Positions 1 to 64,000 of a DNA stretch of 64,000 bases are shown in pieces. The stretch's first letter is position 1; each line of letters begins with the position of its first letter. The stretch lies in assembly GCA_947498505.1 (NCBI GenBank), contig CANMKG010000001.1, positions 434,001 through 498,000 of the forward strand, written 5' to 3'. The position numbers and the translations under genes are program-made. This stretch comes from an uncultured Maribacter sp. GTDB lineage: Bacteria; Bacteroidota; Bacteroidia; Flavobacteriales; Flavobacteriaceae. Below the pieces are notes generated by a model. That model was not told the DNA's origin, did no database searches, and saw nothing but the letters and a program-made list of their open reading frames with translations.

Positions 1-1029
1 ATAATTACCATCAAAATCGGTTTGAGTTCCTTTTGAACTTCCCTTTATAACTATGTTAACTCCAGGAACTGGAGCTCCTGATTCATCGGTGACAATACCG
101 GTTACTTGTTTCACCATTGGATTGTAGACATACTTATTTTTTTTAACGAATCCTGAAGTATATTTAGATTTGTATCCGCCAGTGAAGTTTAAATATTTGA
201 CATTTAAATTGGGTTTTGAAATGTTAATGTTTGGATTGTTTGTTGCTAGACTAATTTTAACATTGTTCCAATCATTTCCTGTGTTTTGATATACATGCGC
301 TTTATAAGTAAGGTTTAATGGTGTATTTATTGTACTGGACTTTAAATCATAATTAGGTATCCAACCAGCATCAGAAACAATATAAGTTATAGAAAGGTCT
401 AAGTTTGTTTCAATTGCTGAGTCAAAAACTATTTTTATTTCTCCATGCTCTTTTTGCGGAGCTTGATTTATTTCTTGAATTTGATTTTTCATAGCTCTTT
501 TGTTAAGCTCTAGTTTTTTTATCTGTAAGGAAGTTGTGTAGATTTCGTTTTTAATAGCAGTAATTCGTGCCCTATAATAGGTGCTTATCTCCTTAATTTT
601 ATTTAAATCAAGGTCTTTTACGTTAGAGTTTAAAGATCTGTTTGCGTTTATCACTTTTTCTTCCTCTTCGAGCCCTAGTATTATATTATTTAGTGTAGTA
701 ATTTTAAAATCTAAGTCGTCTATTTGGTTATAAAGTAATTGTGTTCTACCCCTTGAGTCAGAGCTAGAAAGGTAGTTAATGTTGTAACTCATTGATAAAA
801 TTGATGCTGCTTGAAGTCCTCCTATTTGTATACTACTTTCATTCACTTTTGTCGATAAACCCGTAAAAGTGATTTCTGAAGTACCCTGTTTTAAATTAAA
901 AACAGCGTTTCTTTTTATTTGAGCCCCGTTTAGGTAAACAGTTACTTCTTTTATTTTAGAGGTGACTTGATTGTTATTTGCCGATAATAATACAGGTAGA
1001 AGTAATAATAGGAAAATTAGCTTTTTCAT
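1..1029 (-). CDS. Mucoidy inhibitor MuiA-like protein (DUF4140/DUF4139) with carboxypeptidase-regulatory-like insert, C-terminus outside window
   Basis: The frame is open from an ATG at 1029 down to base 1, so the 3' end lies outside the window. The protein starts with a signal peptide (MKKLIFLLLLLPVLLSA). Next comes a DUF4140-type segment (KEVTVYLNGAQIKRNA), a long helical coiled-coil region around residues 90-180, and a DUF4139-type beta segment (IETNLDLSITYIVSDAGWIP). The last visible part, from about residue 320 (VTGIVTDESGAPVPGVNIVI), is a carboxypeptidase-D regulatory-like fold as in SusC-type receptors. Related envelope proteins are called mucoidy inhibitor A homologues, but their biochemical role is unknown. 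Export to the periplasm or outer membrane is inferred from the signal peptide. Confidence 0.75.
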   Translation of the reverse strand, partial: MKKLIFLLLLLPVLLSANNNQVTSKIKEVTVYLNGAQIKRNAVFNLKQGTSEITFTGLSTKVNESSIQIGGLQAASILSMSYNINYLSSSDSRGRTQLLYNQIDDLDFKITTLNNIILGLEEEEKVINANRSLNSNVKDLDLNKIKEISTYYRARITAIKNEIYTTSLQIKKLELNKRAMKNQIQEINQAPQKEHGEIKIVFDSAIETNLDLSITYIVSDAGWIPNYDLKSSTINTPLNLTYKAHVYQNTGNDWNNVKISLATNNPNINISKPNLNVKYLNFTGGYKSKYTSGFVKKNKYVYNPMVKQVTGIVTDESGAPVPGVNIVIKGSSKGTQTDFDGNY

Positions 1030-1133
1030 AAGTTTTTGGTTTTGTTGTTGAAATAAACTTATGAGAAACCATGATTAAGAAAAACTATGTTTAAGTGAAT
1101 GCGTCTTTTCAGTGAGTAAAATACCTCATTGAA

Positions 1134-1550
1134 TTATTCTTCTAAAAATTTAATCTTCAATTCTGGTGTTGGTATCATACATTGGTCTTTTTTACCATAC
1201 CAGCGGTACCTGTTTTTTGCAATAAAATCGTATACGATATTTCTAAATCCTCTTGGGGCAACTTTAAACACGGTTAAAAATCGCCAAGGAGTATTTAAAT
1301 CTTTAAGAATTTCTAACGCTGCGTCTGATTTGATGTAATATGCAATATTAGGAATAATCAGTACCATAGAATCTATACTTTTAGGGTTTATTCCGCGTTG
1401 TTCAAGCAGTCTTTTTCCGATTTCGGACTGTAAAGAAGCAAAACGGAAAAGATCCTTTGTGTCTTTTTTGATTATATAATTAACAGCGTTGTTGCAAAGG
1501 TTGCATACTCCGTCAAAAAGAATAATATGTTTATTTTCAGGAAGAATCAT
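1134..1550 (-). CDS. DCC-family thiol-disulfide oxidoreductase-like protein (DUF393)
   Basis: This 138-residue protein carries the family signature DGVCNLC near the N-terminus (Cys16 and Cys19, a CxxC pair), preceded by the beta strand HIILFDG. The length is normal for the DCC/DUF393 family, which has a thioredoxin-like fold and a predicted redox role; no substrate is established. There is no signal peptide, so it is probably cytoplasmic. Its ATG overlaps the stop codon of the upstream mutS2-like gene (ATGA), which implies a shared transcript and possibly coupled translation. Confidence 0.85.
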   Translation of the reverse strand: MILPENKHIILFDGVCNLCNNAVNYIIKKDTKDLFRFASLQSEIGKRLLEQRGINPKSIDSMVLIIPNIAYYIKSDAALEILKDLNTPWRFLTVFKVAPRGFRNIVYDFIAKNRYRWYGKKDQCMIPTPELKIKFLEE

Positions 1551-3709
1551 TTTTGACGTTCAACAAGTTCAAGTTGGTCTACACTTACATTTGTTGTAAA
1601 CAGACCATAATTTACAATAGCTTTGTTTTTCTCCAATGTATCAATACTACCAACGGCCTTTCCATCTATTAATCTAACTCGGTCACCAACTTTAAATACT
1701 GGTCTTGGCTTATTTTTTTCAGCAATTACCGCTTTCTTTTTTTCAACCTTCTTTTTTTGGCGAATTACCTTTACCTCTTTTTCAACTTCCTCGTTAACTT
1801 TTGCTTTTTTTACACGTTCGGCTTGGTGTTCTTTAGCGGTTTTCTTTTTGCGCTTACTATTCTCGGTTTCAACGATTCTAATTAAATCAGAAACCATAAC
1901 CCGTTTCTTTTTATCTTGAAAGTACTTTTCGGCTACCACGTTTACTTTGTTTCCGAGATAAATCATTCGTTGATTATAGTCAAACAGTTCCTGATAGTTT
2001 TCTAGTTTAACCTTTATTTTAGAGTTAAGTTCCTCTAAACGTTGAGCTTCGCTTCTTGCTTTGGTTTCTTCTTCTTGTAATCTAGACCCTGTTTGAGCCA
2101 TTTTACTGCGCTCTTTTTGTAATTTGGCTATAGTGGCGTCAAAACGCACTTTACCGCGCTCTATCTTCTTCTTTGCCTTGTTAATAAGGCTGTAAGGTAT
2201 GCCATTTTTTTGTGCAACTTCAAATGTAAACGAGCTGCCCGCTTCACCTAGTACTAATTGAAATACGGGTTCTAATGTTTTTGCATTAAAACGCATGTTG
2301 GCATTTGTGGCATGAGGAAGTTCATTCGCTAAAGCTTTTAAATTGGCATAGTGGGTGGTAATAACTCCATATGAATTACGCTCATAGAACACTTCCAAAA
2401 ACGCTTCGGCAAGTGCTCCTCCAAGTTCTGGGTCACTACCGGTTCCAAACTCATCTATTAAAAACATGGTTTTTTCATTACACTTTCGCAAAAAGGTATT
2501 CATGTTTTTAAGTCTATAGCTATATGTACTCAAATGATTTTCAATAGATTGGTTGTCGCCTATATCTGTCAATATTTTGTCGAAAAAACAAATGGTACTG
2601 CGTTCATGAACAGGTATTAGTAACCCACTTTGAAACATTACCTGCAGTAATCCTATAGTTTTTAGCGTAATACTCTTTCCACCGGCGTTTGGACCTGAAA
2701 TAACTATAATTCTATTTTCGGGATGAAGTTCTATAGTTTGAGGGTACGTCTTTTCTTTTTTTAATTTATTGTTTAAATAGAGTAGAGGATGGTAAGCGTC
2801 TCTGAGAAATAATGTTCTATCTTCACTTATTTTGGGGAGAATGGCATTTAACTCCGAAGCGTACTTTGCCTTAGCTGCGGTAATATCTATATGTGTTAGA
2901 AAATTTTGATAGTCAGATAATAAATACGAGTACGGACGTATGTTGTTGGTTAACTGATTTAAGATACGTTGAATTTCTTCTTTTTCATCAAATTCTAAAT
3001 TGTTACATATTCTACTATACTTTAGAGTTGCTTCAGGTTCTATGTAAATTATACTCCCTGTTTTGGAAGTACCCATTACTGTACCTTTAATTTTTTTTCG
3101 ATACATGGATTTTACCGCCAATACCCTGCGGTTTTCAACTACCGACTCCCTTATTTCATCTAAATAATCGGAGGATTGATAGGTGTTTAAGGCCGAGGTA
3201 AAGCTCTGATTAATTTTTACACGAACTTCATTGATATTTTGCCTAATACTAGCTAATTTAGGAGAAGCACCATCTTTAATTTCTCCATACTTGTCAATTA
3301 CCTGATTAATCAATGATGGAATTTCAACATTAAGATCCACACTTTCCGAAAAATTATATAAATTAGGGAAGTATTCTTTAAATTTTTTGAAAAACTTTTT
3401 ATGGGTAGATATACTCAAGCAAATTGAAGCTATTCTTCTAAAGCCAATCAACTCTAGGGTAGTATTTTCAATTTTTAAAAGTTTTAGTTCGGCATTAATA
3501 TGATCAAAATGGTGATTAGGAATTTTATTGTCGCTTATTAATGACGATACATATTCCGAGGTTTGCCCCAACGTATCCAGTAGAGTATTTTTTTGTTGAA
3601 TAGGTGTTATTTGTAGGGCAAGCTCTTTACCTAGTTCAGTGGTACATCGAGCTGCTACTTGTTGTAAAACTGTATGAAACTCTAAATCTTGAAGGGTTTT
3701 TTTATGCAT
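1547..3709 (-). CDS. mutS2: MutS2-family ATPase lacking a C-terminal Smr nuclease domain
   Basis: The 720-residue protein has the MutS2 layout: an N-terminal helical core, then a MutS-type ATPase with Walker A GPNAGGKS around residue 340, Walker B FLIDEFGTGSDP, and the ITTHYANLKALA segment. A Lys/Glu-rich coiled coil follows. MutS2 proteins of Firmicutes are about 780 residues and end in an Smr nuclease domain with an LDLRG motif. Here the protein ends in a KOW-like segment (FKVGDRVRLIDGKAVGSI) and no Smr motif is visible. Family roles include suppressing recombination and rescuing collided ribosomes; which applies here is not visible. It overlaps the DCC gene downstream by four bases. Confidence 0.88.
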   Translation of the reverse strand: MHKKTLQDLEFHTVLQQVAARCTTELGKELALQITPIQQKNTLLDTLGQTSEYVSSLISDNKIPNHHFDHINAELKLLKIENTTLELIGFRRIASICLSISTHKKFFKKFKEYFPNLYNFSESVDLNVEIPSLINQVIDKYGEIKDGASPKLASIRQNINEVRVKINQSFTSALNTYQSSDYLDEIRESVVENRRVLAVKSMYRKKIKGTVMGTSKTGSIIYIEPEATLKYSRICNNLEFDEKEEIQRILNQLTNNIRPYSYLLSDYQNFLTHIDITAAKAKYASELNAILPKISEDRTLFLRDAYHPLLYLNNKLKKEKTYPQTIELHPENRIIVISGPNAGGKSITLKTIGLLQVMFQSGLLIPVHERSTICFFDKILTDIGDNQSIENHLSTYSYRLKNMNTFLRKCNEKTMFLIDEFGTGSDPELGGALAEAFLEVFYERNSYGVITTHYANLKALANELPHATNANMRFNAKTLEPVFQLVLGEAGSSFTFEVAQKNGIPYSLINKAKKKIERGKVRFDATIAKLQKERSKMAQTGSRLQEEETKARSEAQRLEELNSKIKVKLENYQELFDYNQRMIYLGNKVNVVAEKYFQDKKKRVMVSDLIRIVETENSKRKKKTAKEHQAERVKKAKVNEEVEKEVKVIRQKKKVEKKKAVIAEKNKPRPVFKVGDRVRLIDGKAVGSIDTLEKNKAIVNYGLFTTNVSVDQLELVERQK

Positions 3710-3826
3710 AATATTAATCTGCCTATCTAAAAAAGCAAAGGTACATAGTTTTATAGTTGTATTTTTTTAGCGTACTACATAATATGCTGTTAAATTAGTG
3801 GTTAAAAAAAATATTTAACAGTAGTT

Positions 3827-4492
3827 ATGATGAAGCTTTTAGACAGTAATTGGTATGATTTTTTAAAAGAAGAGTTTACAAAACCTTATTTTAAAAAATT
3901 AGAGGGTTTTGTAGAAAATGAGTATCAAAACTTTCAATGTTACCCTCCTAAAGAGGCTATTTTTGCTGCTTTTAATCATTGTAGTATAAATGATATTAAA
4001 GTGGTAATTATTGGACAAGACCCATATCATGGACCTAATCAAGCAAATGGTTTGTGTTTTTCTGTTGGTGAGGGAGTTACGCATCCACCATCGCTTAAAA
4101 ATATTATTAAAGAAGTTGCAAGAGACACTGGTGGAGAATATTGCGAGGATGGTAATTTGGAGAGATGGTCTAAACAAGGTGTATTGTTACTAAACACTAT
4201 TTTAACAGTAAGAGAATCTAAAGCAGGAAGTCATAAAAATAGGGGATGGGAAACCTTTTCTGATGCCGTGATTAAAAAAATATCTAAAGAAAAAGAAGAT
4301 GTTGTTTTTATGCTGTGGGGAGGGTTTGCGAAAAAAAAGAAAAAGATAATAGATGTACAGCGGCATAAGGTTTTAGAAAGCGGTCATCCTTCCCCGTTGA
4401 GTGCAAATCGAGGTTATTGGTTCGAAAATGCTCATTTTACTTGTTGCAACAGCTTCTTAAAAAGCATAAAAAAGCAAGAAATTGTTTGGTGA
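3827..4492 (+). CDS. ung: Uracil-DNA glycosylase, family 1
   Basis: Ung removes uracil from DNA in base-excision repair. The 221-residue protein has the water-activating motif GQDPYHG with catalytic Asp65, the uracil-binding segment GLCFSVG, LLLNTILTV, and the DNA-intercalating loop GHPSPLSANRG near the C-terminus. The length is that of bacterial Ung. The start is one of two adjacent ATG codons. It is divergent from the mutS2-like gene, and the 117-bp gap presumably holds promoters for both directions. Confidence 0.97.
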   Translation: MMKLLDSNWYDFLKEEFTKPYFKKLEGFVENEYQNFQCYPPKEAIFAAFNHCSINDIKVVIIGQDPYHGPNQANGLCFSVGEGVTHPPSLKNIIKEVARDTGGEYCEDGNLERWSKQGVLLLNTILTVRESKAGSHKNRGWETFSDAVIKKISKEKEDVVFMLWGGFAKKKKKIIDVQRHKVLESGHPSPLSANRGYWFENAHFTCCNSFLKSIKKQEIVW

Positions 4493-4572
4493 TTTTTTCA
4501 TATGTTAAAATTAATTAGTAAATTATACTTCATATTAAAGAGAATTTTCTCACAATAAATAAATTATTGCAT

Positions 4573-5013
4573 ATGAGTTCAATTAACTACCCAAAATCCA
4601 TCATATTAATAGATGATGACGAGTCGAGCAATTTTTTGAATAAAATTTTTATAAAACAAGTTGATTCTGAGATTAATGTACATGCACTTGCTAATGGTAA
4701 AGAAGGTCTTGATTTTATTTTAAATAGAGGTGTTTTTCAGGAAAACGAACCTTTTCAGGCCCCTGCATTGGTAATGTTAGATATTAGAATGCCAATTATG
4801 GATGGGTGGCAGTTTCTTCAGGCTTATGAAAAAGAAGTACCTCAAACCGTTAAAGAAAACTTGGTAATAGTTTTAATAACTATTAGTGAAGATCAAGACG
4901 ATATAGAAAGAGCAAATAATGAGCCCAATATTGTAGAGTACATAAGAAAACCATTATCCGATATTAAGTTTAAAAAGCTTATAAAAAAATATTTTAATAA
5001 GGAGTTTGCTTAA
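4573..5013 (+). CDS. Stand-alone response regulator receiver domain protein
   Basis: This is a CheY-like receiver with the acidic pocket IDDDES near the N-terminus, the phospho-acceptor Asp70 in VMLDIRMPIMDG, and the conserved Lys in YIRKP. The 146-residue length leaves no room for an output domain. Such single-domain receivers usually relay phosphate or act through protein contacts. I chose the ATG at 4573; a TTG two codons upstream is the only alternative. No histidine kinase is adjacent, so the partner is unknown. It converges tail-to-tail with the next gene with no spacer. Confidence 0.9.
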   Translation: MSSINYPKSIILIDDDESSNFLNKIFIKQVDSEINVHALANGKEGLDFILNRGVFQENEPFQAPALVMLDIRMPIMDGWQFLQAYEKEVPQTVKENLVIVLITISEDQDDIERANNEPNIVEYIRKPLSDIKFKKLIKKYFNKEFA

Positions 5014-5859
5014 TTAATACATGATGTCTTTTATCTCCTTAACTGTTGTGATTAAATTTAATTCTATTAATTTTTGTTGAACAATTTTGAGAGTTTCAGG
5101 GGTGAGTTGAGATTGGCTCCAACGGGTCATACTTAACCACTCCTGAATATCAGTTAATTGTTGTTGATATCTATTCGCTAAAGTACGATCTATACTAGGG
5201 ATTGACTTAAATTCTGATGTATATAGATTTATGATTTCTAAAATATGTTTTATAGTATTTCTATTGTTTTCTATAAAATCATAATTGCCAGCTATTACAA
5301 AACAAGGCCATGGAGTAGGGCAGTCTTCAATTCTTCTAAAAGTATTATTGTCTACTAAAGGTTTTGTAGTAAAATGTTCCCACATGAAATAGTCGGCTTC
5401 TCCTTTGGTTAGACTAACAACCGCATTATCTAAGTTGTTTACTATTTCAAATTCTAGGTTAGTAGTATTCCAACCCTGTTTTTCAGCATTAACAAATGCC
5501 ATAAGGTGACTACCGCTACCAAAACGACTAATTGCTGCTTTTTTATGTGCTAGATCAGTAATACTATAGTACTCACTTTGTGCTGCAACATGAATTCCCC
5601 ATTGCAGCGGAGTAGAAATGTATTCTTGAATTATTCTAGACGGATTCCCTTCCGTAATACTTTTAGTAATTCCCTCAGTCAATATAATTGCTAAATCGGT
5701 TTCGTTACTTTCAAGCATTTTGCACATTCGTCCTGTGCCTTCCGGAACATCTGTCCATTCTAGTTGAATTCCCCTTTCTTCAAAAGCATTTTCTTCAATA
5801 GCTAAATGCCAAGGTAAATTAAAATGCTCTGGTACGCCAATGATCTTAACTTTCTTCAA
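5014..5859 (-). CDS. Periplasmic-binding-protein-fold protein without signal peptide
   Basis: The 281-residue sequence reads as a type 2 periplasmic-binding-protein fold of the NMT1/SsuA kind (GVPEHFNLPWHLAIE, then DLAIILTEGITKSI, then EADYFMWEHFTTKPL). It resembles the group named after Candida albicans Ca3427. Unlike transport binding proteins it has no signal peptide or lipobox, and no ABC permease or ATPase lies nearby, so a cytoplasmic small-molecule-binding role is inferred. The start is a TTG six bases after the stop of the upstream nucleoside phosphorylase gene; no in-frame ATG suits better. The ligand is unknown. Confidence 0.75.
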   Translation of the reverse strand: MKKVKIIGVPEHFNLPWHLAIEENAFEERGIQLEWTDVPEGTGRMCKMLESNETDLAIILTEGITKSITEGNPSRIIQEYISTPLQWGIHVAAQSEYYSITDLAHKKAAISRFGSGSHLMAFVNAEKQGWNTTNLEFEIVNNLDNAVVSLTKGEADYFMWEHFTTKPLVDNNTFRRIEDCPTPWPCFVIAGNYDFIENNRNTIKHILEIINLYTSEFKSIPSIDRTLANRYQQQLTDIQEWLSMTRWSQSQLTPETLKIVQQKLIELNLITTVKEIKDIMY

Positions 5860-5864
5860 AACTC

Positions 5865-6734
5865 TTATTGTGTAAGCTTATTAAGTGTATATGTTATTAA
5901 ATCTTCTGTTGCTTTTCCTGGATTTTTTGAAAAGTCCCCTGTATTTCTATTCGCTAATATGCAATTCAAGGAAATAGCACTATGTCCTAAAAGTTTAGAA
6001 AGCGCATATATTGCAGATGTTTCCATTTCTAGGTTAGTAATTTTCAAGTTATGGAAACTAAAAGAAGCTATTTTTTTGTTCAATTCTTTGTCTTGACTGT
6101 TTAATCGTAATGTTCTTCCTTGAGGCCCGTAAAAGCCTATATTAGTGCCGGTAAATCCAAATCGTATACGATTTGATGTTATTCTTTGTGCTAAATCTTC
6201 ATCACATTCAATGATATATGGGCTTGCTTTTTTTTCTGACCAATTGGTGTGTTCTATAAAAGCTTCAGAAATGTTTTTTAGTTCTACATTTTTGTGGTCG
6301 TAAAAATGAAGAAGACCATCGAAACCTATAACTTGTTTACTTAAAATGAAAGAATCTACTGGAATATCTTGTTGAATTGCGCCAGATGTTCCAATTCGAA
6401 TAATGTTTAATCGTATACGATTTTTTTTAATTTTTCGTGTCTCAAAATCAATATTAACAAGAGCATCTAACTCATTAATTACAATGTCAATATTATCAGG
6501 GCCAATACCCGTTGAGATAACGGTTAAACGTGTTCCATTTAAGTGTCCTGTATGGGTAACAAATTCTCTTTTTCTTTTTTTTATTTCAACAGTATCAAAA
6601 AAAGTGGAGACTTTGGGTACTCTGTCTGGATCCCCAACAAAAATTATTGTTTCCGCGATATCTTCTGGTAAGAGGTTTAAATGATAAATGCTTCCATCAT
6701 CATTTAAAATAAGCTCAGAATGTTCTAAAGACAT
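5865..6734 (-). CDS. Nucleoside phosphorylase (uridine phosphorylase-like)
   Basis: This 289-residue protein of the PNP/UDP family would split nucleosides to base and ribose-1-phosphate. Visible family features are the phosphate-binding start FVGDPDRVPKV, the TGIGPDNIDIVINEL segment, IRIGTSGAIQ, and the ribose-binding NLEMETSAIYAL motif. Substrate preference (uridine, purine or other) cannot be read with confidence. It sits in a tight run with the DUF1835 gene (one base upstream) and the binding-protein-like gene (five bases downstream), suggesting one operon. Confidence 0.88.
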   Translation of the reverse strand: MSLEHSELILNDDGSIYHLNLLPEDIAETIIFVGDPDRVPKVSTFFDTVEIKKRKREFVTHTGHLNGTRLTVISTGIGPDNIDIVINELDALVNIDFETRKIKKNRIRLNIIRIGTSGAIQQDIPVDSFILSKQVIGFDGLLHFYDHKNVELKNISEAFIEHTNWSEKKASPYIIECDEDLAQRITSNRIRFGFTGTNIGFYGPQGRTLRLNSQDKELNKKIASFSFHNLKITNLEMETSAIYALSKLLGHSAISLNCILANRNTGDFSKNPGKATEDLITYTLNKLTQ

Positions 6735-6735
6735 G

Positions 6736-7668
6736 CTATAGTTTTAGAATCCTGTCTGATTGTGTATTAAATAAGAAGTTATATTTTAAAGCACCGCCTA
6801 AATACACATTGTTGTCTTGTAAGCAAGAGTAATAAGATGTTTGGTTGTCAAGTATTTCTTTTCCTTTTTTCGTTAGTCTAACGGGATTAAATGAAGAAAA
6901 TAATGGTTTTAGTCTGTTAATTGCTCTTTCATATTGCGTGTCTCCAAAACCTAAATTGTCTTGATTTTCAAGAACAGCATGTAAAAATGCCTTTTTGCTT
7001 GTAGGTTTTTCAGCAATGGCTAAATCCAAAATATTATTTTCCATAATATTTAACCCATTTGCAATGGATGGAAAACGTTTTAAATGTGTTTGAATGGCAC
7101 TTTCTAAGTAGTTAAACTTATAATTTTTAAAATCAGTAAGATTTTCTAAGCGAATTGGGTTGTCACTACAATACAATTGCCAAACATAGTCTGCATATTC
7201 AATATCGTCCTGATCAAGAACAACCCTATTTTTGTATAAATCTAATAGTTGTTCGTTATTTAACTCATTGAGCGCATATAGCTTATCAGAATCGTCTTCC
7301 TTTCCACTACATACTAATGAAATTTGTGTATACTTTCTATGCTGTTGCAGCCAACTAATAACAGCGAGCATATTTATTTGGCAAAACAAATCATACTCAA
7401 ACCATAAAACAATTTGATCTTGTTGTTTGTGATTACAAAGTGAGCGATATTCTTTTAATGTTTTTTCTATAAAAGAAGACTTAGAAACTTTATAATTTTT
7501 ATTGAGAAATTCAAAACGGGTTTTCCAGAAAGACTCACTTCCCACGTTTGTTAACGTTTTGCCTTCGCATAACATTTCTCGCCAAGTTATTACATCTCCA
7601 CCTAACTTAAGAGTGTTTAGGCGTTCTGTAAAACTATCTCCGTTAGTAATATGTAACAAAGAACTCAT
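6736..7668 (-). CDS. DUF1835 domain-containing protein
   Basis: The 310-residue protein begins LLHITNGDSFTERLN and continues GGDVITWREMLCEG, the characteristic start of DUF1835 proteins. The segment IVLWFEYDLFCQINML follows, and the C-terminal half is helical. The family is widespread in Bacteroidota and Firmicutes with no established reaction. There is no signal peptide or membrane segment. It is the first gene of the apparent three-gene minus-strand operon ending at 5014. Confidence 0.82.
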   Translation of the reverse strand: MSSLLHITNGDSFTERLNTLKLGGDVITWREMLCEGKTLTNVGSESFWKTRFEFLNKNYKVSKSSFIEKTLKEYRSLCNHKQQDQIVLWFEYDLFCQINMLAVISWLQQHRKYTQISLVCSGKEDDSDKLYALNELNNEQLLDLYKNRVVLDQDDIEYADYVWQLYCSDNPIRLENLTDFKNYKFNYLESAIQTHLKRFPSIANGLNIMENNILDLAIAEKPTSKKAFLHAVLENQDNLGFGDTQYERAINRLKPLFSSFNPVRLTKKGKEILDNQTSYYSCLQDNNVYLGGALKYNFLFNTQSDRILKL

Positions 7669-7806
7669 TTTGTAAGATTGATTTTGGTTGTGACGAATAA
7701 AAGTAACATTTAATCGGAGATATCAAAAAAAATTAACAGAAAAACCGAAGCGTATAAAATAAAATGACTTTACCTTGTATTGGAAAAAAAGACATTTTGA
7801 AGTGTG

Positions 7807-8136
7807 TTATCCACCAACTCGTTTAACCTTAAAGCCTTTTTCTTTAAGGATTTCCATGATTTTATCTCTATAATCTCCCTGTATAATTATTTGGTCGTTT
7901 TTAAAACTTCCTCCGACACTTAATTTTGTTTTAAGTTCTTTAGCAAGCTTTTTAAAATCAGACTCGGCACCTGTATAGCCTTCAAGAATAGTAATGGGTT
8001 TGCCTTTTCTTTTCTCATACTTACAAATTATGGGGTCGTTTTGCATCCAGATATCACTTTCTTTAGGAGTTGTATTCTCTGTTTCTTCGGAAACGTGATC
8101 TGGAAAAAGGTTTTTTAATTGATCTTGTAAATCCAT
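7807..8136 (-). CDS. SUI1/eIF1-like translation factor (YciH family)
   Basis: The 109-residue protein has an SUI1 domain in its C-terminal two thirds: the KPITILEGYTG strand-loop, LAKELKTKLSVGGSFKN with the conserved GGS, and IIIQGDYRDKIMEIL ending KGFKVKRVGG. Bacterial YciH-type homologues of eIF1 can bind the 30S subunit and influence initiation fidelity; that role is inferred by family. It starts one base after the stop of the 2-oxoglutarate oxygenase gene, so the two are probably co-transcribed. Confidence 0.9.
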   Translation of the reverse strand: MDLQDQLKNLFPDHVSEETENTTPKESDIWMQNDPIICKYEKRKGKPITILEGYTGAESDFKKLAKELKTKLSVGGSFKNDQIIIQGDYRDKIMEILKEKGFKVKRVGG

Positions 8137-8137
8137 A

Positions 8138-9088
8138 TTATTCTTTTATCAAGCCTAACTCTATAAGTCTTTCGTGCAAAAAATCACCAGCAGTTGTGTC
8201 TGAATATTGCTTAGGATTTTCTTCGTTTACACAGTTTTCAAGACAATTTAATGACATTTCGCTAATGGGATGCATAAAAAAGGGAATAGAGTATCTAGAG
8301 GTTCCCCATAGCTCTTTAGGGGGATTTACTACTTGATGAATTGTTGATTTTAGTTTGTTGTTTGTTAATCTAGATAGCATGTCTCCAACATTAATCATTA
8401 ATTGATCTGGTCTTGCAATAGCATCTACCCATTGTCCGTCTAAGTTTTGAACCTGAAGACCTTTACCGTGTGCTCCCATTAATAAGGTGATTAAATTAAT
8501 GTCTCCATGAGCAGCAGCTCTTACAGCATTTTTAGGTTCTGTAGTAATGGGAGGATAATGAATAGGCCTAAGAATAGAGTTACCATTAGCAATATACTTA
8601 TCAAAATAGGTTTCGTTAAGGTTTAGGTGTAGAGCCAATGCTCTTAGAACATATTTTGCTGTTTTTTCCAGCATTTGGTACGTTTCCTTGCCAATTTTAT
8701 TAAAATCTGGAAGTTCGTTTACCGTAACATTTTTTGGATACTCAGCCAAAAGAGCATCATTATTTTCAACATATTGGCCAAAGTGCCAAAATTCCTTTAA
8801 ATCCCCTTCTTTTCTACCTTTTGCATGTTCCTTACCAAAAGAAGTGTACCCACGTTGTCCTCCAATACCTTCAATTTCATACTTATCTTTTATTTCTTGA
8901 GGTAGTTCAAAAAACTTTTTAATTTCTTCATATAAATTTTTTACCAATTCATCCGATAAAAAATGTCCACCTAAAGCAACAAACCCTATCTCTTCAAAAG
9001 CTTTTCCAATTTCTGAAATAAATTTTTGTTTTCTTGACTTGTCATCAGAAATAAAGTCTTGTAAATCTACGCTAGGTATGCTGCTCAT
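8138..9088 (-). CDS. Fe(II)/2-oxoglutarate-dependent oxygenase, isopenicillin N synthase family
   Basis: The 316-residue sequence has the DIOX_N-type start (PSVDLQDF, GFVALGGH) and the catalytic core with the HxD pair in AAHGDINLITLL. The distal His is in STIHQVVNPP, and the 2-oxoglutarate-binding RYSIPFF follows. These residues support an active non-haem iron oxygenase, but the substrate is not evident. I placed the start at the ATG at 9088 (MSSIPSVD); a TTG nine codons upstream is possible. It is followed by the SUI1 gene at one-base spacing. Confidence 0.88.
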   Translation of the reverse strand: MSSIPSVDLQDFISDDKSRKQKFISEIGKAFEEIGFVALGGHFLSDELVKNLYEEIKKFFELPQEIKDKYEIEGIGGQRGYTSFGKEHAKGRKEGDLKEFWHFGQYVENNDALLAEYPKNVTVNELPDFNKIGKETYQMLEKTAKYVLRALALHLNLNETYFDKYIANGNSILRPIHYPPITTEPKNAVRAAAHGDINLITLLMGAHGKGLQVQNLDGQWVDAIARPDQLMINVGDMLSRLTNNKLKSTIHQVVNPPKELWGTSRYSIPFFMHPISEMSLNCLENCVNEENPKQYSDTTAGDFLHERLIELGLIKE

Positions 9089-9165
9089 ATTATTTACTTT
9101 AGGTTGTTTATTCAAAATTACAAATTATAAACAATATTTTTGGACTAGTTTATTTCAAGAATGAG

Positions 9166-9197
9166 ATGTTGTGTTTGTTATGAATATCCTATTTTTG
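9166..9197 (+). promoter_or_regulatory. Candidate Bacteroidota-type promoter for the E1 gene
   Basis: A perfect TAnnTTTG -7 box (TATTTTTG, 9190-9197) lies 24 bases before the ATG at 9222. A TTG at 9166-9168 is 21 bases upstream of it, close to the spacing known for Bacteroidota promoters. A second TATTTTTG near 9136 has no obvious partner. Assigned by motif only. Confidence 0.4.
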
Positions 9198-9221
9198 ATT
9201 GAAAAAGAATAAAAATATAAC

Positions 9222-11198
9222 ATGGACTACGCTGGTTTCGATTATGATAGTGACACTCTAATAGCATTATATAAAGCAATGCTTAAGCCACGAATGATAG
9301 AGGAAAAAATGCTTATTCTTTTACGCCAGGGAAAAATATCTAAATGGTTTAGTGGTATAGGGCAAGAGGCTATTTCGGTAGGGGTTACCATGGCAATGAA
9401 AAAAGAAGAATATATTCTTCCTATGCATCGTAATTTAGGAGTGTTTACTACACGAGAAATACCGTTATATAGGTTGTTTGCACAGTGGCAGGGAAAGGCT
9501 AGTGGGTTTACTAAAGGTAGGGATCGTAGTTTTCATTTTGGAACACAAGAGTACAATATAGTTGGGATGATTTCTCATTTAGGCCCTCAACTTGGTGTTG
9601 CGGATGGTATTGCACTTGCTAATAAATTAAAGGGTAAAAAATTAATAACAGCAGTTTTTACGGGGGAAGGAGGAACTAGCGAAGGTGATTTTCATGAAGC
9701 GCTAAATGTAGCAGCTGTTTGGGATTTACCTGTGCTTTTTTGTATAGAAAACAATGGATACGGGCTTTCAACCCCTGTGTCCGAACAATATCGTTGCCAA
9801 AATCTAGCAGATAGAGCAGTTGGTTATGGCATGGAGGGGCATATTATTGAAGGAAATAATGTTTTGGAGGTATATGCTAAGGTAAGTGAAATAGCAAATA
9901 GCGTTAGAGAAAACCCTAGACCTGTTTTGTTAGAGTTTAAAACCTTTAGAATGCGAGGTCATGAAGAAGCTAGTGGAACAAAATATGTCCCTCAAAATAT
10001 GTTGGATGAATGGGCGGCAAAAGACCCTGTAGAAAACTATGCAAAACATCTTAGAAATTTAGAAGTATTAACAGAGGGAAAAGAATCCCTTTTTAAAAAG
10101 GAAATAACAATTGAAATTGAAGAAAACTTGCAAAAATCTTTTAGCGAATCTGATATCGTATCTAGTTTAAGTGAAGAAATAAATGATGTATTTAAAACAT
10201 ATGATTATAAGAGTGTTATAACAAATTTATTCAATGAGAATGTTCGTCTAGTTGATGCAATTTCTAAGGGATTGTGGCAGTCTATGGAGCGACATGATAA
10301 CTTGGTGATTATGGGGCAAGATATTGCTGAATATGGAGGTGTTTTTAAAATTACAGACGGCTTTGTAAATCAATTTGGAAAAGAACGTGTTCGTAATACT
10401 CCAATATGTGAATCCGCTATTGTTTCTGCTGCAATGGGATTGTCTATAAACGGAATGAAAGCCGTTGTGGAGATGCAGTTTGCAGATTTTGCAAGTACTG
10501 GGTTTAATCCAATTGTAAATTACTTGGCAAAATCACATTATCGGTGGGGAGAAAAAGCTGATGTGGTAATTCGTATGCCATGCGGTGGTGGTGTAGAAGC
10601 AGGACCTTTTCATTCTCAAACGAATGAAGCTTGGTTTACCAAAACTCCTGGTTTAAAAGTTGTTTATCCAGCTTTTCCATATGATGCAAAAGGTTTGTTG
10701 GCAACCGCAGTTAATGATCCAAATCCAATTATGTTCTTTGAGCATAAAGCGTTGTATCGTAATTCTTATCAAGATGTCCCTACTGGTTATTATACATTGC
10801 CGTTAGGTGTGGCAAGTGTTTTAAAGCAAGGGGTGGATGTAACTATTGTTTCATATGGAATGGGAGTGCATTGGGCTTTAGAAACACTGGGTGAAATACA
10901 TGAGTTTGAGGCAGAATTAATTGATTTAAGAACATTACAGCCCTTAGATATGGAATCTATTTATCGTTCTGTTAAAAAAACAGGAAAACTTATCATTTTA
11001 CAGGAAGACAGTATGTTTGGAGGTGTTGCAAGTGACATTTCGGCATTGGTAATGGAAAATTGTTTTGAGTTTTTAGATGCCCCAGTAAAACGTGTAGCTA
11101 GTTTGGAAACTCCTATACCATTCGCATCAAATTTAGAAAATAATTATCTCCCAAAAGATAGATTTAGAGTTGCGCTTAAAGAGTTAGTGGCTTATTAA
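9222..11198 (+). CDS. Fused E1 alpha/beta subunit of branched-chain 2-oxoacid dehydrogenase
   Basis: Residues 1 to about 320 form the thiamine-diphosphate-binding alpha part, with GEGGTSEGDFHEAL and the ENNGYG end of the TPP motif. Residues from about 335 to 658 are the beta part (LVIMGQDIAEYGGVF, GGGVEAGPFHSQTNE). Such fusions are usual in Flavobacteriia. The enzyme decarboxylates branched-chain 2-oxoacids and passes the acyl group to lipoyl-E2, giving isobutyryl-, isovaleryl- or 2-methylbutyryl-CoA. No E2 or E3 gene is in the window. It lies 59 bases upstream of the type III PKS block on the same strand; whether it supplies that block is open. Confidence 0.92.
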   Translation: MDYAGFDYDSDTLIALYKAMLKPRMIEEKMLILLRQGKISKWFSGIGQEAISVGVTMAMKKEEYILPMHRNLGVFTTREIPLYRLFAQWQGKASGFTKGRDRSFHFGTQEYNIVGMISHLGPQLGVADGIALANKLKGKKLITAVFTGEGGTSEGDFHEALNVAAVWDLPVLFCIENNGYGLSTPVSEQYRCQNLADRAVGYGMEGHIIEGNNVLEVYAKVSEIANSVRENPRPVLLEFKTFRMRGHEEASGTKYVPQNMLDEWAAKDPVENYAKHLRNLEVLTEGKESLFKKEITIEIEENLQKSFSESDIVSSLSEEINDVFKTYDYKSVITNLFNENVRLVDAISKGLWQSMERHDNLVIMGQDIAEYGGVFKITDGFVNQFGKERVRNTPICESAIVSAAMGLSINGMKAVVEMQFADFASTGFNPIVNYLAKSHYRWGEKADVVIRMPCGGGVEAGPFHSQTNEAWFTKTPGLKVVYPAFPYDAKGLLATAVNDPNPIMFFEHKALYRNSYQDVPTGYYTLPLGVASVLKQGVDVTIVSYGMGVHWALETLGEIHEFEAELIDLRTLQPLDMESIYRSVKKTGKLIILQEDSMFGGVASDISALVMENCFEFLDAPVKRVASLETPIPFASNLENNYLPKDRFRVALKELVAY

Positions 11199-11257
11199 TT
11201 AGTTTTGGTAGTTTCTTTTCGATTGTTAAAATCTTTTATTTTGTATACCTTTTCTTC

Positions 11258-12391
11258 GTGAAAAAGAATTCTTACGATGTTATAATTGTGGGTGGTGGTC
11301 TCGCCGGTCTAACTGCTGCAGTACATTTATCTCTAGAAAACCATTCGGTATTAGTGTTGGAGAAACAACAATATCCGCACCATAAGGTTTGTGGTGAATA
11401 TGTGTCATCAGAAGTGGCTCCTTATCTTGAAAAGTTAGGGGTGAATTTGATTAAAAACGGTGCCGTTTTTATCGATACTTTTCAGTTAAGTACCGTAAAA
11501 GGGAGTTTACAGGAAGTGGAATTGCCACAGGGAGGGTACGGTATTAGTAGATATGCTTTTGACGAAATATTGTATAAAAGAGCTTTAGCATGTGGAGTGG
11601 ATTTTGTTTTTAAAAACGTAACATCAATTTTATTTCAAAATAATGATTTTAAAATACTTACAGATGAAATTGAAAGTTATACTTCAGGTATTGTTATTGG
11701 GGCATATGGAAAAAGGTCTATGCTTGATAAACAATTGAAAAGAGAATTTATTCAGCAGAAATCTTCCTGGTTGGGTGTAAAATGTCATTATAAAATAGAT
11801 GATTTTCCAGACAATTTGGTTGCGCTTCATAATTTCGATGGAGGTTATGGAGGTTTGTCTAAAACAGAAACAGGAGAAGTCAATTTTTGTTATTTGGCTT
11901 CTTATGATAATTTTAAATCATTTAAAAATATTGCTGATTTTAATAAGGATGTAGTTGGTAAAAATCCTTATATGTTGGATTTTTTTGACAGAGCAACTCC
12001 AGTTTTTGAAAAACCATTAAGCATAGCGCAGATTTCATTTCAGGAGAAAAAACCAGTTGAAGAACATGTGGTAATGTGTGGTGATACAGCGGGTTTAATA
12101 CATCCTTTGTGTGGGAATGGTATGGCTATGGCTATCCACAGTGCAAAAATTGCTTCAGATTTAATTGTGAAATTTTTTAATAACAAGGGTTTTTCTCGTA
12201 AGCAATTGGAGAAAGAGTACACTAAATCTTGGAATACTGTTTTTAAAAAGAGGTTGTGGATGGGAAGACAATTTCAAAAGTTAATGTTAAATACAAAAGT
12301 GTTTAACTGGTTGCTTATTTCCTTGGGAAAGTCTCCGTGGCTCTTAAAGTTCATTATAAAACAAACGCACGGAAAACCAATAGTATGCTGA
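11258..12391 (+). CDS. FAD-dependent oxidoreductase (geranylgeranyl-reductase/aromatic hydroxylase type)
   Basis: The 377-residue flavoprotein has the N-terminal dinucleotide motif IIVGGGLAGLTAAVHL, the cysteine-containing KVCGEYVSSEV segment, and the second FAD motif CGDTAGLIHPLCGNGMAMA. This pattern fits the geranylgeranyl reductase/FixC/PHBH-like superfamily, which includes ring hydroxylases and double-bond reductases. The start is a GTG at 11258. It opens an eight-gene block with a methyltransferase and a type III PKS, an arrangement like flavoprotein tailoring of alkylresorcinols in Streptomyces. Ring hydroxylation to a quinol is the inferred role; double-bond reduction is the main alternative. 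Confidence 0.85.
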   Translation: MKKNSYDVIIVGGGLAGLTAAVHLSLENHSVLVLEKQQYPHHKVCGEYVSSEVAPYLEKLGVNLIKNGAVFIDTFQLSTVKGSLQEVELPQGGYGISRYAFDEILYKRALACGVDFVFKNVTSILFQNNDFKILTDEIESYTSGIVIGAYGKRSMLDKQLKREFIQQKSSWLGVKCHYKIDDFPDNLVALHNFDGGYGGLSKTETGEVNFCYLASYDNFKSFKNIADFNKDVVGKNPYMLDFFDRATPVFEKPLSIAQISFQEKKPVEEHVVMCGDTAGLIHPLCGNGMAMAIHSAKIASDLIVKFFNNKGFSRKQLEKEYTKSWNTVFKKRLWMGRQFQKLMLNTKVFNWLLISLGKSPWLLKFIIKQTHGKPIVC

Positions 12392-13101
12392 AAAATTTGT
12401 CACAACGAAATAAGGATATTGAATTAATGGACAATTTTAAAGGCAGTATTTCTGAATTGCAAGTTGTTCTTAATGATATAAACAGGGTGAATCGTGTTCT
12501 CGGAGGGAATTCAATAACAATAAATGCGGTTTTAAGATTAGTAAGTAAATACCCTAAAAAGGAGTACGTTATTGTAGATGTTGGTTGTGCTGAAGGTGCG
12601 ATGCTTCGGGAAATGGCGTTGGTTTTTAGGAGAAAAGGTATTAAAGCTAAATTTGTAGGGGTTGATTTTAGTAAAGAAGCTTTAATTCTTGGTAGGGAAG
12701 CCTCTAGGGGTTTTACTGAAATTGAATTTTTGGAAGAAGATGTGCTAAAGACTGATTTGTCTTATTTAAATATGGATATTGTTGTAAGTACGCTTACATA
12801 TCATCATTTTACAGACGATTATATTGTAAAATTATCAAATCATTTGGTAAAAATAGTAGGCATAGGTATTGTAGTGAATGATTTACATAGGAGTTCAATT
12901 GCATATTCACTTTTTAAATTATTTAGGTTAATTTACATTAAAACAAAAACTGCTAAAATAGATGGGTTGATATCTATTTCTAGAGGTTTTTTAAAATCGG
13001 ATATTATCAAATACACTAGAAAAATTTCATCTGTAAAACACTCTATTGCGTGGAAATGGGCTTTTAGGTATGTATGGGTAATGGAAGTTAAGCGACTATA
13101 A
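12385..13101 (+). CDS. Class I SAM-dependent methyltransferase of the type III PKS block
   Basis: The SAM-binding motif I is IVDVGCAEGAML, followed by FVGVDFSKEAL (motif II), EEDVLKTDL and DIVVSTLTYHHF, typical of class I methyltransferases. From the ATG at 12385 the protein is 238 residues; this start overlaps the flavoprotein stop by seven bases, suggesting translational coupling. The gene ends two bases before the type III PKS start. By context it probably O- or C-methylates the polyketide product; the acceptor is not known. Confidence 0.85.
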   Translation: MLKNLSQRNKDIELMDNFKGSISELQVVLNDINRVNRVLGGNSITINAVLRLVSKYPKKEYVIVDVGCAEGAMLREMALVFRRKGIKAKFVGVDFSKEALILGREASRGFTEIEFLEEDVLKTDLSYLNMDIVVSTLTYHHFTDDYIVKLSNHLVKIVGIGIVVNDLHRSSIAYSLFKLFRLIYIKTKTAKIDGLISISRGFLKSDIIKYTRKISSVKHSIAWKWAFRYVWVMEVKRL

Positions 13102-13103
13102 AT

Positions 13104-14159
13104 ATGACTCAGACTAAAATTGTTACAGTAGCAAAACAGCTTCCAAAATATAGTAGAAGTACTAAAGATATTTTGCCATTTGTGAATTTGTGGCTTCAAA
13201 ATCAAGATGATCGTTTTCGTAGAAAAGTGATTAAAATTTTTGAAGGTGCAGGGGTTGATAAGCGATATGGTATAATGAATATTGATGAGGTTTTTAATAC
13301 TACTTCTTTTGCGGAAAAAAATGCCATTTATGTTCGTGAGATTAAAAAGTTAGGAGTTTCTGTTTTGGAGAAAGCCTTAGGTCAGGCAAACTGGAAGGCT
13401 TCTTCTTTGGATTATATTATTACAGTTAGCTGCACAGGGATAATGATTCCCTCTTTGGATGCTTATCTCATAAATGCACTGGGTTTAAGAGAAGATGTTG
13501 TAAGGCTTCCTGTTACCGAGATGGGTTGTGCGGCAGGTGTTTCGGGTTTAATTTATGCGCATAATTTTTTAAAGTCTAACCCTGGCAAACGAATAGCTTT
13601 AGTGGCTGTGGAGAGTCCTACGGCTACATTTCAGTTAAATGACTATTCCATGGCAAACATGGTGAGCGCAGCAATTTTTGGAGACGGTGCAGCTTGTGTG
13701 CTGTTATCATCAGAAAATACGGCGGTTGGTCCTAAAATCATAGGAGAAGAAATGTTTCACTTTAAAAATGCTACACATTTAATGGGGTTCGATTTATCTA
13801 ATACAGGCTTAAAAATGATATTAGATCAATCTGTTCCGGAGGCAATTGCAAGTAATTTTTCAAAAATCATTCATCCGTTTCTGGAAAAAAATAAATCTTC
13901 TATTGAAGAGGTTGGGCATTTGATATTTCATCCTGGAGGTCGAAAAATAGTTCAAACCGTTGATGATTTGTTTGGGAAATTAGGTAAAAATATTGAGGAT
14001 ACCCGTGAAGTTTTACGGTTGTATGGGAATATGAGTAGTGTTACGGTGTTGTATGTTTTAGAGCGATTTTTAAATAAAGATATTGAAGAAGGAGAACAGG
14101 GTTTAGTGTTGAGTTTTGGTCCTGGTTTTTCGGCTCAACGGGTATTGCTGGAGTGGTAA
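13104..14159 (+). CDS. Type III polyketide synthase (chalcone/alkylresorcinol synthase-like)
   Basis: The 351-residue protein has the type III PKS catalytic triad intact: Cys142 in TEMGCAAG, His276 in IFHPGGRK and Asn309 in YGNMSSVTVL. The segment SCTGIMIPSLDAYL and the C-terminal SFGPGFSAQRVLLEW are also family features. These homodimeric enzymes extend an acyl-CoA or acyl-ACP starter with malonyl-CoA and cyclise to resorcinols, pyrones or chalcone-like rings. Surrounding fatty-acid-type genes suggest a long or modified acyl starter and a phenolic or pyrone lipid product, but the ring type cannot be read from the sequence. Confidence 0.95.
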   Translation: MTQTKIVTVAKQLPKYSRSTKDILPFVNLWLQNQDDRFRRKVIKIFEGAGVDKRYGIMNIDEVFNTTSFAEKNAIYVREIKKLGVSVLEKALGQANWKASSLDYIITVSCTGIMIPSLDAYLINALGLREDVVRLPVTEMGCAAGVSGLIYAHNFLKSNPGKRIALVAVESPTATFQLNDYSMANMVSAAIFGDGAACVLLSSENTAVGPKIIGEEMFHFKNATHLMGFDLSNTGLKMILDQSVPEAIASNFSKIIHPFLEKNKSSIEEVGHLIFHPGGRKIVQTVDDLFGKLGKNIEDTREVLRLYGNMSSVTVLYVLERFLNKDIEEGEQGLVLSFGPGFSAQRVLLEW

Positions 14160-14172
14160 TTTGTAATAAAAT

Positions 14173-14964
14173 ATGGAAACACAAAAAGATAATCAGTGGG
14201 TTTTGGTTTTAGGGGGTAGTTCGGGCTTAGGGCTTGCATCTGCTTATAAAATGGCTTTGCATGGTTATAATATAATAATTGTTCATAGAGATAGAAGGTC
14301 AGATTTACCTCAAATAGAATTGGAATTTAAAAAGATAAATTCTAAAGGGGTAAGGTTGTTGGTGTTTAATGCGGATGGTTTGAGTTTAGATGGACGAAGT
14401 GCTATTATTGATGAAATAAAGAATAATTTTTTGGTTAATGATGTAATAAAAGTCTTTGTACATAGTGTGGCAAAAGGCAGCTTGAAGCCTATGAAAACGG
14501 ATGGGATTGGTGGGTTGTCAAATCAAGATTTTCAGATTACGACCCAAGCAATGTCCTTTAGTTTGTATGATTGGGTAAGAGATTTAGTTGATGCAAAGCT
14601 TTTTGATAAAGATGCACGTGTATTGTCATTTACTAGTGAGGGAAGTAGTAGAGTGATTAAAAATTACGCGGCTGTTTCTGCTGCAAAATCAGCGTTAGAG
14701 TCAATAACTAGAAGTATTGCTTTGGAGTTTGCGCCTTTGGGGATTAAGGCAAATTGTATTCAAGCTGGTGTTACGTTGACAAAATCATTTAAGATGATTC
14801 CGGGTAGTGATAAAATAAAAAAGCATGCTTTGGAGCGAAATCCAAACAATAGGCTAACCACTCCTGATGATGTTGCTAATGTTGTTTATTTGTTGTCAAC
14901 AGATGAGGCAAAATGGGTGACTGGAACAGTAATTAAAGTGGATGGAGGGGAAAGTTTGCGTTAA
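14173..14964 (+). CDS. SDR-family reductase, probably FabL-like enoyl-ACP reductase
   Basis: This is a 263-residue short-chain dehydrogenase with the nucleotide motif GGSSGLGLA. The catalytic Tyr165 and Lys172 are separated by six residues (YAAVSAAK). That Y-x6-K spacing marks FabI/FabL/InhA enoyl reductases, while ketoreductases such as FabG have Y-x3-K. The C-terminal VDGGESLR also recalls FabL. It would reduce the double bond left by the neighbouring dehydratase. It lies 13 bases after the type III PKS. A ketoreductase role is the less likely alternative. Confidence 0.75.
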   Translation: METQKDNQWVLVLGGSSGLGLASAYKMALHGYNIIIVHRDRRSDLPQIELEFKKINSKGVRLLVFNADGLSLDGRSAIIDEIKNNFLVNDVIKVFVHSVAKGSLKPMKTDGIGGLSNQDFQITTQAMSFSLYDWVRDLVDAKLFDKDARVLSFTSEGSSRVIKNYAAVSAAKSALESITRSIALEFAPLGIKANCIQAGVTLTKSFKMIPGSDKIKKHALERNPNNRLTTPDDVANVVYLLSTDEAKWVTGTVIKVDGGESLR

Positions 14965-15069
14965 AATATAAATATTAAATCTTTTATTTAAATAAGTAAC
15001 ATTAATTAGTTGATTAATAAATTTTAAAGATACTGTAATTATTTTTTTTAGACAAATCTAAAAGTATAT

Positions 15070-15519
15070 ATGAACTATCAAAACATCATAAAAAAATTAC
15101 CGTATCAAAAACCATTTTTGTTTGTTGATGAGATTTTAGAAATTGACGAAGAAGGAGCAAAAGGCACATATACTTTTAATGAAAATTTGGATTTTTATAA
15201 AGGACATTTTAAGAACAATCCAGTTACACCAGGAGTAATTTTAACAGAGTGTTGTGCTCAAATCGGTTTAGTGTGTTTTGGAATTTATTTACTTCAAAAG
15301 GCAAACAACCCTAAATTTGATGATAACAATTTTCAAATTGGGTTTAGTAGTTCGCAAATGGATTTTTATAAACCTGTTTTTCCAGGAGAAAAAGTAATCG
15401 TGGAGTCTAAAAAAGTATATTTTAGGTTTGGAAAGCTTAAGTGCGAGGTTAAAATGTATAATATAGGCAAAGAGCTTCTTTGTAGGGGAGAGCTATCAGG
15501 AATGCTAAAAATAGACTAA
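15070..15519 (+). CDS. Hotdog-fold 3-hydroxyacyl-ACP dehydratase (FabZ-like)
   Basis: The 149-residue protein has the FabZ/FabA active-site pattern: His46 in YKGHFKNNPVTPG and Glu60 in ILTECCAQIG, fourteen residues apart as in FabZ. The N-terminal PYQKPFLFVDEI matches the conserved start of the family. It probably dehydrates 3-hydroxyacyl chains on the nearby carrier protein. It begins 105 bases after the enoyl reductase and ends one base before the ketosynthase start. The 105-bp gap is AT-rich and shows no clear promoter. Confidence 0.86.
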   Translation: MNYQNIIKKLPYQKPFLFVDEILEIDEEGAKGTYTFNENLDFYKGHFKNNPVTPGVILTECCAQIGLVCFGIYLLQKANNPKFDDNNFQIGFSSSQMDFYKPVFPGEKVIVESKKVYFRFGKLKCEVKMYNIGKELLCRGELSGMLKID

Positions 15520-15520
15520 A

Positions 15521-16792
15521 ATGCGTAGAGTTGTTATTACTGGCATGGGTGTTTGTGCTCCAAACGGCATAGGATTAGATGATTTTTCCGAAGCTTTGCA
15601 GCAAGGTAAAAGTGGTGTTCGATTTCAGCCTAAACTAAAAGAACTTCAATTTGGATGTCAAATAGCTGCAAGTCCATTAATAAAGGAAGGTGTTAAAGAA
15701 AAATATTTTACCCCACTACAGTTAAGAGGTCTCAATGCAAGTGGTTTGGTTTATGGAGTTATGGCTGGTGTGGATGCTTGGAATGATGCAGGTTTGTCTA
15801 AGTCTATAGGGGATTCTCCTGATTGGGATAGTGGTATTTTGTTTGGAACGGGGATATTGGGTGTAGATAAGTTTAGAGAAGCTATTTACAAGGTAGATGA
15901 AAATAATGTTCGTAGACTCGGTAGCACAGCGGTAATGCAAACAATGGCAAGCGGAATAAGCGCGTATTTGGGAGGTATTTTGGGTTGTGGTAATCAAGTT
16001 ACTACAAATTCATCAGCATGCAGTACAGGTACCGAAGGTGTTTTGATGGCTTATGACAGAATTGTATCGGGAAATGCAGAACGAATGTTAGTGGGAAGTT
16101 GTAGTGATAGTGGGCCCTATGTTTGGGGAGGCTTTGATGCTATGCGTATTTTGCCAAGAAAATTTAATGACAATCCAGAGATTGCTAGCAGACCAATGAG
16201 TGCAACGGCAAGCGGTTTTGTTCCAGGGAGTGGAGCTGGGGCTATGGTTCTAGAGAGTCTTGAAAGTGCTCAGCAAAGAAACGCTAAGATATATGCAGAA
16301 GTGCTTGGAGGGAATGTGAATAGTGGTGGACAACGTGGAGGGGGAACCATGACGGCTCCTAATAATGAGGCCGTTCAGCTATGTATTCAAAAAGGAATGC
16401 AAAGTGCCGGGGTGAAATCTTATGAGATTGATGCTATTAATGGTCATTTAACAGCAACGATTAAAGATGCAACTGAAATTGATAACTGGAGTGAAGCACT
16501 ACAGCTTAAAGGGGGTAATTTTCCTTATATAAATTCATTTAAAGGGGTGATAGGGCATTGTTTGGCTGCTGCAGGCAGTATTGAATGTGTTGGAGCTATT
16601 TTGCAATTGACTAACAATCGGATTTTTGGTAATGTAAACTGCGAAGATATTCACCCTGATATTGCTGATAAAATAACGTTAGGTAAAGTTCCGTTAAAAA
16701 CATTTTCTTTTAAAGCAAATGTAATCGCAAAGGCTAGTTTTGGGTTTGGAGACGTTAATGCTTGTGTTTTTTTTAAAAGGTATGATGATTAA
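15521..16792 (+). CDS. Beta-ketoacyl-ACP synthase (FabF-like)
   Basis: The 423-residue condensing enzyme keeps the whole Cys-His-His triad: Cys167 in SSACSTGTEG, His309 in NGHLTAT and His346 in VIGHCLAAAG. The start RRVVITGMGVCAPNG is typical of FabF/KAS II. An intact triad argues for an active elongating synthase rather than a chain-length factor. Unusual substitutions around the catalytic histidines (GHLTATIKD instead of HGTSTPLGD) suggest a specialised pathway member. It is flanked by dedicated dehydratase and ACP genes. Confidence 0.9.
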   Translation: MRRVVITGMGVCAPNGIGLDDFSEALQQGKSGVRFQPKLKELQFGCQIAASPLIKEGVKEKYFTPLQLRGLNASGLVYGVMAGVDAWNDAGLSKSIGDSPDWDSGILFGTGILGVDKFREAIYKVDENNVRRLGSTAVMQTMASGISAYLGGILGCGNQVTTNSSACSTGTEGVLMAYDRIVSGNAERMLVGSCSDSGPYVWGGFDAMRILPRKFNDNPEIASRPMSATASGFVPGSGAGAMVLESLESAQQRNAKIYAEVLGGNVNSGGQRGGGTMTAPNNEAVQLCIQKGMQSAGVKSYEIDAINGHLTATIKDATEIDNWSEALQLKGGNFPYINSFKGVIGHCLAAAGSIECVGAILQLTNNRIFGNVNCEDIHPDIADKITLGKVPLKTFSFKANVIAKASFGFGDVNACVFFKRYDD

Positions 16793-16807
16793 TAAATATA
16801 GAAATAA

Positions 16808-17059
16808 ATGAATAAAGAAAAGTATCAAAAATTAAAAGAAATAGTTGCAGTGTATCTTCCTGAAGACGTTTCAGTAAATGATATTACAGAAGAAAGTCAT
16901 TTTATTAATGAATTAAATATCAATTCAGCTAATCTTGTTGATATTGTTTTAGATGTTGAAGATGCTTTTGATATTATGCTTGAAAATGAAGATATGGATC
17001 AAATGCAAACTGTAAAAAATGCGGTTGAAATTATTGAAGCCAAATTATCAAATAAGTAA
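16808..17059 (+). CDS. Acyl carrier protein of the type III PKS block
   Basis: An 83-residue acidic helical protein with the usual ACP pattern (VYLPEDVSVNDI, then FINELNINSANL, then VEDAFDIML). The phosphopantetheine serine is probably Ser40; the canonical DSL motif is changed to NSA. Size and position between the ketosynthase and a membrane protein support a pathway-specific carrier that holds the growing acyl chain. It would need a phosphopantetheinyl transferase from elsewhere, since none is in the window. Confidence 0.85.
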   Translation: MNKEKYQKLKEIVAVYLPEDVSVNDITEESHFINELNINSANLVDIVLDVEDAFDIMLENEDMDQMQTVKNAVEIIEAKLSNK

Positions 17060-17062
17060 GTT

Positions 17063-17482
17063 ATGAGTGAAATAATCGATTGGGTTAAACATAAATTGAA
17101 TGTTGAAAAAAAACTTGTTGTAATTTATTGTGTTGTTTATTTTTTATGGGGACTTGGTATGAACTGGTTTGGTGCAGAAGTAGGAATCGCTAAATTTACC
17201 TATTGGTGGCAGGTAATTACTTGTTATATTTTATATATGGTACCTATATCATTGTTGTTGCGAAATTTGCCTTTTCATGCGCAATATGCTTACGGTTTGG
17301 TAGCAATGGCTTTTTTGGAATTTGGGGGTTACGCAATTGAATCTTCGTATGCCTTTCCGAATAATTTGTTAGATCAGTTTTTTGGAATACGTAACTTTTC
17401 TTTGGGTATGGCTTTGTTTTTTGCTTTGTACTTTCCTTTAGGAAATTGGGGTGTTTCAAAAATATACAAAATATTGAATTAA
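17063..17482 (+). CDS. Small four-helix membrane protein at the end of the type III PKS block
   Basis: The 139-residue protein has a short charged N-terminus and about four hydrophobic segments (starting near LVVIYCVVYFLWGLG, YWWQVITCYILYMVPIS, YAYGLVAMAFLEFGG and FSLGMALFFALYF). No family is recognised. It starts three bases after the ACP stop, so it is almost certainly part of the same operon. It may help place or export the lipid product in the membrane; this is inference from context only. Confidence 0.7.
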   Translation: MSEIIDWVKHKLNVEKKLVVIYCVVYFLWGLGMNWFGAEVGIAKFTYWWQVITCYILYMVPISLLLRNLPFHAQYAYGLVAMAFLEFGGYAIESSYAFPNNLLDQFFGIRNFSLGMALFFALYFPLGNWGVSKIYKILN

Positions 17483-17510
17483 AGTTATTTATGATTTGTA
17501 TATTCTTGTG

Positions 17511-18023
17511 TTAATTTAATTCAAAATTGAAAGTAATTTTTACTTCGTTTTCTTCCTTTTCCTTTTTAATTATTACAATGTTATAGTCAGATGATAATAT
17601 TGTTGAATTGCCAACCAGTTTATTCCGGTTTTTCTTAAAAGTTATAAAAATTGGCTTGCTTATGTTCTTAATAGTTAAATTTCCATGAACAATAAAATTA
17701 CCGCTATTACCTTCAATTTTTGTGCTCTTAAATTTTATTTTAGGATAGTCATCTTCATTAAAATACTTATCACTTTTTAAAGACCAATTTCTTAAAAAAT
17801 TTCCTGAATCAAGAGTGCTTACATCTACAGTACCTTCGAAAACCGATTCGGTAATATTACTTAAATTAATTTTTGAAGAAGATTTAAATCCAGAGAGTGT
17901 TCCTTTTACTTTTTTAGCAATAAACTCAAAAGTTATATCTGCAGAACTAATTTGCGCAGTTTCCTGAGCATTAAGTGTCAACGCAAGTAGCATTAAAATG
18001 GATAGAGAAATAAGTTTTTTCAT
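17511..18023 (-). CDS. YceI-family periplasmic protein
   Basis: The 170-residue protein has a signal peptide (MKKLISLSILMLLALTLNA) and then the YceI lipocalin-like barrel: ITFEFIAKKVKGTLSGF, VFEGTVDVSTLDSGN, KYFNEDDYPKIKFKST and NLTIKNISKPIFITF. Structurally known members bind isoprenoid or other long lipids. It converges with the type III PKS block and ends 28 bases from it, so any link to a lipid product of that block is only a suggestion. It is probably periplasmic. Confidence 0.88.
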   Translation of the reverse strand: MKKLISLSILMLLALTLNAQETAQISSADITFEFIAKKVKGTLSGFKSSSKINLSNITESVFEGTVDVSTLDSGNFLRNWSLKSDKYFNEDDYPKIKFKSTKIEGNSGNFIVHGNLTIKNISKPIFITFKKNRNKLVGNSTILSSDYNIVIIKKEKEENEVKITFNFELN

Positions 18024-18136
18024 TTTTCAAGAGTATTTATAGCAAAATAAGCATGTATTGGATAAGTCGGTATAATGTATAAAAATTTCGATTAATTGAT
18101 TAAATAAAATAAAAATATGGTCATATAAAGCAAAAG

Positions 18137-18147
18137 TAGTACTTTGG
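18137..18147 (+). promoter_or_regulatory. Possible -7 box before the secreted 122-residue protein gene
   Basis: A TACTTTGG sequence at 18140-18147, similar to the flavobacterial TAnnTTTG box, lies about 22 bases before the ATG at 18170. No convincing -33 element is seen, so this is a weak assignment. Confidence 0.25.
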
Positions 18148-18169
18148 TTATGAACACAATTATGAGATT

Positions 18170-18538
18170 ATGAAGACTTCTAAGCTAGTTTTATTTGGTT
18201 TTGGATTTTTTATGATAGGGGTTGTTAACGTGCATGCGCAAAAATCACAGACTACTATCTCAAATAAAACTATTCTACAAACTAATGAAAATACTAATGT
18301 AAAAAAGCATACAGTAATGGATAGGTTTGAACCCAAATTAGTTGTTCCTCACGAAGAAAGAATAGCCTTAAAGGAAAAATACAATGAGTTTATTGTTAAT
18401 GCCAAAGTTGCTATAGATACGCTTCAAATTTCTGACCGTAAAAGAAGAAGACTTTTAAAGGATCTAAAAGAAAGTCCTTTTTCTAATCGGTTATCTAAGG
18501 TTATGATGGTAGAAACGCAATTCGAAGAAGATAATTAA
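18170..18538 (+). CDS. Hypothetical secreted protein
   Basis: A 122-residue protein with an N-terminal signal peptide (MKTSKLVLFGFGFFMIGVV, cleavage probably after VHAQ). The mature part is hydrophilic and charged, with a basic cluster DRKRRRLLKDLK near residue 90. No known domain is recognised. It stands alone between YceI and the HPF gene and ends just before a strong bidirectional terminator. The signal peptide, good start codon and terminator support it as a real gene; function is unknown. Confidence 0.7.
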   Translation: MKTSKLVLFGFGFFMIGVVNVHAQKSQTTISNKTILQTNENTNVKKHTVMDRFEPKLVVPHEERIALKEKYNEFIVNAKVAIDTLQISDRKRRRLLKDLKESPFSNRLSKVMMVETQFEEDN

Positions 18539-18562
18539 AAGATATTAAAGTAATATCAAAAT

Positions 18563-18598
18563 AAAAAACCTCCTTGGACTGTGACAAGGAGGTTTTTT
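18563..18598. terminator. Bidirectional rho-independent terminator
   Basis: Perfect 8-bp GC-containing stem CCTCCTTG (18569-18576) with CAAGGAGG (18585-18592), an 8-base loop, and flanking A6 and T6 tracts. It separates two convergent genes (18170-18538 and 18601-18903) and can serve both strands. Confidence 0.92.
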
Positions 18599-18600
18599 AT

Positions 18601-18903
18601 TTAATGTGTCCGCATTTTTGCTTTTCTTTTAGATAATTGCCGTTCTAAATCGCTAATGGCTTCGGCTATAGAAGCTTCATAGCTGCTATGGCTGGCTTCA
18701 GAAAACAATCGTGGCCCTGGAGCACTAAGTCTCATTTTACATATTTTTCCAGTGCTTGGTTCGGATGTATTTTCTTTTTTAAAAAAGACATCAGCTCTAA
18801 CAATAAAATCATACTTATCCATTAATTTATCAAGCTTTTCAGCTGCCATAATTTCCAGACGATTACTGGCTTTTACATCGTCGTATTCAAAATTTATGTT
18901 CAT
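18601..18903 (-). CDS. hpf: Ribosome hibernation-promoting factor (short HPF/RaiA family)
   Basis: The 100-residue protein follows the HPF/RaiA N-terminal fold: NINFEYDDVKASNRLEIMAAEKLDKLMDKYD, the FFKKEN strand, KMRLSAPGPRLFSE, and the C-terminal helix EASIAEAISDLERQLSKRKAK. This is the short form, without the long-HPF dimerisation domain. Members bind the 30S decoding region and drive ribosomes to an inactive state in stationary phase. It is transcribed alone, with the terminator at 18563-18598 directly downstream. Confidence 0.9.
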   Translation of the reverse strand: MNINFEYDDVKASNRLEIMAAEKLDKLMDKYDFIVRADVFFKKENTSEPSTGKICKMRLSAPGPRLFSEASHSSYEASIAEAISDLERQLSKRKAKMRTH

Positions 18904-19110
18904 ATTAAAACTTTTACTTAAGATAGTTAAATGCTACAGAATATACAAGAATTATTAACAGTTATGTAAGAATTTTTGATGTGAATAAAAGGTTAAATTT
19001 TAATAAGATGACATATATCAGGTTGTAATAAGGAGTTAATTTGTTAATTTGCATTTTATAAGAAAATTCCTTCAAATTAAATCAAAGTGAAACATAATTT
19101 ATCACATAAT

Positions 19111-19431
19111 ATGAAAGAGCCTCAAATTCGTAAACCCAATAATGAAAATTGTTTGCACTCCATGGAAAGGAGTTATCAAAAACTGTTGATATTAAAAGGG
19201 AAGCTTAGCTCATATGTATATGAACCCCGTACTTATGACTCCTTTGAACAGGCTCAAGAGCTTAGGTACGATCTTGAAAGATTAAGCTTATCTCATTTGG
19301 AGATTATGAACTTGGTTAAGGATAAAAAACAATATATAAGCGAAGTGCTAAAAAAATCGATGGATTTATTATTGGAGGCCAAAAAATTAGAAAACGGCAT
19401 AGAAAGTTATATCTATACCGTTCGTAATTAA
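19111..19431 (+). CDS. Hypothetical helical protein
   Basis: From the ATG at 19111 the protein has 106 residues; a GTG at 19087 would add eight. It is predicted helical and charged throughout (for example NCLHSMERSYQKLLILKGKLS and LEIMNLVKDKKQYISEVLKK), with no signal peptide, membrane segment or known motif. It stands alone after a 180-bp AT-rich gap. The open frame and lack of a competing gene support it; I cannot assign a function. Confidence 0.6.
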   Translation: MKEPQIRKPNNENCLHSMERSYQKLLILKGKLSSYVYEPRTYDSFEQAQELRYDLERLSLSHLEIMNLVKDKKQYISEVLKKSMDLLLEAKKLENGIESYIYTVRN

Positions 19432-19453
19432 TATTTAAGAAGATTAATTTAAC

Positions 19454-19900
19454 TTAGTTAACAGAGATTAATTCAACTTCGAAAATTAAAACTGCACCTC
19501 CTGGAATACTTCCTCTTCCTTGATTTCCATATCCTAAATGAGAAGGGACGAGTAAAATTCCGCTTCCTCCTTCCTTAAAAAGGGGAATGCCTTCAGTCCA
19601 GCCTGCGATTACTTCTCTTAAGTTGAAAGAAATAGGACCATTTCTATTTTCGTCAAAAATAGTACCATCGGTAAAGTAACCCTTATAATTAACAGAAACA
19701 TTTGAGTCAGCATTTGGTTGACTACCAGTACCTGGTTCGGTAATGATATAATGTAATCCTGACGAACTTTTTTGAGCAGCAAGATTGTTTGTAGCTAAAT
19801 AATTAACAATTTCTTTTTCATTTTCTGCAACATAATCTATGTCATCTTCCGAACAAGAAAAAACAAAGACACAAGCTAATAATAAGTAAATTTTTTTCAA
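19454..19900 (-). CDS. FKBP-type peptidyl-prolyl cis-trans isomerase, lipoprotein
   Basis: The C-terminal 90 residues are an FKBP domain (VSVNYKGYFTDGTIFDENR, VIAGWTEGIPLFKEGG, GYGNQGRGSIPGGAVLIFEVEL), which catalyses proline isomerisation. The N-terminus is a lipoprotein signal (KKIYLLLACVFVFSC, lipid Cys followed by SEDD). I placed the start at a TTG at 19900, which gives a clean signal; the frame is open to another TTG at 19942, and no ATG is available. It likely helps fold proteins in the periplasm, anchored to a membrane. Confidence 0.87.
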   Translation of the reverse strand: MKKIYLLLACVFVFSCSEDDIDYVAENEKEIVNYLATNNLAAQKSSSGLHYIITEPGTGSQPNADSNVSVNYKGYFTDGTIFDENRNGPISFNLREVIAGWTEGIPLFKEGGSGILLVPSHLGYGNQGRGSIPGGAVLIFEVELISVN

Positions 19901-19953
19901 AGTAATTTTTTTTTGAGTTTCTTCAAATATAATAAAATTCAAAAACGTATTTT

Positions 19954-21144
19954 TTATTTTTTAATTGACAACAAATAAGCCTGTTTTGCCATTTCCAACT
20001 CTTCATTAGTTGGGATAACCAAAACTTTAACTTTAGCATCTACTTTTTGAACTTCTCTAAGACTATTTTGCTTAACTTCATTTTTAACTTTGTCAATTTG
20101 AATTCCAAAAATATCTAAGTTTTCACAAACCATTGCTCTTAAAGTGCTAGAGTTTTCACCTATACCCGCGGTAAATATTAGGGCATCAAGTCCGTTTAAT
20201 GCAGCAGTATAACTTCCTATATATTTTTTTATGCGATACGCTGCAATGTGTAGTGCAAGTTGGCAATCGGTATTTCCTTTTTTTGCTTCACTTTCGATAT
20301 CTCTTAAATCTGAAAATCCAGTAAGCCCAATAAATCCACTTTCCTTTTGAAGCATTTGATTTACTTTTTCTGATGACAGCTGCAAACTACCCATTAAATA
20401 AAAAATAACGGATTGATCAATATCTCCACTTCGAGTACCCATTACTAATCCATTGCAAGGACCAAAACCTAGTGAGTGATCTATACTTTTTCCGTTTTTG
20501 ATTGCTGTGATGCTACAACCATTACCCAAATGAATACTTATGATACTACTTTTTGGTTTTTGTAGATATTCAATAGCCTGTTCGGATACATATTTGTGAC
20601 TAGTACCATGAAAACCATATAATCTAATATGGTTTTCATCAGCCAATTGCTTAGGAATTGCATAACGAAATGCTTTTTCAGGAATTGATTGATGAAAAGC
20701 GGTATCAAAAATTGCAATTTGAGTTGCTTTTTTAAACAATTCAATAGCTACTTTAACCCCTGTTGCATTTGCGGGGTTGTGTAAAGGTGCTAACGAAGAT
20801 AAACGTTGTATTTCGTTTAAAACTTTAGAGTTAATCACAGTGGTTTTGTCAAACTTATTTCCACCATGTACAATTCTATGGGCAACAACGTCAATATCAT
20901 CAGGGTGTTGCAAAACACCTATTTTGTTATCCATTAGCAGTTTATTAATTGCTGCAAGACCATTTTTATGGTTAGATAGCGTATGTAATTCAGAAATAGA
21001 ATGTTCTCCTGCTTGGTAATGAATTTTAGCGTTGTCAAGACCAATACGTTCTGCTAAACCTTTACAAATAACCTTTGCTTCGGGCATTTGAATAACTTGA
21101 AATTTAATGGAAGAACTCCCAGAATTAATAACCAGAATTTGCAT
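19954..21144 (-). CDS. ackA: Acetate kinase
   Basis: AckA makes ATP and acetate from acetyl phosphate. The protein has the N-terminal phosphate-binding segment ILVINSGSSSIKFQ, VAHRIVHGGNKF, IFDTAFHQSIPEKAFRYAIP, IHLGNGCSITAIKNG and the C-terminal IFTAGIGENSSTLR. From the ATG at 21144 it is 396 residues, normal for the family; an earlier in-frame start at 21165 would overlap pta and add seven unlikely residues. It lies 13 bases downstream of pta, forming the usual pta-ackA operon. Confidence 0.97.
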   Translation of the reverse strand: MQILVINSGSSSIKFQVIQMPEAKVICKGLAERIGLDNAKIHYQAGEHSISELHTLSNHKNGLAAINKLLMDNKIGVLQHPDDIDVVAHRIVHGGNKFDKTTVINSKVLNEIQRLSSLAPLHNPANATGVKVAIELFKKATQIAIFDTAFHQSIPEKAFRYAIPKQLADENHIRLYGFHGTSHKYVSEQAIEYLQKPKSSIISIHLGNGCSITAIKNGKSIDHSLGFGPCNGLVMGTRSGDIDQSVIFYLMGSLQLSSEKVNQMLQKESGFIGLTGFSDLRDIESEAKKGNTDCQLALHIAAYRIKKYIGSYTAALNGLDALIFTAGIGENSSTLRAMVCENLDIFGIQIDKVKNEVKQNSLREVQKVDAKVKVLVIPTNEELEMAKQAYLLSIKK

Positions 21145-21157
21145 ATATTGTTTTGTT

Positions 21158-23248
21158 TTAAACATTTTGAGCTTGAATCGCAGTTACAATTACAGTGTTG
21201 AAAACATCTTCAACTGTGCATCCTCTACTTAAATCATTTACAGGTTTGTTTAAGCCTTGCAACATTGGTCCAATCGCCAAGGCACCAGTTTCTCTTTGTA
21301 CCGCTTTATAGGTGTTGTTTCCAGTATTAAGATCGGGGAAAATTAACACAGAAGCTTGTCCTGCAACATCAGAATTTGGTAATTTACTTTTTCCAACTAG
21401 AGGATCCACAGCCGCATCATATTGTATTGGGCCTTCAATTTGTAGATGAGGGTGACTTTGTTTAACGAGTTCAGTAGCCTGTCTTACTTTATCTACTTCC
21501 GCCCCTTTACCTGAACTACCAGATGAATAAGACAACATTGCAATTTTAGCTGTAATCCCAAAAGCTTCTGCAGAGGCTGCTGTTGAAATCGCAATTTCCG
21601 CTAATTGCTCCGCAGTAGGGTTGGGGTTTATTGCGCAATCTGCAAACGCAGAAACTCGGTTTTCTAAACACATAAAAAATACTGATGAAACTACACCTAT
21701 TCCTGGCTTGGTTTTTACAAATTGCAAGGCAGGTCGAATGGTATGTTGAGTAGTATGTACTGCACCAGACACCATTCCATCTGCGTCACCTTTATAAACC
21801 ATCATAGTACCAAAATATGAAACATCTAAAATGGTATCTCTTGCCATATCCATATTCACCCCTTTATGTTTTCTAAGCTCATAAAAGGTTTCTACGTATT
21901 CATCTAATTTTGAAGATGTTTCCGGATTAAGGTAGTTGAGGTTGGACCCGTCTAAACCAAGTGACATTATTTTCTTCTCTATATAGTCTACGTTACCTAA
22001 CAAAGTAATTTCAACAATTCCTAAATTAGTTAGCTGGCATGCAGCTTCCAAAATTCTAGAGTCTTTTCCTTCTGGCAATACAATGTGTTTTTTGTCCTGT
22101 TTTGCTCGTTGTAAAAGGTTGTACTGAAACATTCTTGGGGTTGTGCCTTTTGGAGTATAAGTTTTTAAACGCTCTAATAGAGATTCTCCATCAATATAAG
22201 TGTCAAATAGTGAAATAGAAGTATTTATTTTTTGCTTACTTTCCGCATATATTTTGGATTTTATATTACCAATAGCATTTGCAGTGTTAAAAGTACCTAG
22301 TTTAACAGAGATTATAGGGGTATTAATTTTAAAACCTTCTAAAAGACGCATTATCGAAGGTTCTGGAATAAGACCACCGGTTAAAACAATACCCGAAATT
22401 GAGGGATAATTTTCAGACCAATGTGCTTGCAATGCTCCTAAAAGAATATCTGCTCTGTCACCTGGTGTAATTACAAGAGTATTATTGTCTTCTACATGAT
22501 TTAAATAGTGGTGTAATTGCATAGCGCCAACCCCAAAACGTCCTGTTTGATTATCTAGATAGGTGTCTCCAAACAATACTTCTCCATTTAATTCTTCTAA
22601 AATTTCTTTTAGTGTGGGATGAGATAAGTTAACTACTCTAGGAAGAGTATATGCTGTTGCTTTTTCTTTAAGTTCGTCATTTAAATTTTTGTTTACAACC
22701 TCCATGTTTTCAGGTCGTACCTTATTGGCGATAACAGCTAAAACTTCAATACCTTTTTGAATGTAGGAGTTAACAGCAGATTCTAGGTTACCACAAAACT
22801 CTTCTAATTTTTTTCCAACCGAATTATCTACAAGAATTACGGGAGTGCCAAGGTTTTTAGCTATGGCAGTGTTTAAATCAAATTCAATTACGCTGCTGTC
22901 ACTAGAAAAGTCACTGCCCTCAACAAGAACAAAATCGAAACGTTTTTCAAAATCTTTGTATTTGGCTATAATTTCATCGAGAATATCTCCTTTACGGCCA
23001 TTGTTGTACATGTCTATAACTTGACTTTGAGTAAGAGCAAAAGCGTCTTGAGGAACAATATCCAGATTAAAATGAGAAATAACAGTGTGAAGATGATTAT
23101 CAACGCCTTCTGAGTATACATCATCAATTACAGGTCTGAAATAGCCAACTTTGGCCATTTTTCCTAGAAGTAATTTCATTAATCCTAAAACTACCAACGA
23201 TTTACCACTGTGAGATTCAAGAGTGGCGATATAAAGAGCTTTTGTCAT
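21158..23248 (-). CDS. pta: Phosphate acetyltransferase (long, three-domain form)
   Basis: Pta converts acetyl-CoA and phosphate to acetyl phosphate. At 696 residues it is the long form: a BioD-like P-loop-type N-terminus (YIATLESHSGKSLVVLGLMK), a middle DRTGG-type domain (around LVITPGDRADILLGAL), and the catalytic PTA domain in the last 330 residues (IVLPEGKDSRILEAA, VSGAVHTTQHTIRPALQ, GPIQYDAAVDPLVG). It is the first gene of pta-ackA. The N-terminal domains in long Pta proteins are regulatory. A TATTTTTG box lies about 50 bases upstream. Confidence 0.97.
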   Translation of the reverse strand: MTKALYIATLESHSGKSLVVLGLMKLLLGKMAKVGYFRPVIDDVYSEGVDNHLHTVISHFNLDIVPQDAFALTQSQVIDMYNNGRKGDILDEIIAKYKDFEKRFDFVLVEGSDFSSDSSVIEFDLNTAIAKNLGTPVILVDNSVGKKLEEFCGNLESAVNSYIQKGIEVLAVIANKVRPENMEVVNKNLNDELKEKATAYTLPRVVNLSHPTLKEILEELNGEVLFGDTYLDNQTGRFGVGAMQLHHYLNHVEDNNTLVITPGDRADILLGALQAHWSENYPSISGIVLTGGLIPEPSIMRLLEGFKINTPIISVKLGTFNTANAIGNIKSKIYAESKQKINTSISLFDTYIDGESLLERLKTYTPKGTTPRMFQYNLLQRAKQDKKHIVLPEGKDSRILEAACQLTNLGIVEITLLGNVDYIEKKIMSLGLDGSNLNYLNPETSSKLDEYVETFYELRKHKGVNMDMARDTILDVSYFGTMMVYKGDADGMVSGAVHTTQHTIRPALQFVKTKPGIGVVSSVFFMCLENRVSAFADCAINPNPTAEQLAEIAISTAASAEAFGITAKIAMLSYSSGSSGKGAEVDKVRQATELVKQSHPHLQIEGPIQYDAAVDPLVGKSKLPNSDVAGQASVLIFPDLNTGNNTYKAVQRETGALAIGPMLQGLNKPVNDLSRGCTVEDVFNTVIVTAIQAQNV

Positions 23249-23586
23249 TTAATATATGATTTATACTACCCCTTTAAAAGGTACAATAATTATACATTCA
23301 AAAATATTGCAATACAAATAATGCTAATATGAGAATTGTTAGTTTTTAGTGACGAATAAATTGGTAGAGGACTTTTATGTCTTATTTCAAATACAATTGT
23401 ATCTAAAATAGGATATTGAAATTGCAAAAAACGCTGCTAAAGTGAATTAGTAGTCAATATAGGTCTTATAATTTTCATTTTTAATTAATTGACTATTAGT
23501 TGCTTATTTGTTTTGTCAAGTTTTTTATAAGTTGTTTTTTCCACAGTTTAAGTTTTAAGTGCCTAACTTAAAGTTAAAATATAAAA
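23249..23586. other. Divergent intergenic region between pta and the GH16 gene
   Basis: This 338-base AT-rich region has no open frame I would call a gene. On the minus strand a perfect TAnnTTTG box (TATTTTTG, 23299-23306 read in reverse) could serve pta with a 5' leader of about 45 bases. No convincing promoter is seen for the GH16 gene, and no hairpin with a T-run is present. Confidence 0.5.
23299..23306 (-). promoter_or_regulatory. Candidate -7 box of the pta-ackA promoter
   Basis: The minus strand reads TATTTTTG, an exact match to the Bacteroidota TAnnTTTG -7 consensus, about 50 bases before the pta ATG. No clear -33 TTTG sits at the usual spacing. Confidence 0.35.
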
Positions 23587-24522
23587 ATGAAGAAGTCATC
23601 GTCGTTTACTAAGTTGTTTATAATACTTATTAATTTATGTCTTTTTTCTTGTGGAAGCAGTTCTAATGAAGATGTTATTCTTGAGGAAGAAATGAAAGAA
23701 GAGGAAAAGAAAATAGAGGAGGAAGAGGAGCAGATTCCGGTGTATGATTATTCTGGTTTAACACCACCAGAGGCGCCCGAAGGTATGGAGTGGGAGGAAG
23801 TTGCTGAATTGTCGGATGAATTTAATGACTCTTTTGATGATAGTAAATGGTTTAAATCTTTATGGAATTATGGTGTTCCAGTACAAATGCGAGCGGAGAA
23901 TTCAGGTGTTGATGACGGTAATTTATGGATAAAGGCTACATATGATAGTGGAGCAGAAAGATGGTTTGAAACTTCGCGAGTAATGTCTAAAACTCGAATA
24001 AACTACCCCATGTATACTGTTAGTCGCATTAAAAATGCACATATATCGGCGTACAATACCTTTTGGTTAAATAATGGTGATATTTCAAATAGAAATGAAA
24101 TAGATGTTATCGAAAATAACTCTAAACCCTCTTGCAATTGCCAACCTGATTTTCCTTGGCAAATGAACTCACAGTATTTTCACGTTGTAAATGATGATAC
24201 AAAACGGAATAAAGGAAATTTTGATAACAGGAACCTTTCTGATAATAACCCACTTAAGGGTGTAAAATGGAATGAAGAGTACCACACTTTTGGTGTATGG
24301 TGGAAAGATGCTACTAATATTCAATTTTATTTAGACGGGGAGCCTGCTGGTAGTGTTGTTTCTGTTAGAGATTTTACCCGAGAACTAAATATAATTTGGG
24401 ATTTATGGACCGTAGATGAGCCATGGTTAGGTGGTCTTCCAGAAATTAATGATTTATCAAACGATATGGTTAATACTATGAAGGTAGATTGGATACATAC
24501 TTATTCGTTAGTTGAAAAGTAA
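23587..24522 (+). CDS. Glycoside hydrolase family 16 lipoprotein, agarase/porphyranase-like
   Basis: The 311-residue protein has a lipoprotein signal (lipid Cys in CLFSCGSSS), then a strongly acidic linker of about 30 residues (EEEMKEEEKKIEEEEEQ). The catalytic domain opens with ELSDEFNDSFDDSKWFKSLW and has the GH16 signature EIDVIE with Glu171, Asp173 and Glu176, the nucleophile, assisting Asp and acid/base. The start resembles marine beta-agarases and porphyranases more than laminarinases. It would cleave a red-algal galactan at the cell surface. No SusC/SusD pair or other carbohydrate gene adjoins it, so it is not in a visible utilisation locus. Confidence 0.85.
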   Translation: MKKSSSFTKLFIILINLCLFSCGSSSNEDVILEEEMKEEEKKIEEEEEQIPVYDYSGLTPPEAPEGMEWEEVAELSDEFNDSFDDSKWFKSLWNYGVPVQMRAENSGVDDGNLWIKATYDSGAERWFETSRVMSKTRINYPMYTVSRIKNAHISAYNTFWLNNGDISNRNEIDVIENNSKPSCNCQPDFPWQMNSQYFHVVNDDTKRNKGNFDNRNLSDNNPLKGVKWNEEYHTFGVWWKDATNIQFYLDGEPAGSVVSVRDFTRELNIIWDLWTVDEPWLGGLPEINDLSNDMVNTMKVDWIHTYSLVEK

Positions 24523-24547
24523 TAGTTAGTTTACACATGTTTGTTTT

Positions 24548-24579
24548 GGCAGTAACCTTCATATGTTGCTGCCTTTTTT
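24548..24579 (+). terminator. Rho-independent terminator of the GH16 gene
   Basis: Nine-base arms (24548-24556 and 24565-24573), GGCAG and CTGCC plus AAC/GTT with one internal mismatch, are followed by six T. It lies 25 bases after the GH16 stop codon. Confidence 0.8.
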
Positions 24580-24914
24580 ATATAATATTTTTTAGCGTAA
24601 TAGCGTAATTGGAATACACTATTTTATTTTAGTTTTTTACTAAGTTACTTTTTCATGTTAAAGGCTATTCAGATAATTGCCATGTTACAGTTTTTTTATC
24701 GTTTATTGTGTTTAAACATAAAAAGTATTACCAAAAACTAATTTTTTGGCTTTTGGTTGTGTTAACGATAGGGGATGACGATTATAATCTTTTTGTGAAA
24801 CGTGCCAACTGGTTTTTTTCATGATACATTAAGTATTATAAATCAGGGAACGAATTTTTTTGTCTGAAACTTTACATATACATTGTCCCCGGTTGCCGCT
24901 AGAATGAGCGCTCT

Positions 24915-25107
24915 CACTAATTTGTAATTAGTGGCGTACTGAGTATGAAGATAAAGTAACAAAAAATCCCCCGCTCTTCGAAGTTTGTAACTTCGTATAA
25001 TTAACAACATATTACAACATCGCATAGATAAAAGACAAAAGGTTGTAAAACAACATATAAAACTTTTCTACAATGCCAGTCGTCACGCTTCGAAATTACA
25101 AACTTCA
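24915..25107. repeat. Cluster of three REP-like palindromes sharing a TTTGTAA core
   Basis: Palindrome 1 (24915-24933) is CACTAATT-TGT-AATTAGTG, a perfect 8-bp stem. Palindrome 2 (24979-24995) is CGAAGT-TTGTA-ACTTCG, a perfect 6-bp stem. Palindrome 3 (25091-25107) is a degraded, inverted copy of palindrome 2. GCTCTT-like flanks (24973-24978 and 25109-25114) extend the inverted match between copies 2 and 3 to about 23-25 bases. All share the core TTTGTAA or its complement. The arrangement is like REP pairs mobilised by Y1-type transposases. Confidence 0.55.
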
Positions 25108-25244
25108 AAAGAGCTGTAGGATATCAATTTTGGAAATATTATAAAAAATCCATAGAATTAGGGAATGAAAGCGTTATTAAACAAAAAACAGATTATATTC
25201 GCAACAATCCATTAGAAAGTAGGTTTTTTGTACATACTAATTGA
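25059..25244 (+). pseudogene. Possible C-terminal remnant of a REP-associated (Y1-type) transposase
   Basis: An open stretch without a start codon ends in GYQFWKYYKKSIELGNES, then KQKTDYIRNNPLESRF, then a stop at 25242-25244. The phrase YIRNNPLE recalls the conserved C-terminal YIHNNPVKAG of IS200-like/RAYT transposases. The catalytic HUH motif and the rest of the protein are absent. Palindromes of the type these enzymes act on lie directly beside and inside it. The assignment rests on one short motif and is tentative. Confidence 0.35.
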
Positions 25245-25421
25245 TTGAAAATATTTGAGTAATTGAAATTTTCAGGATGACCATACTATTTTAGAAATAG
25301 ATAGTATGGGGTTTTTAGTTTGAGTTACTGCACTTGTGGATACTAGCGTTAGCTGGGGAATTTATATTTCATTAAAAAAGAAGGCGACAAGTTTGGTGGG
25401 ACTATTTTTTTAAAAAATATT

Positions 25422-25868
25422 ATGAAATTAATACTTACTTTAATATTTACTCTAAATATCAACTGTTGTCATAATTCAACAAATACTCAATGGAATAATT
25501 TATTGATTGGAGATTGGCGCGGCACTTACCCAAATGACTACAAAGAAGTTTATTTTAATGGCACATATAGTTATCTTTTTAGCGCTGCTATTGGAGAAAT
25601 TTATCCCATATATAGATATAAAGTGTCCGATGACAAATTAATTATTTTAAATAACGGTAATAACGAAATTAGAGGTACTAGACAACTAAGCGGATGCAAG
25701 TCAAAATTGAACATTAGTAGTGAAGCAGAAGTTGTAACCTATTATAAAATAGATGAAAACACCTATTTACTTTCCGATTATGTTACAGAAAAAATTGATA
25801 GAAAAACATTCTTAACGGCTTTTAAACGGCGTATGAATAAATATTACAAACAATATCCCCAACGTTAG
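25422..25868 (+). CDS. Hypothetical small lipoprotein (lipocalin-like)
   Basis: A 148-residue protein with a probable lipoprotein signal (MKLILTLIFTLNINCCHNST). The mature part has the pattern of small lipocalin-like lipoproteins of Bacteroidota: LLIGDWRGTYPNDYKEVYFN, then YRYKVSDDKLIILN. No catalytic motif or specific family is recognised. It follows the repeat-rich region and ends before a strong terminator, so it is probably expressed alone. Possible lateral origin cannot be judged from composition alone. Confidence 0.65.
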   Translation: MKLILTLIFTLNINCCHNSTNTQWNNLLIGDWRGTYPNDYKEVYFNGTYSYLFSAAIGEIYPIYRYKVSDDKLIILNNGNNEIRGTRQLSGCKSKLNISSEAEVVTYYKIDENTYLLSDYVTEKIDRKTFLTAFKRRMNKYYKQYPQR

Positions 25869-25917
25869 CACTAATATACGATAGTTACTTACAAGACAGA
25901 GTAAGAAAAAATATAAT

Positions 25918-25951
25918 CAAAGAACCACAACATTACCGTTGTGGTTCTTTG
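25918..25951. terminator. Bidirectional rho-independent terminator
   Basis: Perfect 14-bp stem CAAAGAACCACAAC (25918-25931) with GTTGTGGTTCTTTG (25938-25951), a 6-base loop, then TTTT on the plus strand. It lies between the convergent lipoprotein (25422-25868) and CDGSH (25954-26181) genes, two bases from the latter's stop. Confidence 0.9.
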
Positions 25952-25953
25952 TT

Positions 25954-26181
25954 TTACTTATGTGAACCATCACAATACGGAGGGTTACTAGTTAATTTAC
26001 AAGTACATATACTAGCATTTTTTGCGTCATCAACCTGAAAAACTAAACAACCAGGTTTTTCGTGTTTTTTATGTGAACCATCGCAAAACACATTGGTTTC
26101 AGAATGTCCGCAAGTACACCATGCGTATTTTTTATCCTTTTCCAAAGCCAATCTTACAGGACTAAATTTTTTATCGCTCAT
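25954..26181 (-). CDS. Double CDGSH iron-sulfur domain protein
   Basis: This 75-residue protein contains two CDGSH [2Fe-2S] sites: WCTCGHSETNVFCDGSH and ICTCKLTSNPPYCDGSH, each with the Cys3-His ligand set. Two tandem CDGSH motifs without a membrane anchor are typical of bacterial relatives of mammalian MiNT. Such proteins carry redox-active, acid-labile clusters; the exact partner is not known. The gene is transcribed alone toward the terminator at 25918-25951. Confidence 0.93.
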   Translation of the reverse strand: MSDKKFSPVRLALEKDKKYAWCTCGHSETNVFCDGSHKKHEKPGCLVFQVDDAKNASICTCKLTSNPPYCDGSHK

Positions 26182-26323
26182 TTTAATGTTTGTTTTTTAC
26201 AAAATTAAGGGAAACAATAACTCGACTGTATAATCCACTGTAATTTGTATCTAATCCAAATTAATATGCATTTAAATAAAAGTTATATGCTTATTTTAGC
26301 AACTGCACTTTTAAAATTACCCT

Positions 26324-27334
26324 ATGCAAATCAACGATAAATCTGGAATAACTGAGTATAAAGCCAAGGCCAACCGTTACGAAACTATGAAATACATCCG
26401 CTCTGGTAAGAGTGGAGTATTGTTGCCCGCCATTTCATTGGGGTTATGGCATAACTTTGGATTTGTAGATGATTTACATAAGGGTAGAAATATTCTTAGA
26501 GCTGCGTTTGATCTTGGTATTACACATTTAGATTTGGCAAATAATTACGGCCCTCCATATGGTTCAGCAGAGGAAAATTTCGGAACCATTTTTAAAAACG
26601 ATTTTAAAAGTTACCGAGATGAGTTATTTATTGCAACTAAAGCGGGTTATGATATGTGGCCTGGACCATGCGGAAATTGGGGCTCAAGAAAATATTTAAT
26701 TTCCAGCTTAGACCAAAGTTTAAAGCGTATGGGTTTAGACTATGTAGATGTTTTTTACCATCATCGTCCTGACCCAAATACTCCATTAGAAGAAACTATG
26801 GGAGCTTTAGCAGATATCGTTCGTCAAGGGAAAGCATTGTACGTTGGTATTTCTAATTATCAACCTAAAGAAACCGCTGAAGCAGCAGTTTTACTTAAAG
26901 AAATGAAAGTTCCTTTTATCTTGCATCAGGCGAGATATTCCATTTTTGACAGATGGGTGGAAGATGGTTTACTGGATGCTTTAGAAGATAATGGTGTTGG
27001 TTGTATTACCTTTTCTCCATTAGCCCAAGGAATGCTTACAAATAAATATGTAAACGGAATTCCAGATGATTCGCGAGCAGCAAAAAACTTTACCTATTTG
27101 GAACGCGAACAGGTTGAAAACAATCTTTCTAAAATTGAAAACTTAGCAAAAATTGCTAATGAGCGTGGACAAACTCTTTCTCAAATGGCTATTGCATGGT
27201 TATTGAATAGAAAAGCGGTTGCTTCCGTTTTAATTGGGGCAAGTTCGGTACAGCAACTTAAGGAAAACATGGGAGCCTTAAATCAACTAGCTTTTACGGA
27301 TGAAGAACTAAAACTAATTGATAAAAACTCTTAG
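26324..27334 (+). CDS. Aldo/keto reductase, YghZ (glyceraldehyde 3-phosphate reductase) type
   Basis: The 336-residue sequence follows Escherichia coli YghZ closely: GKSGVLLPAISLGLWHNFG, ITHLDLANNYGPPYGSAEENFG, YRDELFIATKAGYDMWPGP and YVGISNYQPKE. The aldo/keto reductase tetrad Asp, Tyr, Lys and His is present (DLANNY, KAGYD, FYHHRPD). YghZ reduces glyceraldehyde 3-phosphate and methylglyoxal with NADPH. The C-terminus is about 15 residues shorter than in E. coli, and its stop overlaps the stop of the convergent membrane protein gene by four bases. Confidence 0.92.
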   Translation: MQINDKSGITEYKAKANRYETMKYIRSGKSGVLLPAISLGLWHNFGFVDDLHKGRNILRAAFDLGITHLDLANNYGPPYGSAEENFGTIFKNDFKSYRDELFIATKAGYDMWPGPCGNWGSRKYLISSLDQSLKRMGLDYVDVFYHHRPDPNTPLEETMGALADIVRQGKALYVGISNYQPKETAEAAVLLKEMKVPFILHQARYSIFDRWVEDGLLDALEDNGVGCITFSPLAQGMLTNKYVNGIPDDSRAAKNFTYLEREQVENNLSKIENLAKIANERGQTLSQMAIAWLLNRKAVASVLIGASSVQQLKENMGALNQLAFTDEELKLIDKNS

Positions 27335-28515
27335 TTTTTTAGTAATCGTATAAATCTAAGAAACTTATACACAAATACCTTAAATACTCTATGTGTAAAG
27401 TATAGATGCGGTTCTATATGTGACCATAATTGAGTAAACTTTTGAGTTATAAGAGCTTTTGTCCTAGACTTGTGCTTTTCATATTGTAAAGCTAAGAATG
27501 AGCATGCAATCATAAACAAAATAGCGCCTAAAATAACATAGATAGGGGATACAGAATGGTTTAAAAATCTATAAATACCAAGTCCCGTAAAACTTCCATA
27601 TAAAATTATAAAGTGAATAATGTATATGGAGAGTGTACTTTGTCCTAATTGTAGTACGGTTTTATTGTTCATGAATTGCCTGAACAGCATAAAAATTGAA
27701 AAAATAACAAGAACATCTCCTAATCGTATAAATAAGTAATTATTATTTTGAATTTCGGTAAACAACTGAATTCCTGTAATTTTTGAAACTCCAAGAAATA
27801 TGGGAGAGGAGGTGAAAATTAACAACAACCCTGTAATAGCTAGTACTAAAATTGTAATGGGGTAAAATTTACTAGCATCCTTATATCTTTTAAAAACAAT
27901 AGATAAAAATCCGCCAAAAGCAGCATATCCAAACCAAGGGATTATGGTAAAAACGGAACCATTAATTTTGGTGAAATAATTAGCAAACAATCGCGGTAAA
28001 AAAGCAAAAGTACTATCAGCATATAAGGGTTCCAGCGTAAACAGTATAACAGCAATACCAAATAAGATTAACGGAAATAAGTATTTTTTACGAGCGCTTG
28101 CTAAAATATAAATGGCAACTATACCAAGAATAGAAAATCCAATACAATGAAGCACATCTACAACATAAAAGGCGTCGTAAAGCTCTCCAATAAAAAGACC
28201 AAAAACGTTAACACGTAGTAAATACCCAATAAAAATAAGCTCTAATCCTCGTTTAATTCCTTTTTTAACTCTTGGGTTATTAAAACCTGTTTCTGGGACT
28301 CTGATTAGTAAATAGGTAAAAATAAAACCAGAGACTGTAAAGAAAACAGGAGCTGTAATTCCTCTAAAATACTTCCAAACATTAAATACTACATTAGAGT
28401 TATCTCTAAAAGCATTATCCAACAAACCATCAATGAAATGCCCTTGCAACATCATTAAAATAGCCCAGGCACGCATTGCGTCTATAAAAAACAGTCTTTT
28501 TTTATTGTTGTCCAT
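27331..28515 (-). CDS. Multi-pass acyltransferase-like membrane protein (HGSNAT/DUF1624 type)
   Basis: A 394-residue protein with about ten hydrophobic segments. The N-terminal RLFFIDAMRAWAILMMLQGHFIDG, with its conserved Arg and His, and the segment FRGITAPVFFTVSGFIFTYL match heparan-alpha-glucosaminide N-acetyltransferase-like (DUF1624) proteins. These are thought to move acyl groups across membranes onto sugars; the acceptor is unknown here. I chose the ATG at 28515, one codon after an alternative TTG. The C-terminal 50 residues are basic. Confidence 0.8.
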   Translation of the reverse strand: MDNNKKRLFFIDAMRAWAILMMLQGHFIDGLLDNAFRDNSNVVFNVWKYFRGITAPVFFTVSGFIFTYLLIRVPETGFNNPRVKKGIKRGLELIFIGYLLRVNVFGLFIGELYDAFYVVDVLHCIGFSILGIVAIYILASARKKYLFPLILFGIAVILFTLEPLYADSTFAFLPRLFANYFTKINGSVFTIIPWFGYAAFGGFLSIVFKRYKDASKFYPITILVLAITGLLLIFTSSPIFLGVSKITGIQLFTEIQNNNYLFIRLGDVLVIFSIFMLFRQFMNNKTVLQLGQSTLSIYIIHFIILYGSFTGLGIYRFLNHSVSPIYVILGAILFMIACSFLALQYEKHKSRTKALITQKFTQLWSHIEPHLYFTHRVFKVFVYKFLRFIRLLKN

Positions 28516-28649
28516 CAATAAATTTAACTTACCGTATCTCGTTGGTTAAAAGCAGGTTTAGCCGCTTTTGCCGCAAAATTACTCAAAATACTGGTTTGTA
28601 AGTAGTATTTGAATTATTTTCGTTGCTCAACCTTGTTATAAACGTACTA

Positions 28650-29183
28650 ATGGCGGAAATATTAGCTTTTGCAGGAAGTAACTCTTCAAAATCAATCAAT
28701 TATAGTTTAGTTAAACATACGGTTTTTGTATTGCAAAATCAGCAAACGCAAGTATTAAACCTAGCCAATTATCCTTTTCCAATGTATAGCGAGGATTATG
28801 AACGAGAAAATGGCTTTTCGAATTCGCTGGTTGAATTTAAAAATGATATTCAGAAAGCTAAAGGTGTTATTATTTCGGTAGCTGAACATAATAGCAATCC
28901 TTCAGCATATTTTAAGAATGTTTTAGATTGGTTATCAAGATTAGAACGTAACTGTTTTGAAGGAACAAAAGTGTTGTTAATGGCTACTTCTCCCGGAAAA
29001 AGAGGAGGTATTGGTGCTTTGGGAGTAATAGAGGGAATGTTGCCTAGAATGGGAGCGGAGATAGTTTCTACCTTTTCTTTACCCAGTTTTCATACGAATT
29101 TTGATGCTGAAAAAGGGATTCTAGACGCAGATTTGGCGAATACCCACAAACAAGCTATTGAAACTTTTTTATCAAAATTGTAA
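28650..29183 (+). CDS. NADPH-dependent FMN reductase-like flavoprotein
   Basis: From the ATG at 28650 this 177-residue protein has the flavodoxin-like FMN-binding loop AFAGSNSSKSINYSLV, then VISVAEHNSNPSAYFKNVLDWLSR and LMATSPGKRGGIGALG. The NADPH-dependent FMN reductase family reduces free flavin or quinones. A TTG nine codons upstream is possible but leaves a poor N-terminus. It begins a closely spaced plus-strand series: pabB-like, tilS and dsbD. Confidence 0.85.
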   Translation: MAEILAFAGSNSSKSINYSLVKHTVFVLQNQQTQVLNLANYPFPMYSEDYERENGFSNSLVEFKNDIQKAKGVIISVAEHNSNPSAYFKNVLDWLSRLERNCFEGTKVLLMATSPGKRGGIGALGVIEGMLPRMGAEIVSTFSLPSFHTNFDAEKGILDADLANTHKQAIETFLSKL

Positions 29184-29190
29184 ACATATA

Positions 29191-30489
29191 TTGAGAAAAA
29201 AAGTTTCTTTTCCAGTTCAAAATCTTCCTCAATTTAAAGAAAATCTTTTGGGTTGGGCTCAGCAGTATTCTGAAATTACTTGGCTAGATAGCAATAATAC
29301 AGCATCACAATATAGTTCTTTTGATGCTTTACTTGCTGTAGACGGTTTAACTGTACTACAAACAGATACTCAAAATGCTTTTAGTGATTTAAAAGAATAT
29401 CAAAAGAGTGTTAACGACTATATTTTTGGCTATTTATCATATGATTTAAAAAATGATACTGAGGTTCTTTATTCTAGAAATACAGATGGACTAAAATTTC
29501 CAGACTTGTTTTTTTTTCAACCTAAAAAAATTATTCAAATTGTTGGAGACAAAGCTCATTTTGAATATTTAAACATGGTTGCTGATGAAATTGCGGATGA
29601 TTTTAAAAGCATAAGCAATGGAAAATACACACTTGATACGGTTGAGACTACCAAGAATGTAAAGATTAGGCTTAGCATATTTAAAGACGAGTATTTTAGA
29701 CGTGTAAGCCAGATGTTAAGCCACATTCATCGAGGTGATATTTATGAAGCAAATTTTTGTCAGGAGTTTTTTGCTAGAGAAACATCTATAGATGCTTACA
29801 ATACTTACTTAAAATTAAATAGCATTTCAAAAGCTCCATTTTCGTCTTTTTTTAAGTGTAATGATAAATATGCTTTAAGCGCCTCTCCAGAACGATATAT
29901 CAAAAAGGTAGGAAATAAAGTTATTTCTCAACCTATAAAGGGGACAGCAAAGCGTTCTAAAAATGAAGAAGAAGATAGTGTTCTAAAAAACAGTTTGGCA
30001 AACGATAAAAAGGAACGGGCAGAAAACATTATGATTGTTGATTTGGTTCGGAACGATTTATCTAAAAGTGCTCTAAAAGGGAGTGTAACGGTTGAAGAGC
30101 TTTGTAAAGTATATTCTTTTGAACAAGTACATCAAATGATTTCTACCATTTCCGCAAATGTATCAGAAGAAAAAAATCCTGTTGAAATTATCCAAGAAAC
30201 CTTTCCAATGGGTAGTATGACAGGCGCTCCAAAAATTGCGGCAATGAAAATTATTGAGAAACTAGAGCCCTTTAAAAGAGGATTGTATAGTGGAGCTATT
30301 GGATATTTTACTCCAGATGGCGATTTTGATTTTAATGTTGTAATACGCAGTATTTTGTATAACGCCTCCGAAGAATACGTTTCTTACGCTGTTGGTGGTG
30401 CTATAACTGCTAAATCTGTTCCCGAAAAAGAATACGAAGAATGCTTGTTAAAGGCAAAAGCCATGAGACAGGTACTGGAGAACAACTAG
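29191..30489 (+). CDS. pabB: Aminodeoxychorismate synthase component I (chorismate-binding protein)
   Basis: The protein has the chorismate-binding core: [42 protein letters not shown]-free [15 protein letters not shown], and [19 protein letters not shown]. PabB aminates chorismate with glutamine amidotransferase PabA on the route to folate; anthranilate synthase component I is the close alternative. The lack of neighbouring trp genes favours PabB. The frame is open further upstream into the FMN reductase gene; I chose the TTG at 29191, eight bases after that stop, because [14 protein letters not shown] is a natural N-terminus. Length is 432 residues. Confidence 0.82.
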
Positions 30490-30513
30490 TACATTATTAA
30501 CTATCTTTACCAA

Positions 30514-31821
30514 GTGTATAATCGGTTTAAATCACATATAGATACTAACTTCCCAGAACTTAAGAAAAACAAGTTTTTGTTAGCCTGTAGTGGTGGTGTA
30601 GATAGTGTGGTTTTAGCACATTTGTGCCATGCATCAAATTTAGATTTCGCCATTGCGCATTGTAATTTTAAGCTAAGAGCTCAAGAAAGTGATGAAGACC
30701 AATCTTTTGTTCAGAACTTAGCTGATGACCTAAAAGTAGATTGTTTTATCACACAATTTGATACTAAAAAATATGCTGAAGAGCATAAAACGTCAATACA
30801 AATTGCAGCAAGAGAGCTTAGGTATACCTGGTTTGCTGAAATTCAAAAAATAAATAATATTCCAATTCTTACTACAGCTCATCATGCAGATGATGACCTA
30901 GAAACATTTATTATTAATCTTTCTAGAGGTACAGGAATAAACGGTTTAACTGGAATACCAAAACAAAACACTAGTCTTGCGAGACCCTTGCTAAATTTTT
31001 CAAGAGAACAAATTTTAGCATTTGCTAATGCTCAAAAAATCAATTGGAGAGAAGATGCTTCTAATAACGACACCAAATATCTCAGGAATAAAGTAAGACA
31101 TAAAATAGTTCCATTGCTAAAAGAGTTACATCCTACTTTTTTGCAAAACTTTCTAAAAACACAAGAATTTCTTAATCAAACTGCTTACGTTACAGAAGCG
31201 CATATTGAAAGTTTAAAAGAACAGATTTTTGTATCTGATGACGATGTTATTCGGATAGATGTAAAAAAAATAAAAGAGTTAACACCGATAAAATATTATG
31301 TTCACGCACTTTTTAACGATTATAATTTTAAAGAGTGGGATAATGTTATTGACCTTTTAACCGCAATGAGTGGCAAAGAAATATATTCTAGAACGCATAA
31401 GCTGGTTAAGGATCGCGATTACTTATTATTGAGTAAAATTGAATCTGAAGAGAATAGTTCATACAAAGTCCAAAAGAACTGTACGTTTCTAAAAGAACCT
31501 ATTCAAATAACCATTAGGGAAGTAAAAGCGTTGGAACAAGTAACTAGTGATGCACTATATGTAGATAAAAAAACGTTAAAATATCCACTAGTTGTAAGAA
31601 AATGGGAAGAAGGCGACTATTTTTACCCATTAGGAATGAAAGGCAAAAAAAAAGTAGCTAAGTTTTTTAAAGATGAAAAAATAGACATCATTTCAAAACA
31701 AAAACAATGGTTGCTTTGTTCCGATAATAAAATTGTCTGGGTCATTGGAAAGCGAGCTGATGACCGATTTAAAATAACAGATGCTACTAAAAGTATTTTA
31801 AAATTTGAAGTAATTAAATGA
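30514..31821 (+). CDS. tilS: tRNA(Ile)-lysidine synthase
   Basis: TilS changes C34 of the tRNA-Ile CAU anticodon to lysidine using ATP and lysine. The PP-loop is LACSGGVDSVVLAHL near residue 25, followed by IAHCNFKLRAQESDEDQ and LTTAHHADDDLETFIINLSRGTG. The C-terminal tRNA-binding domain ends the 435-residue protein (GDYFYPLGMKGKKKVAKFFKDEKI). The start is a GTG at 30514. A TATCTTTA sequence (30502-30509) immediately before it resembles a -7 box, so an additional internal promoter is possible. The stop overlaps the dsbD-like start (ATGA). Confidence 0.95.
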   Translation: MYNRFKSHIDTNFPELKKNKFLLACSGGVDSVVLAHLCHASNLDFAIAHCNFKLRAQESDEDQSFVQNLADDLKVDCFITQFDTKKYAEEHKTSIQIAARELRYTWFAEIQKINNIPILTTAHHADDDLETFIINLSRGTGINGLTGIPKQNTSLARPLLNFSREQILAFANAQKINWREDASNNDTKYLRNKVRHKIVPLLKELHPTFLQNFLKTQEFLNQTAYVTEAHIESLKEQIFVSDDDVIRIDVKKIKELTPIKYYVHALFNDYNFKEWDNVIDLLTAMSGKEIYSRTHKLVKDRDYLLLSKIESEENSSYKVQKNCTFLKEPIQITIREVKALEQVTSDALYVDKKTLKYPLVVRKWEEGDYFYPLGMKGKKKVAKFFKDEKIDIISKQKQWLLCSDNKIVWVIGKRADDRFKITDATKSILKFEVIK

Positions 31822-33824
31822 AGTATTTAAAGTTTACCATATTACTAGTATTTATTAACCTTTCGGTGTTTTCGCAAGATGACGAAAACCCTATTTTATG
31901 GTCGCATACTAGTGAAAAAATATCGGAGACCGAATACGAACTAACGATTACAGCAAAAATTCACGACGAATGGCATTTATATTCACAACATACTGCGGAT
32001 GGAGGTTCACTACCAACTGAATTTACCTATAATAAACTTAATGAAGATTATGAGTTAATTGGTAAAACAACAGAAAGTGAAACTGAGACCGTTTTTAGTG
32101 ATGTGTTTGAAGTTGATGAAACGTTTTTTAAAGAAAAAGCAATATTCACTCAAAAAATTAGAATATTAAAACCTGATGTAAAGCAAATAGATTTTGGTAT
32201 TTTTTATCAGGTTTGTAAAGAAGTATGTCTTACACAGGAAAGAAATTTTGTTTTTTCTTTAACAGGGGATGAAGTCTCCGTTGCTAAAAAAAAGATTGAC
32301 GAAAGAAGTTTAGCACTTAGTGCAGTTTTAAAATTAGACTTAAAGAATAAAGCATATTTAGAAAAAGATGAAACGCTAGTAAAAGAAACCTCTAGTTTAT
32401 GGATGATTTTTGGATTAGGTTTTATAGGAGGGTTAATCGCATTACTTACACCATGTGTATTTCCAATGATTCCATTAACTGTTTCTTTTTTCACCAAGAG
32501 CTCGCAAAAAAAATCTGAAGGCATTAAAAATGCATTGCTATATGGTTTTTTTATTGTTTTAATTTACTTTTTATTAAGCCTCCCATTTCATTTATTTGAC
32601 TCTGTGGATTCGCAAATACTAAACAGCATAGCAACAAACATCTGGTTAAACTTACTCTTCTTTGTAATTTTCATGTTTTTTGCATTTTCGTTTTTTGGGT
32701 ACTATGAGTTAACGCTACCTAGTTCATGGGCAAATAAAATGGATGCTGCTTCATCAAAAGCAGGAGGAGCGCTTGGTATATTTTTTATGGCAATTACGCT
32801 TGCCATAGTATCTTTTTCTTGTACGGGGCCTATTCTGGGAGGATTGTTAGGTAGCACAACACTTGCAATTGGTGATGTTGCCACAAATTTATCGGCTGGA
32901 ATGACCGGGTTTGGCGTGGCTTTGGGCTTACCATTTGCTTTATTTGCACTTTTTCCTGCTTGGTTAAATTCACTTCCAAAATCTGGAGGATGGATGACAA
33001 CTGTGAAAGTTGTTTTAGGGTTTTTAGAAATAGGCCTAGCATTAAAGTTTTTATCAAATGCCGATTTAGTAGGACATTGGGGCATATTAAAAAGAGAAAT
33101 ATTTATTGGTATTTGGTTAATCTTGGCGTTGTTAATGATGCTCTATTTGTTTGGAGTTTTTAGATTTCCGCACGATGAGTGCAAACAAAAAATATCTGTT
33201 GCTAGAAAAGGAGTAGGGGTGTTAACTTTAGCTTTTACAATTTATTTAAGTTTAGGACTCACAAAAATTTCTAATTTAAAATTATTAAGTGGCTTTCCTC
33301 CTCCAGATTTCTATAGCATTTTTGAAAAGGAGACAGATTGTCCACTTGGATTGGATTGCTATAAAGATTTTGATGAAGGTTTAGCAGAAGCAAAAAAGAA
33401 AAATAAGCCCATTTTACTAGATTTTACAGGTTGGGCATGTGTTAACTGTAGAAAAATGGAAGAAAATGTATGGAGCGACCCTAAAGTTTATAATCAACTT
33501 AAAGAAAACTTTATATTAATATCGCTGTATACTGATGACCGTCAAGAACTTCCTAAAGAGCAGCAGTTCAATTTTCAGTTTAATTCTGGTAGAATAAAAA
33601 CCATTGAGACCATTGCGCACAAATGGGGAACTTTTCAGGAAGCTAACTTTAATAAAGTATCCCAGCCCTTTTACGTATTGTTGTCTCCTGACCTGGAAAT
33701 TTTAAACACACCTATGCAAAACACCGATGTAGATACCTATTTCAATTGGCTATCTAAAGGAGTTTCAAATTTTAACAAAAAAAGTAAAGCCTTAGGTTAC
33801 TCAGAATCAAACTCTCTAGAATAA
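31818..33824 (+). CDS. DsbD-family thiol:disulfide interchange protein
   Basis: The 668-residue protein has a signal peptide (SVFSQ cleavage), an N-terminal DsbD-alpha-like domain with the CKEVC pair, and about eight membrane segments with conserved cysteines in LTPCVFPMIPLT and FSCTGPILGG. The C-terminal thioredoxin domain has the redox motif GWACVNCRKME (CVNC). This is the full three-part DsbD layout, moving electrons from cytoplasmic thioredoxin to the periplasm, for example for cytochrome c maturation. It overlaps tilS by four bases. Confidence 0.92.
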   Translation: MKYLKFTILLVFINLSVFSQDDENPILWSHTSEKISETEYELTITAKIHDEWHLYSQHTADGGSLPTEFTYNKLNEDYELIGKTTESETETVFSDVFEVDETFFKEKAIFTQKIRILKPDVKQIDFGIFYQVCKEVCLTQERNFVFSLTGDEVSVAKKKIDERSLALSAVLKLDLKNKAYLEKDETLVKETSSLWMIFGLGFIGGLIALLTPCVFPMIPLTVSFFTKSSQKKSEGIKNALLYGFFIVLIYFLLSLPFHLFDSVDSQILNSIATNIWLNLLFFVIFMFFAFSFFGYYELTLPSSWANKMDAASSKAGGALGIFFMAITLAIVSFSCTGPILGGLLGSTTLAIGDVATNLSAGMTGFGVALGLPFALFALFPAWLNSLPKSGGWMTTVKVVLGFLEIGLALKFLSNADLVGHWGILKREIFIGIWLILALLMMLYLFGVFRFPHDECKQKISVARKGVGVLTLAFTIYLSLGLTKISNLKLLSGFPPPDFYSIFEKETDCPLGLDCYKDFDEGLAEAKKKNKPILLDFTGWACVNCRKMEENVWSDPKVYNQLKENFILISLYTDDRQELPKEQQFNFQFNSGRIKTIETIAHKWGTFQEANFNKVSQPFYVLLSPDLEILNTPMQNTDVDTYFNWLSKGVSNFNKKSKALGYSESNSLE

Positions 33825-33860
33825 TCCCTGTTTTAAGCTCTTTTTTTATCCTTTAAATTC

Positions 33861-33872
33861 CGTTATCTTTAG
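33861..33872 (+). promoter_or_regulatory. Possible -7 box before the penicillin acylase gene
   Basis: TATCTTTA at 33864-33871 matches the TAnnTTTG consensus in all but the last position and lies about 38 bases before the ATG at 33910. No clear -33 element; weak. Confidence 0.25.
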
Positions 33873-33909
33873 TACTGCTGCAAAACCAAATCTGAGTGGC
33901 ATTATTTAA

Positions 33910-36306
33910 ATGAGGAAGTTAAAAAAAATAGGAAAAATTATAGTTGCCTTGCTGTTGCTAATAGCCATGGCATTGCTTGTGGTTGTGTATACATTAAAAC
34001 CAAAGTATAGCGGTGAAAAAAAACTGGTGAACCTATCTAACCAGGTTGAAGTTTATTACGATACTTATGGTATTCCTCATATTTACGGTAAAAACGAAAT
34101 CGACGCCTATAGAGCTTTTGGGTATGTACATGCGCAAGACCGCTTATGGCAAATGGAAATTCTAAGAAGAATAGCTAGTGGAAGACTGTCTGAAGTTTTT
34201 GGAGAAAAATTAATTGGAACAGATAAGTTTTTTTTGGCATTGGGTATTGATGAGGAAAGTATTAAAGCAGCCAATGCTCTTGATAAAAAAAGTGAAACTT
34301 ATGCTTTATCGCAGGCATATTTAGATGGTATAAATCAGTTTCTTAATGAAGGGCCTACACCTGTAGAGTTTTATTTAACAGGTGTTGAAAAAAAACCTTT
34401 TACACTTAAAGACATTTATAACACCATGGGATATATGGCTTTTAGTTTTGCCATGGCGCATAAGACCGACCCACTTTTGAGTAATGTTAAAAACGAATTG
34501 GGTGATGAATATGTAAACGATTTACTTTTTCCGAATAAAGAGTTTCCTGCTTTAATATTAAAAAATCACAAAACTGAACCTTCCGATTCCGTTAAAAACA
34601 ACATTGTTGCTACGGTGAATAAGGCACTCGGTGCATTAGCTATTCCTTTATTTGAAGGTAGTAATAGTTGGGTAATTTCTCCTGAAAAGACAAAAAATAG
34701 TAAGGTAATATTTGCAAATGACCCTCATATAGGTTTTTCGCAACCCTCGGTTTGGTATGAGGCACATTTAAGTTCGCCTACCTACGAAAAATATGGTTAT
34801 CACCTTGGTGGTGTTCCGTTTCCGTTGTTAGCTCATGATAGAAATTTAGCTTACGGTATGACCATGTTTGAGAATGATGATGTAGATTTTTATTACGAAA
34901 AACAACATCCAACCGATAGTACCAAGTATAAATCAGATACCATTTGGAAAACTTATGAAGTAAAAACTAAAACTATTAAAGTTAAAGATATAGCCCCGGT
35001 TTCCTTTACATACAAAAAAACAGAACGAGGCCCTGTTTTAAATGGAATTATGAACCAAATTGATGGGGAGAAAAACCCAATTTCAATGTGGTGGACATAT
35101 ACCAACGTTAAAAATGAGGTTATGGATGCTGTATACGAAATGTCACATGCCGAAAATATTACTCAGTTTCAAAATGCACTACCCAAAATACATGCTCCAG
35201 GATTAAGCATAATGTATGGTGATGCCAAAGGTAATGTTGGGAGATGGGGAACAGCAAAATTATATGAGATTCCAGATAGCACGAATACGAAACTGATATT
35301 GCCATATAACGCTAAACTTGGTACATCAAAACAATATTTAGACTTTAATCATAATCCAAGTGCAATTAACCCACCATGGAAATATGTTTATTCAGCCAAT
35401 AACCAACAAGATTCTGTGACTGGAAGCTTATATCCTGGATATTATTTACCCGATAATAGAGCAAAGCGTATTGTTAGTTTATTAGAGCCTAAAAATGACT
35501 GGACAAAAAATGAGGTTAGTAAAATGATTATTGATGCAAACTCTCCCGTGCATACAGCTGTCATTACCGATTTGCAAAAACTCATTGATTTTAAGGCTTA
35601 TCCTGACATTCGGTTGGATGTTTTGGACAAATTATATGCTTGGAATGGCGAAAATCAGATTGACAATGTGGAGCCAACAATTTATCATGCTTGGATTTAT
35701 AGCATTTTAAAAAATACGTTTAAAGATGAATTAGGAAACGAAAAGTTTGAACAACTTTTGTCCACGCATTTAGTTAAGAAAACAATAGCACCTATTATAA
35801 CCAAAGAAAATTCAGTTTGGTGGGATAATACTAAAACGGATACTCTTGAAACTAAAAAGCACATTATAAACACCTCACTTATTCAAGCCGTTAGTCAATT
35901 AGAAAAGCGTTTTGGAAAGGATGTTTCCGGCTGGAAGTGGCGTAAAGTGCATACATTAGAACATGAGCATCCTATAGGTCAGGTAGACGCTTTACGATCA
36001 TTCTTTAATGTAGGTCCGTTTGCCGTTAATGGCACAAGAGAGGTTATTAATAATATGGGGTTTACTTACACTGAGAATGGTAACTACAAAGTAGGTTCTG
36101 GTCCATCAACAAGAAGAATAATTGATTTTTCTGATATAGAAAACAGTTTAAGTATACTGCCAACTGGGCAATCAGGAAATCCTTTTAGTAAACACTATGA
36201 GGATCAAGCTACTATGTATAATAATGGCGAATTTAGAAAAATGATGCTCAATGAAAAGGGAATAAAATCAACTTCAAAATCTTTACTTATATTTACCACA
36301 AACTAA
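33910..36306 (+). CDS. Penicillin acylase-family (Ntn-hydrolase) amidase
   Basis: The 798-residue precursor has an N-terminal signal anchor (KIIVALLLLIAMALLVVVY). It then has an alpha-chain region (VYYDTYGIPHIYGKNEIDAYRAFGYVHAQDRLWQME) and the beta-chain start SNSWVIS, where Ser251 would become the N-terminal nucleophile after self-cleavage. ANDPHIGFSQPSVWYEAHL follows. These are clear marks of the penicillin amidase/acyl-homoserine-lactone acylase family. The natural substrate could be an acyl amide such as an N-acyl homoserine lactone, but this is not readable. yifB follows after eight bases. Confidence 0.92.
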   Translation: MRKLKKIGKIIVALLLLIAMALLVVVYTLKPKYSGEKKLVNLSNQVEVYYDTYGIPHIYGKNEIDAYRAFGYVHAQDRLWQMEILRRIASGRLSEVFGEKLIGTDKFFLALGIDEESIKAANALDKKSETYALSQAYLDGINQFLNEGPTPVEFYLTGVEKKPFTLKDIYNTMGYMAFSFAMAHKTDPLLSNVKNELGDEYVNDLLFPNKEFPALILKNHKTEPSDSVKNNIVATVNKALGALAIPLFEGSNSWVISPEKTKNSKVIFANDPHIGFSQPSVWYEAHLSSPTYEKYGYHLGGVPFPLLAHDRNLAYGMTMFENDDVDFYYEKQHPTDSTKYKSDTIWKTYEVKTKTIKVKDIAPVSFTYKKTERGPVLNGIMNQIDGEKNPISMWWTYTNVKNEVMDAVYEMSHAENITQFQNALPKIHAPGLSIMYGDAKGNVGRWGTAKLYEIPDSTNTKLILPYNAKLGTSKQYLDFNHNPSAINPPWKYVYSANNQQDSVTGSLYPGYYLPDNRAKRIVSLLEPKNDWTKNEVSKMIIDANSPVHTAVITDLQKLIDFKAYPDIRLDVLDKLYAWNGENQIDNVEPTIYHAWIYSILKNTFKDELGNEKFEQLLSTHLVKKTIAPIITKENSVWWDNTKTDTLETKKHIINTSLIQAVSQLEKRFGKDVSGWKWRKVHTLEHEHPIGQVDALRSFFNVGPFAVNGTREVINNMGFTYTENGNYKVGSGPSTRRIIDFSDIENSLSILPTGQSGNPFSKHYEDQATMYNNGEFRKMMLNEKGIKSTSKSLLIFTTN

Positions 36307-36314
36307 CCAGGTAA

Positions 36315-37850
36315 ATGCTTACAAAAATATATGGTAGCGCTGTTTTTGGCGTGGAGGCCACCACTATAACTGTAGAAGTAAATATTGATAAAGGTATTGG
36401 ATATCATCTCGTTGGATTGCCAGACAACGCAATTAAAGAGAGTAATTATCGTATAGCCGCAGCGCTTTTAAATAATGGATATAAAATTCCAGGAAAGAAA
36501 ATTACCATAAACATGGCGCCAGCTGATTTGCGTAAAGAAGGTTCCGCTTATGATCTTACGTTAGCGCTGGGTATACTTGCAGCATCTAATCAAATTAAGT
36601 CTGAAAATATTGGTAAATATATTATTATGGGCGAACTTTCATTAGATGGAAGTCTTCAACCTATAAAAGGAGCATTGCCTATTGCCATAAAAGCACAAGA
36701 AGAAGGTTTTACTGGATTTATTTTACCAAAAGAAAATGCACGGGAAGCAGCTATTGTGTCAAAACTTAAAGTATACGGTGTAGATAATATTAGTGAGGTC
36801 ATCAACTTTTTTGATAAAGGAGAACAAATAGAGCAAACTATAGTAGATACCAGAACAGAATTTTATAAAAGCCTGGATTTTCCTGAATATGATTTTGCTG
36901 ATGTAAAAGGTCAAGAAAGCATAAAAAGATGCATGGAGATTGCAGCAGCTGGTGGACACAATATTATATTAATAGGTCCTCCGGGAGCAGGAAAAACAAT
37001 GCTTGCCAAAAGGTTGCCATCTATTTTGCCCCCAATGACATTACACGAAGCTTTAGAAACCACCAAAATACATAGTGTTGTTGGCAAAATAAAAAATATG
37101 GGACTAATGAATCAACGTCCATTTCGTAGTCCGCATCACACAATTTCGGATGTTGCTTTAGTTGGAGGAGGTGCATATCCGCAACCGGGTGAAATATCGT
37201 TATCACATAATGGTGTATTGTTTTTAGATGAACTTCCTGAATTTAAAAGAGGGGTGTTAGAAGTTATGCGTCAGCCATTAGAAGATAGAGAAGTTACCAT
37301 ATCGCGAGCTCGTTTTACAGTTACTTACCCAAGTAGTTTTATGCTTGTTGCAAGCATGAATCCGAGTCCAGGAGGTTATTTTAATGACCCAGATGCCCCG
37401 GTGACATCTTCACCAGCTGAAATGCAACGATATTTAGGCAAAATATCTGGTCCGTTGTTAGATAGAATTGATATTCATATTGAGGTTACTCCCGTTCCTT
37501 TTGAAAAATTATCGGAAGACCGTAAGGGAGAAAGTAGTGTTGACATTCGTAAAAGAGTAACTGCCGCTCGTGAAATACAAACTAAGCGTTTTCAAGAATT
37601 AGAAAACGTACATTATAATGCGCAAATGAACACGAAACAAATTCGGGAATATTGCAAGTTAGATAATGCTTCAAAAGAATTATTAAAAAATGCTATGGAA
37701 CGTTTAAACCTATCAGCAAGGGCGTATGATAGAATTTTAAAAGTTGCAAGAACGATTTGTGACTTGTCCAATGAGGAAAACTTAAATGGAAACCATATTT
37801 CAGAGGCAATTCAGTACAGAAGTTTAGATAGAGAGGGGTGGTTGGGGTAG
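36315..37850 (+). CDS. YifB-family magnesium-chelatase-like AAA+ ATPase (ComM type)
   Basis: The 511-residue protein has an N-terminal Lon-substrate-like domain (YGSAVFGVEATTITVEVNI, KKITINMAPADLRKEGSAYDL). The chelatase-type AAA+ core follows, with Walker A GPPGAGKTMLAKRLP, Walker B GVLFLDELPEF, and RSPHHTISDVALVGGG. ComM, the Vibrio/Haemophilus homologue, is a branch-migration helicase that aids integration of DNA during natural transformation; that role is inferred here. It is likely co-transcribed with the penicillin acylase gene. Confidence 0.93.
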   Translation: MLTKIYGSAVFGVEATTITVEVNIDKGIGYHLVGLPDNAIKESNYRIAAALLNNGYKIPGKKITINMAPADLRKEGSAYDLTLALGILAASNQIKSENIGKYIIMGELSLDGSLQPIKGALPIAIKAQEEGFTGFILPKENAREAAIVSKLKVYGVDNISEVINFFDKGEQIEQTIVDTRTEFYKSLDFPEYDFADVKGQESIKRCMEIAAAGGHNIILIGPPGAGKTMLAKRLPSILPPMTLHEALETTKIHSVVGKIKNMGLMNQRPFRSPHHTISDVALVGGGAYPQPGEISLSHNGVLFLDELPEFKRGVLEVMRQPLEDREVTISRARFTVTYPSSFMLVASMNPSPGGYFNDPDAPVTSSPAEMQRYLGKISGPLLDRIDIHIEVTPVPFEKLSEDRKGESSVDIRKRVTAAREIQTKRFQELENVHYNAQMNTKQIREYCKLDNASKELLKNAMERLNLSARAYDRILKVARTICDLSNEENLNGNHISEAIQYRSLDREGWLG

Positions 37851-37865
37851 TTTAATGCGACAGAA

Positions 37866-37897
37866 TTTGGCTACAAATAAAATGTATCTTATATTTA
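37866..37897 (+). promoter_or_regulatory. Candidate promoter for the small membrane protein gene
   Basis: TTTG (37866-37869), a 20-base spacer, then TATATTTA (37890-37897), which matches the -33/-7 Bacteroidota pattern TTTG-N19-21-TAnnTTTG with one mismatch. The ATG is 41 bases downstream of the -7 box. Confidence 0.45.
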
Positions 37898-37937
37898 TAG
37901 CAAACCATTAATAAGACACTAAAACCAACCATTGATT

Positions 37938-38159
37938 ATGAAAAAACTGTTAATACCAAGTGTAATTATACTTTTAATTTTGGTTGCACTGTCAATTGCT
38001 GCACCTAACTATCAATTTGAGTTAAATACCAATACAACTTATTATGTATTACGAATTGTAGATATCACACTATTGTATTTGATTCTAGGTTTAACCTTTA
38101 CTGCGGTATCTTGGATAATAAATTTCCAAAAGCATGGAGGACAAGAGTATAATGAATAA
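37938..38159 (+). CDS. Hypothetical small membrane protein
   Basis: A 73-residue protein from the ATG at 37938 (a TTG two codons upstream is possible), with two hydrophobic helices (LLIPSVIILLILVALSIAA and ITLLYLILGLTFTAVSWII) and a short polar C-terminus. No family is recognised. It has its own candidate promoter and converges with the next minus-strand membrane gene. Confidence 0.6.
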   Translation: MKKLLIPSVIILLILVALSIAAPNYQFELNTNTTYYVLRIVDITLLYLILGLTFTAVSWIINFQKHGGQEYNE

Positions 38160-38175
38160 TATAGCTACCGGATAA

Positions 38176-38745
38176 CTATTCAATTATTCTAAAATCATCA
38201 TTTCCATTATCGTCTCCTTCAATACTGGTTGAAAAAAGAATATCTTTAAAAATATAAGCGCTAATAAGTACAATGCCCACCAGTATTAATGGAATGGCAT
38301 AAGCACCATTTAATACTTTTAAAAATCCTCCAATAATTAACAGCAATGTTCCCACAACCATAATCATGTTCCATATGATGTATGAGCCACTATTTTTTGA
38401 ACGTAAATCGTAGTCCAAAAAATAAGCCGTTCCTTCCATAACTGTCCAGATAACAAACGCTAACGCTGCGGTTATTTGAAAAAATATAGTGTATGAAAAA
38501 TCTAATGTTCTAAATATTCCGGTTAGCATCCAAAAAATAACCAAAACTAGTTTTACGTAATCAATGAATTGCTTTTTTTCCTTTTTGTAAAACCGAATAC
38601 CGTATAGAATGCTTATAGAAAAAAATGACACTAATAATACGGTAGATGCAAAAGGCATTGCAGTAGTTTTCATTAGAATTCCAGCAATTAAAACTAAAAT
38701 AGAAATTCGCAATGGTGCTGTCAATATTTTTCTATAAGCCGTCAT
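38176..38745 (-). CDS. Hypothetical membrane protein
   Basis: A 189-residue protein with about six hydrophobic segments, for example LRISILVLIAGILMK, FASTVLLVSFFSISILYGI and IPLILVGIVLISAYIF. It ends in an acidic hydrophilic tail (EGDDNGNDDFRIIE). No catalytic motif or known family is recognised. It starts 12 bases after the stop of the upstream gene at 38758, so the two probably form an operon. Confidence 0.65.
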   Translation of the reverse strand: MTAYRKILTAPLRISILVLIAGILMKTTAMPFASTVLLVSFFSISILYGIRFYKKEKKQFIDYVKLVLVIFWMLTGIFRTLDFSYTIFFQITAALAFVIWTVMEGTAYFLDYDLRSKNSGSYIIWNMIMVVGTLLLIIGGFLKVLNGAYAIPLILVGIVLISAYIFKDILFSTSIEGDDNGNDDFRIIE

Positions 38746-38757
38746 AACATTTTGTTT

Positions 38758-39201
38758 TTAGATTACTTTAATATTGGCTTTTAAGCCCTCCATAATACCT
38801 ATAATGTTGTTTACAGTTTCGTTTAAATAATAACGAATTAATATATGTGGTATGCGAATTGTGGTAAATCCATTTTTGAACGAATGCATGTCGCCTTCGA
38901 GATCATTCATGGCTTGTTCATGAGTCATTAACCCATTTTCAGTTTCAATTTCAATATTTAGTTTAACTCTTGAAATTGCTACATCTATTGATTTTTTTCC
39001 ATCCCACCATTCCAGCATTGCACTTACTCCAGCTTCTTTAAGTCCGTAGTATAGTTGCACAGCTTCTAATGGTGTGTTGTTCAATTCAATTAATTTCTGC
39101 ATACGCGAATAATGCTTCTCGCAAAGCTCAACGCCTATAGTGTCCATTGCATTTTTATGATTTAGATAATCAAGTTCCTTTTTACATTCTAAGCAGACCA
39201 T
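38758..39201 (-). CDS. Hypothetical protein with an N-terminal Cys-rich putative zinc site
   Basis: The 147-residue protein opens with MVCLECKKELDYLNHKNAM and then VELCEKHYSRM. Cys3, Cys6, Cys27 and His30 (CxxC-x20-CxxH) could bind a metal. The rest is mixed helix and strand without known motifs (for example MLEWWDGKKSIDVAISRVKLNIEIET, shown here only in part as MLEWWDGKKSIDVAI). It is co-directional with and 12 bases upstream of the membrane protein gene at 38176. Function unknown. Confidence 0.6.
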   Translation of the reverse strand: MVCLECKKELDYLNHKNAMDTIGVELCEKHYSRMQKLIELNNTPLEAVQLYYGLKEAGVSAMLEWWDGKKSIDVAISRVKLNIEIETENGLMTHEQAMNDLEGDMHSFKNGFTTIRIPHILIRYYLNETVNNIIGIMEGLKANIKVI

Positions 39202-39406
39202 TTAAAATTTAGTTTATTAAGATTTGGGATAATTATAACCACATAAAAATTCAATTATTATACTCTTTCGATGTATGACATCCCACTTTTAGACGAACTG
39301 CATTTTTTTAGATGAACTGCATCTTAAATGTTAAAATAACTTTACAAAATTTAGACTTTTACCTACAGAATTATATATTTACTATAATTATAACCCGCCA
39401 AGTTTT

Positions 39407-40600
39407 ATGTTTAAGAAAATAGGACCAGGAATTCTTATTGCTGCTGCTTTTATTGGTCCAGGGACTGTAACCGCCTGTACGTTGGCTGGAGTCAGTTTTG
39501 GTTATGCACTGCTTTGGGCGATGTTATTTTCTATAGTTGCAACTATTATTTTACAGGAAATGTCTGCACGATTAGGTCTAGTATCACAAAGAGGGCTGGC
39601 GGATATTATAAAACAAGAACTTACAACTCCTTGGGTAAAAAAAATGGTAATTGGAATTATATTGGCTGCCATTGTTATAGGTAATGCTGCCTACGAGGCT
39701 GGTAATATTGGAGGAGCTACATTAGGGTTAGAAGCTATTTTTGGAAATGAATATACTAAGGTATATCCTTTTATTATAGGGGTGGTAGCTTTTATTCTCT
39801 TATTTATAGGGAATTATAAAACCCTCGAAAAAATATTTGTTACCTTGGTTTTACTAATGAGCATTTCCTTTTTGCTCACCGCAATAATTACCAAACCTAA
39901 TATATCAGAAATCGCTAAAGGGTTATTCGTACCTTCCATGCCACCAGAAAGCCTATTAATGGTCATTGCTTTAGTGGGTACAACTGTGGTGCCATACAAT
40001 CTTTTTTTACATGCTTCAATAGTAAGTGAAAAGTGGAAGTCTACTGATTACTTAAAAACAGCCCAAAGAGATACAATTATATCATTAACAATAGGAGGGG
40101 TAGTTTCTATGGCTATTGTAATAGCTGCGTCAAGTATTCCTGGCAATGAAGTTACTTCAGTAATGGATTTAACTAAAGGATTAGAGCCATTATATGGAAA
40201 TAGTGCTAGATATTTTATGGGAATAGGGCTTTTTGCTGCGGGAGTAACATCGGCAATTACAGCGCCTCTTGCCGCCGCATATGTAGCTAATAGTTGTTTC
40301 GGGTGGCAAGCTGGTTTAAAGGATATTAGATTTAGACTCGTATGGATTACTATTTTATTTTTAGGGGTGTTTTTTCTTTCCTTTGGAATACAACCTATTG
40401 AAATTATAAAGTTTGCTCAAGTGGCAAATGGTATTCTACTGCCTGCTACTGCTGTTTTTCTACTTTGGGTTACGAATAAAACATCGGTAATGGGAACTTA
40501 TAAAAATTCAGTTTTACAAAATACTATTGGCGTTATTATAATAGGGCTAACACTATTATTGGGAATAAAAAGTATATTAAAAGTCTTTGAAGTATTCTAA
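39407..40600 (+). CDS. Nramp-related membrane transporter lacking the canonical metal ligands
   Basis: The 397-residue protein has about eleven membrane segments and the Nramp start KIGPGILIAAAFIGPGTVTA. In metal-transporting Nramps the first helix has DPGN; here it is GPGT (Gly17 and Thr20 replace Asp and Asn). In helix 6 the usual MPHN reads VPYN (Val195 and Tyr197 replace Met and His). So the metal-binding Asp, Asn and Met are all missing. The gene is one base from pxpA, as Bacillus subtilis ycsG is near the pxpA homologue ycsF. Uptake of 5-oxoproline, or possibly another non-metal solute, is inferred. Confidence 0.88.
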   Translation: MFKKIGPGILIAAAFIGPGTVTACTLAGVSFGYALLWAMLFSIVATIILQEMSARLGLVSQRGLADIIKQELTTPWVKKMVIGIILAAIVIGNAAYEAGNIGGATLGLEAIFGNEYTKVYPFIIGVVAFILLFIGNYKTLEKIFVTLVLLMSISFLLTAIITKPNISEIAKGLFVPSMPPESLLMVIALVGTTVVPYNLFLHASIVSEKWKSTDYLKTAQRDTIISLTIGGVVSMAIVIAASSIPGNEVTSVMDLTKGLEPLYGNSARYFMGIGLFAAGVTSAITAPLAAAYVANSCFGWQAGLKDIRFRLVWITILFLGVFFLSFGIQPIEIIKFAQVANGILLPATAVFLLWVTNKTSVMGTYKNSVLQNTIGVIIIGLTLLLGIKSILKVFEVF

Positions 40601-40601
40601 A

Positions 40602-41339
40602 ATGGGAATCCAAATAGATATAAATAGTGATGTAGGAGAGGGGATTAATAATGAATCTGAGATTTTTAAATATATATCTTCATGTAATGTTGCATGCGGC
40701 GGTCATTATGGAGATGTGGATTCGATGAGGTTAATTTCGATTTTAGCTAAAAAGAACAATGTAAAAGTTGGAGCGCATCCTTCATATCCTGATAAAGAAA
40801 ATTTTGGCAGGCTTACTATTAAAATGAGTCCTAACGATTTTATTACTGAAATAGAAGCGCAAGTAGATACATTTTATAAAATATTATGTGAATCTGAAAT
40901 AGTAATTCATCATATTAAACCTCATGGAGCTTTGTATAACGATTTGGTTAAAGACGAAGGTTTGGCAAATTCTTTTTTGGAAGCAATAAAGCAGTATAAA
41001 AATGATGTTTTTTTATATGTGCCTCCAAATTCTATTATTAAAACTTTAGCATTACAAAAAGGCTTTAAAATAAAAGTAGAGGCTTTTGCTGATAGAAACT
41101 ATAATAATGATTTAAGCCTTGTTTCTCGAAAATTAGATGAAGCTTTAATAGAGGAGTCTCAACAAGTTTTGCAGCACTTATTGTTACTGGTTAACAATCA
41201 GGTTAAGACAGTTACGAAAAAACTTATTCCCATAAAAGCGGAAACTTTTTGTATTCATGGAGATACCCCATCAGCTTTAAAAATATTACAATATCTTTCT
41301 GTAAAATTACCCGAACATAATATAGTTGTTAGAAAATGA
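40602..41339 (+). CDS. pxpA: 5-oxoprolinase subunit A (LamB/YcsF family)
   Basis: PxpA with PxpB and PxpC cleaves 5-oxo-L-proline to glutamate using ATP. The sequence has the family start QIDINSDVGEG, then SCNVACGGHYGDVDSM, VGAHPSYPDKENFGR and HIKPHGALYND, and ends with FCIHGDTPSALKIL. From the ATG at 40602 it is 245 residues, normal for the family; a TTG at 40587 would overlap the transporter gene. It overlaps pxpB by four bases. Confidence 0.95.
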   Translation: MGIQIDINSDVGEGINNESEIFKYISSCNVACGGHYGDVDSMRLISILAKKNNVKVGAHPSYPDKENFGRLTIKMSPNDFITEIEAQVDTFYKILCESEIVIHHIKPHGALYNDLVKDEGLANSFLEAIKQYKNDVFLYVPPNSIIKTLALQKGFKIKVEAFADRNYNNDLSLVSRKLDEALIEESQQVLQHLLLLVNNQVKTVTKKLIPIKAETFCIHGDTPSALKILQYLSVKLPEHNIVVRK

Positions 41340-42073
41340 TAGATTATGCTATATCCATAAAACCGTTTGGTTCAAAAGCCATGTTAGTAGAATGGCCCAA
41401 TAAGGTTGATGAGGATGTTTTAAAAGACATTTTAAACTTTTCCAATTATTTAAATAAGAACTGTCTAAAGGAAGATGATTGGGATATAGTACCCGCATAC
41501 AATTCGTTAACATTAATAAGTAGAAATGATGATATTAATAGTGATGAGTTTATAGCAAAATTGCAAAAATGGTATGCTCACAAAAAAAACTCAGAATCCG
41601 TTCAACGCTATTTATGGAAACTACCTGTATGTTATGATTTAGAATTTGGAATAGATCTTTCAGAGGTTGGAGAAAAGCTAAACTTAAGTATTGACCAAAT
41701 TATTCAGGAACATACAAAACATCAGTACACTGTATATGGTATAGGCTTTTTGCCTGGTTTTATGTATTTAGGAGGGCTTCCAAAACACTTGGAAATTCCA
41801 AGAAAATCATCACCGCGATTAAAGGTTGTAAAAGGAGCTGTTGGCTTGGCAGAAAAACAAACTGGTGTATACCCGCAAAATTCCCCAGGAGGATGGAATA
41901 TTATTGGAAACTGTTTGGTTCCATTGTTCTCTCCGCAAAAAGAAGAACCGTGCTTTGTTAATGTTGGGGATAAAGTCCAATTTTATGCTATTGAAAAAGC
42001 GGAATATGAACTTCGGAAAATTGAAATTGATGTCGGAATATATAACCTCGAAAAAGTAAGAATTGATGCTTAA
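41336..42073 (+). CDS. pxpB: 5-oxoprolinase subunit B (KipI family)
   Basis: The 245-residue protein has the allophanate-hydrolase subunit 1 fold: KPFGSKAMLVEWPN, PVCYDLEFGIDLSEV, the conserved TVYGIGFLPGFMYLGGLP, and VGLAEKQTGVYPQNSPGGW. The B. subtilis homologue KipI was first known as a histidine kinase inhibitor, but the PxpB role is supported here by the intact pxpABC order. It overlaps both neighbours by a few bases. Confidence 0.95.
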   Translation: MIDYAISIKPFGSKAMLVEWPNKVDEDVLKDILNFSNYLNKNCLKEDDWDIVPAYNSLTLISRNDDINSDEFIAKLQKWYAHKKNSESVQRYLWKLPVCYDLEFGIDLSEVGEKLNLSIDQIIQEHTKHQYTVYGIGFLPGFMYLGGLPKHLEIPRKSSPRLKVVKGAVGLAEKQTGVYPQNSPGGWNIIGNCLVPLFSPQKEEPCFVNVGDKVQFYAIEKAEYELRKIEIDVGIYNLEKVRIDA

Positions 42074-42905
42074 AGTTTTAAAACCAGGTTTTTTTTCAAC
42101 AATTCAAGACAACGGTAGGTATGGTTTGTTAGATAAAGGAGTTCCTGTTTCTGGTTATATGGACGCTTTTTCGGCATCTAAACTCAATAAACTTCTTGAA
42201 AATGAGAAGGATAGTGCTATGATAGAAGTTACTATGACTGGGCCTCAACTTAAGTTTACCAAACCAACAACAATTTGTGTTGGAGGTGCATTATTTTCTG
42301 GAGCTATAAATGAAACTCCTATTTTAAACTATAAATTATACACTGTAAATTCTGGAGATATTGTTTCTTTTGGAAAATTAGATAAAGGTTTTCGAGCTTA
42401 CATTGCAATAAAAGGAGGGTTTCAGACAAAAAAAATATTAAATAGCAGGTCTTTTTTTCAACCTATTACCCAATTTAGTAGCATCAAAAAGGATGACGAA
42501 ATTGGATATGAAACCGTAAGTGATTTTAAACCCAAAATATCAGAGTTAAAAATAGACTCACATTTAAATATTAAGAATATTCAGGTATTCAGAGGGCCTG
42601 AATTTGATTTACTTAATGATAAACAATTGGAAGAAATTTTTGCTAAGGAATTTTCTGTATCCAAGGAAAACAACAGAATGGCCTATCAGCTCAAGGAAAC
42701 CATTACAGGGCTTAAATTTTCCATGTTAACTTCTGCTACGCAGCCAGGAACTATACAGTTAACACCAGCAGGAAAACTCATTGTTTTAATGAAAGATGGA
42801 CAAACCACGGGTGGATATCCTCGCATTTTACAATTGTCGGAAAAAGCTATTTCTATTCTGGCTCAAAAAAAATATGGAGATGAAATTTCTTTTAAATTGG
42901 AATAA
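42066..42905 (+). CDS. pxpC: 5-oxoprolinase subunit C (KipA family)
   Basis: The 279-residue allophanate-hydrolase subunit 2-like protein has KVLKPGFFSTIQDNGRYG, GVPVSGYMDAFSASKLN, FRAYIAIKGGF and GTIQLTPAGKLIVLMKDGQTTGGYPR. I use the ATG at 42066, eight bases inside pxpB; a TTG at 42063 is the alternative. It completes the pxpABC set downstream of the Nramp-like transporter. The ilv leader region starts just after its stop. Confidence 0.95.
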   Translation: MLKVLKPGFFSTIQDNGRYGLLDKGVPVSGYMDAFSASKLNKLLENEKDSAMIEVTMTGPQLKFTKPTTICVGGALFSGAINETPILNYKLYTVNSGDIVSFGKLDKGFRAYIAIKGGFQTKKILNSRSFFQPITQFSSIKKDDEIGYETVSDFKPKISELKIDSHLNIKNIQVFRGPEFDLLNDKQLEEIFAKEFSVSKENNRMAYQLKETITGLKFSMLTSATQPGTIQLTPAGKLIVLMKDGQTTGGYPRILQLSEKAISILAQKKYGDEISFKLE

Positions 42906-42908
42906 TAT

Positions 42909-42939
42909 TTTGCCATAATATTTTTTTTAACTAAAATTG
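42909..42939 (+). promoter_or_regulatory. Candidate promoter of the ilv leader transcript
   Basis: TTTG (42909-42912), a 19-base spacer, then TAAAATTG (42932-42939), matching TTTG-N19-21-TAnnTTTG with one mismatch. The start point would fall at about 42944-42946, almost exactly at the leader ATG, so the leader peptide could be translated from a (nearly) leaderless RNA. Read-through from pxpC is the alternative source. Confidence 0.45.
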
Positions 42940-42944
42940 TCCCA

Positions 42945-43001
42945 ATGAAAGTAAAAAGTATTTTAATCAATGTCATTGTTATTGTCTCTTCACAGAGATG
43001 A
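42945..43001 (+). CDS. Leader peptide of the ilv operon (attenuation control)
   Basis: An 18-codon frame encodes MKVKSILINVIVIVSSQR. Nine of 18 residues are Ile, Leu or Val, and residues 6-14 contain eight of these in nine positions (42960-42986). The stop TGA (42999-43001) lies exactly where the antiterminator segment starts. The peptide sits 255 bases upstream of ilvD and just before a strong terminator. This is the arrangement of ilv/ivb leader peptides in enterobacteria. It is far too short to be found by ordinary gene calling. AT-rich DNA favours Ile and Leu codons, but the dense run plus the RNA structure make chance unlikely. Confidence 0.8.
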   Translation: MKVKSILINVIVIVSSQR

Positions 43002-43060
43002 TATAGATTTCTATTGATTTTAAAGAAGCCTGTATCATATGTACTGATACAGGCTTTTTT
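42999..43060 (+). promoter_or_regulatory. Transcription attenuator (antiterminator/terminator switch) of the ilv operon
   Basis: Segment 2 (TGATATAGATTT, 42999-43010) can pair with segment 3 (AAGCCTGTATCA, 43026-43037): nine Watson-Crick and two G-U pairs with one A-C mismatch. Segment 3 otherwise pairs perfectly with segment 4 (43045-43056) to give a terminator. A ribosome stalled at the Ile/Val codons leaves segment 2 free, favouring antitermination. A ribosome at the leader stop codon covers segment 2, favouring termination. A small hairpin TCTCT/AGAGA (42985-42998) precedes segment 2 and may pause polymerase. Inferred from sequence alone. Confidence 0.75.
43026..43060 (+). terminator. Attenuator terminator before ilvD
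   Basis: Perfect 12-bp stem AAGCCTGTATCA (43026-43037) with TGATACAGGCTT (43045-43056), a 7-base loop, and a T-run through 43060. It lies 200 bases before ilvD. It could also end pxp transcripts. Confidence 0.88.
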
Positions 43061-43256
43061 ATGTAGATAATTTAAACTAATGAATATGATATACAAAGTG
43101 CTATTAAATAATTGATTTTCAGATATTTAAAATAAATTGACAGGGATTGAATTTAGACATAGAATACCTGTTAAAATATTAAGGTTTATTAATGATTTAT
43201 ATTTGATTCACTATAAATAATGTAGTGATTTTATTGAATACATAGAAAAGTCTCAG

Positions 43257-44933
43257 ATGGAATTAAATAAATACAGTAAAAACGTAACACAAGACCCAAC
43301 GCAACCAGCAGCACAAGCAATGCTATATGCGATTGGTTTTAAAGATGAGGATTTTAACAAACCACTAATTGGTATTGCTAGTACTGGGTATGAAGGTAAC
43401 CCTTGTAACATGCATTTAAATGATTTAGCCAAATTAGTTAAAGATGGGGTTAACTCTAAAGAAACTGTTGGTCTTATCTTTAATACAATTGGGGTTAGTG
43501 ATGGTATTTCTATGGGAACACCAGGAATGCGTTTTTCTTTACCTTCAAGAGATATTATTGCCGATTCTATGGAAACCGTAGTGCAGGGGATGTCGTACGA
43601 TGGTTTAGTAACTGTTGTAGGATGTGATAAAAATATGCCCGGAGCCTTAATGGCTATGTTGCGTTTGAACCGCCCTTCCATATTAGTTTACGGAGGTACA
43701 ATTGCTTCAGGTTGTCATAACGACAGAAAATTAGATATTGTTTCTGCGTTTGAAGCATGGGGAGAAAAAGTTGCAGGTACCATGGAGAACGATGAATATC
43801 GTGAGGTAATTAAAAAATCTATTCCAGGAGCAGGAGCCTGTGGTGGTATGTATACCGCTAATACCATGGCTTCAGCAATAGAGGCATTGGGTATGTCTAT
43901 GCCATACAATTCATCTAACCCAGCAATAAGTAATAACAAAGAAGAAGAATGTATCGCAGCTGGTAAGCAGATGCGAATTCTTATTGAAAAAGATATTAAA
44001 CCTTTAGATATAGTAACACGTAAGTCATTAGAAAATGCAATTCGTTTAGTTACGATAATGGGAGGTTCAACCAATGCAGTACTGCACTTTTTAGCAATTG
44101 CTAGAGCTGCTGATATTGACTTTACATTAAAAGATTTCCAACATATTAGTGACACAACGCCATTTATTGCGGATTTAAAACCAAGTGGTAAATATTTAAT
44201 GGAAGATGTACACCGTATTGGTGGTATACCAGCAGTATTAAAATATTTACTAAAAAATGGAATATTACATGGTGATTGTTTAACCGTTACTGGAAAAACA
44301 CTTGCTGAAAATCTTGAAAGTGTTCCAGATTTGGAAGAAGGACAAGATGTTATTATGCCATTAGATAAGCCTATAAAAGCTACTGGTCATTTACGTATGC
44401 TATATGGAAATTTAGCAAGTAATGGTTCTGTGGCCAAAATAACAGGTAAAGAAGGTTTAATATTCAAAGGAACAGCTAAAGTATTTAATAGCGAGTATGA
44501 TGCTAATGATTCCATACGTGCTGGAAAAGTACAAAAAGGTGATGTCGTCGTCATTCGCTACGAAGGACCAAAAGGAGGACCTGGTATGCCAGAAATGTTA
44601 AAGCCAACCGCAGCAATTATGGGTGCAGGTCTTGGAAAAGAAGTTGCTTTAATAACTGATGGTCGTTTTTCAGGAGGAACACACGGTTTTGTTGTCGGAC
44701 ATATTTCTCCAGAAGCTCAAGAAGGTGGTACAATCGGACTTGTTAAAGACGGTGATGTTATTACTATTGATGCTGAGACAAATCAAATTAATGTAGCGGT
44801 TTCTGATGAAGAATTAGCCAAAAGGAAAGCTGCCTGGGTAGCTCCAGAATTAAAATTTAAAAAGGGTGTGCTATACAAGTATGCACGCTCTGTATCATCT
44901 GCAGCACAAGGATGTGTTACTGATGAGTTTTAA
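43257..44933 (+). CDS. ilvD: Dihydroxy-acid dehydratase
   Basis: IlvD dehydrates 2,3-dihydroxy-isovalerate and -methylvalerate, the third common step of valine and isoleucine synthesis. The iron-sulfur cysteines are visible in [20 protein letters not shown] and [13 protein letters not shown], with [10 protein letters not shown] and [15 protein letters not shown] further along. Length (558) is normal. It is the first structural gene of ilvDBNCA, 200 bases after the attenuator terminator. Confidence 0.97.
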
Positions 44934-44993
44934 AATAAAAACTAATTAAAATCCTATTGAGATTTAAGTATACTCAAAAATAGGTTATAGCTT

Positions 44994-46727
44994 ATGGAAA
45001 CATTGAAAGCAGTAAAAACGGAAACAAAAAATAAAAAAACGATGAGAATTAGTGGTGCTGAAGCTATAATACATTGTTTATTGGCAGAAGGAGTAGATTT
45101 ATTATATGGTTATCCAGGTGGTGCAATTATGCCTGTTTATGATGAACTATATAAGTTTCAAGATAAATTAACGCATATATTAACACGTCATGAGCAAGGT
45201 GCTACGCATGCCGCTCAAGGTTATGCAAGGGTTACCGGTAAGGTTGGAGTTGCTATGGCGACTTCGGGCCCTGGAGCTACAAATTTGGTAACTGGTATTG
45301 CAGATGCTCAAATAGACTCAACTCCAATGGTGTGTATTACGGGTCAGGTGTTTAGACACTTACTTGGTTCCGATGCCTTTCAAGAAACGGATATTATTGG
45401 AATCTCCACTCCCGTAACTAAATGGAACTATCAAATTACAAAAGCTTCTGAAATTCCAGAAATTATGGCAAAAGCATTTTTCCTTGCCCGCTCTGGAAGA
45501 CCTGGACCAGTTTTGGTAGATATTACTAAAAACGCTCAATTAGAAGAGTTTGACTTTAGTTATGAAAAATGTACTGGTGTACGAAGTTACAAACCTGTTC
45601 CAAAACCAGAAATATCGGCAATAGATGAAGCGGCTGAATTAATAAATAAGGCTAAAAAACCTTTTATAGTATTTGGTCAAGGTGTTATTTTAGGAGAAGC
45701 GGAAGAAGAATTAAAAGCTTTAGTAGAAAAAGCTGGTATCCCTGCAGCATGGACTATTTTAGGATTATCTGCTATGGATACGGATCATCCGTTAAATGTA
45801 GGTATGGTTGGTATGCATGGTAACTACGGACCAAACATTCTTACCAATGAATGTGATGTTCTTATTGCAATAGGTATGCGTTTTGATGATCGCGTTACTG
45901 GTAGATTAGATGATTATGCAAAGCAAGCTAAAGTAATTCACTTTGAAATTGATCCAGCGGAAATCAATAAAAATGTAATGTCCGATGTTGCCGTTTTAGG
46001 AAATTCTAAAGAAACATTATCATTAATACTACCAAAAATTAATGAAAATAAGCATGAAGCTTGGCACAATGAGTTTAAGGAAAAATACAAAATTGAATTT
46101 GACCAAATAATTCAACCACAACTAAACCCATCAAAGCCAGGCTTAACCATGGGTGAGGTATTAAAAGAAATAAATATTGCTTCTGAACATAAAGCGGTTA
46201 TTGTTTCAGATGTTGGACAACATCAAATGTTTGCTTGCAGATATGCTAAGTTTAAGCAGTCTAAAAGTAATGTTACCTCAGGTGGTTTAGGAACCATGGG
46301 CTTTGCTTTACCAGCTGCTATTGGAGCCAAAATGGGAGCAATGGAGCGCGAAGTAGTTACTATTATTGGTGACGGTGGTTACCAAATGACTATACAAGAA
46401 TTAGGTGTGATTTTTCAACATAACATTCCAGTAAAAATCGTAGTTCTTAATAATGAACACTTAGGAATGGTTCGTCAATGGCAAGAATTATTTTTTGACA
46501 GTAGATATGCTTCAACCGTGATGACAAATCCAGATTTTGTAAAAATAGCTGAAGGATATCATATTAAGGCAAAAAGAGTTTCTGAGAGGGAAAACTTAAA
46601 AGAAGCTGTTCAAGAAATGATGGCCTCAAAAGACCCTTATTTCTTGGAAGTGCGTGTTGAAAAAGAAGATAATGTATTTCCAATGATTCCAGCAGGAGCA
46701 TCGGTTTCGGAAATTAGATTGAAATAA
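44994..46727 (+). CDS. ilvB: Acetolactate synthase, large (catalytic) subunit
   Basis: This thiamine-diphosphate enzyme makes acetolactate or acetohydroxybutyrate. The 577-residue protein has the N-terminal YGYPGGAIMPVYDEL with the catalytic Glu in THILTRHEQGATHAAQGYAR (HEQGA), the middle domain with GMRFDDRVTGRLDDY, and the TPP motif IIGDGGYQMTIQELGVIFQHN. It is 60 bases downstream of ilvD and 22 bases upstream of its regulatory subunit gene. Confidence 0.97.
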   Translation: METLKAVKTETKNKKTMRISGAEAIIHCLLAEGVDLLYGYPGGAIMPVYDELYKFQDKLTHILTRHEQGATHAAQGYARVTGKVGVAMATSGPGATNLVTGIADAQIDSTPMVCITGQVFRHLLGSDAFQETDIIGISTPVTKWNYQITKASEIPEIMAKAFFLARSGRPGPVLVDITKNAQLEEFDFSYEKCTGVRSYKPVPKPEISAIDEAAELINKAKKPFIVFGQGVILGEAEEELKALVEKAGIPAAWTILGLSAMDTDHPLNVGMVGMHGNYGPNILTNECDVLIAIGMRFDDRVTGRLDDYAKQAKVIHFEIDPAEINKNVMSDVAVLGNSKETLSLILPKINENKHEAWHNEFKEKYKIEFDQIIQPQLNPSKPGLTMGEVLKEINIASEHKAVIVSDVGQHQMFACRYAKFKQSKSNVTSGGLGTMGFALPAAIGAKMGAMEREVVTIIGDGGYQMTIQELGVIFQHNIPVKIVVLNNEHLGMVRQWQELFFDSRYASTVMTNPDFVKIAEGYHIKAKRVSERENLKEAVQEMMASKDPYFLEVRVEKEDNVFPMIPAGASVSEIRLK

Positions 46728-46749
46728 TTAAGTAAGATTAGAAGAATCC

Positions 46750-47280
46750 ATGGAAAAAGAAACATTTACCATATCGGTTTATTCAGAAAACAATGTTGGA
46801 TTACTAAATAGAATATCAGGAATTTTCCTTAAACGTCATGTTAATGTTGAAAGTTTAAATGTTTCTAAATCAGAAATAGATGGCGTTTCAAAATTCACTA
46901 TAGTAATTATTGAAACATATGAAGCTGCAAGGAAAATTGTAGGTCAAATTGAAAAACAAATTGAAGTTATAAAGGCTTATTTTCACACAAATGATGAGAC
47001 TATTTACCAAGAGTCCGCTTTGTTTAAAATTAAGTCTAGCTTGTTATTTGATGAACGTCAAATTCAGAATATAATAAAAGAAAGTAACTCTCAAATTGTT
47101 ACCGTTTCAAGAGACTTCTTTGTACTGTCAAAAACAGGAAGACGTAGCGAAGTTGATGAAATGCACAGTCAATTGGAACCTTTTGGAATTATGCAGTTCG
47201 TACGTTCGGGCAGAATAGCCATAACTAAGGCCGAAATGCCTATATCAACATTATTAGAAGAATTCAACCTAAATAAATAA
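46750..47280 (+). CDS. ilvN: Acetolactate synthase, small (regulatory) subunit
   Basis: The N-terminal ACT domain (FTISVYSENNVGLLNRISGIF, with NVESLNVSKSEIDGVSKFT following) binds valine for feedback control of IlvB. The 176-residue length includes the C-terminal regulatory domain (IVTVSRDFFVLSKTGRRSE). It is placed between ilvB and ilvC, as in most Bacteroidota. Confidence 0.95.
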   Translation: MEKETFTISVYSENNVGLLNRISGIFLKRHVNVESLNVSKSEIDGVSKFTIVIIETYEAARKIVGQIEKQIEVIKAYFHTNDETIYQESALFKIKSSLLFDERQIQNIIKESNSQIVTVSRDFFVLSKTGRRSEVDEMHSQLEPFGIMQFVRSGRIAITKAEMPISTLLEEFNLNK

Positions 47281-47307
47281 ATTAAAACACATAAATAAGT
47301 ATTCAAA

Positions 47308-48783
47308 ATGGCAAATTACTTTAATACATTATCGTTAAGAGATAAGCTAACTCAATTGGGGAAATGTAGATTCATGGAGTCTAGTGAGTTTTCTGATGGT
47401 GTATCTGCTTTAAAAGGGAAAAAAATCGTTATTGTTGGCTGTGGAGCTCAAGGTTTAAATCAAGGTTTAAACATGAGAGATTCTGGTTTAGACATTTCTT
47501 ATACATTAAGAGAAGCTGCAATAAAAGAAAAAAGACAATCTTTTATTAACGCATCTGAAAATGGTTTTACCGTAGGTACTTACGAAGAACTAATTCCTCA
47601 GGCAGATTTATTAATTAATCTTACGCCAGATAAGCAGCACACAAATGTTGTTAAAGCAGTTATGCCTTTAATGAAAAAAGGCGCAACGTTATCATACTCT
47701 CACGGATTCAATATTGTGGAAGAAGGTATGCAGGTTCGCGAAGATCTTACTGTAATTATGGTAGCTCCTAAAAGTCCAGGTTCAGAGGTAAGAGAAGAAT
47801 ACAAAAGAGGTTTTGGTGTGCCAACTTTAATTGCGGTACACCCAGAAAATGATCCAGAAGGAAAAGGTTTAGAGCAAGCAAAAGCTTATGCTGCTGGTAC
47901 AGGAGGAGATAGAGCAGGTGTATTAGAATCTTCTTTTGTTGCTGAAGTAAAGTCTGATTTAATGGGTGAGCAAACTATATTATGTGGATTGCTACAAACA
48001 GGATCTATTCTTTGTTTTGACAAAATGATTGAAAAAGGTATTGACGCTGGTTATGCTTCTAAACTTATTCAGTACGGATGGGAAACTGTTACAGAAGGTT
48101 TAAAATATGGTGGTATTACTAATATGATGGACCGTTTGTCTAATCCAGCAAAAATTAAGGCTTTTGAATTATCTGAAGAATTAAAAGATATTATGCGCCC
48201 ACTGTTTCAAAAGCATATGGATGACATTATGGAAGGTGAGTTCTCTAAAACAATGATGGAAGATTGGGCTAATGATGATAAAAACTTATTAGGTTGGAGA
48301 GCAGCCACTGGTGAAACTGCTTTTGAAAAAACTCCAGCTGGAGATATTGAAATTTCGGAACAAGAGTTTTATGACAATGGTGTTTTAATGGTTGCCATGG
48401 TTAGAGCAGGAGTAGAGCTTGCGTATGAAGCAATGACTGATTCTGGAATTATCGGAGAGTCTGCTTATTATGAGTCTTTACATGAAACTCCATTAATTGC
48501 AAACACCATTGCTAGAAAAAAATTATTTGAAATGAACAGAGTAATTTCAGATACTGCAGAATATGGTTGTTATTTATTTGACCACGCTTGTAAGCCTTTA
48601 TTAACAGACTTCATGACAAAAATTGATACCGATGTAATTGGTAAAAATTATACTGAAGGGAAAAGCAATGGTGTAGATAATGCCAAATTAATTGCTGTTA
48701 ATAAAGCATTAAGAGAGCACCCTGTTGAAACTGTTGGAGCAAGATTAAGAGCTTCAATGACAGCAATGAAACCTATAGTTTAA
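47308..48783 (+). CDS. ilvC: Ketol-acid reductoisomerase, long (class II) form
   Basis: IlvC isomerises and reduces acetolactate to dihydroxy-isovalerate with NADPH. The protein has the Rossmann motif [33 protein letters not shown], and [13 protein letters not shown]. At 491 residues it is the long class II form with a duplicated C-terminal domain, as in E. coli. An inverted repeat (TTCCCT/AGGGAA) lies in the 48-bp gap to ilvA. Confidence 0.97.
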
Positions 48784-48831
48784 ATTAATTCCCTCCCTTG
48801 AGGAGATCTTAAGGGAAGAAAAGACATAATT

Positions 48832-50082
48832 ATGACTTACTTCCCTGAAATAGATAGCATAAAAAAAGCGGCGAAAAACATTCAACAAGTTGTTGAAGTT
48901 ACGCCGCTTTCTTTGAGTTTAAGACTTTCCGAGCTATATCAGTCAAAAGTATTTCTTAAAAGAGAAGACTTACAGCGAGTACGGTCCTATAAAATTCGAG
49001 GAGCTTTTAATAAAATAAGTTCGCTTTCAAAAGAGCAACAACAATTAGGTATAGTGTGTGCTAGTGCGGGAAACCATGCTCAAGGTGTTGCCTTTTCTTG
49101 TAATCATTTAGGTATTAAAGGTACTATTTATATGCCATCGGTAACTCCAAACCAAAAAATTGAACAGACAAAAATGTTCGGAGGAAAATGGGTTGATATT
49201 GTTCTTGAAGGAGATACTTTTGATGACGCCTCTAGAGCTGCAACTCAATTTTGCATCGAAAAGAAAAAAACATACATTCATCCCTTTGACGATCCCAAAA
49301 TTATTGAGGGACAAGGTACAATTGGGCTGGAAATATTTACACAATCTAATACTCCAATCGATTATGTTTTTGCACCTATCGGAGGTGGAGGTTTAGCTTC
49401 TGGTCTAATAGGAAGTATAAAAACATTATCGCCAAATACTAAAATTATAGGGGTAGAACCTGAAGGTGCTCCTTCTATGAAAACATCTATAACTAATAAA
49501 AAAAATACAGCATTAAAGCATATAGATAAATTTGTTGATGGTGCAGCTGTGAAAAAAGTTGGAGATTATACATTTGATATTTGCAGCAAACATCTTGATA
49601 ACATGGTTACTGTGCCTGAGGGACAAGTTTGTCAAACAATATTAGATCTTTACAATCGCGATGCTATTGTGGTAGAACCCGCAGGGGCTTTAACAATTGC
49701 TGCATTAGATAATTATACTGAAGAGATAAAGGGTAAAAATATTGTTTGTATTGTTAGTGGAAGTAATAATGATATTACCAGAACAGCAGAAATAAAAGAA
49801 CGAGCTTTATTATATGGTAATTTAAAACATTATTTTATGGTTAGATTTCCACAACGACCAGGAGCCCTTAAAGAATTTGTTACGGAGATTTTAGGTCCGA
49901 CGGATGATATTACTCATTTTGAGTATTCCAAAAAATCTAGTAAAGAAAATGCTCCTGCTGTAGTTGGTATTGAACTTAAATCAGCATCTGATTTAGAGCC
50001 ACTTATTCAACGGATGAAAACAAATAATTTTTATGGACAGTATCTTAATAATAAGCCAGACCTGTTTCAATATCTTGTTTAA
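48832..50082 (+). CDS. ilvA: Threonine ammonia-lyase (biosynthetic)
   Basis: IlvA makes 2-oxobutyrate from threonine, the entry to isoleucine. The PLP lysine is in VRSYKIRGAFNKI, with SAGNHAQGVAFSC and the glycine loop PIGGGGLASGL. At 416 residues it has one short ACT-like C-terminal domain (HYFMVRFPQRPGALKEFV). Its presence shows that the isoleucine route runs through threonine. It is the last gene of ilvDBNCA. Confidence 0.95.
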   Translation: MTYFPEIDSIKKAAKNIQQVVEVTPLSLSLRLSELYQSKVFLKREDLQRVRSYKIRGAFNKISSLSKEQQQLGIVCASAGNHAQGVAFSCNHLGIKGTIYMPSVTPNQKIEQTKMFGGKWVDIVLEGDTFDDASRAATQFCIEKKKTYIHPFDDPKIIEGQGTIGLEIFTQSNTPIDYVFAPIGGGGLASGLIGSIKTLSPNTKIIGVEPEGAPSMKTSITNKKNTALKHIDKFVDGAAVKKVGDYTFDICSKHLDNMVTVPEGQVCQTILDLYNRDAIVVEPAGALTIAALDNYTEEIKGKNIVCIVSGSNNDITRTAEIKERALLYGNLKHYFMVRFPQRPGALKEFVTEILGPTDDITHFEYSKKSSKENAPAVVGIELKSASDLEPLIQRMKTNNFYGQYLNNKPDLFQYLV

Positions 50083-50183
50083 AAATCGTAACATTCTCAT
50101 ATTCTTTTATTACGAAATAGCATTTAATTATAATAACCCCTCAATTAGATTTTAGAGACTCTCTTTTAATGAGGACTATTCAG

Positions 50184-50191
50184 TAAATTTG
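50184..50191 (+). promoter_or_regulatory. Candidate -7 box of the gapN promoter
   Basis: TAAATTTG is an exact TAnnTTTG match, 46 bases before the gapN ATG in the 155-bp gap after ilvA. No -33 element is apparent at the usual spacing. Confidence 0.35.
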
Positions 50192-50237
50192 TAAAGAATC
50201 TTTCATTTTTACATTAAAATTCTTAAAAAATTAAATC

Positions 50238-51824
50238 ATGAATAAGGTAAATCTACCCGACCAATTTCAGATTACAGAAGAAATTCATCAAAAACAGTAC
50301 TTAATTAATGGAGAATTAAAAACCTGGAGTGGAAGCACTGCTGAAATATATTCCTCAATTTCATCTACCGATACGTACAAACCTACTTTTTTAGGAACGG
50401 TTCCTGATATGGGAGAGCCTGAAGCTCTTGAAGCATTAGATGCAGCTTTAAATGCCTATTCAAAAGGACAGGGAGTTTGGCCAACGATGCAGGTTAAAGA
50501 CCGTATTGAATGTATGGAAAATTTTGTTGAAAAAATGTCAACAAAAAGAGAAGAGATTGTTAACCTGTTAATGTGGGAAATTGGGAAATCGCTACCAGAC
50601 TCTCAGAAAGAATTTGATCGTACCGTTGAATATATTCATGACACAATTGAGGATTATAAACAATTAGATCGAAATAGTTCTAAATTTCAAAAACATGATG
50701 GTGTTTATGCTCATGTTAAAAGAGGACCATTAGGTGTTGTTTTATGTTTAGGGCCATACAACTATCCATTAAATGAAACTTTTGCCTTATTAATTCCGGC
50801 CATAATAATGGGGAATACTACCATTTTTAAACCTGCTAAACACGGCGTTTTATTAATTACTCCGCTTTTAGAAGCTTTTCAATCAAGTTTTCCAAAAGGA
50901 GTGGTAAATGTACTTTTCGGTAGGGGTAGAGCTGTGGCAGCGCCAATTATGAAAACGGGAAAAGTTGATGTTTTGGCATTAATTGGAAACAGCAAATCTG
51001 CTAATGCTTTGCAAGACCAACATCCTAAAAGTAATAGATTGCGCTTAGTGTTGGGTCTAGAAGCTAAAAACCCTGCAATTGTGCTTCCAGATGCGGATTT
51101 GGATTTAACTATTAATGAGTGTATTGCTGGAACCTTGTCTTTTAACGGTCAAAGATGTACAGCCTTAAAAGTACTTTATGTTCATGAAGATATTGTGGAA
51201 GAGTTTAATAAGCGATTTGCGAAAAAAGTAGACGCTCTTAAATTTGGTAATCCTTGGGAAGATGGAGTGAAATTAACTCCTTTGCCAGAGCCAGATAAGC
51301 CACAGTACATTCAAGAATTGATTAAAGATGCGAAGGAAAAGGGAGCTAAAGTTGTTAATAAAAAAGGAGGGGAGCTTTCTGAAAATTATATTTGGCCTGC
51401 AGTAGTTTATCCTGTATCTAAAGACATGCGAGTTTATCAAGAGGAACAATTTGGTCCCATTATTCCTGTGGTACCTTTTAAAAATATTGAAGAACCGCTT
51501 GATGATATGGCTGAAAGTAATTATGGACAGCAAGTAAGTCTATTTGGTAAAGATATTTATGCACTTGCTCCATTAATTGATACTTTGGTTAACCTTGTAT
51601 GTAGAGTAAACTTAAATAGTTCTTGTCAAAGAGGTCCAGATGTTTATCCGTTTACCGGAAGAAAAGATTCTGCACAATCTACCTTAAGTGTTCACGATGC
51701 TTTGCGCTCTTTTTCTATAAGAACATTTGTTGCTTTCAAGGATAATGAACTAAATACCGAGGTTGTTGAACAGTTACTTGAAGCTAAAGTATCTAACTTT
51801 GTAAGTACAGATTATATTTTGTAA
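50238..51824 (+). CDS. gapN: NADP-dependent glyceraldehyde-3-phosphate dehydrogenase, non-phosphorylating (aldehyde dehydrogenase family)
   Basis: GapN oxidises glyceraldehyde 3-phosphate directly to 3-phosphoglycerate and makes NADPH. The 528-residue protein has the aldehyde dehydrogenase marks: [20 protein letters not shown], the catalytic Glu in [18 protein letters not shown], and the catalytic Cys in [10 protein letters not shown]. The resemblance to GapN is from overall pattern; another aldehyde substrate is possible. It is followed by a strong terminator. Confidence 0.82.
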
Positions 51825-51846
51825 AAAATTAGTTTACACTAATGTA

Positions 51847-51880
51847 AAAGCCCCAATTAAATTATAATAATTGGGGCTTT
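51847..51880 (+). terminator. Terminator after gapN
   Basis: Perfect 13-bp stem AAAGCCCCAATTA (51847-51859) with TAATTGGGGCTTT (51868-51880), an 8-base loop, then CTTTATTTT. The right arm and following bases are part of the direct repeat shared with the leuB end. Confidence 0.85.
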
Positions 51881-51932
51881 CTTTATTTTAGCAAAGGTTT
51901 TTGTTTGATGTTTTCTGCCAGCCAATCGCCAA
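51847..51932. repeat. Direct repeat copy A: duplicated leuB 3' end plus terminator
   Basis: Bases 51868-51932 match 53498-53562 at 62 of 65 positions, and the matching terminator left arms extend the repeat to about 85 bases. Read on the minus strand, copy A encodes the leuB tail DWLAENI, but the leuB stop codon is changed (ATC AAA CAA), so it is a truncated, mutated copy. Copies A and B bracket the lipoprotein gene. Confidence 0.9.
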
Positions 51933-52054
51933 TTTACAATGTTGTTAGTATTAAAATTAAAAGAGCTTAGTAGTATTAGTACACAAATCCAATAATGTAA
52001 GATTTTATCTATTTCAAAATCAATTCAAACCAATTTTAGATTATTTTTCAGAAG
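51933..52054. other. Spacer beyond the truncated leuB tail
   Basis: About 120 AT-rich bases between repeat copy A and the lipoprotein gene stop codon. No gene, hairpin or further leuB homology is seen; the match to leuB ends abruptly after CCAATCGCCAA. Confidence 0.5.
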
Positions 52055-53341
52055 TTATTTCTTAATAACAACCGATTCAAGTTCATATTCATCATTTTTA
52101 TCATTAGAAATGAATAAATCTTCTATAAAATCTAATTGCGACTTACTTTTCGTGTAAATACTTGTAGATTTATATTTCATTGAGTCAATATTCATTTCAG
52201 GGTAAGCTTCTGTTATCTCTATAGGTAATTTATTAAAATTTAAATTCGCTTTAGAATCAGAAAATATTTGCCAAACTATTGTAGAGCTTTCAGAATCATA
52301 CTTCCAGGTGTTTACTTTTCGAATATAATCTTCATCAATAGAAAAACTAAAATCATAAATCGACGAATCTTCGTATGTAAAATTAGGTTTCTCTGGAACA
52401 ATCAAGTTTTCCGTTTTACTCCCTTCTTTGCGATATTTATACACATATCCCTCAAGGGCCAGTTGAAAATCAACTTTATACTTTTCAAAAATATCCAGAT
52501 ACCCTATTTTTATGTAATTAAGGCCAACGTTCCAATAAGAGGAGTCATAACGATGATTTAAAGTATAAACACCACTATTTTGATTTAAGTCCTTTTCATA
52601 TGCAATAACTGACAGGGGTGTTGATAGATATTTATTGGGTGGTAAATTAACGTTTAAATAACTGTCAAAGTTTTGAAAATTTTCATAATCCAAATTTAGA
52701 GTATCTCCATCTTTAACGTTCTTTATGAACGTATACTTTAAATCATTATTACCATCTAAAATACTTAAAAAATAAGTGTTCCTTTCGTGCAAATCAACAT
52801 TATTAATTACTAATTGATTAGAATCCGAAATAGTTGTATTTGTGGTAAGTATTATGTTATCCCCAGTTAGTGTGTGATTTTTTACTTCTGGGATGTTGTT
52901 TACATTTATATTAAATTTTCCAACTATTGGATTTTGCAGTAAAGCGTTGGTATTAGGTATAGATGAATTGAAGTTCCAAATACTTTTTTTAGGAACGTTG
53001 GGAAATGTTTCTAAAAAAAAATTTTTTTGCCCTTCAGAAGTGTGATAAAAAGAATTTAGAATAGTAATGCGTAAATTATCACTGACAGAGTCTTTTGGAG
53101 CTTCAAATGATAATTTATCTCCATTTTTGTATTTAGAATAGTCCAATATATTTCCATTTTCATCATGAACAATTATCCAATTCCCTAAAGAACTATCATT
53201 AATGTAATTATTGCCTACATTAAGGCTAAAATATATTTCTTGTAATGATTTTGTTTCTGAGATATTTTCTTTAGTTTCATTTTTTGAACACCCTAGGACA
53301 ACTAAAAATAATAGGATAAGAATTAATTTAAACGATTTCAT
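52055..53341 (-). CDS. Hypothetical lipoprotein flanked by direct repeats
   Basis: The 428-residue protein has a lipoprotein signal (KLILILLFLVVLGCSKNE, lipid Cys18). The mature protein is rich in Asn, Ser and aromatic residues and looks beta-rich, with no catalytic motif or family recognised. It sits alone between two copies of an approximately 85-bp repeat derived from the leuB end, which suggests that it was added to this place as a unit of about 1.6 kb. Composition is not clearly different from its neighbours. Function unknown; a cell-surface or periplasmic location is likely. Confidence 0.7.
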   Translation of the reverse strand: MKSFKLILILLFLVVLGCSKNETKENISETKSLQEIYFSLNVGNNYINDSSLGNWIIVHDENGNILDYSKYKNGDKLSFEAPKDSVSDNLRITILNSFYHTSEGQKNFFLETFPNVPKKSIWNFNSSIPNTNALLQNPIVGKFNINVNNIPEVKNHTLTGDNIILTTNTTISDSNQLVINNVDLHERNTYFLSILDGNNDLKYTFIKNVKDGDTLNLDYENFQNFDSYLNVNLPPNKYLSTPLSVIAYEKDLNQNSGVYTLNHRYDSSYWNVGLNYIKIGYLDIFEKYKVDFQLALEGYVYKYRKEGSKTENLIVPEKPNFTYEDSSIYDFSFSIDEDYIRKVNTWKYDSESSTIVWQIFSDSKANLNFNKLPIEITEAYPEMNIDSMKYKSTSIYTKSKSQLDFIEDLFISNDKNDEYELESVVIKK

Positions 53342-53478
53342 TTCTTACAAATTTTGAAAGTATAAAGTTAATTTATTTAAAACGTTAAAGATTAGTTTTT
53401 TTTTAAAATATTTAACTTATAAATGAGTATATATGTTTGTATACTAAAGATTCATAAGTTTGGGTTAATCTAATAAAG

Positions 53479-53510
53479 AAAGCCCCAATTATTAATTTAA
53501 TTGGGGCTTT
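53479..53510 (-). terminator. Terminator after leuB
   Basis: Perfect 13-bp stem AAAGCCCCAATTA (53479-53491) with TAATTGGGGCTTT (53498-53510), a 6-base loop, and TTTCTTTATTA on the outgoing minus strand. It closes leuCDAB 24 bases past the leuB stop. Confidence 0.85.
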
Positions 53511-53562
53511 CTTTATTTTAGCAAAGGTTTTTGTTAGATGTTTTCTGCTAACCAATCGCCAA
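53479..53562. repeat. Direct repeat copy B: native leuB 3' end plus terminator
   Basis: Contains the true leuB C-terminus and stop (minus strand DWLAENI then TAA at 53534-53536) and the terminator. It matches copy A at 51847-51932, about 1.63 kb away, in the same orientation. Confidence 0.9.
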
Positions 53563-54589
53563 CCTCACTTGTTTTATAAGATTTTGCACCATCGGCTAAA
53601 TCTTCTGTAACTATTTTTTCTGCTAAAGATTTGTTTACAACATCACGCACCGCTTTAGCTTCATCTGTTAAGCCAAAATCTTCAAACATCATAGCTGCTG
53701 ATAAAATGGTCGCCAAAGGATTAGCAATATCTTTTCCAGCTGCTTGAGGGTATGAACCATGAATTGGCTCATATAATTTATTATCTGTTCCTACAGAAGC
53801 AGAAGGCATAAGTCCCATAGATCCTGAAATCACAGAAGCTTCATCTGTTAATATATCTCCAAAAAGGTTTTCTGTAATTAAGACATCATAATCACTTGGC
53901 CATTGTACCAAACGCATTGCAACAGCATCTACAAACTCATACGAAACAGTAACCTCAGGATAATCTTTTTCCATCGCTTGAACGGTTTCTCTCCATAATC
54001 TTGATGACTCTAATACATTAGCTTTGTCAACACAACATAATTTTTTTGTACGCGTCATAGCAAGTTCAAAACCTTTTTTTGCCAAACGTTGAATTTCTTC
54101 TCTTGTATACGTCATGGTATCAAAAGCAGTATTATTATCATCTTTTCTTCCTCTTTCACCAAAATAAACACCACTAGTTAGTTCTCTTAAAAACACTAAG
54201 TCCGTGCCTTCGATACGTTCTCTTTTTAAGGGGGATTTATCAATTAATGACGGAAACGTAAACGTTGGTCTTACGTTAGCAAAAAGACCTAATTTTTGAC
54301 GCATTTTTAACAACCCTTGTTCTGGTCTTACCTTTGCAGAAGGGTCATTATCAAAACGAGGATGACCAATAGCTCCAAAAAGTACTGCATCAGCAGCTAC
54401 ACAAACGTCATGAGTTTCATCAGGGTACGGCTCTCCAACTGCGTCTATTGCTGCAGCACCAGTTAACGCTGGTGTCCAATTAATTTCATGATTATATTTT
54501 TTAGCAACCGCATTTGATACTTTTACAGCTTGATCAATTACTTCTGGTCCAATTCCATCACCAGCTAAAAGGGCTATGTTTAATTCCAT
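53534..54589 (-). CDS. leuB: 3-isopropylmalate dehydrogenase
   Basis: LeuB oxidatively decarboxylates 3-isopropylmalate with NAD. The 351-residue protein has IALLAGDGIGPEVIDQAV, AVLFGAIGHPRFDNDP, VFLRELTSGVYFGERG, and the metal/substrate site around LITENLFGDILTDEASVISGS, followed by PIHGSYPQAAGKDIANPLAT. It is the last gene of the leuCDAB order. Its 3' end and terminator are duplicated downstream (see repeats). Confidence 0.97.
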   Translation of the reverse strand: MELNIALLAGDGIGPEVIDQAVKVSNAVAKKYNHEINWTPALTGAAAIDAVGEPYPDETHDVCVAADAVLFGAIGHPRFDNDPSAKVRPEQGLLKMRQKLGLFANVRPTFTFPSLIDKSPLKRERIEGTDLVFLRELTSGVYFGERGRKDDNNTAFDTMTYTREEIQRLAKKGFELAMTRTKKLCCVDKANVLESSRLWRETVQAMEKDYPEVTVSYEFVDAVAMRLVQWPSDYDVLITENLFGDILTDEASVISGSMGLMPSASVGTDNKLYEPIHGSYPQAAGKDIANPLATILSAAMMFEDFGLTDEAKAVRDVVNKSLAEKIVTEDLADGAKSYKTSEVGDWLAENI

Positions 54590-54607
54590 TTAATGAATTC
54601 TTTTTAA

Positions 54608-56125
54608 TTATATAATGTTTAACATTTTTTCAGTGGCTTTAATCGCAGAAACTGTTTGGTCAGAATCTAAGCCACGTGTTGTAAATTCTTTACCGTCTTT
54701 TTCCCAAGTGATGCTAGTTTCGCAAAGCGCATCTGAATTACTACCAGGGGGTATGCGTACCGCATAATCTGTTAGTTTCGGAAAATCTAATTTTTCTGAT
54801 TTATATACTGTCTGAAGTGCATTAATAAAAGCATCAAACTGTCCGTCACCTTGGGCATTTGCCTCATGTAACTTTCCATCAATCTCTACCGAAATAGTTG
54901 TAGACGGATTTAAGCCTTTTGCATGTGTAAGCACGTATGATTTTACAAAAACTTTATTTTTAAAACTACCAGCATCTAATACGTCAGAAATAATGTAAGG
55001 CAAATCTTCTTTAGTTACACGCTCTTTTTTATCACCTAATTCAATAATTCGTTGTGTAACTTTTTTAACTTCATCATCATTAAGCGTGAGACCTAAATCT
55101 TGTAAGTTTTTTTCAATATTAGCTTTACCTGAAGTTTTCCCTAAAGCATATTTTCTTTTTCTCCCAAAACGTTCAGGAAGTAAATCGTTAAAATATAGGT
55201 TATTTTTATTGTCACCATCTGCATGAATTCCAGCTGTTTGTGTAAAAACATTATCACCCACAATAGGCTTGTTAGCAGGTATTCTTACTCCAGTAAAAGC
55301 AGAAACTAACTTACTTACTTTATTTAAAGCAGACTCTTTAACAGCTATTTCAACATCTGGTAGAAAATCTTTAATCACTGCAACGGCACTTGCCATTGGA
55401 GCATTTCCAGCACGTTCACCCATACCATTTACAGTTAAATGTAAACCATGGCAACCGCCTTTTACTGCCTCCATAACATTGGCTACGCCCAAATCATAAT
55501 CATTATGACCATGAAAATCAAAATGTAAACTGGGGTATTTAGTTACGATTTCTGAAATATATTGATAAGTTTCTGAATACGTTAATACCCCTAAAGTGTC
55601 GGGCAATAATATCCTTTTAACCGGTTGGGTTGCAAGAAAATCTAAAAACTGAAATACGTACTCCTTAGAGTTTCGCATACCATTGCTCCAATCTTCAAGG
55701 TAAATATTATTTACTATACCTCTAGAAACAGCATCGTTAAAAACGGTTTCTATATCAGAAAAATGTTCTTCAGGTGTTTTCTTTAATTGATATTTTAAAT
55801 GATTAAGAGATCCTTTGGTCAGTAAATTTTGAACTTTAGCTCCTGCCTTATCCATCCAATCTAGTGAAACTCCACCGTCCGTAAAAGTTAATACTTCTAT
55901 ACGATGTATATTTCCTGTAGATTCGGCCCATTCAGTAATTTTCTGAACAGCTTCAAGTTCCCCATCTGAAACTCGCGCAGACGCAACCTCAATACGGTCA
56001 ACATTAAGTTCTTCTAGAAGTAGCTTTGCTAAAGTTAATTTTTCTGAAGCAGAAAAGGATACACCTGAGGTTTGTTCACCATCCCTCAGCGTGGTATCCA
56101 TTATTTCAATTTTTCTCTTAGTCAT
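54608..56125 (-). CDS. leuA: 2-isopropylmalate synthase-type enzyme (LeuA/CimA family)
   Basis: The 505-residue protein has the synthase start EIMDTTLRDGEQTSGVSF, the metal-binding FDFHGHNDYDLGVAN, and LTVNGMGERAGNAPM. It also has a C-terminal regulatory (LeuA dimer) domain from about residue 385. It is co-directional with leuD, leuC and leuB, so condensation of acetyl-CoA with 2-oxoisovalerate for leucine is the main inference. Some features, such as LEDWSNGM and LLPDTLGVL, recall citramalate synthase and other LeuA-like forms, so a citramalate activity cannot be ruled out. Confidence 0.85.
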   Translation of the reverse strand: MTKRKIEIMDTTLRDGEQTSGVSFSASEKLTLAKLLLEELNVDRIEVASARVSDGELEAVQKITEWAESTGNIHRIEVLTFTDGGVSLDWMDKAGAKVQNLLTKGSLNHLKYQLKKTPEEHFSDIETVFNDAVSRGIVNNIYLEDWSNGMRNSKEYVFQFLDFLATQPVKRILLPDTLGVLTYSETYQYISEIVTKYPSLHFDFHGHNDYDLGVANVMEAVKGGCHGLHLTVNGMGERAGNAPMASAVAVIKDFLPDVEIAVKESALNKVSKLVSAFTGVRIPANKPIVGDNVFTQTAGIHADGDNKNNLYFNDLLPERFGRKRKYALGKTSGKANIEKNLQDLGLTLNDDEVKKVTQRIIELGDKKERVTKEDLPYIISDVLDAGSFKNKVFVKSYVLTHAKGLNPSTTISVEIDGKLHEANAQGDGQFDAFINALQTVYKSEKLDFPKLTDYAVRIPPGSNSDALCETSITWEKDGKEFTTRGLDSDQTVSAIKATEKMLNII

Positions 56126-56156
56126 TATAAAATAAATAGATGATTTTTAAACCAGT

Positions 56157-56753
56157 TTACAAAGGCAATTCTTTTGCAAACTCCGTAATATCACCTTTTA
56201 TATTATTTAGATAATCAATATCATCAAAACCATTAAGCATATTTTGCTTTTTGTAACCATTAATTTCAAAAGATTCTTGCTCTCCTGTTTTTAAAATAGT
56301 CACAGTTTGATTTGGAAGATTGACTTCAATTTCTGTATTAGGGTCAGCTGCAATTTCAGCAAATATTTTTTCGGAAAACTCTGGACTTACTTGTACTGGA
56401 AGTACTCCAATATTTAAACAATTTCCTTTAAAGATATCAGCAAAAAAGCTTGATATTACACATCTAAACCCATAGTCATATACTGCCCAAGCAGCATGCT
56501 CTCTTGACGACCCAGAACCAAAGTTCTTTCCACCAACAAGGATTTTTCCCGAATATGTTGGGTTGTTTAAAACAAAGTCTGATTTTGGAGTATCATCTCC
56601 ATTATATCTCCAATCTCTAAAAAGATTATCTCCAAAACCTTTTCTTTCTGTTGCCTTTAAAAATCGAGCAGGTATAATTTGATCTGTATCCACATTTTCT
56701 ATTGGAAGTGGTACAGCTGTACTTTTTAATATTTCAAATTTATCGTATGCCAT
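56157..56753 (-). CDS. leuD: 3-isopropylmalate dehydratase, small subunit
   Basis: LeuD pairs with LeuC to isomerise 2- to 3-isopropylmalate. The 198-residue protein has the swivel-domain motifs PLPIENVDTDQIIPARFLK and KNFGSGSSREHAAWAVYDYG, and SSFFADIFKGNCLNIGVLPV. The length is normal. It lies 31 bases upstream of leuA and 96 bases downstream of leuC. Confidence 0.97.
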   Translation of the reverse strand: MAYDKFEILKSTAVPLPIENVDTDQIIPARFLKATERKGFGDNLFRDWRYNGDDTPKSDFVLNNPTYSGKILVGGKNFGSGSSREHAAWAVYDYGFRCVISSFFADIFKGNCLNIGVLPVQVSPEFSEKIFAEIAADPNTEIEVNLPNQTVTILKTGEQESFEINGYKKQNMLNGFDDIDYLNNIKGDITEFAKELPL

Positions 56754-56757
56754 GTTA

Positions 56758-56853
56758 TTAGCTTTTTGCCATTAGCTTTTGGCTATTGGCTTTATTTTTT
56801 TTGTTTAAAGTAGCTCAGGGTAAATCGCCCAAAGCTAATAGCAAATTGGCTAA
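56758..56853. repeat. Imperfect inverted and tandem repeats between leuC and leuD
   Basis: The gap has a TTAGCTTTTgcca-like unit repeated about two and a half times (56758-56793). An imperfect inverted copy (56830-56853, reading TTAGCCAATTTGCTATTAGC on the minus strand) overlaps the leuC stop. The pattern could fold in the leuCD message and may be a dispersed intergenic repeat. Confidence 0.45.
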
Positions 56854-58262
56854 GCCAATTCTTTCATTAATTCTCTTGGATCTGTAACTTTTCCAGTAAC
56901 TGCTGCTGCTGCTGCAACTAGGGGAGAGGCAAGTAAAGTTCTAGAACCTGGACCTTGTCTTCCTTCAAAGTTTCTATTTGAGGTACTCACCGCATACTTT
57001 CCAGCAGGAACCTTATCATCATTCATTGCTAAACAAGCTGAACATCCTGGTTCTCTTAACTCAAATCCAGCTTCTTGTAAAATATCTAAAAGACCTTCTT
57101 CTTTTATAGCAGCTTCAACTTTGTGAGATCCTGGAACTAACCAAGCAGTAACATTATCTGCCTTTTTTCTTCCTTTTACTATAGAAGTAAATGCTCTAAA
57201 ATCTTCAATACGACCATTTGTACAACTACCAATAAAAACAAAATCTATTGGTTTGCCAATCATATCTTCACCTTCGTTAAAGGCCATATAACCTAACGAT
57301 TTTTTATAAGTAGCTACTCCTCCTTCTAAGTCTTCAGCATTCGGAATACTTTTAGAAATTCCCATTCCCATTCCAGGATTGGTTCCATAAGTAATCATTG
57401 GTTCTATGTCTGAAGCACTAAATGTAAGTTCTTTATCAAAAGTAGCACCTTCATCAGTTTTTAAAGTCTCCCAATACGCCATTGCCTTATCCCAATCGGC
57501 TCCTTTTGGAGTAAATTCTCTACCTTTTATATATTCAAATGTCTTCTCATCTGGAGCAATCATACCTCCACGAGCACCCATTTCTATACTTAAATTACAA
57601 ACCGTCATACGACCTTCCATAGTCATATTTTCAAAAACATCACCTGCATACTCTACAAAATACCCTGTAGCTCCAGAGGTAGTAAGCTTAGATATTATAA
57701 ACAACGCAACATCTTTAGGAGTAACACCAAAGTTTAATTCACCTTCAATGTTAATGCGCATTTTCTTTGGCTTAGGCTGCATTATACACTGTGTAGATAA
57801 TACCATTTCTACTTCAGATGTACCAATACCAAAAGCAATTGCACCAAATGCGCCATGGGTAGATGTATGTGAATCTCCACATACAATTGTAGCACCTGGT
57901 TGTGTAATTCCATATTCAGGACCAACTACGTGTACAATACCATTTTTTTCGTGCCCTAAGCCCCAATGTGAAATACCATGTTCTTTCGCATTTTCTTCAA
58001 GTGCTTTTAGCTGATTTGCTGATAAAGGATCCTTAACAGGTAAATGCTGATTTATTGTAGGCGTATTATGATCCGCCGTTGCAAAGGTTTTATTTGGAAA
58101 TAAAACACCAACATTTCTATTTTTTAATCCTAAAAATGCAACTGGACTAGTTACCTCATGAACTAAGTGGCGGTCTATAAACAACACATCTGGCCCGTCT
58201 TCTACATGCTTTACCACATGCGAATCCCAAACCTTATCAAATAATGTCTTTTTTGTACTCAT
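56850..58262 (-). CDS. leuC: 3-isopropylmalate dehydratase, large subunit
   Basis: LeuC carries the [4Fe-4S] cluster of isopropylmalate isomerase: cysteines in [13 protein letters not shown] and [12 protein letters not shown] are visible, with [20 protein letters not shown] chose the ATG at 58262 ([17 protein letters not shown]), giving 470 residues; an in-frame start seven codons upstream is unlikely. It begins leuCDAB and is divergent from the DUF2911 gene. Confidence 0.97.
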
Positions 58263-58478
58263 AATATGTTTTAGTCTAAGCATACAAATCTATTAAAAGA
58301 AGTGGTTTCTAGAAATTTTTACAAAAAGAAATTACGACGTTCAAGGCACTATTTTGTGATAAAAAAGCCCTTAAGCTTCCTGTTAGTAATTATAACCCTC
58401 AACTTTAACAAAAGGATAACTAATACTAGGCAATAGGATACATATCTTGATGAATATTAACAACAAACGTCAATCAAC

Positions 58479-59588
58479 ATGAAACAAAACAACAAAACAC
58501 CAAAAATTTTAGTAGTTCTCTTGCTATTTATGATGAGCATGGGAGTTAATGCACAATTAGATTTACCCAGAGGTAGCCAAATGGCAAAAGTATCTCAAAG
58601 AGTTGGAATTACTGATGTAACTATTAAGTACTCAAGACCAAGTGTTAACGATAGAGAGGTATGGGGAAAATTGGTTCCTTATGGAATGAATAATTTAGGA
58701 TTTGGAACGGCTAAAGAGTCACCTTGGAGAGCGGGCGCTAATGAAAATACTATTATTCATTTTTCAGATGATGCAAAAGTTGAAGGGAAAGCAATTTCGG
58801 CTGGAAAATATGGATTGCATATGATTGTACATGAGGATGGAAAAGCAACAATTATATTTTCAAAAGACCACTCCTCATGGGGTAGTTATTTTTATAGCCC
58901 AGAAAATGATGCTCTTAGAGTAGATGTTAACTCCACCGAAGTTCCGCATACAGAATTATTAACGTTTAATTTTATTGCTGTAGATAAAGGTTCAACAACG
59001 GCCGCACTAAGTTGGGGAAAAAAACAAATTCCATTTAAAATAGAAGTTGACGTACCTAGTGTAGTAATTACTGATATTGAGCAAAAACTTCAAAATTCTC
59101 AGGGATTTAATAGACAATCATGGGAACAAGCGGCAAATTTTGCGTTAAACAATGATGGTGATTTAGATAAAGCTTTATACTGGATAAATGCAGCTATTGA
59201 AGGCCAATTTTTTAGTCAAAAAAACTATAATAATTTAAGTATTAAATCTAAAATTTTAGAAAAGCAAGGTAAAAGTGAGGAAGCTGAAAAACTTATGAAC
59301 GAGGCACTTCCAATGGCTTCAGTATTTCAAGTTCATAACTACGGAAGACAATTAATTAAACAGGATAAAAAAGAAAAAGCCTTAGAAATATTTAAAAAGA
59401 ATGCTAAAATGAATAAAGGTAAATGGCCCGTAGATTTTGGATTAGCTAGGGGTTACGCTGCTATTGGAAATTATGAAACGGCTTTAAAACATTTAAAAAT
59501 AGCTCAAAAAAGAGCTCCAGATAAAATAAATAAAGACGCTATTGAAGGTTATTTAGTGGATTTACAAAACGGAAAAGATATTAATTAA
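58479..59588 (+). CDS. DUF2911 domain protein with C-terminal TPR-like helices
   Basis: The 369-residue protein has a signal peptide (ILVVLLLFMMSMGVNAQ). The DUF2911 domain covers about residues 30-190 (VSQRVGITDVTIKYSRP, VWGKLVPYGMNN, WRAGANENTIIHFSDD, AGKYGLHMI). The last 150 residues form TPR-like helical repeats (EEAEKLMNEALPMA, KEKALEIFKKNAKMN, YETALKHLKIAQKRAP). The family is common in Bacteroidota and is of unknown function; a periplasmic location is likely. A terminator follows. Confidence 0.88.
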   Translation: MKQNNKTPKILVVLLLFMMSMGVNAQLDLPRGSQMAKVSQRVGITDVTIKYSRPSVNDREVWGKLVPYGMNNLGFGTAKESPWRAGANENTIIHFSDDAKVEGKAISAGKYGLHMIVHEDGKATIIFSKDHSSWGSYFYSPENDALRVDVNSTEVPHTELLTFNFIAVDKGSTTAALSWGKKQIPFKIEVDVPSVVITDIEQKLQNSQGFNRQSWEQAANFALNNDGDLDKALYWINAAIEGQFFSQKNYNNLSIKSKILEKQGKSEEAEKLMNEALPMASVFQVHNYGRQLIKQDKKEKALEIFKKNAKMNKGKWPVDFGLARGYAAIGNYETALKHLKIAQKRAPDKINKDAIEGYLVDLQNGKDIN

Positions 59589-59608
59589 AACTTCTTTATA
59601 ATATTCTT

Positions 59609-59645
59609 AAAAAAGCCTATAGGTATATAACTTATAGGCTTTTTT
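59609..59645. terminator. Bidirectional rho-independent terminator
   Basis: Stem AGCCTATA (59614-59621) with TATAGGCT (59633-59640), an 11-base loop, and flanking A5 and T6 tracts that extend the stem. It lies between the convergent DUF2911 and recG genes; the recG stop codon is inside its right-hand tract. Confidence 0.85.
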
Positions 59646-61750
59646 TAGCTTATGTAGTTCCAAATATTTTTATGCTTAATAATTTGAGCGTACATATGTC
59701 TTACAACCAAATTATTAGCGTGTTCTAAAGTAGGGTCTTCTTTTAAAATTTTGTTTGCATATAACCGCGCAGTTTTTAAAATATCATTATCCTTAACAAT
59801 ATCAGCTATTTTTAGGTGTAACATTCCACTTTGTTGAGTCCCCATTAAATCTCCTGGGCCTCTTAACTTTAAGTCCACTTCAGCTATTTCAAAACCATCG
59901 TTTGTTTTTACCATGGTTTCTAATCTTGTTTTAGAATCGTTAGTTAATTTATGGCTGGTCATTAGTATGCAAAAACTTTGGTCTGCCCCTCTACCAACTC
60001 TACCCCGAAGTTGATGCAATTGTGATAAACCAAAACGCTCGGCACTTTCCACAATCATTACAGATGCATTGGGTACATTAACTCCAACTTCTATAACTGT
60101 TGTAGCAACCATAATTTGCGTTTCTCCTTTTACAAAACGTTCCATTTCAAAATCTTTGTCCGCAGGTTTCATTTTTCCATGAACAATAGAAATTTGATAT
60201 TCTGGTTTAGGAAAATCGCGTGCAATACTTTCGTAACCATCCATTAAGTCTTTGTAATCCAGAGCCTCAGACTCCTGAATTAAAGGATATACCACATAAA
60301 TTTGGCGTCCCTTTTTTATTTCATCTTTTATAAAAGCAAAAACTTTTAATCTATTAGAATCGTAGCGGTGAACTGTTTTTATTGGTTTTCTTCCTGGAGG
60401 TAATTCATCTATAACAGAAATATCCAAATCTCCATACAAGCTCATTGCCAACGTTCTGGGTATTGGAGTGGCCGTCATAACTAAAATATGTGGCGGTTTT
60501 TCATTTTTATGCCATAGTTTAGACCTTTGCGCAACTCCAAACCTATGTTGCTCGTCCACAATTGCCAACCCTAAGTTTTTAAATTTTACTTTATCCTCAA
60601 GAAGAGCGTGAGTACCAATCAATATTTTTAACTCGCCACTTTCCAGCTCCTTATGTATAATTTTACGAGCAGAGGTTTTTGTTGAACCAGTAAGAATTGC
60701 AATTTTAATTCCCATATCGGAAAGCAATTCTTGAATGCCATTAAAATGTTGATTTGCCAAAATTTCGGTAGGAGCCATCAAACAGGCCTGATAATCATTG
60801 TCAATGGCTAAAAGCATCGTCATTAAAGCAACAATAGTTTTACCAGAACCTACATCGCCCTGTAGCAACCGGTTCATTTGAGCATTACTACCTAAATCTG
60901 CTCTAATTTCTTTAATTACTCGCTTTTGCGCATTGGTTAAATCAAAGGGAAGATAATCAGTAAAAAACTGATTAAAAAGAGTTCCTACTTGGTCAAATAC
61001 AAAACCTTTTATCCGTTGTTTTCTAGATTTGTTTTTGGCTAAAAGTTGTAATTGAATATAAAAAAGTTCCTCAAACTTTAATCTAAACTGAGCTTTTGCG
61101 AGTAAATCTAAGTTCTTAGGAAAATGAATATTAAATAATGCTTCGCTTTTGGTAATTAGGTTTAACTCATTAATGAGGCCAGGAGATAAAGACTCAGAGA
61201 ACTGTCCTTTACAATCTAAAAATAATTGCTGCATCATTTTATTAATTACCTTATTGGTAATCCCTCTATTAGTTAATTTTTCAGTAGAGGGGTAAATAGG
61301 TTGCATAACAATTTTTACTCCTTTTTCATGATTTTCCAATAACTCCATTTCTGGATGAGGCATGGAAAACTTGCCGTTAAACCAATTGCATTTCCCAAAA
61401 ATCACATATGGCACATTTATTTTAATGTTTTCTTTTATCCATTTTTGGCCACGAAACCAAACGAGCTCCATTTCTCCGGTATCATCAATAAACTTAGCAA
61501 CTAACCGTTTTCCTTTTTTTTGCTCGACTGTTTTTATATGAACAATTTTCCCAATTACTTGTACGTCAGCATTACTACGCTGTAATTGGTTTATTTTATA
61601 ATACTTGGTTTTGTCGATATGCCTGTTTGGAAAGAGGTTTAACAGGTCTTGATATGTAGAAATACCTAACTCAGTCTTAAGGGTTTCGGCTCTATGTGGA
61701 CCAACACCTTTAAGATAAACTATTGGAGTTTGAAGGTAATTCGAATTCAT
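59645..61750 (-). CDS. recG: ATP-dependent DNA helicase RecG
   Basis: RecG remodels stalled replication forks and Holliday junctions. The 701-residue protein has an N-terminal wedge/OB domain (VIGKIVHIKTVEQKKGKRL), then a superfamily 2 helicase with Walker A LLQGDVGSGKTIVALM, motif II IVDEQHRFGVAQR (DEQH), motif III VMTATPIPRTLAMSLYGDLD, and the C-terminal VESAERFGLSQLHQLRGRVG. Length is normal. It is divergent from the M1 aminopeptidase gene. Confidence 0.97.
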   Translation of the reverse strand: MNSNYLQTPIVYLKGVGPHRAETLKTELGISTYQDLLNLFPNRHIDKTKYYKINQLQRSNADVQVIGKIVHIKTVEQKKGKRLVAKFIDDTGEMELVWFRGQKWIKENIKINVPYVIFGKCNWFNGKFSMPHPEMELLENHEKGVKIVMQPIYPSTEKLTNRGITNKVINKMMQQLFLDCKGQFSESLSPGLINELNLITKSEALFNIHFPKNLDLLAKAQFRLKFEELFYIQLQLLAKNKSRKQRIKGFVFDQVGTLFNQFFTDYLPFDLTNAQKRVIKEIRADLGSNAQMNRLLQGDVGSGKTIVALMTMLLAIDNDYQACLMAPTEILANQHFNGIQELLSDMGIKIAILTGSTKTSARKIIHKELESGELKILIGTHALLEDKVKFKNLGLAIVDEQHRFGVAQRSKLWHKNEKPPHILVMTATPIPRTLAMSLYGDLDISVIDELPPGRKPIKTVHRYDSNRLKVFAFIKDEIKKGRQIYVVYPLIQESEALDYKDLMDGYESIARDFPKPEYQISIVHGKMKPADKDFEMERFVKGETQIMVATTVIEVGVNVPNASVMIVESAERFGLSQLHQLRGRVGRGADQSFCILMTSHKLTNDSKTRLETMVKTNDGFEIAEVDLKLRGPGDLMGTQQSGMLHLKIADIVKDNDILKTARLYANKILKEDPTLEHANNLVVRHMYAQIIKHKNIWNYIS

Positions 61751-61831
61751 TCGACTAAATTAGAGCATTGAATATATACATGCAACAAACTAAAAAGTTA
61801 AAACACCCGTTTGTTTTGTAAGAATTAACCT

Positions 61832-63925
61832 ATGGCTAAAAAAGTACTTCCCCTTTTCATTCTTTTATACATTACAGCTTGCGCATATGCACAGCAACAA
61901 ATTGATATTGATTTTAAGGATGCCAAAATTATCGTTGAACCAATTCCTTTAAAAAAAGAGATAAAAGGTTCGGTATCGTACAATATTGAGATTATAAATA
62001 ATGTTGATTCCATTTTTCTTGACGCCGTAAAAACTAATTTTCATGAGGTATTGCTCGATAAAAAAAAGGTTAAATTCACTAATGATGGTAAGAGAATTAT
62101 AATTAAGAGAAAGTTTAAAAAAGGGAAAGCTTATAACCTTTCAATAAAATACTCCAATACTCCAGCACAAGCTGTTTATTTCATAGGTTGGCATCCTAGT
62201 TCTCAGATTAATCAAATTTGGACACAAGGTCAAGGTAAATACACTAGCAATTGGTTACCGAGCCTAGATGATATGAACGACAAAATAGAGTTTGATCTTA
62301 GTATTATTTTTAACAATAAGTATAAGGTTGTTGCAAACGGAAAGTTAATTTCTAAAAAGGAAAACAACACTTCAACAGTTTGGAATTATGATATGAAAAA
62401 ACCAATGAGTAGCTATTTGCTGGCATTTGCCATTGGTGATTATGATAAAAAAGATGTAATATCTGCTAGTGGTATTCCTATGGAATTATATTATTATAAG
62501 AATGATTCTAATAGGGTAGAGCCTACCTATAGATATTCTAGAGAAATTTTTGATTTTCTTGAGAATGAAATTCAAGTGCCATACCCATGGCAGAATTACA
62601 AACAAATACCTGTTAGAGATTTTCTCTACGCAGGCATGGAAAATACCGGAACAACTATTTTTTCAGATGCTTATATGATAGATTCTGTTGCTTTTGACGA
62701 CAAGAATTATGTTAATGTGAATGCGCATGAACTTGCACATCAATGGTTTGGAGATTTGGTAACAGAAAAAAATGCAAAGCATCACTGGTTACATGAAGGT
62801 TTTGCTACCTATTACGCACTTTTGACTGAACGTGAAATTTTTGGAAAGGATTATTTTTTCTGGAAGTTGTATGACACTGCAATTCAATTAAATGATTATC
62901 AAGGGCAAAACAAAGGAGAAGCATTAAATAATCCAAAAGCAAGTAGCCTTACTTTTTATGAAAAAGGAGCCTGGGCGTTACAAATGTTGAGAGATAAAGT
63001 AGGCGATAAAGCTTTTAAAATTGGAGTAAAAAATTATTTAGACAAACATCAATTGGGTAATGTTGTAATATCTGATTTTTTTAAGGAGGTTGAAAAAGCC
63101 AGTGGAACAAACTTATCTTATTTCAAAACCGCTTGGATTGAAGAAAAATTGTTTCCGACTCAAAGTGCTATAGAACAGTTAAAAAATTCTAATGCAGATA
63201 TTAAGCTCTTTTTAGAATTAAAAGAGGAAATGAGTTCTAGTTACACTTTTCTTCAAAAAGAAAAAAGACTTAAATATTATTGGAACAAAACAAAATCTGA
63301 AGAGGTAAAAGCCCGATTAATATTGGGTTATCCTAATATTCTATCTTTTGATATTCTTAAAAAGGCCCTTAATTCCAAAAGTAAAAAAATTAGAAGAGCT
63401 CTTGTAAATACAGGTTTGGCTCCCCCGACAGAATTAAAAGACGCTTATAAATCTTTATTAGAAGACGAGAGCTATTATACTATTGAAAGTGCTTTATATA
63501 TTTTATGGCAAGCATTTCCTAAAGAAAGAAATAAGTATTTGGAGATTACCAAAAACCATATTGGCATGCCAAATAAAAATGTACGATTGTTATGGTTAAC
63601 ATTGGCCTTACTAACGTCAGAGTACCAACCACAATTAAAAGAAACTTTTCACAATGAGCTCATAGGGTATACCGACAAAAAATACTCTTTTGAAGTTCGC
63701 CAAGGTGCTTTTCAATTTTTAAATCAAGTTTTTGGATTTACGGAACAAAATTTGAAGGATTTAGTTAATGCTTCAGTTCATCATTCTTGGCAGTTTAAAA
63801 AATCTTCAAGAAATTTACTAGAAGCTTTGTTAAAAGATGAAGAGCAGAAAAAGCGTCTTAAGGAAATTTTAAAAGACTTAAACGGTAAAGAATTTCAATT
63901 TTTAAATTCTAAATTAAACAATTAA
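61832..63925 (+). CDS. M1-family zinc metallo-aminopeptidase
   Basis: The 697-residue protein has a signal peptide (LFILLYITACAYAQ), an M1 beta N-terminal domain, the exopeptidase motif GMENTG, and the zinc site HELAHQWFG (His299, Glu300, His303) with the third ligand Glu322 in WLHEGFATYYA. A catalytic Tyr in LTFYEKGAWALQML and a long helical C-terminus follow. It removes N-terminal residues from peptides, probably in the periplasm. Its TAA shares a base with the next ATG. Confidence 0.93.
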   Translation: MAKKVLPLFILLYITACAYAQQQIDIDFKDAKIIVEPIPLKKEIKGSVSYNIEIINNVDSIFLDAVKTNFHEVLLDKKKVKFTNDGKRIIIKRKFKKGKAYNLSIKYSNTPAQAVYFIGWHPSSQINQIWTQGQGKYTSNWLPSLDDMNDKIEFDLSIIFNNKYKVVANGKLISKKENNTSTVWNYDMKKPMSSYLLAFAIGDYDKKDVISASGIPMELYYYKNDSNRVEPTYRYSREIFDFLENEIQVPYPWQNYKQIPVRDFLYAGMENTGTTIFSDAYMIDSVAFDDKNYVNVNAHELAHQWFGDLVTEKNAKHHWLHEGFATYYALLTEREIFGKDYFFWKLYDTAIQLNDYQGQNKGEALNNPKASSLTFYEKGAWALQMLRDKVGDKAFKIGVKNYLDKHQLGNVVISDFFKEVEKASGTNLSYFKTAWIEEKLFPTQSAIEQLKNSNADIKLFLELKEEMSSSYTFLQKEKRLKYYWNKTKSEEVKARLILGYPNILSFDILKKALNSKSKKIRRALVNTGLAPPTELKDAYKSLLEDESYYTIESALYILWQAFPKERNKYLEITKNHIGMPNKNVRLLWLTLALLTSEYQPQLKETFHNELIGYTDKKYSFEVRQGAFQFLNQVFGFTEQNLKDLVNASVHHSWQFKKSSRNLLEALLKDEEQKKRLKEILKDLNGKEFQFLNSKLNN

Positions 63926-64000
63926 TGCGCGCATTAGTAATATCAGGAGGAGGTAGTAAAGGAGCTTTTGCAGGAGGTGTGGCTCAGTATCTACTACAGG
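63925..64000 (+). CDS. Patatin-like phospholipase, N-terminal fragment cut by the window end
   Basis: The ATG overlaps the M1 aminopeptidase stop by one base (TAATG). The 25 visible residues start MRALVISGGGSKGAFAGGVA, the patatin oxyanion-hole motif GGGxKG. The GxSxG nucleophile lies beyond the window. Patatin-like proteins hydrolyse acyl esters of membrane lipids. Confidence 0.82.
   Translation, partial: MRALVISGGGSKGAFAGGVAQYLLQ

What the first reader, a model, noticed from the sequence alone, without database searches (positions are those of the whole stretch)
42945..43060. Translation-coupled attenuator and unannotated leader peptide controlling ilvDBNCA
Seen: an 18-codon frame (MKVKSILINVIVIVSSQR) with eight Ile/Leu/Val codons in nine, a stop codon that overlaps the start of an antiterminator (42999-43010), which pairs with 43026-43037 (11 of 12 positions counting G-U), and a perfect 12-bp terminator using the same middle strand followed by a U-run. 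Known: this three-part logic is classical ilv/leu/trp attenuation in Proteobacteria. Inferred: branched-chain-tRNA charging sets read-through into ilvD. A well-formed example in a flavobacterium is of interest because leader attenuation is much less documented there, and the peptide would be missed by gene callers.
Basis: partly seen in the sequence, partly recalled or inferred. Interest (0 to 1): 0.85.

Follow-up and report, generated by a model that had tools for sequence, protein, structure and literature searches.

The report
Ile/Val leader-peptide attenuator before ilvDBNCA
Just upstream of its isoleucine/valine biosynthesis operon this marine flavobacterium carries a tiny gene and an RNA switch that probably read how well tRNAs are charged with those amino acids; the kind is classical, but here it recurs across the family, is stacked two in a row in some relatives, and sits next to a possible second promoter.

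Summary
The 18-codon leader, 2:3 antiterminator and 3:4 terminator are at the stated coordinates. A matching leader plus terminator precedes ilvD in 55 of 104 distinct flavobacterial upstream regions (0-2 per 104 in shuffles) and in 51 of 106 surveyed genera. In 32 aligned sequences of one terminator type, the window's own included, the 1:2 stem and outer 3:4 pairs covary; the 2:3 core is kept in all 32, varying only by one-sided changes. A -7 box 5 nt before the leader ATG predicts a 5'UTR of about 1 nt. Nineteen distinct ilv loci carry two detected leaders in series, one at least three, and downstream leaders lack a promoter box. Between terminator and ilvD, Maribacter-type loci carry a rigid ~117-bp DNA module ending in a second -7 box, which may bypass the attenuator. 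The mechanism is known, and attenuation of amino-acid operons was already proposed for Flavobacterium psychrophilum (PMC9723704). This is a well-supported new member of a known kind, on comparative sequence evidence only.

The parts
42909..42939 (+). Predicted promoter P1: TTTG (42909-42912), 19 nt, -7 box TAAAATTG (42932-42939); TSS predicted at 42944
   Evidence: Read. A -7 box (5 or 6 of 6 key bases) 2-12 nt before the leader ATG in 51 of 55 first leaders (L045 included); larger set with another pattern: 59 of 70 single leaders, 16 of 19 first leaders of tandems, 1 of 19 downstream leaders, 75 of 1068 random ATGs. Box position -12 to -5 from PMC9723704 section 15.
42945..43001 (+). Leader peptide ORF, 18 codons plus TGA: MKVKSILINVIVIVSSQR
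   Evidence: conserved I/L/V run in relatives; densest nine-codon windows are 42% Ile, 26% Val, 8% Leu over 61 leaders, operon background 22.9% I+L+V.
42980..43003 (+). 1:2 protector hairpin: 42980-42989 pairs with 42994-43003; its 5' strand covers the last Ile-Val codons
   Evidence: -8.6 kcal/mol alone; covariation in 32 aligned sequences: 29 cells with both sides changed against 9.3 shuffled, 94.8% paired.
42999..43037 (+). 2:3 antiterminator: 42999-43010 with 43026-43037 (core 43000-43006 with 43030-43036)
   Evidence: -10.7 kcal/mol; core paired in 32 of 32 aligned sequences, no both-sided changes; pairs better with its own terminator type.
43026..43060 (+). 3:4 intrinsic terminator: 43026-43037 with 43045-43056, T-run 43055-43060
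   Evidence: -19.0 kcal/mol; 99.7% of cells paired, 4 pairs with both-sided changes (the core was part of the selection of the sequences).
43081..43205 (+). Rigid DNA module of a predicted second promoter P2: TGAATATGATA (43081), TTGAATTT (43147), TGTTAAAATA (43169), -7 box TATATTTG (43198-43205); TSS2 about 43210
   Evidence: spacing from TGAATATG to the -7 box is 116 or 117 in 48 loci (44 distinct); no RNA structure in the alignment; one strong match per genome, at ilvD, in 8 of 8 genus genomes.
43257..44933 (+). ilvD, first gene of the controlled operon
   Evidence: TIGR00110, 755.7 bits, cut-off 618.15.
44994..50082 (+). ilvB (44994-46727), ilvN (46750-47280), ilvC (47308-48783), ilvA (48832-50082)
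   Evidence: TIGR00118, TIGR00119, TIGR00465, TIGR02079 above cut-off.

Best explanation
It is a ribosome-mediated transcription attenuator for the ilvDBNCA operon. RNA polymerase starts at P1 about one nucleotide before the leader ATG, so the leader mRNA is nearly leaderless. When Ile-tRNA and Val-tRNA are charged, the ribosome reaches the stop codon and covers segment 2; segment 3 stays free to pair with segment 4, and transcription stops at 43055-43060. When Ile or Val is short, the ribosome stalls within codons 6-14 and breaks up segment 1; segment 2 then pairs with segment 3 before 4 is made, and polymerase reads on into ilvD. Without translation, in the window's RNA, 1:2 forms and termination is the default (this does not hold for all relatives). 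Shown by sequence and comparison: the parts, their conservation, the covariation of 1:2 and outer 3:4 pairs, and the joint change of segment 2 and terminator arm between types. Computed: the position-dependent switch. Inferred: the start site, translation of the leader, the amino-acid response, and that this governs a large share of ilvD transcription. In this lineage a candidate promoter P2 just downstream probably adds attenuator-independent transcription.
For: Leader plus terminator in 55 of 104 distinct upstream regions against 0-2 per 104 in shuffles, and in 51 of 106 genera against 4 of 530 shuffled regions and 6 of 106 reverse complements (stricter I/L/V threshold). Covariation of 1:2 and outer 3:4 pairs; 2:3 core kept 32 of 32. 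Segment 2 pairs better with its own terminator arm than with arms of other types: means 19.1/16.8/18.0 against 12.2/11.8/12.9 for types A/B/C. Ribosome-position calculation: mean antiterminator probability 0.80 on stall, 0.19 at stop; 52 of 60 leaders switch. Window: 1.00 with Val14 in the A site, 0.00 at stop, 0.19 without a ribosome, where 1:2 is 0.88. -7 box next to single and first leaders, not downstream ones. Leaders with His or Trp runs and a terminator precede hisG (18 of 18 loci) and trpE (15 of 16 looked at), own genome included.
Against: 55 of 106 genera show no leader by the detector (it misses some: G301 and G367 have leaders at the looser threshold). Within the aligned set 2:3 varies only by one-sided changes, so it has no covariation of its own, and one of its 12 pairs is never formed. 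The aligned sequences were picked by their terminator core, so that core's conservation is no evidence. 8 of 60 leaders did not meet the switching criterion; with no ribosome the mean antiterminator probability is 0.53, so default termination is not general. In tandem loci a leader's segment 2 beats the cross pairing in 9 of 14 comparisons, ties in 4 and loses in 1. With segment 4 complete the terminator wins in every state, so the switch must be kinetic. P2 may carry much of the transcription. No RNA or reporter data.
Confidence: 0.9

Rival explanations
1. The hairpin is only the terminator of the upstream pxp-like operon (last stop codon ends at 42905) and the short ORF is a chance frame.
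For: The terminator lies about 120 nt after the pxpC-like stop codon and could also end read-through from that operon.
Against: I/L/V-rich frame recurs in diverged peptides with its own -7 box; conserved 1:2 stem; in L043, L039 and L052 a separate terminator precedes the leader; leaders also occur upstream of an ilvE-like gene followed by ilvD (the name ilvE rests on my recall of its start, no call tested it).
Confidence: 0.03
2. A metabolite- or tRNA-binding RNA (riboswitch or T-box) rather than ribosome stalling.
For: Structured 5' RNA before a biosynthetic operon.
Against: No Rfam family at gathering score in the window; conservation lies in codon content and competing stems, with peptides and loops free to vary; control residues match the pathway product in the ilv, his and trp leaders.
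Confidence: 0.03
3. The attenuator exists, but most ilvD transcription comes from P2 downstream of it, so the attenuator is a minor input.
For: Rigid module ending in a -7 box that starts 53-59 nt before ilvD; seven named loci keep the module with no detected leader (L040, L044, L053, L055, L056, L060, L066); family models: module in 24 of 149 genomes, attenuator in 34, both in 11; of the 13 with the module alone, 12 were in the survey and none showed a leader.
Against: The attenuator is strongly conserved where present; the module is lineage-restricted; promoter activity is inferred from a motif only.
Confidence: 0.3

Closest known systems
Corynebacterium glutamicum ilvBNC leader (PMC11857589, passages read; ilvB-II motif, PMC10272879, abstract text and passages read)
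   Same: Short leader rich in I/L/V codons, three competing hairpins, terminator with a U-run, start site one nucleotide from the leader ATG, operon for the same pathway.
   Different: Other phylum, other peptide; here a Bacteroidetes -7 box, two attenuators in series in some relatives, and a downstream promoter-like module.
Leader attenuators of enteric ilv/leu/trp/his operons (recalled, no call)
   Same: Four-segment 1:2, 2:3, 3:4 logic with control codons before segment 2.
   Different: Here the predicted near-leaderless start leaves no room for a Shine-Dalgarno sequence.
Leader-peptide attenuation clues in Flavobacterium psychrophilum (PMC9723704, section 19 and part 1 of 2 of section 15 read)
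   Same: Same family of bacteria; attenuation proposed upstream of amino-acid operons; a hisG 5' element conserved in other genera.
   Different: Its main text has 'ilv' 0 times; no tandem form in the parts read. Its Table S7 of 64 structured 5' regions was not seen and could list more.
Short ORFs in long 5'UTRs of Bacteroides thetaiotaomicron (PMC7366714, passages read)
   Same: Same phylum; described there as reminiscent of attenuation leader peptides.
   Different: Example given is a hypothetical gene; no ilv leader in the passages seen.
Tandem attenuators of the Salmonella mgtCBR leader (PMC3641672, abstract and section list seen)
   Same: Two short ORFs with attenuators in series ahead of one operon.
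   Different: There the two respond to different signals (ATP and proline); here both leaders are Ile/Val rich.

Membership tests
Ribosome-mediated (classical) transcription attenuator | Short leader ORF rich in codons for the pathway's amino acid | tested here: met
   8 of 9 codons I/L/V in the window; 61 leaders, 76% I/L/V in the densest windows.
Ribosome-mediated (classical) transcription attenuator | Mutually exclusive antiterminator (2:3) and intrinsic terminator (3:4) | tested here: met
   2:3 without covariation of its own.
Ribosome-mediated (classical) transcription attenuator | 1:2 protector stem overlapping the control codons | tested here: met
   for the window and its terminator type; not tested by alignment in the other types.
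Ribosome-mediated (classical) transcription attenuator | Ribosome at control codons frees segment 2, at stop masks it | tested here: met
   By calculation only: (52 of 60).
Ribosome-mediated (classical) transcription attenuator | Read-through responds to tRNA charging in vivo | not testable with these tools
   Needs RNA or reporter data.
Rfam Thr_leader (RF00506) | Score at or above the gathering threshold | tested here: not met
   25.6 bits against 55, on both strands.
T-box or riboswitch of Rfam | Match to a covariance model at gathering score | tested here: not met
   No match at gathering in the 64-kb window.
Leaderless mRNA | Transcription start at or within a few nt of the ATG | tested here: inconclusive
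   Predicted from box position; no mapped 5' end.

The most novel reading that the evidence does not exclude
Across Flavobacteriaceae the ilv operon is governed by a modular leader: one promoter set against the first leader's start codon drives one, two or three complete Ile/Val attenuators in series, so that polymerase must pass each checkpoint for the same amino acids, which would sharpen or widen the response. In the window's lineage a single attenuator remains, and a separate rigid ~117-bp DNA module with its own -7 box, found only before ilvD, bypasses it.
Probability: 0.6. Interest if true: 0.65.

Novelty: new member of a known kind. Interest (0 to 1): 0.5.

Why it matters
It indicates that classical leader-peptide attenuation is widespread for Ile/Val, His and Trp operons in a large bacterial family where direct evidence is thin, and that it probably works there with an almost leaderless leader mRNA. 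The tandem form, with two or three checkpoints for the same signal, makes a quantitative question testable: does stacking attenuators steepen the response? The attenuator and the possible bypass promoter also show where control of this operon should be sought.

Tried and rejected
Rfam gave nothing above threshold in the window or in four loci with ilv, his or trp leaders. The Thr_leader match is weak and on both strands, so I take it for terminator-hairpin similarity only. Ordinary sigma-70 promoter hits were set aside because this phylum uses TAnnTTTG boxes (PMC9723704). leuA: no Leu-rich leader with a terminator in 18 loci looked at of 20 fetched; in L198 the gene start was not located. Outside the family: 40 regions fetched, five of them from the window's own family, gave five detector hits; two are from the own family, and L142, L162 and L163 were not followed. 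The idea that the P2 module is a folded RNA was rejected (no consensus pairs). A helical-phase array was not supported (periodicity p 0.28) and is not claimed. The module as part of a regulon was rejected for the genus (one strong match per genome in 8 genomes, the rest at noise).

Rows dropped and selections: L020 (no upstream DNA) left out. L045, a probable false hit, is counted and left out. L037 left out. Alignment A1 holds 32 of the 33 references, which picked sequences by a terminator pattern; L022 dropped, L035 and L043 not included. A2 holds 31 of 44 distinct modules (the gapless 117 class without L045 and L055), picked by their two ends. G015, G023 and G291 left out of the 109 genomes with ilvD (106 examined). 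trpE: 16 of 20 fetched loci looked at; in L184 the gene start was not located. Of the 34 attenuator matches I looked at the surroundings of 29; in four (G324, G339, G347, G353) no ilvD was seen. A looser look at the 50 loci without a hit showed further leaders (for example L009, L042, L051, L088), so the counts are lower bounds. The His and Trp leaders had no shuffle control. In one search leaders could use any in-frame ATG of their first nine codons and random ATGs only one, which favours the leaders; the pattern was written after one search had been seen, and G319 entered with two of its three leaders.

Papers: ten searches, all hits listed; seven papers were opened. No listing or passage seen describes an ilv leader of Flavobacteriaceae or same-signal tandem attenuators, but subscription journals and supplements are not covered, and Lopatovskaya 2010 was seen only as a reference.

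Full report
Setting. The window lies in genome G000, contig 1, 434001-498000. The closest named relatives by ilvD are Maribacter species (95% for the best named loci; very near records may be left out there). The genes after the feature are ilvD, ilvB, ilvN, ilvC, ilvA. Upstream is a pxpC-like gene ending at 42905 (best NCBIfam matches below their cut-offs); three bases separate its stop codon from the TTTG of the predicted leader promoter.

Observation. The leader is MKVKSILINVIVIVSSQR with 8 of 9 I/L/V codons at codons 6-14. The stop codon 42999-43001 opens segment 2. Segments 2 and 3 pair at 11 of 12 positions. Segments 3 and 4 form a perfect 12-bp stem whose last two pairs use the first two of six T (43055-43060). 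The 116-nt stretch folds with z -6.3 against 200 shuffles. Alone, the three stems are worth -8.6 (1:2), -10.7 (2:3) and -19.0 (3:4) kcal/mol.

Conservation. Upstream regions of ilvD were taken from 110 loci; 109 could be used and 104 were distinct. A leader of 10-35 codons with at least 5 I/L/V in 9, placed just before a terminator, was found in 55 of 104. Ten shuffled sets gave 0-2 per 104, the reverse complement 6 of 104. A looser look showed more leaders among the misses. Over 61 leaders the densest nine-codon windows are 42% Ile, 26% Val and 8% Leu, so Ile and Val look like the main signals.

Covariation. I aligned 32 sequences picked by the window's terminator pattern (the window's own is one of them, L022 of 33 was dropped). 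The 1:2 stem has 94.8% of cells paired and 29 cells with both sides changed (shuffled mean 9.3, 0 of 500 as high). The 3:4 stem has 99.7% paired and 13 such cells, 11 of them in the outer three pairs (shuffled mean 2.0). The 2:3 stem has its 7-bp core paired in 32 of 32, but only one-sided changes, so here it shows conservation without covariation; one of its 12 pairs is never formed. Between terminator types segment 2 does change together with the terminator arm: it scores better with its own arm (means 19.1, 16.8 and 18.0 for types A, B, C) than with arms of other types (12.2, 11.8, 12.9) or after shuffling (12.2, 11.2, 11.9). Own scores pass the 95th percentile of shuffles in 24 of 28, 10 of 16 and 9 of 15. 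Between the two leaders of the seven Aquimarina tandems the preference is weaker: own beats cross in 9 of 14 comparisons, ties in 4, loses in 1.

Mechanism by calculation. I folded the RNA still free in front of a ribosome placed at each codon, with the transcript ending before segment 4. In the window the antiterminator core is near certain with codons 5-15 in the A site (0.99-1.00), falls at codon 16 (0.69) and is absent at the stop codon. Without a ribosome 1:2 dominates (0.88) and the antiterminator is at 0.19. Over 60 leaders the mean antiterminator probability is 0.80 on stall, 0.19 at stop and 0.53 without a ribosome; 52 of 60 switch by the criterion used. So default termination without translation is clear for the window but not general. 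Once segment 4 is made, the terminator wins in every state, so the choice must be kinetic, as in known attenuators (recalled).

Leader start. In F. psychrophilum the -7 box TAnnTTTG lies at -12 to -5, and leaderless mRNAs are 5.5% (PMC9723704, section 15). In the window TAAAATTG ends 5 nt before the ATG, with TTTG 19 nt further upstream. This puts the start at 42944 and leaves a 5'UTR of about one base. A box with 5 or 6 of 6 key bases lies 2-12 nt before the ATG in 51 of 55 first leaders. With a second pattern on a larger set the numbers are 59 of 70 single leaders, 16 of 19 first leaders of tandems, 1 of 19 downstream leaders and 75 of 1068 random ATGs (limits of this test are told under Tried and rejected). 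C. glutamicum ilvBNC has its start one nucleotide from the leader ATG (PMC11857589). The start site here is a prediction.

Tandem attenuators. Seven of the twelve Aquimarina loci looked at have two leaders and two terminators in series. In a survey of one genome per genus (149 genomes, 109 with ilvD, 106 with enough upstream DNA; at least 6 I/L/V in 9), 39 have one detected leader, 12 have two and 55 none; shuffles gave 4 of 530 and the reverse complement 6 of 106. In eleven of the twelve pairs the downstream terminator carries a GCCTGTATC-like arm as in the window; ten of the twelve upstream ones were typed GCCTTCC-like by the script. G319 carries three leaders before an ilvE-like gene and ilvD, the second and third nearly identical; the survey counted two of them. 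G289 shows a second leader at the looser threshold (L243) and counts as single. Because downstream leaders lack a -7 box, one transcript would have to pass each attenuator in turn (inference). A Flavobacteriales trpE locus (L177) has two Trp leaders, each with a terminator. Known tandem attenuators of Salmonella mgtCBR read two different signals (PMC3641672 abstract).

A possible second promoter. Between terminator and ilvD, 35 of 55 regions contain TAnnTTTG (10.1 expected from base shuffles); in 31 of the 35 it starts 53-59 nt before the ATG. It is the end of a rigid module beginning with TGAATATGRTA: with 112-122 allowed, the spacing to the -7 box was 116 or 117 in all 48 loci found, 44 of them distinct. 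The module keeps its distance to ilvD and not to the terminator. It has no consensus RNA structure and gives one strong match per genome, at ilvD, in 8 of 8 genus genomes. In the family it matches in 24 of 149 genomes, the attenuator model in 34, and both in 11; of the 13 with the module alone, 12 were in the survey and none showed a leader. Seven named loci keep the module without a detected leader. I read it as a promoter with upstream binding sites that bypasses the attenuator. Activity and binding protein are unknown.

Same design elsewhere. His-rich leaders with a terminator precede hisG in 18 of 18 loci (18 of 25 genomes searched have hisG), and leaders with WW or WWW precede trpE in 15 of 16 loci looked at, the own genome included in both (MRNTNMHHHFHTGSQAR, MRNKGINTWWWSNLRKTS). 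No shuffle or covariation test was made for these. leuA showed none in 18 loci.

Novelty. The mechanism is classical. Attenuation upstream of amino-acid operons in this family was proposed from transcriptome data (PMC9723704, section 19); short ORFs reminiscent of leader peptides were noted in B. thetaiotaomicron (PMC7366714); and Rfam lists a Bacteroid-trp motif (RF01692, seen as a table row of PMC2864571). The window element is therefore a new member of a known kind. What goes beyond the papers that I could search is the family-wide ilv series, the same-signal tandems and the triple, and the downstream module.

Noticed in passing
43081-43205: Rigid ~117-bp DNA module ending in a -7 box that starts 59 nt before ilvD; 44 distinct loci, also some where no attenuator is detected; one strong match per genome in the genus.
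   Followed up: yes
L071, L072, L074, L083, L090, L104, L105 and family genomes G020, G256, G285, G305, G308, G309, G316, G319, G320, G348, G362, G366: Two (in G319 three) Ile/Val attenuators in series upstream of ilvD or of an ilvE-like gene followed by ilvD; downstream leaders lack a promoter box.
   Followed up: yes
L125 (own genome, upstream of hisG) and L171 (own genome, upstream of trpE): His-rich (MRNTNMHHHFHTGSQAR) and Trp-rich (MRNKGINTWWWSNLRKTS) leaders with terminators; the same kinds in the relatives examined.
   Followed up: partly
L177:102-351: Two Trp leaders in series (MQKINTIWWWQSKL, then MLNNKINNWWWPVLTQYAGQSCYNII), each with its own terminator, before trpE in another Flavobacteriales family.
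   Followed up: partly
L142, L162, L163 (other Bacteroidia): Terminator hairpins 17-37 bases before ilvD with I/L-rich short frames; may be independent attenuators or chance.
   Followed up: no
L009 and L070: A Maribacter relative keeps stems and a -7 box, but its leader, read by eye as MKIKLTIFSVYSIVS, has a looser Ile/Val run, perhaps a weakening attenuator.
   Followed up: no
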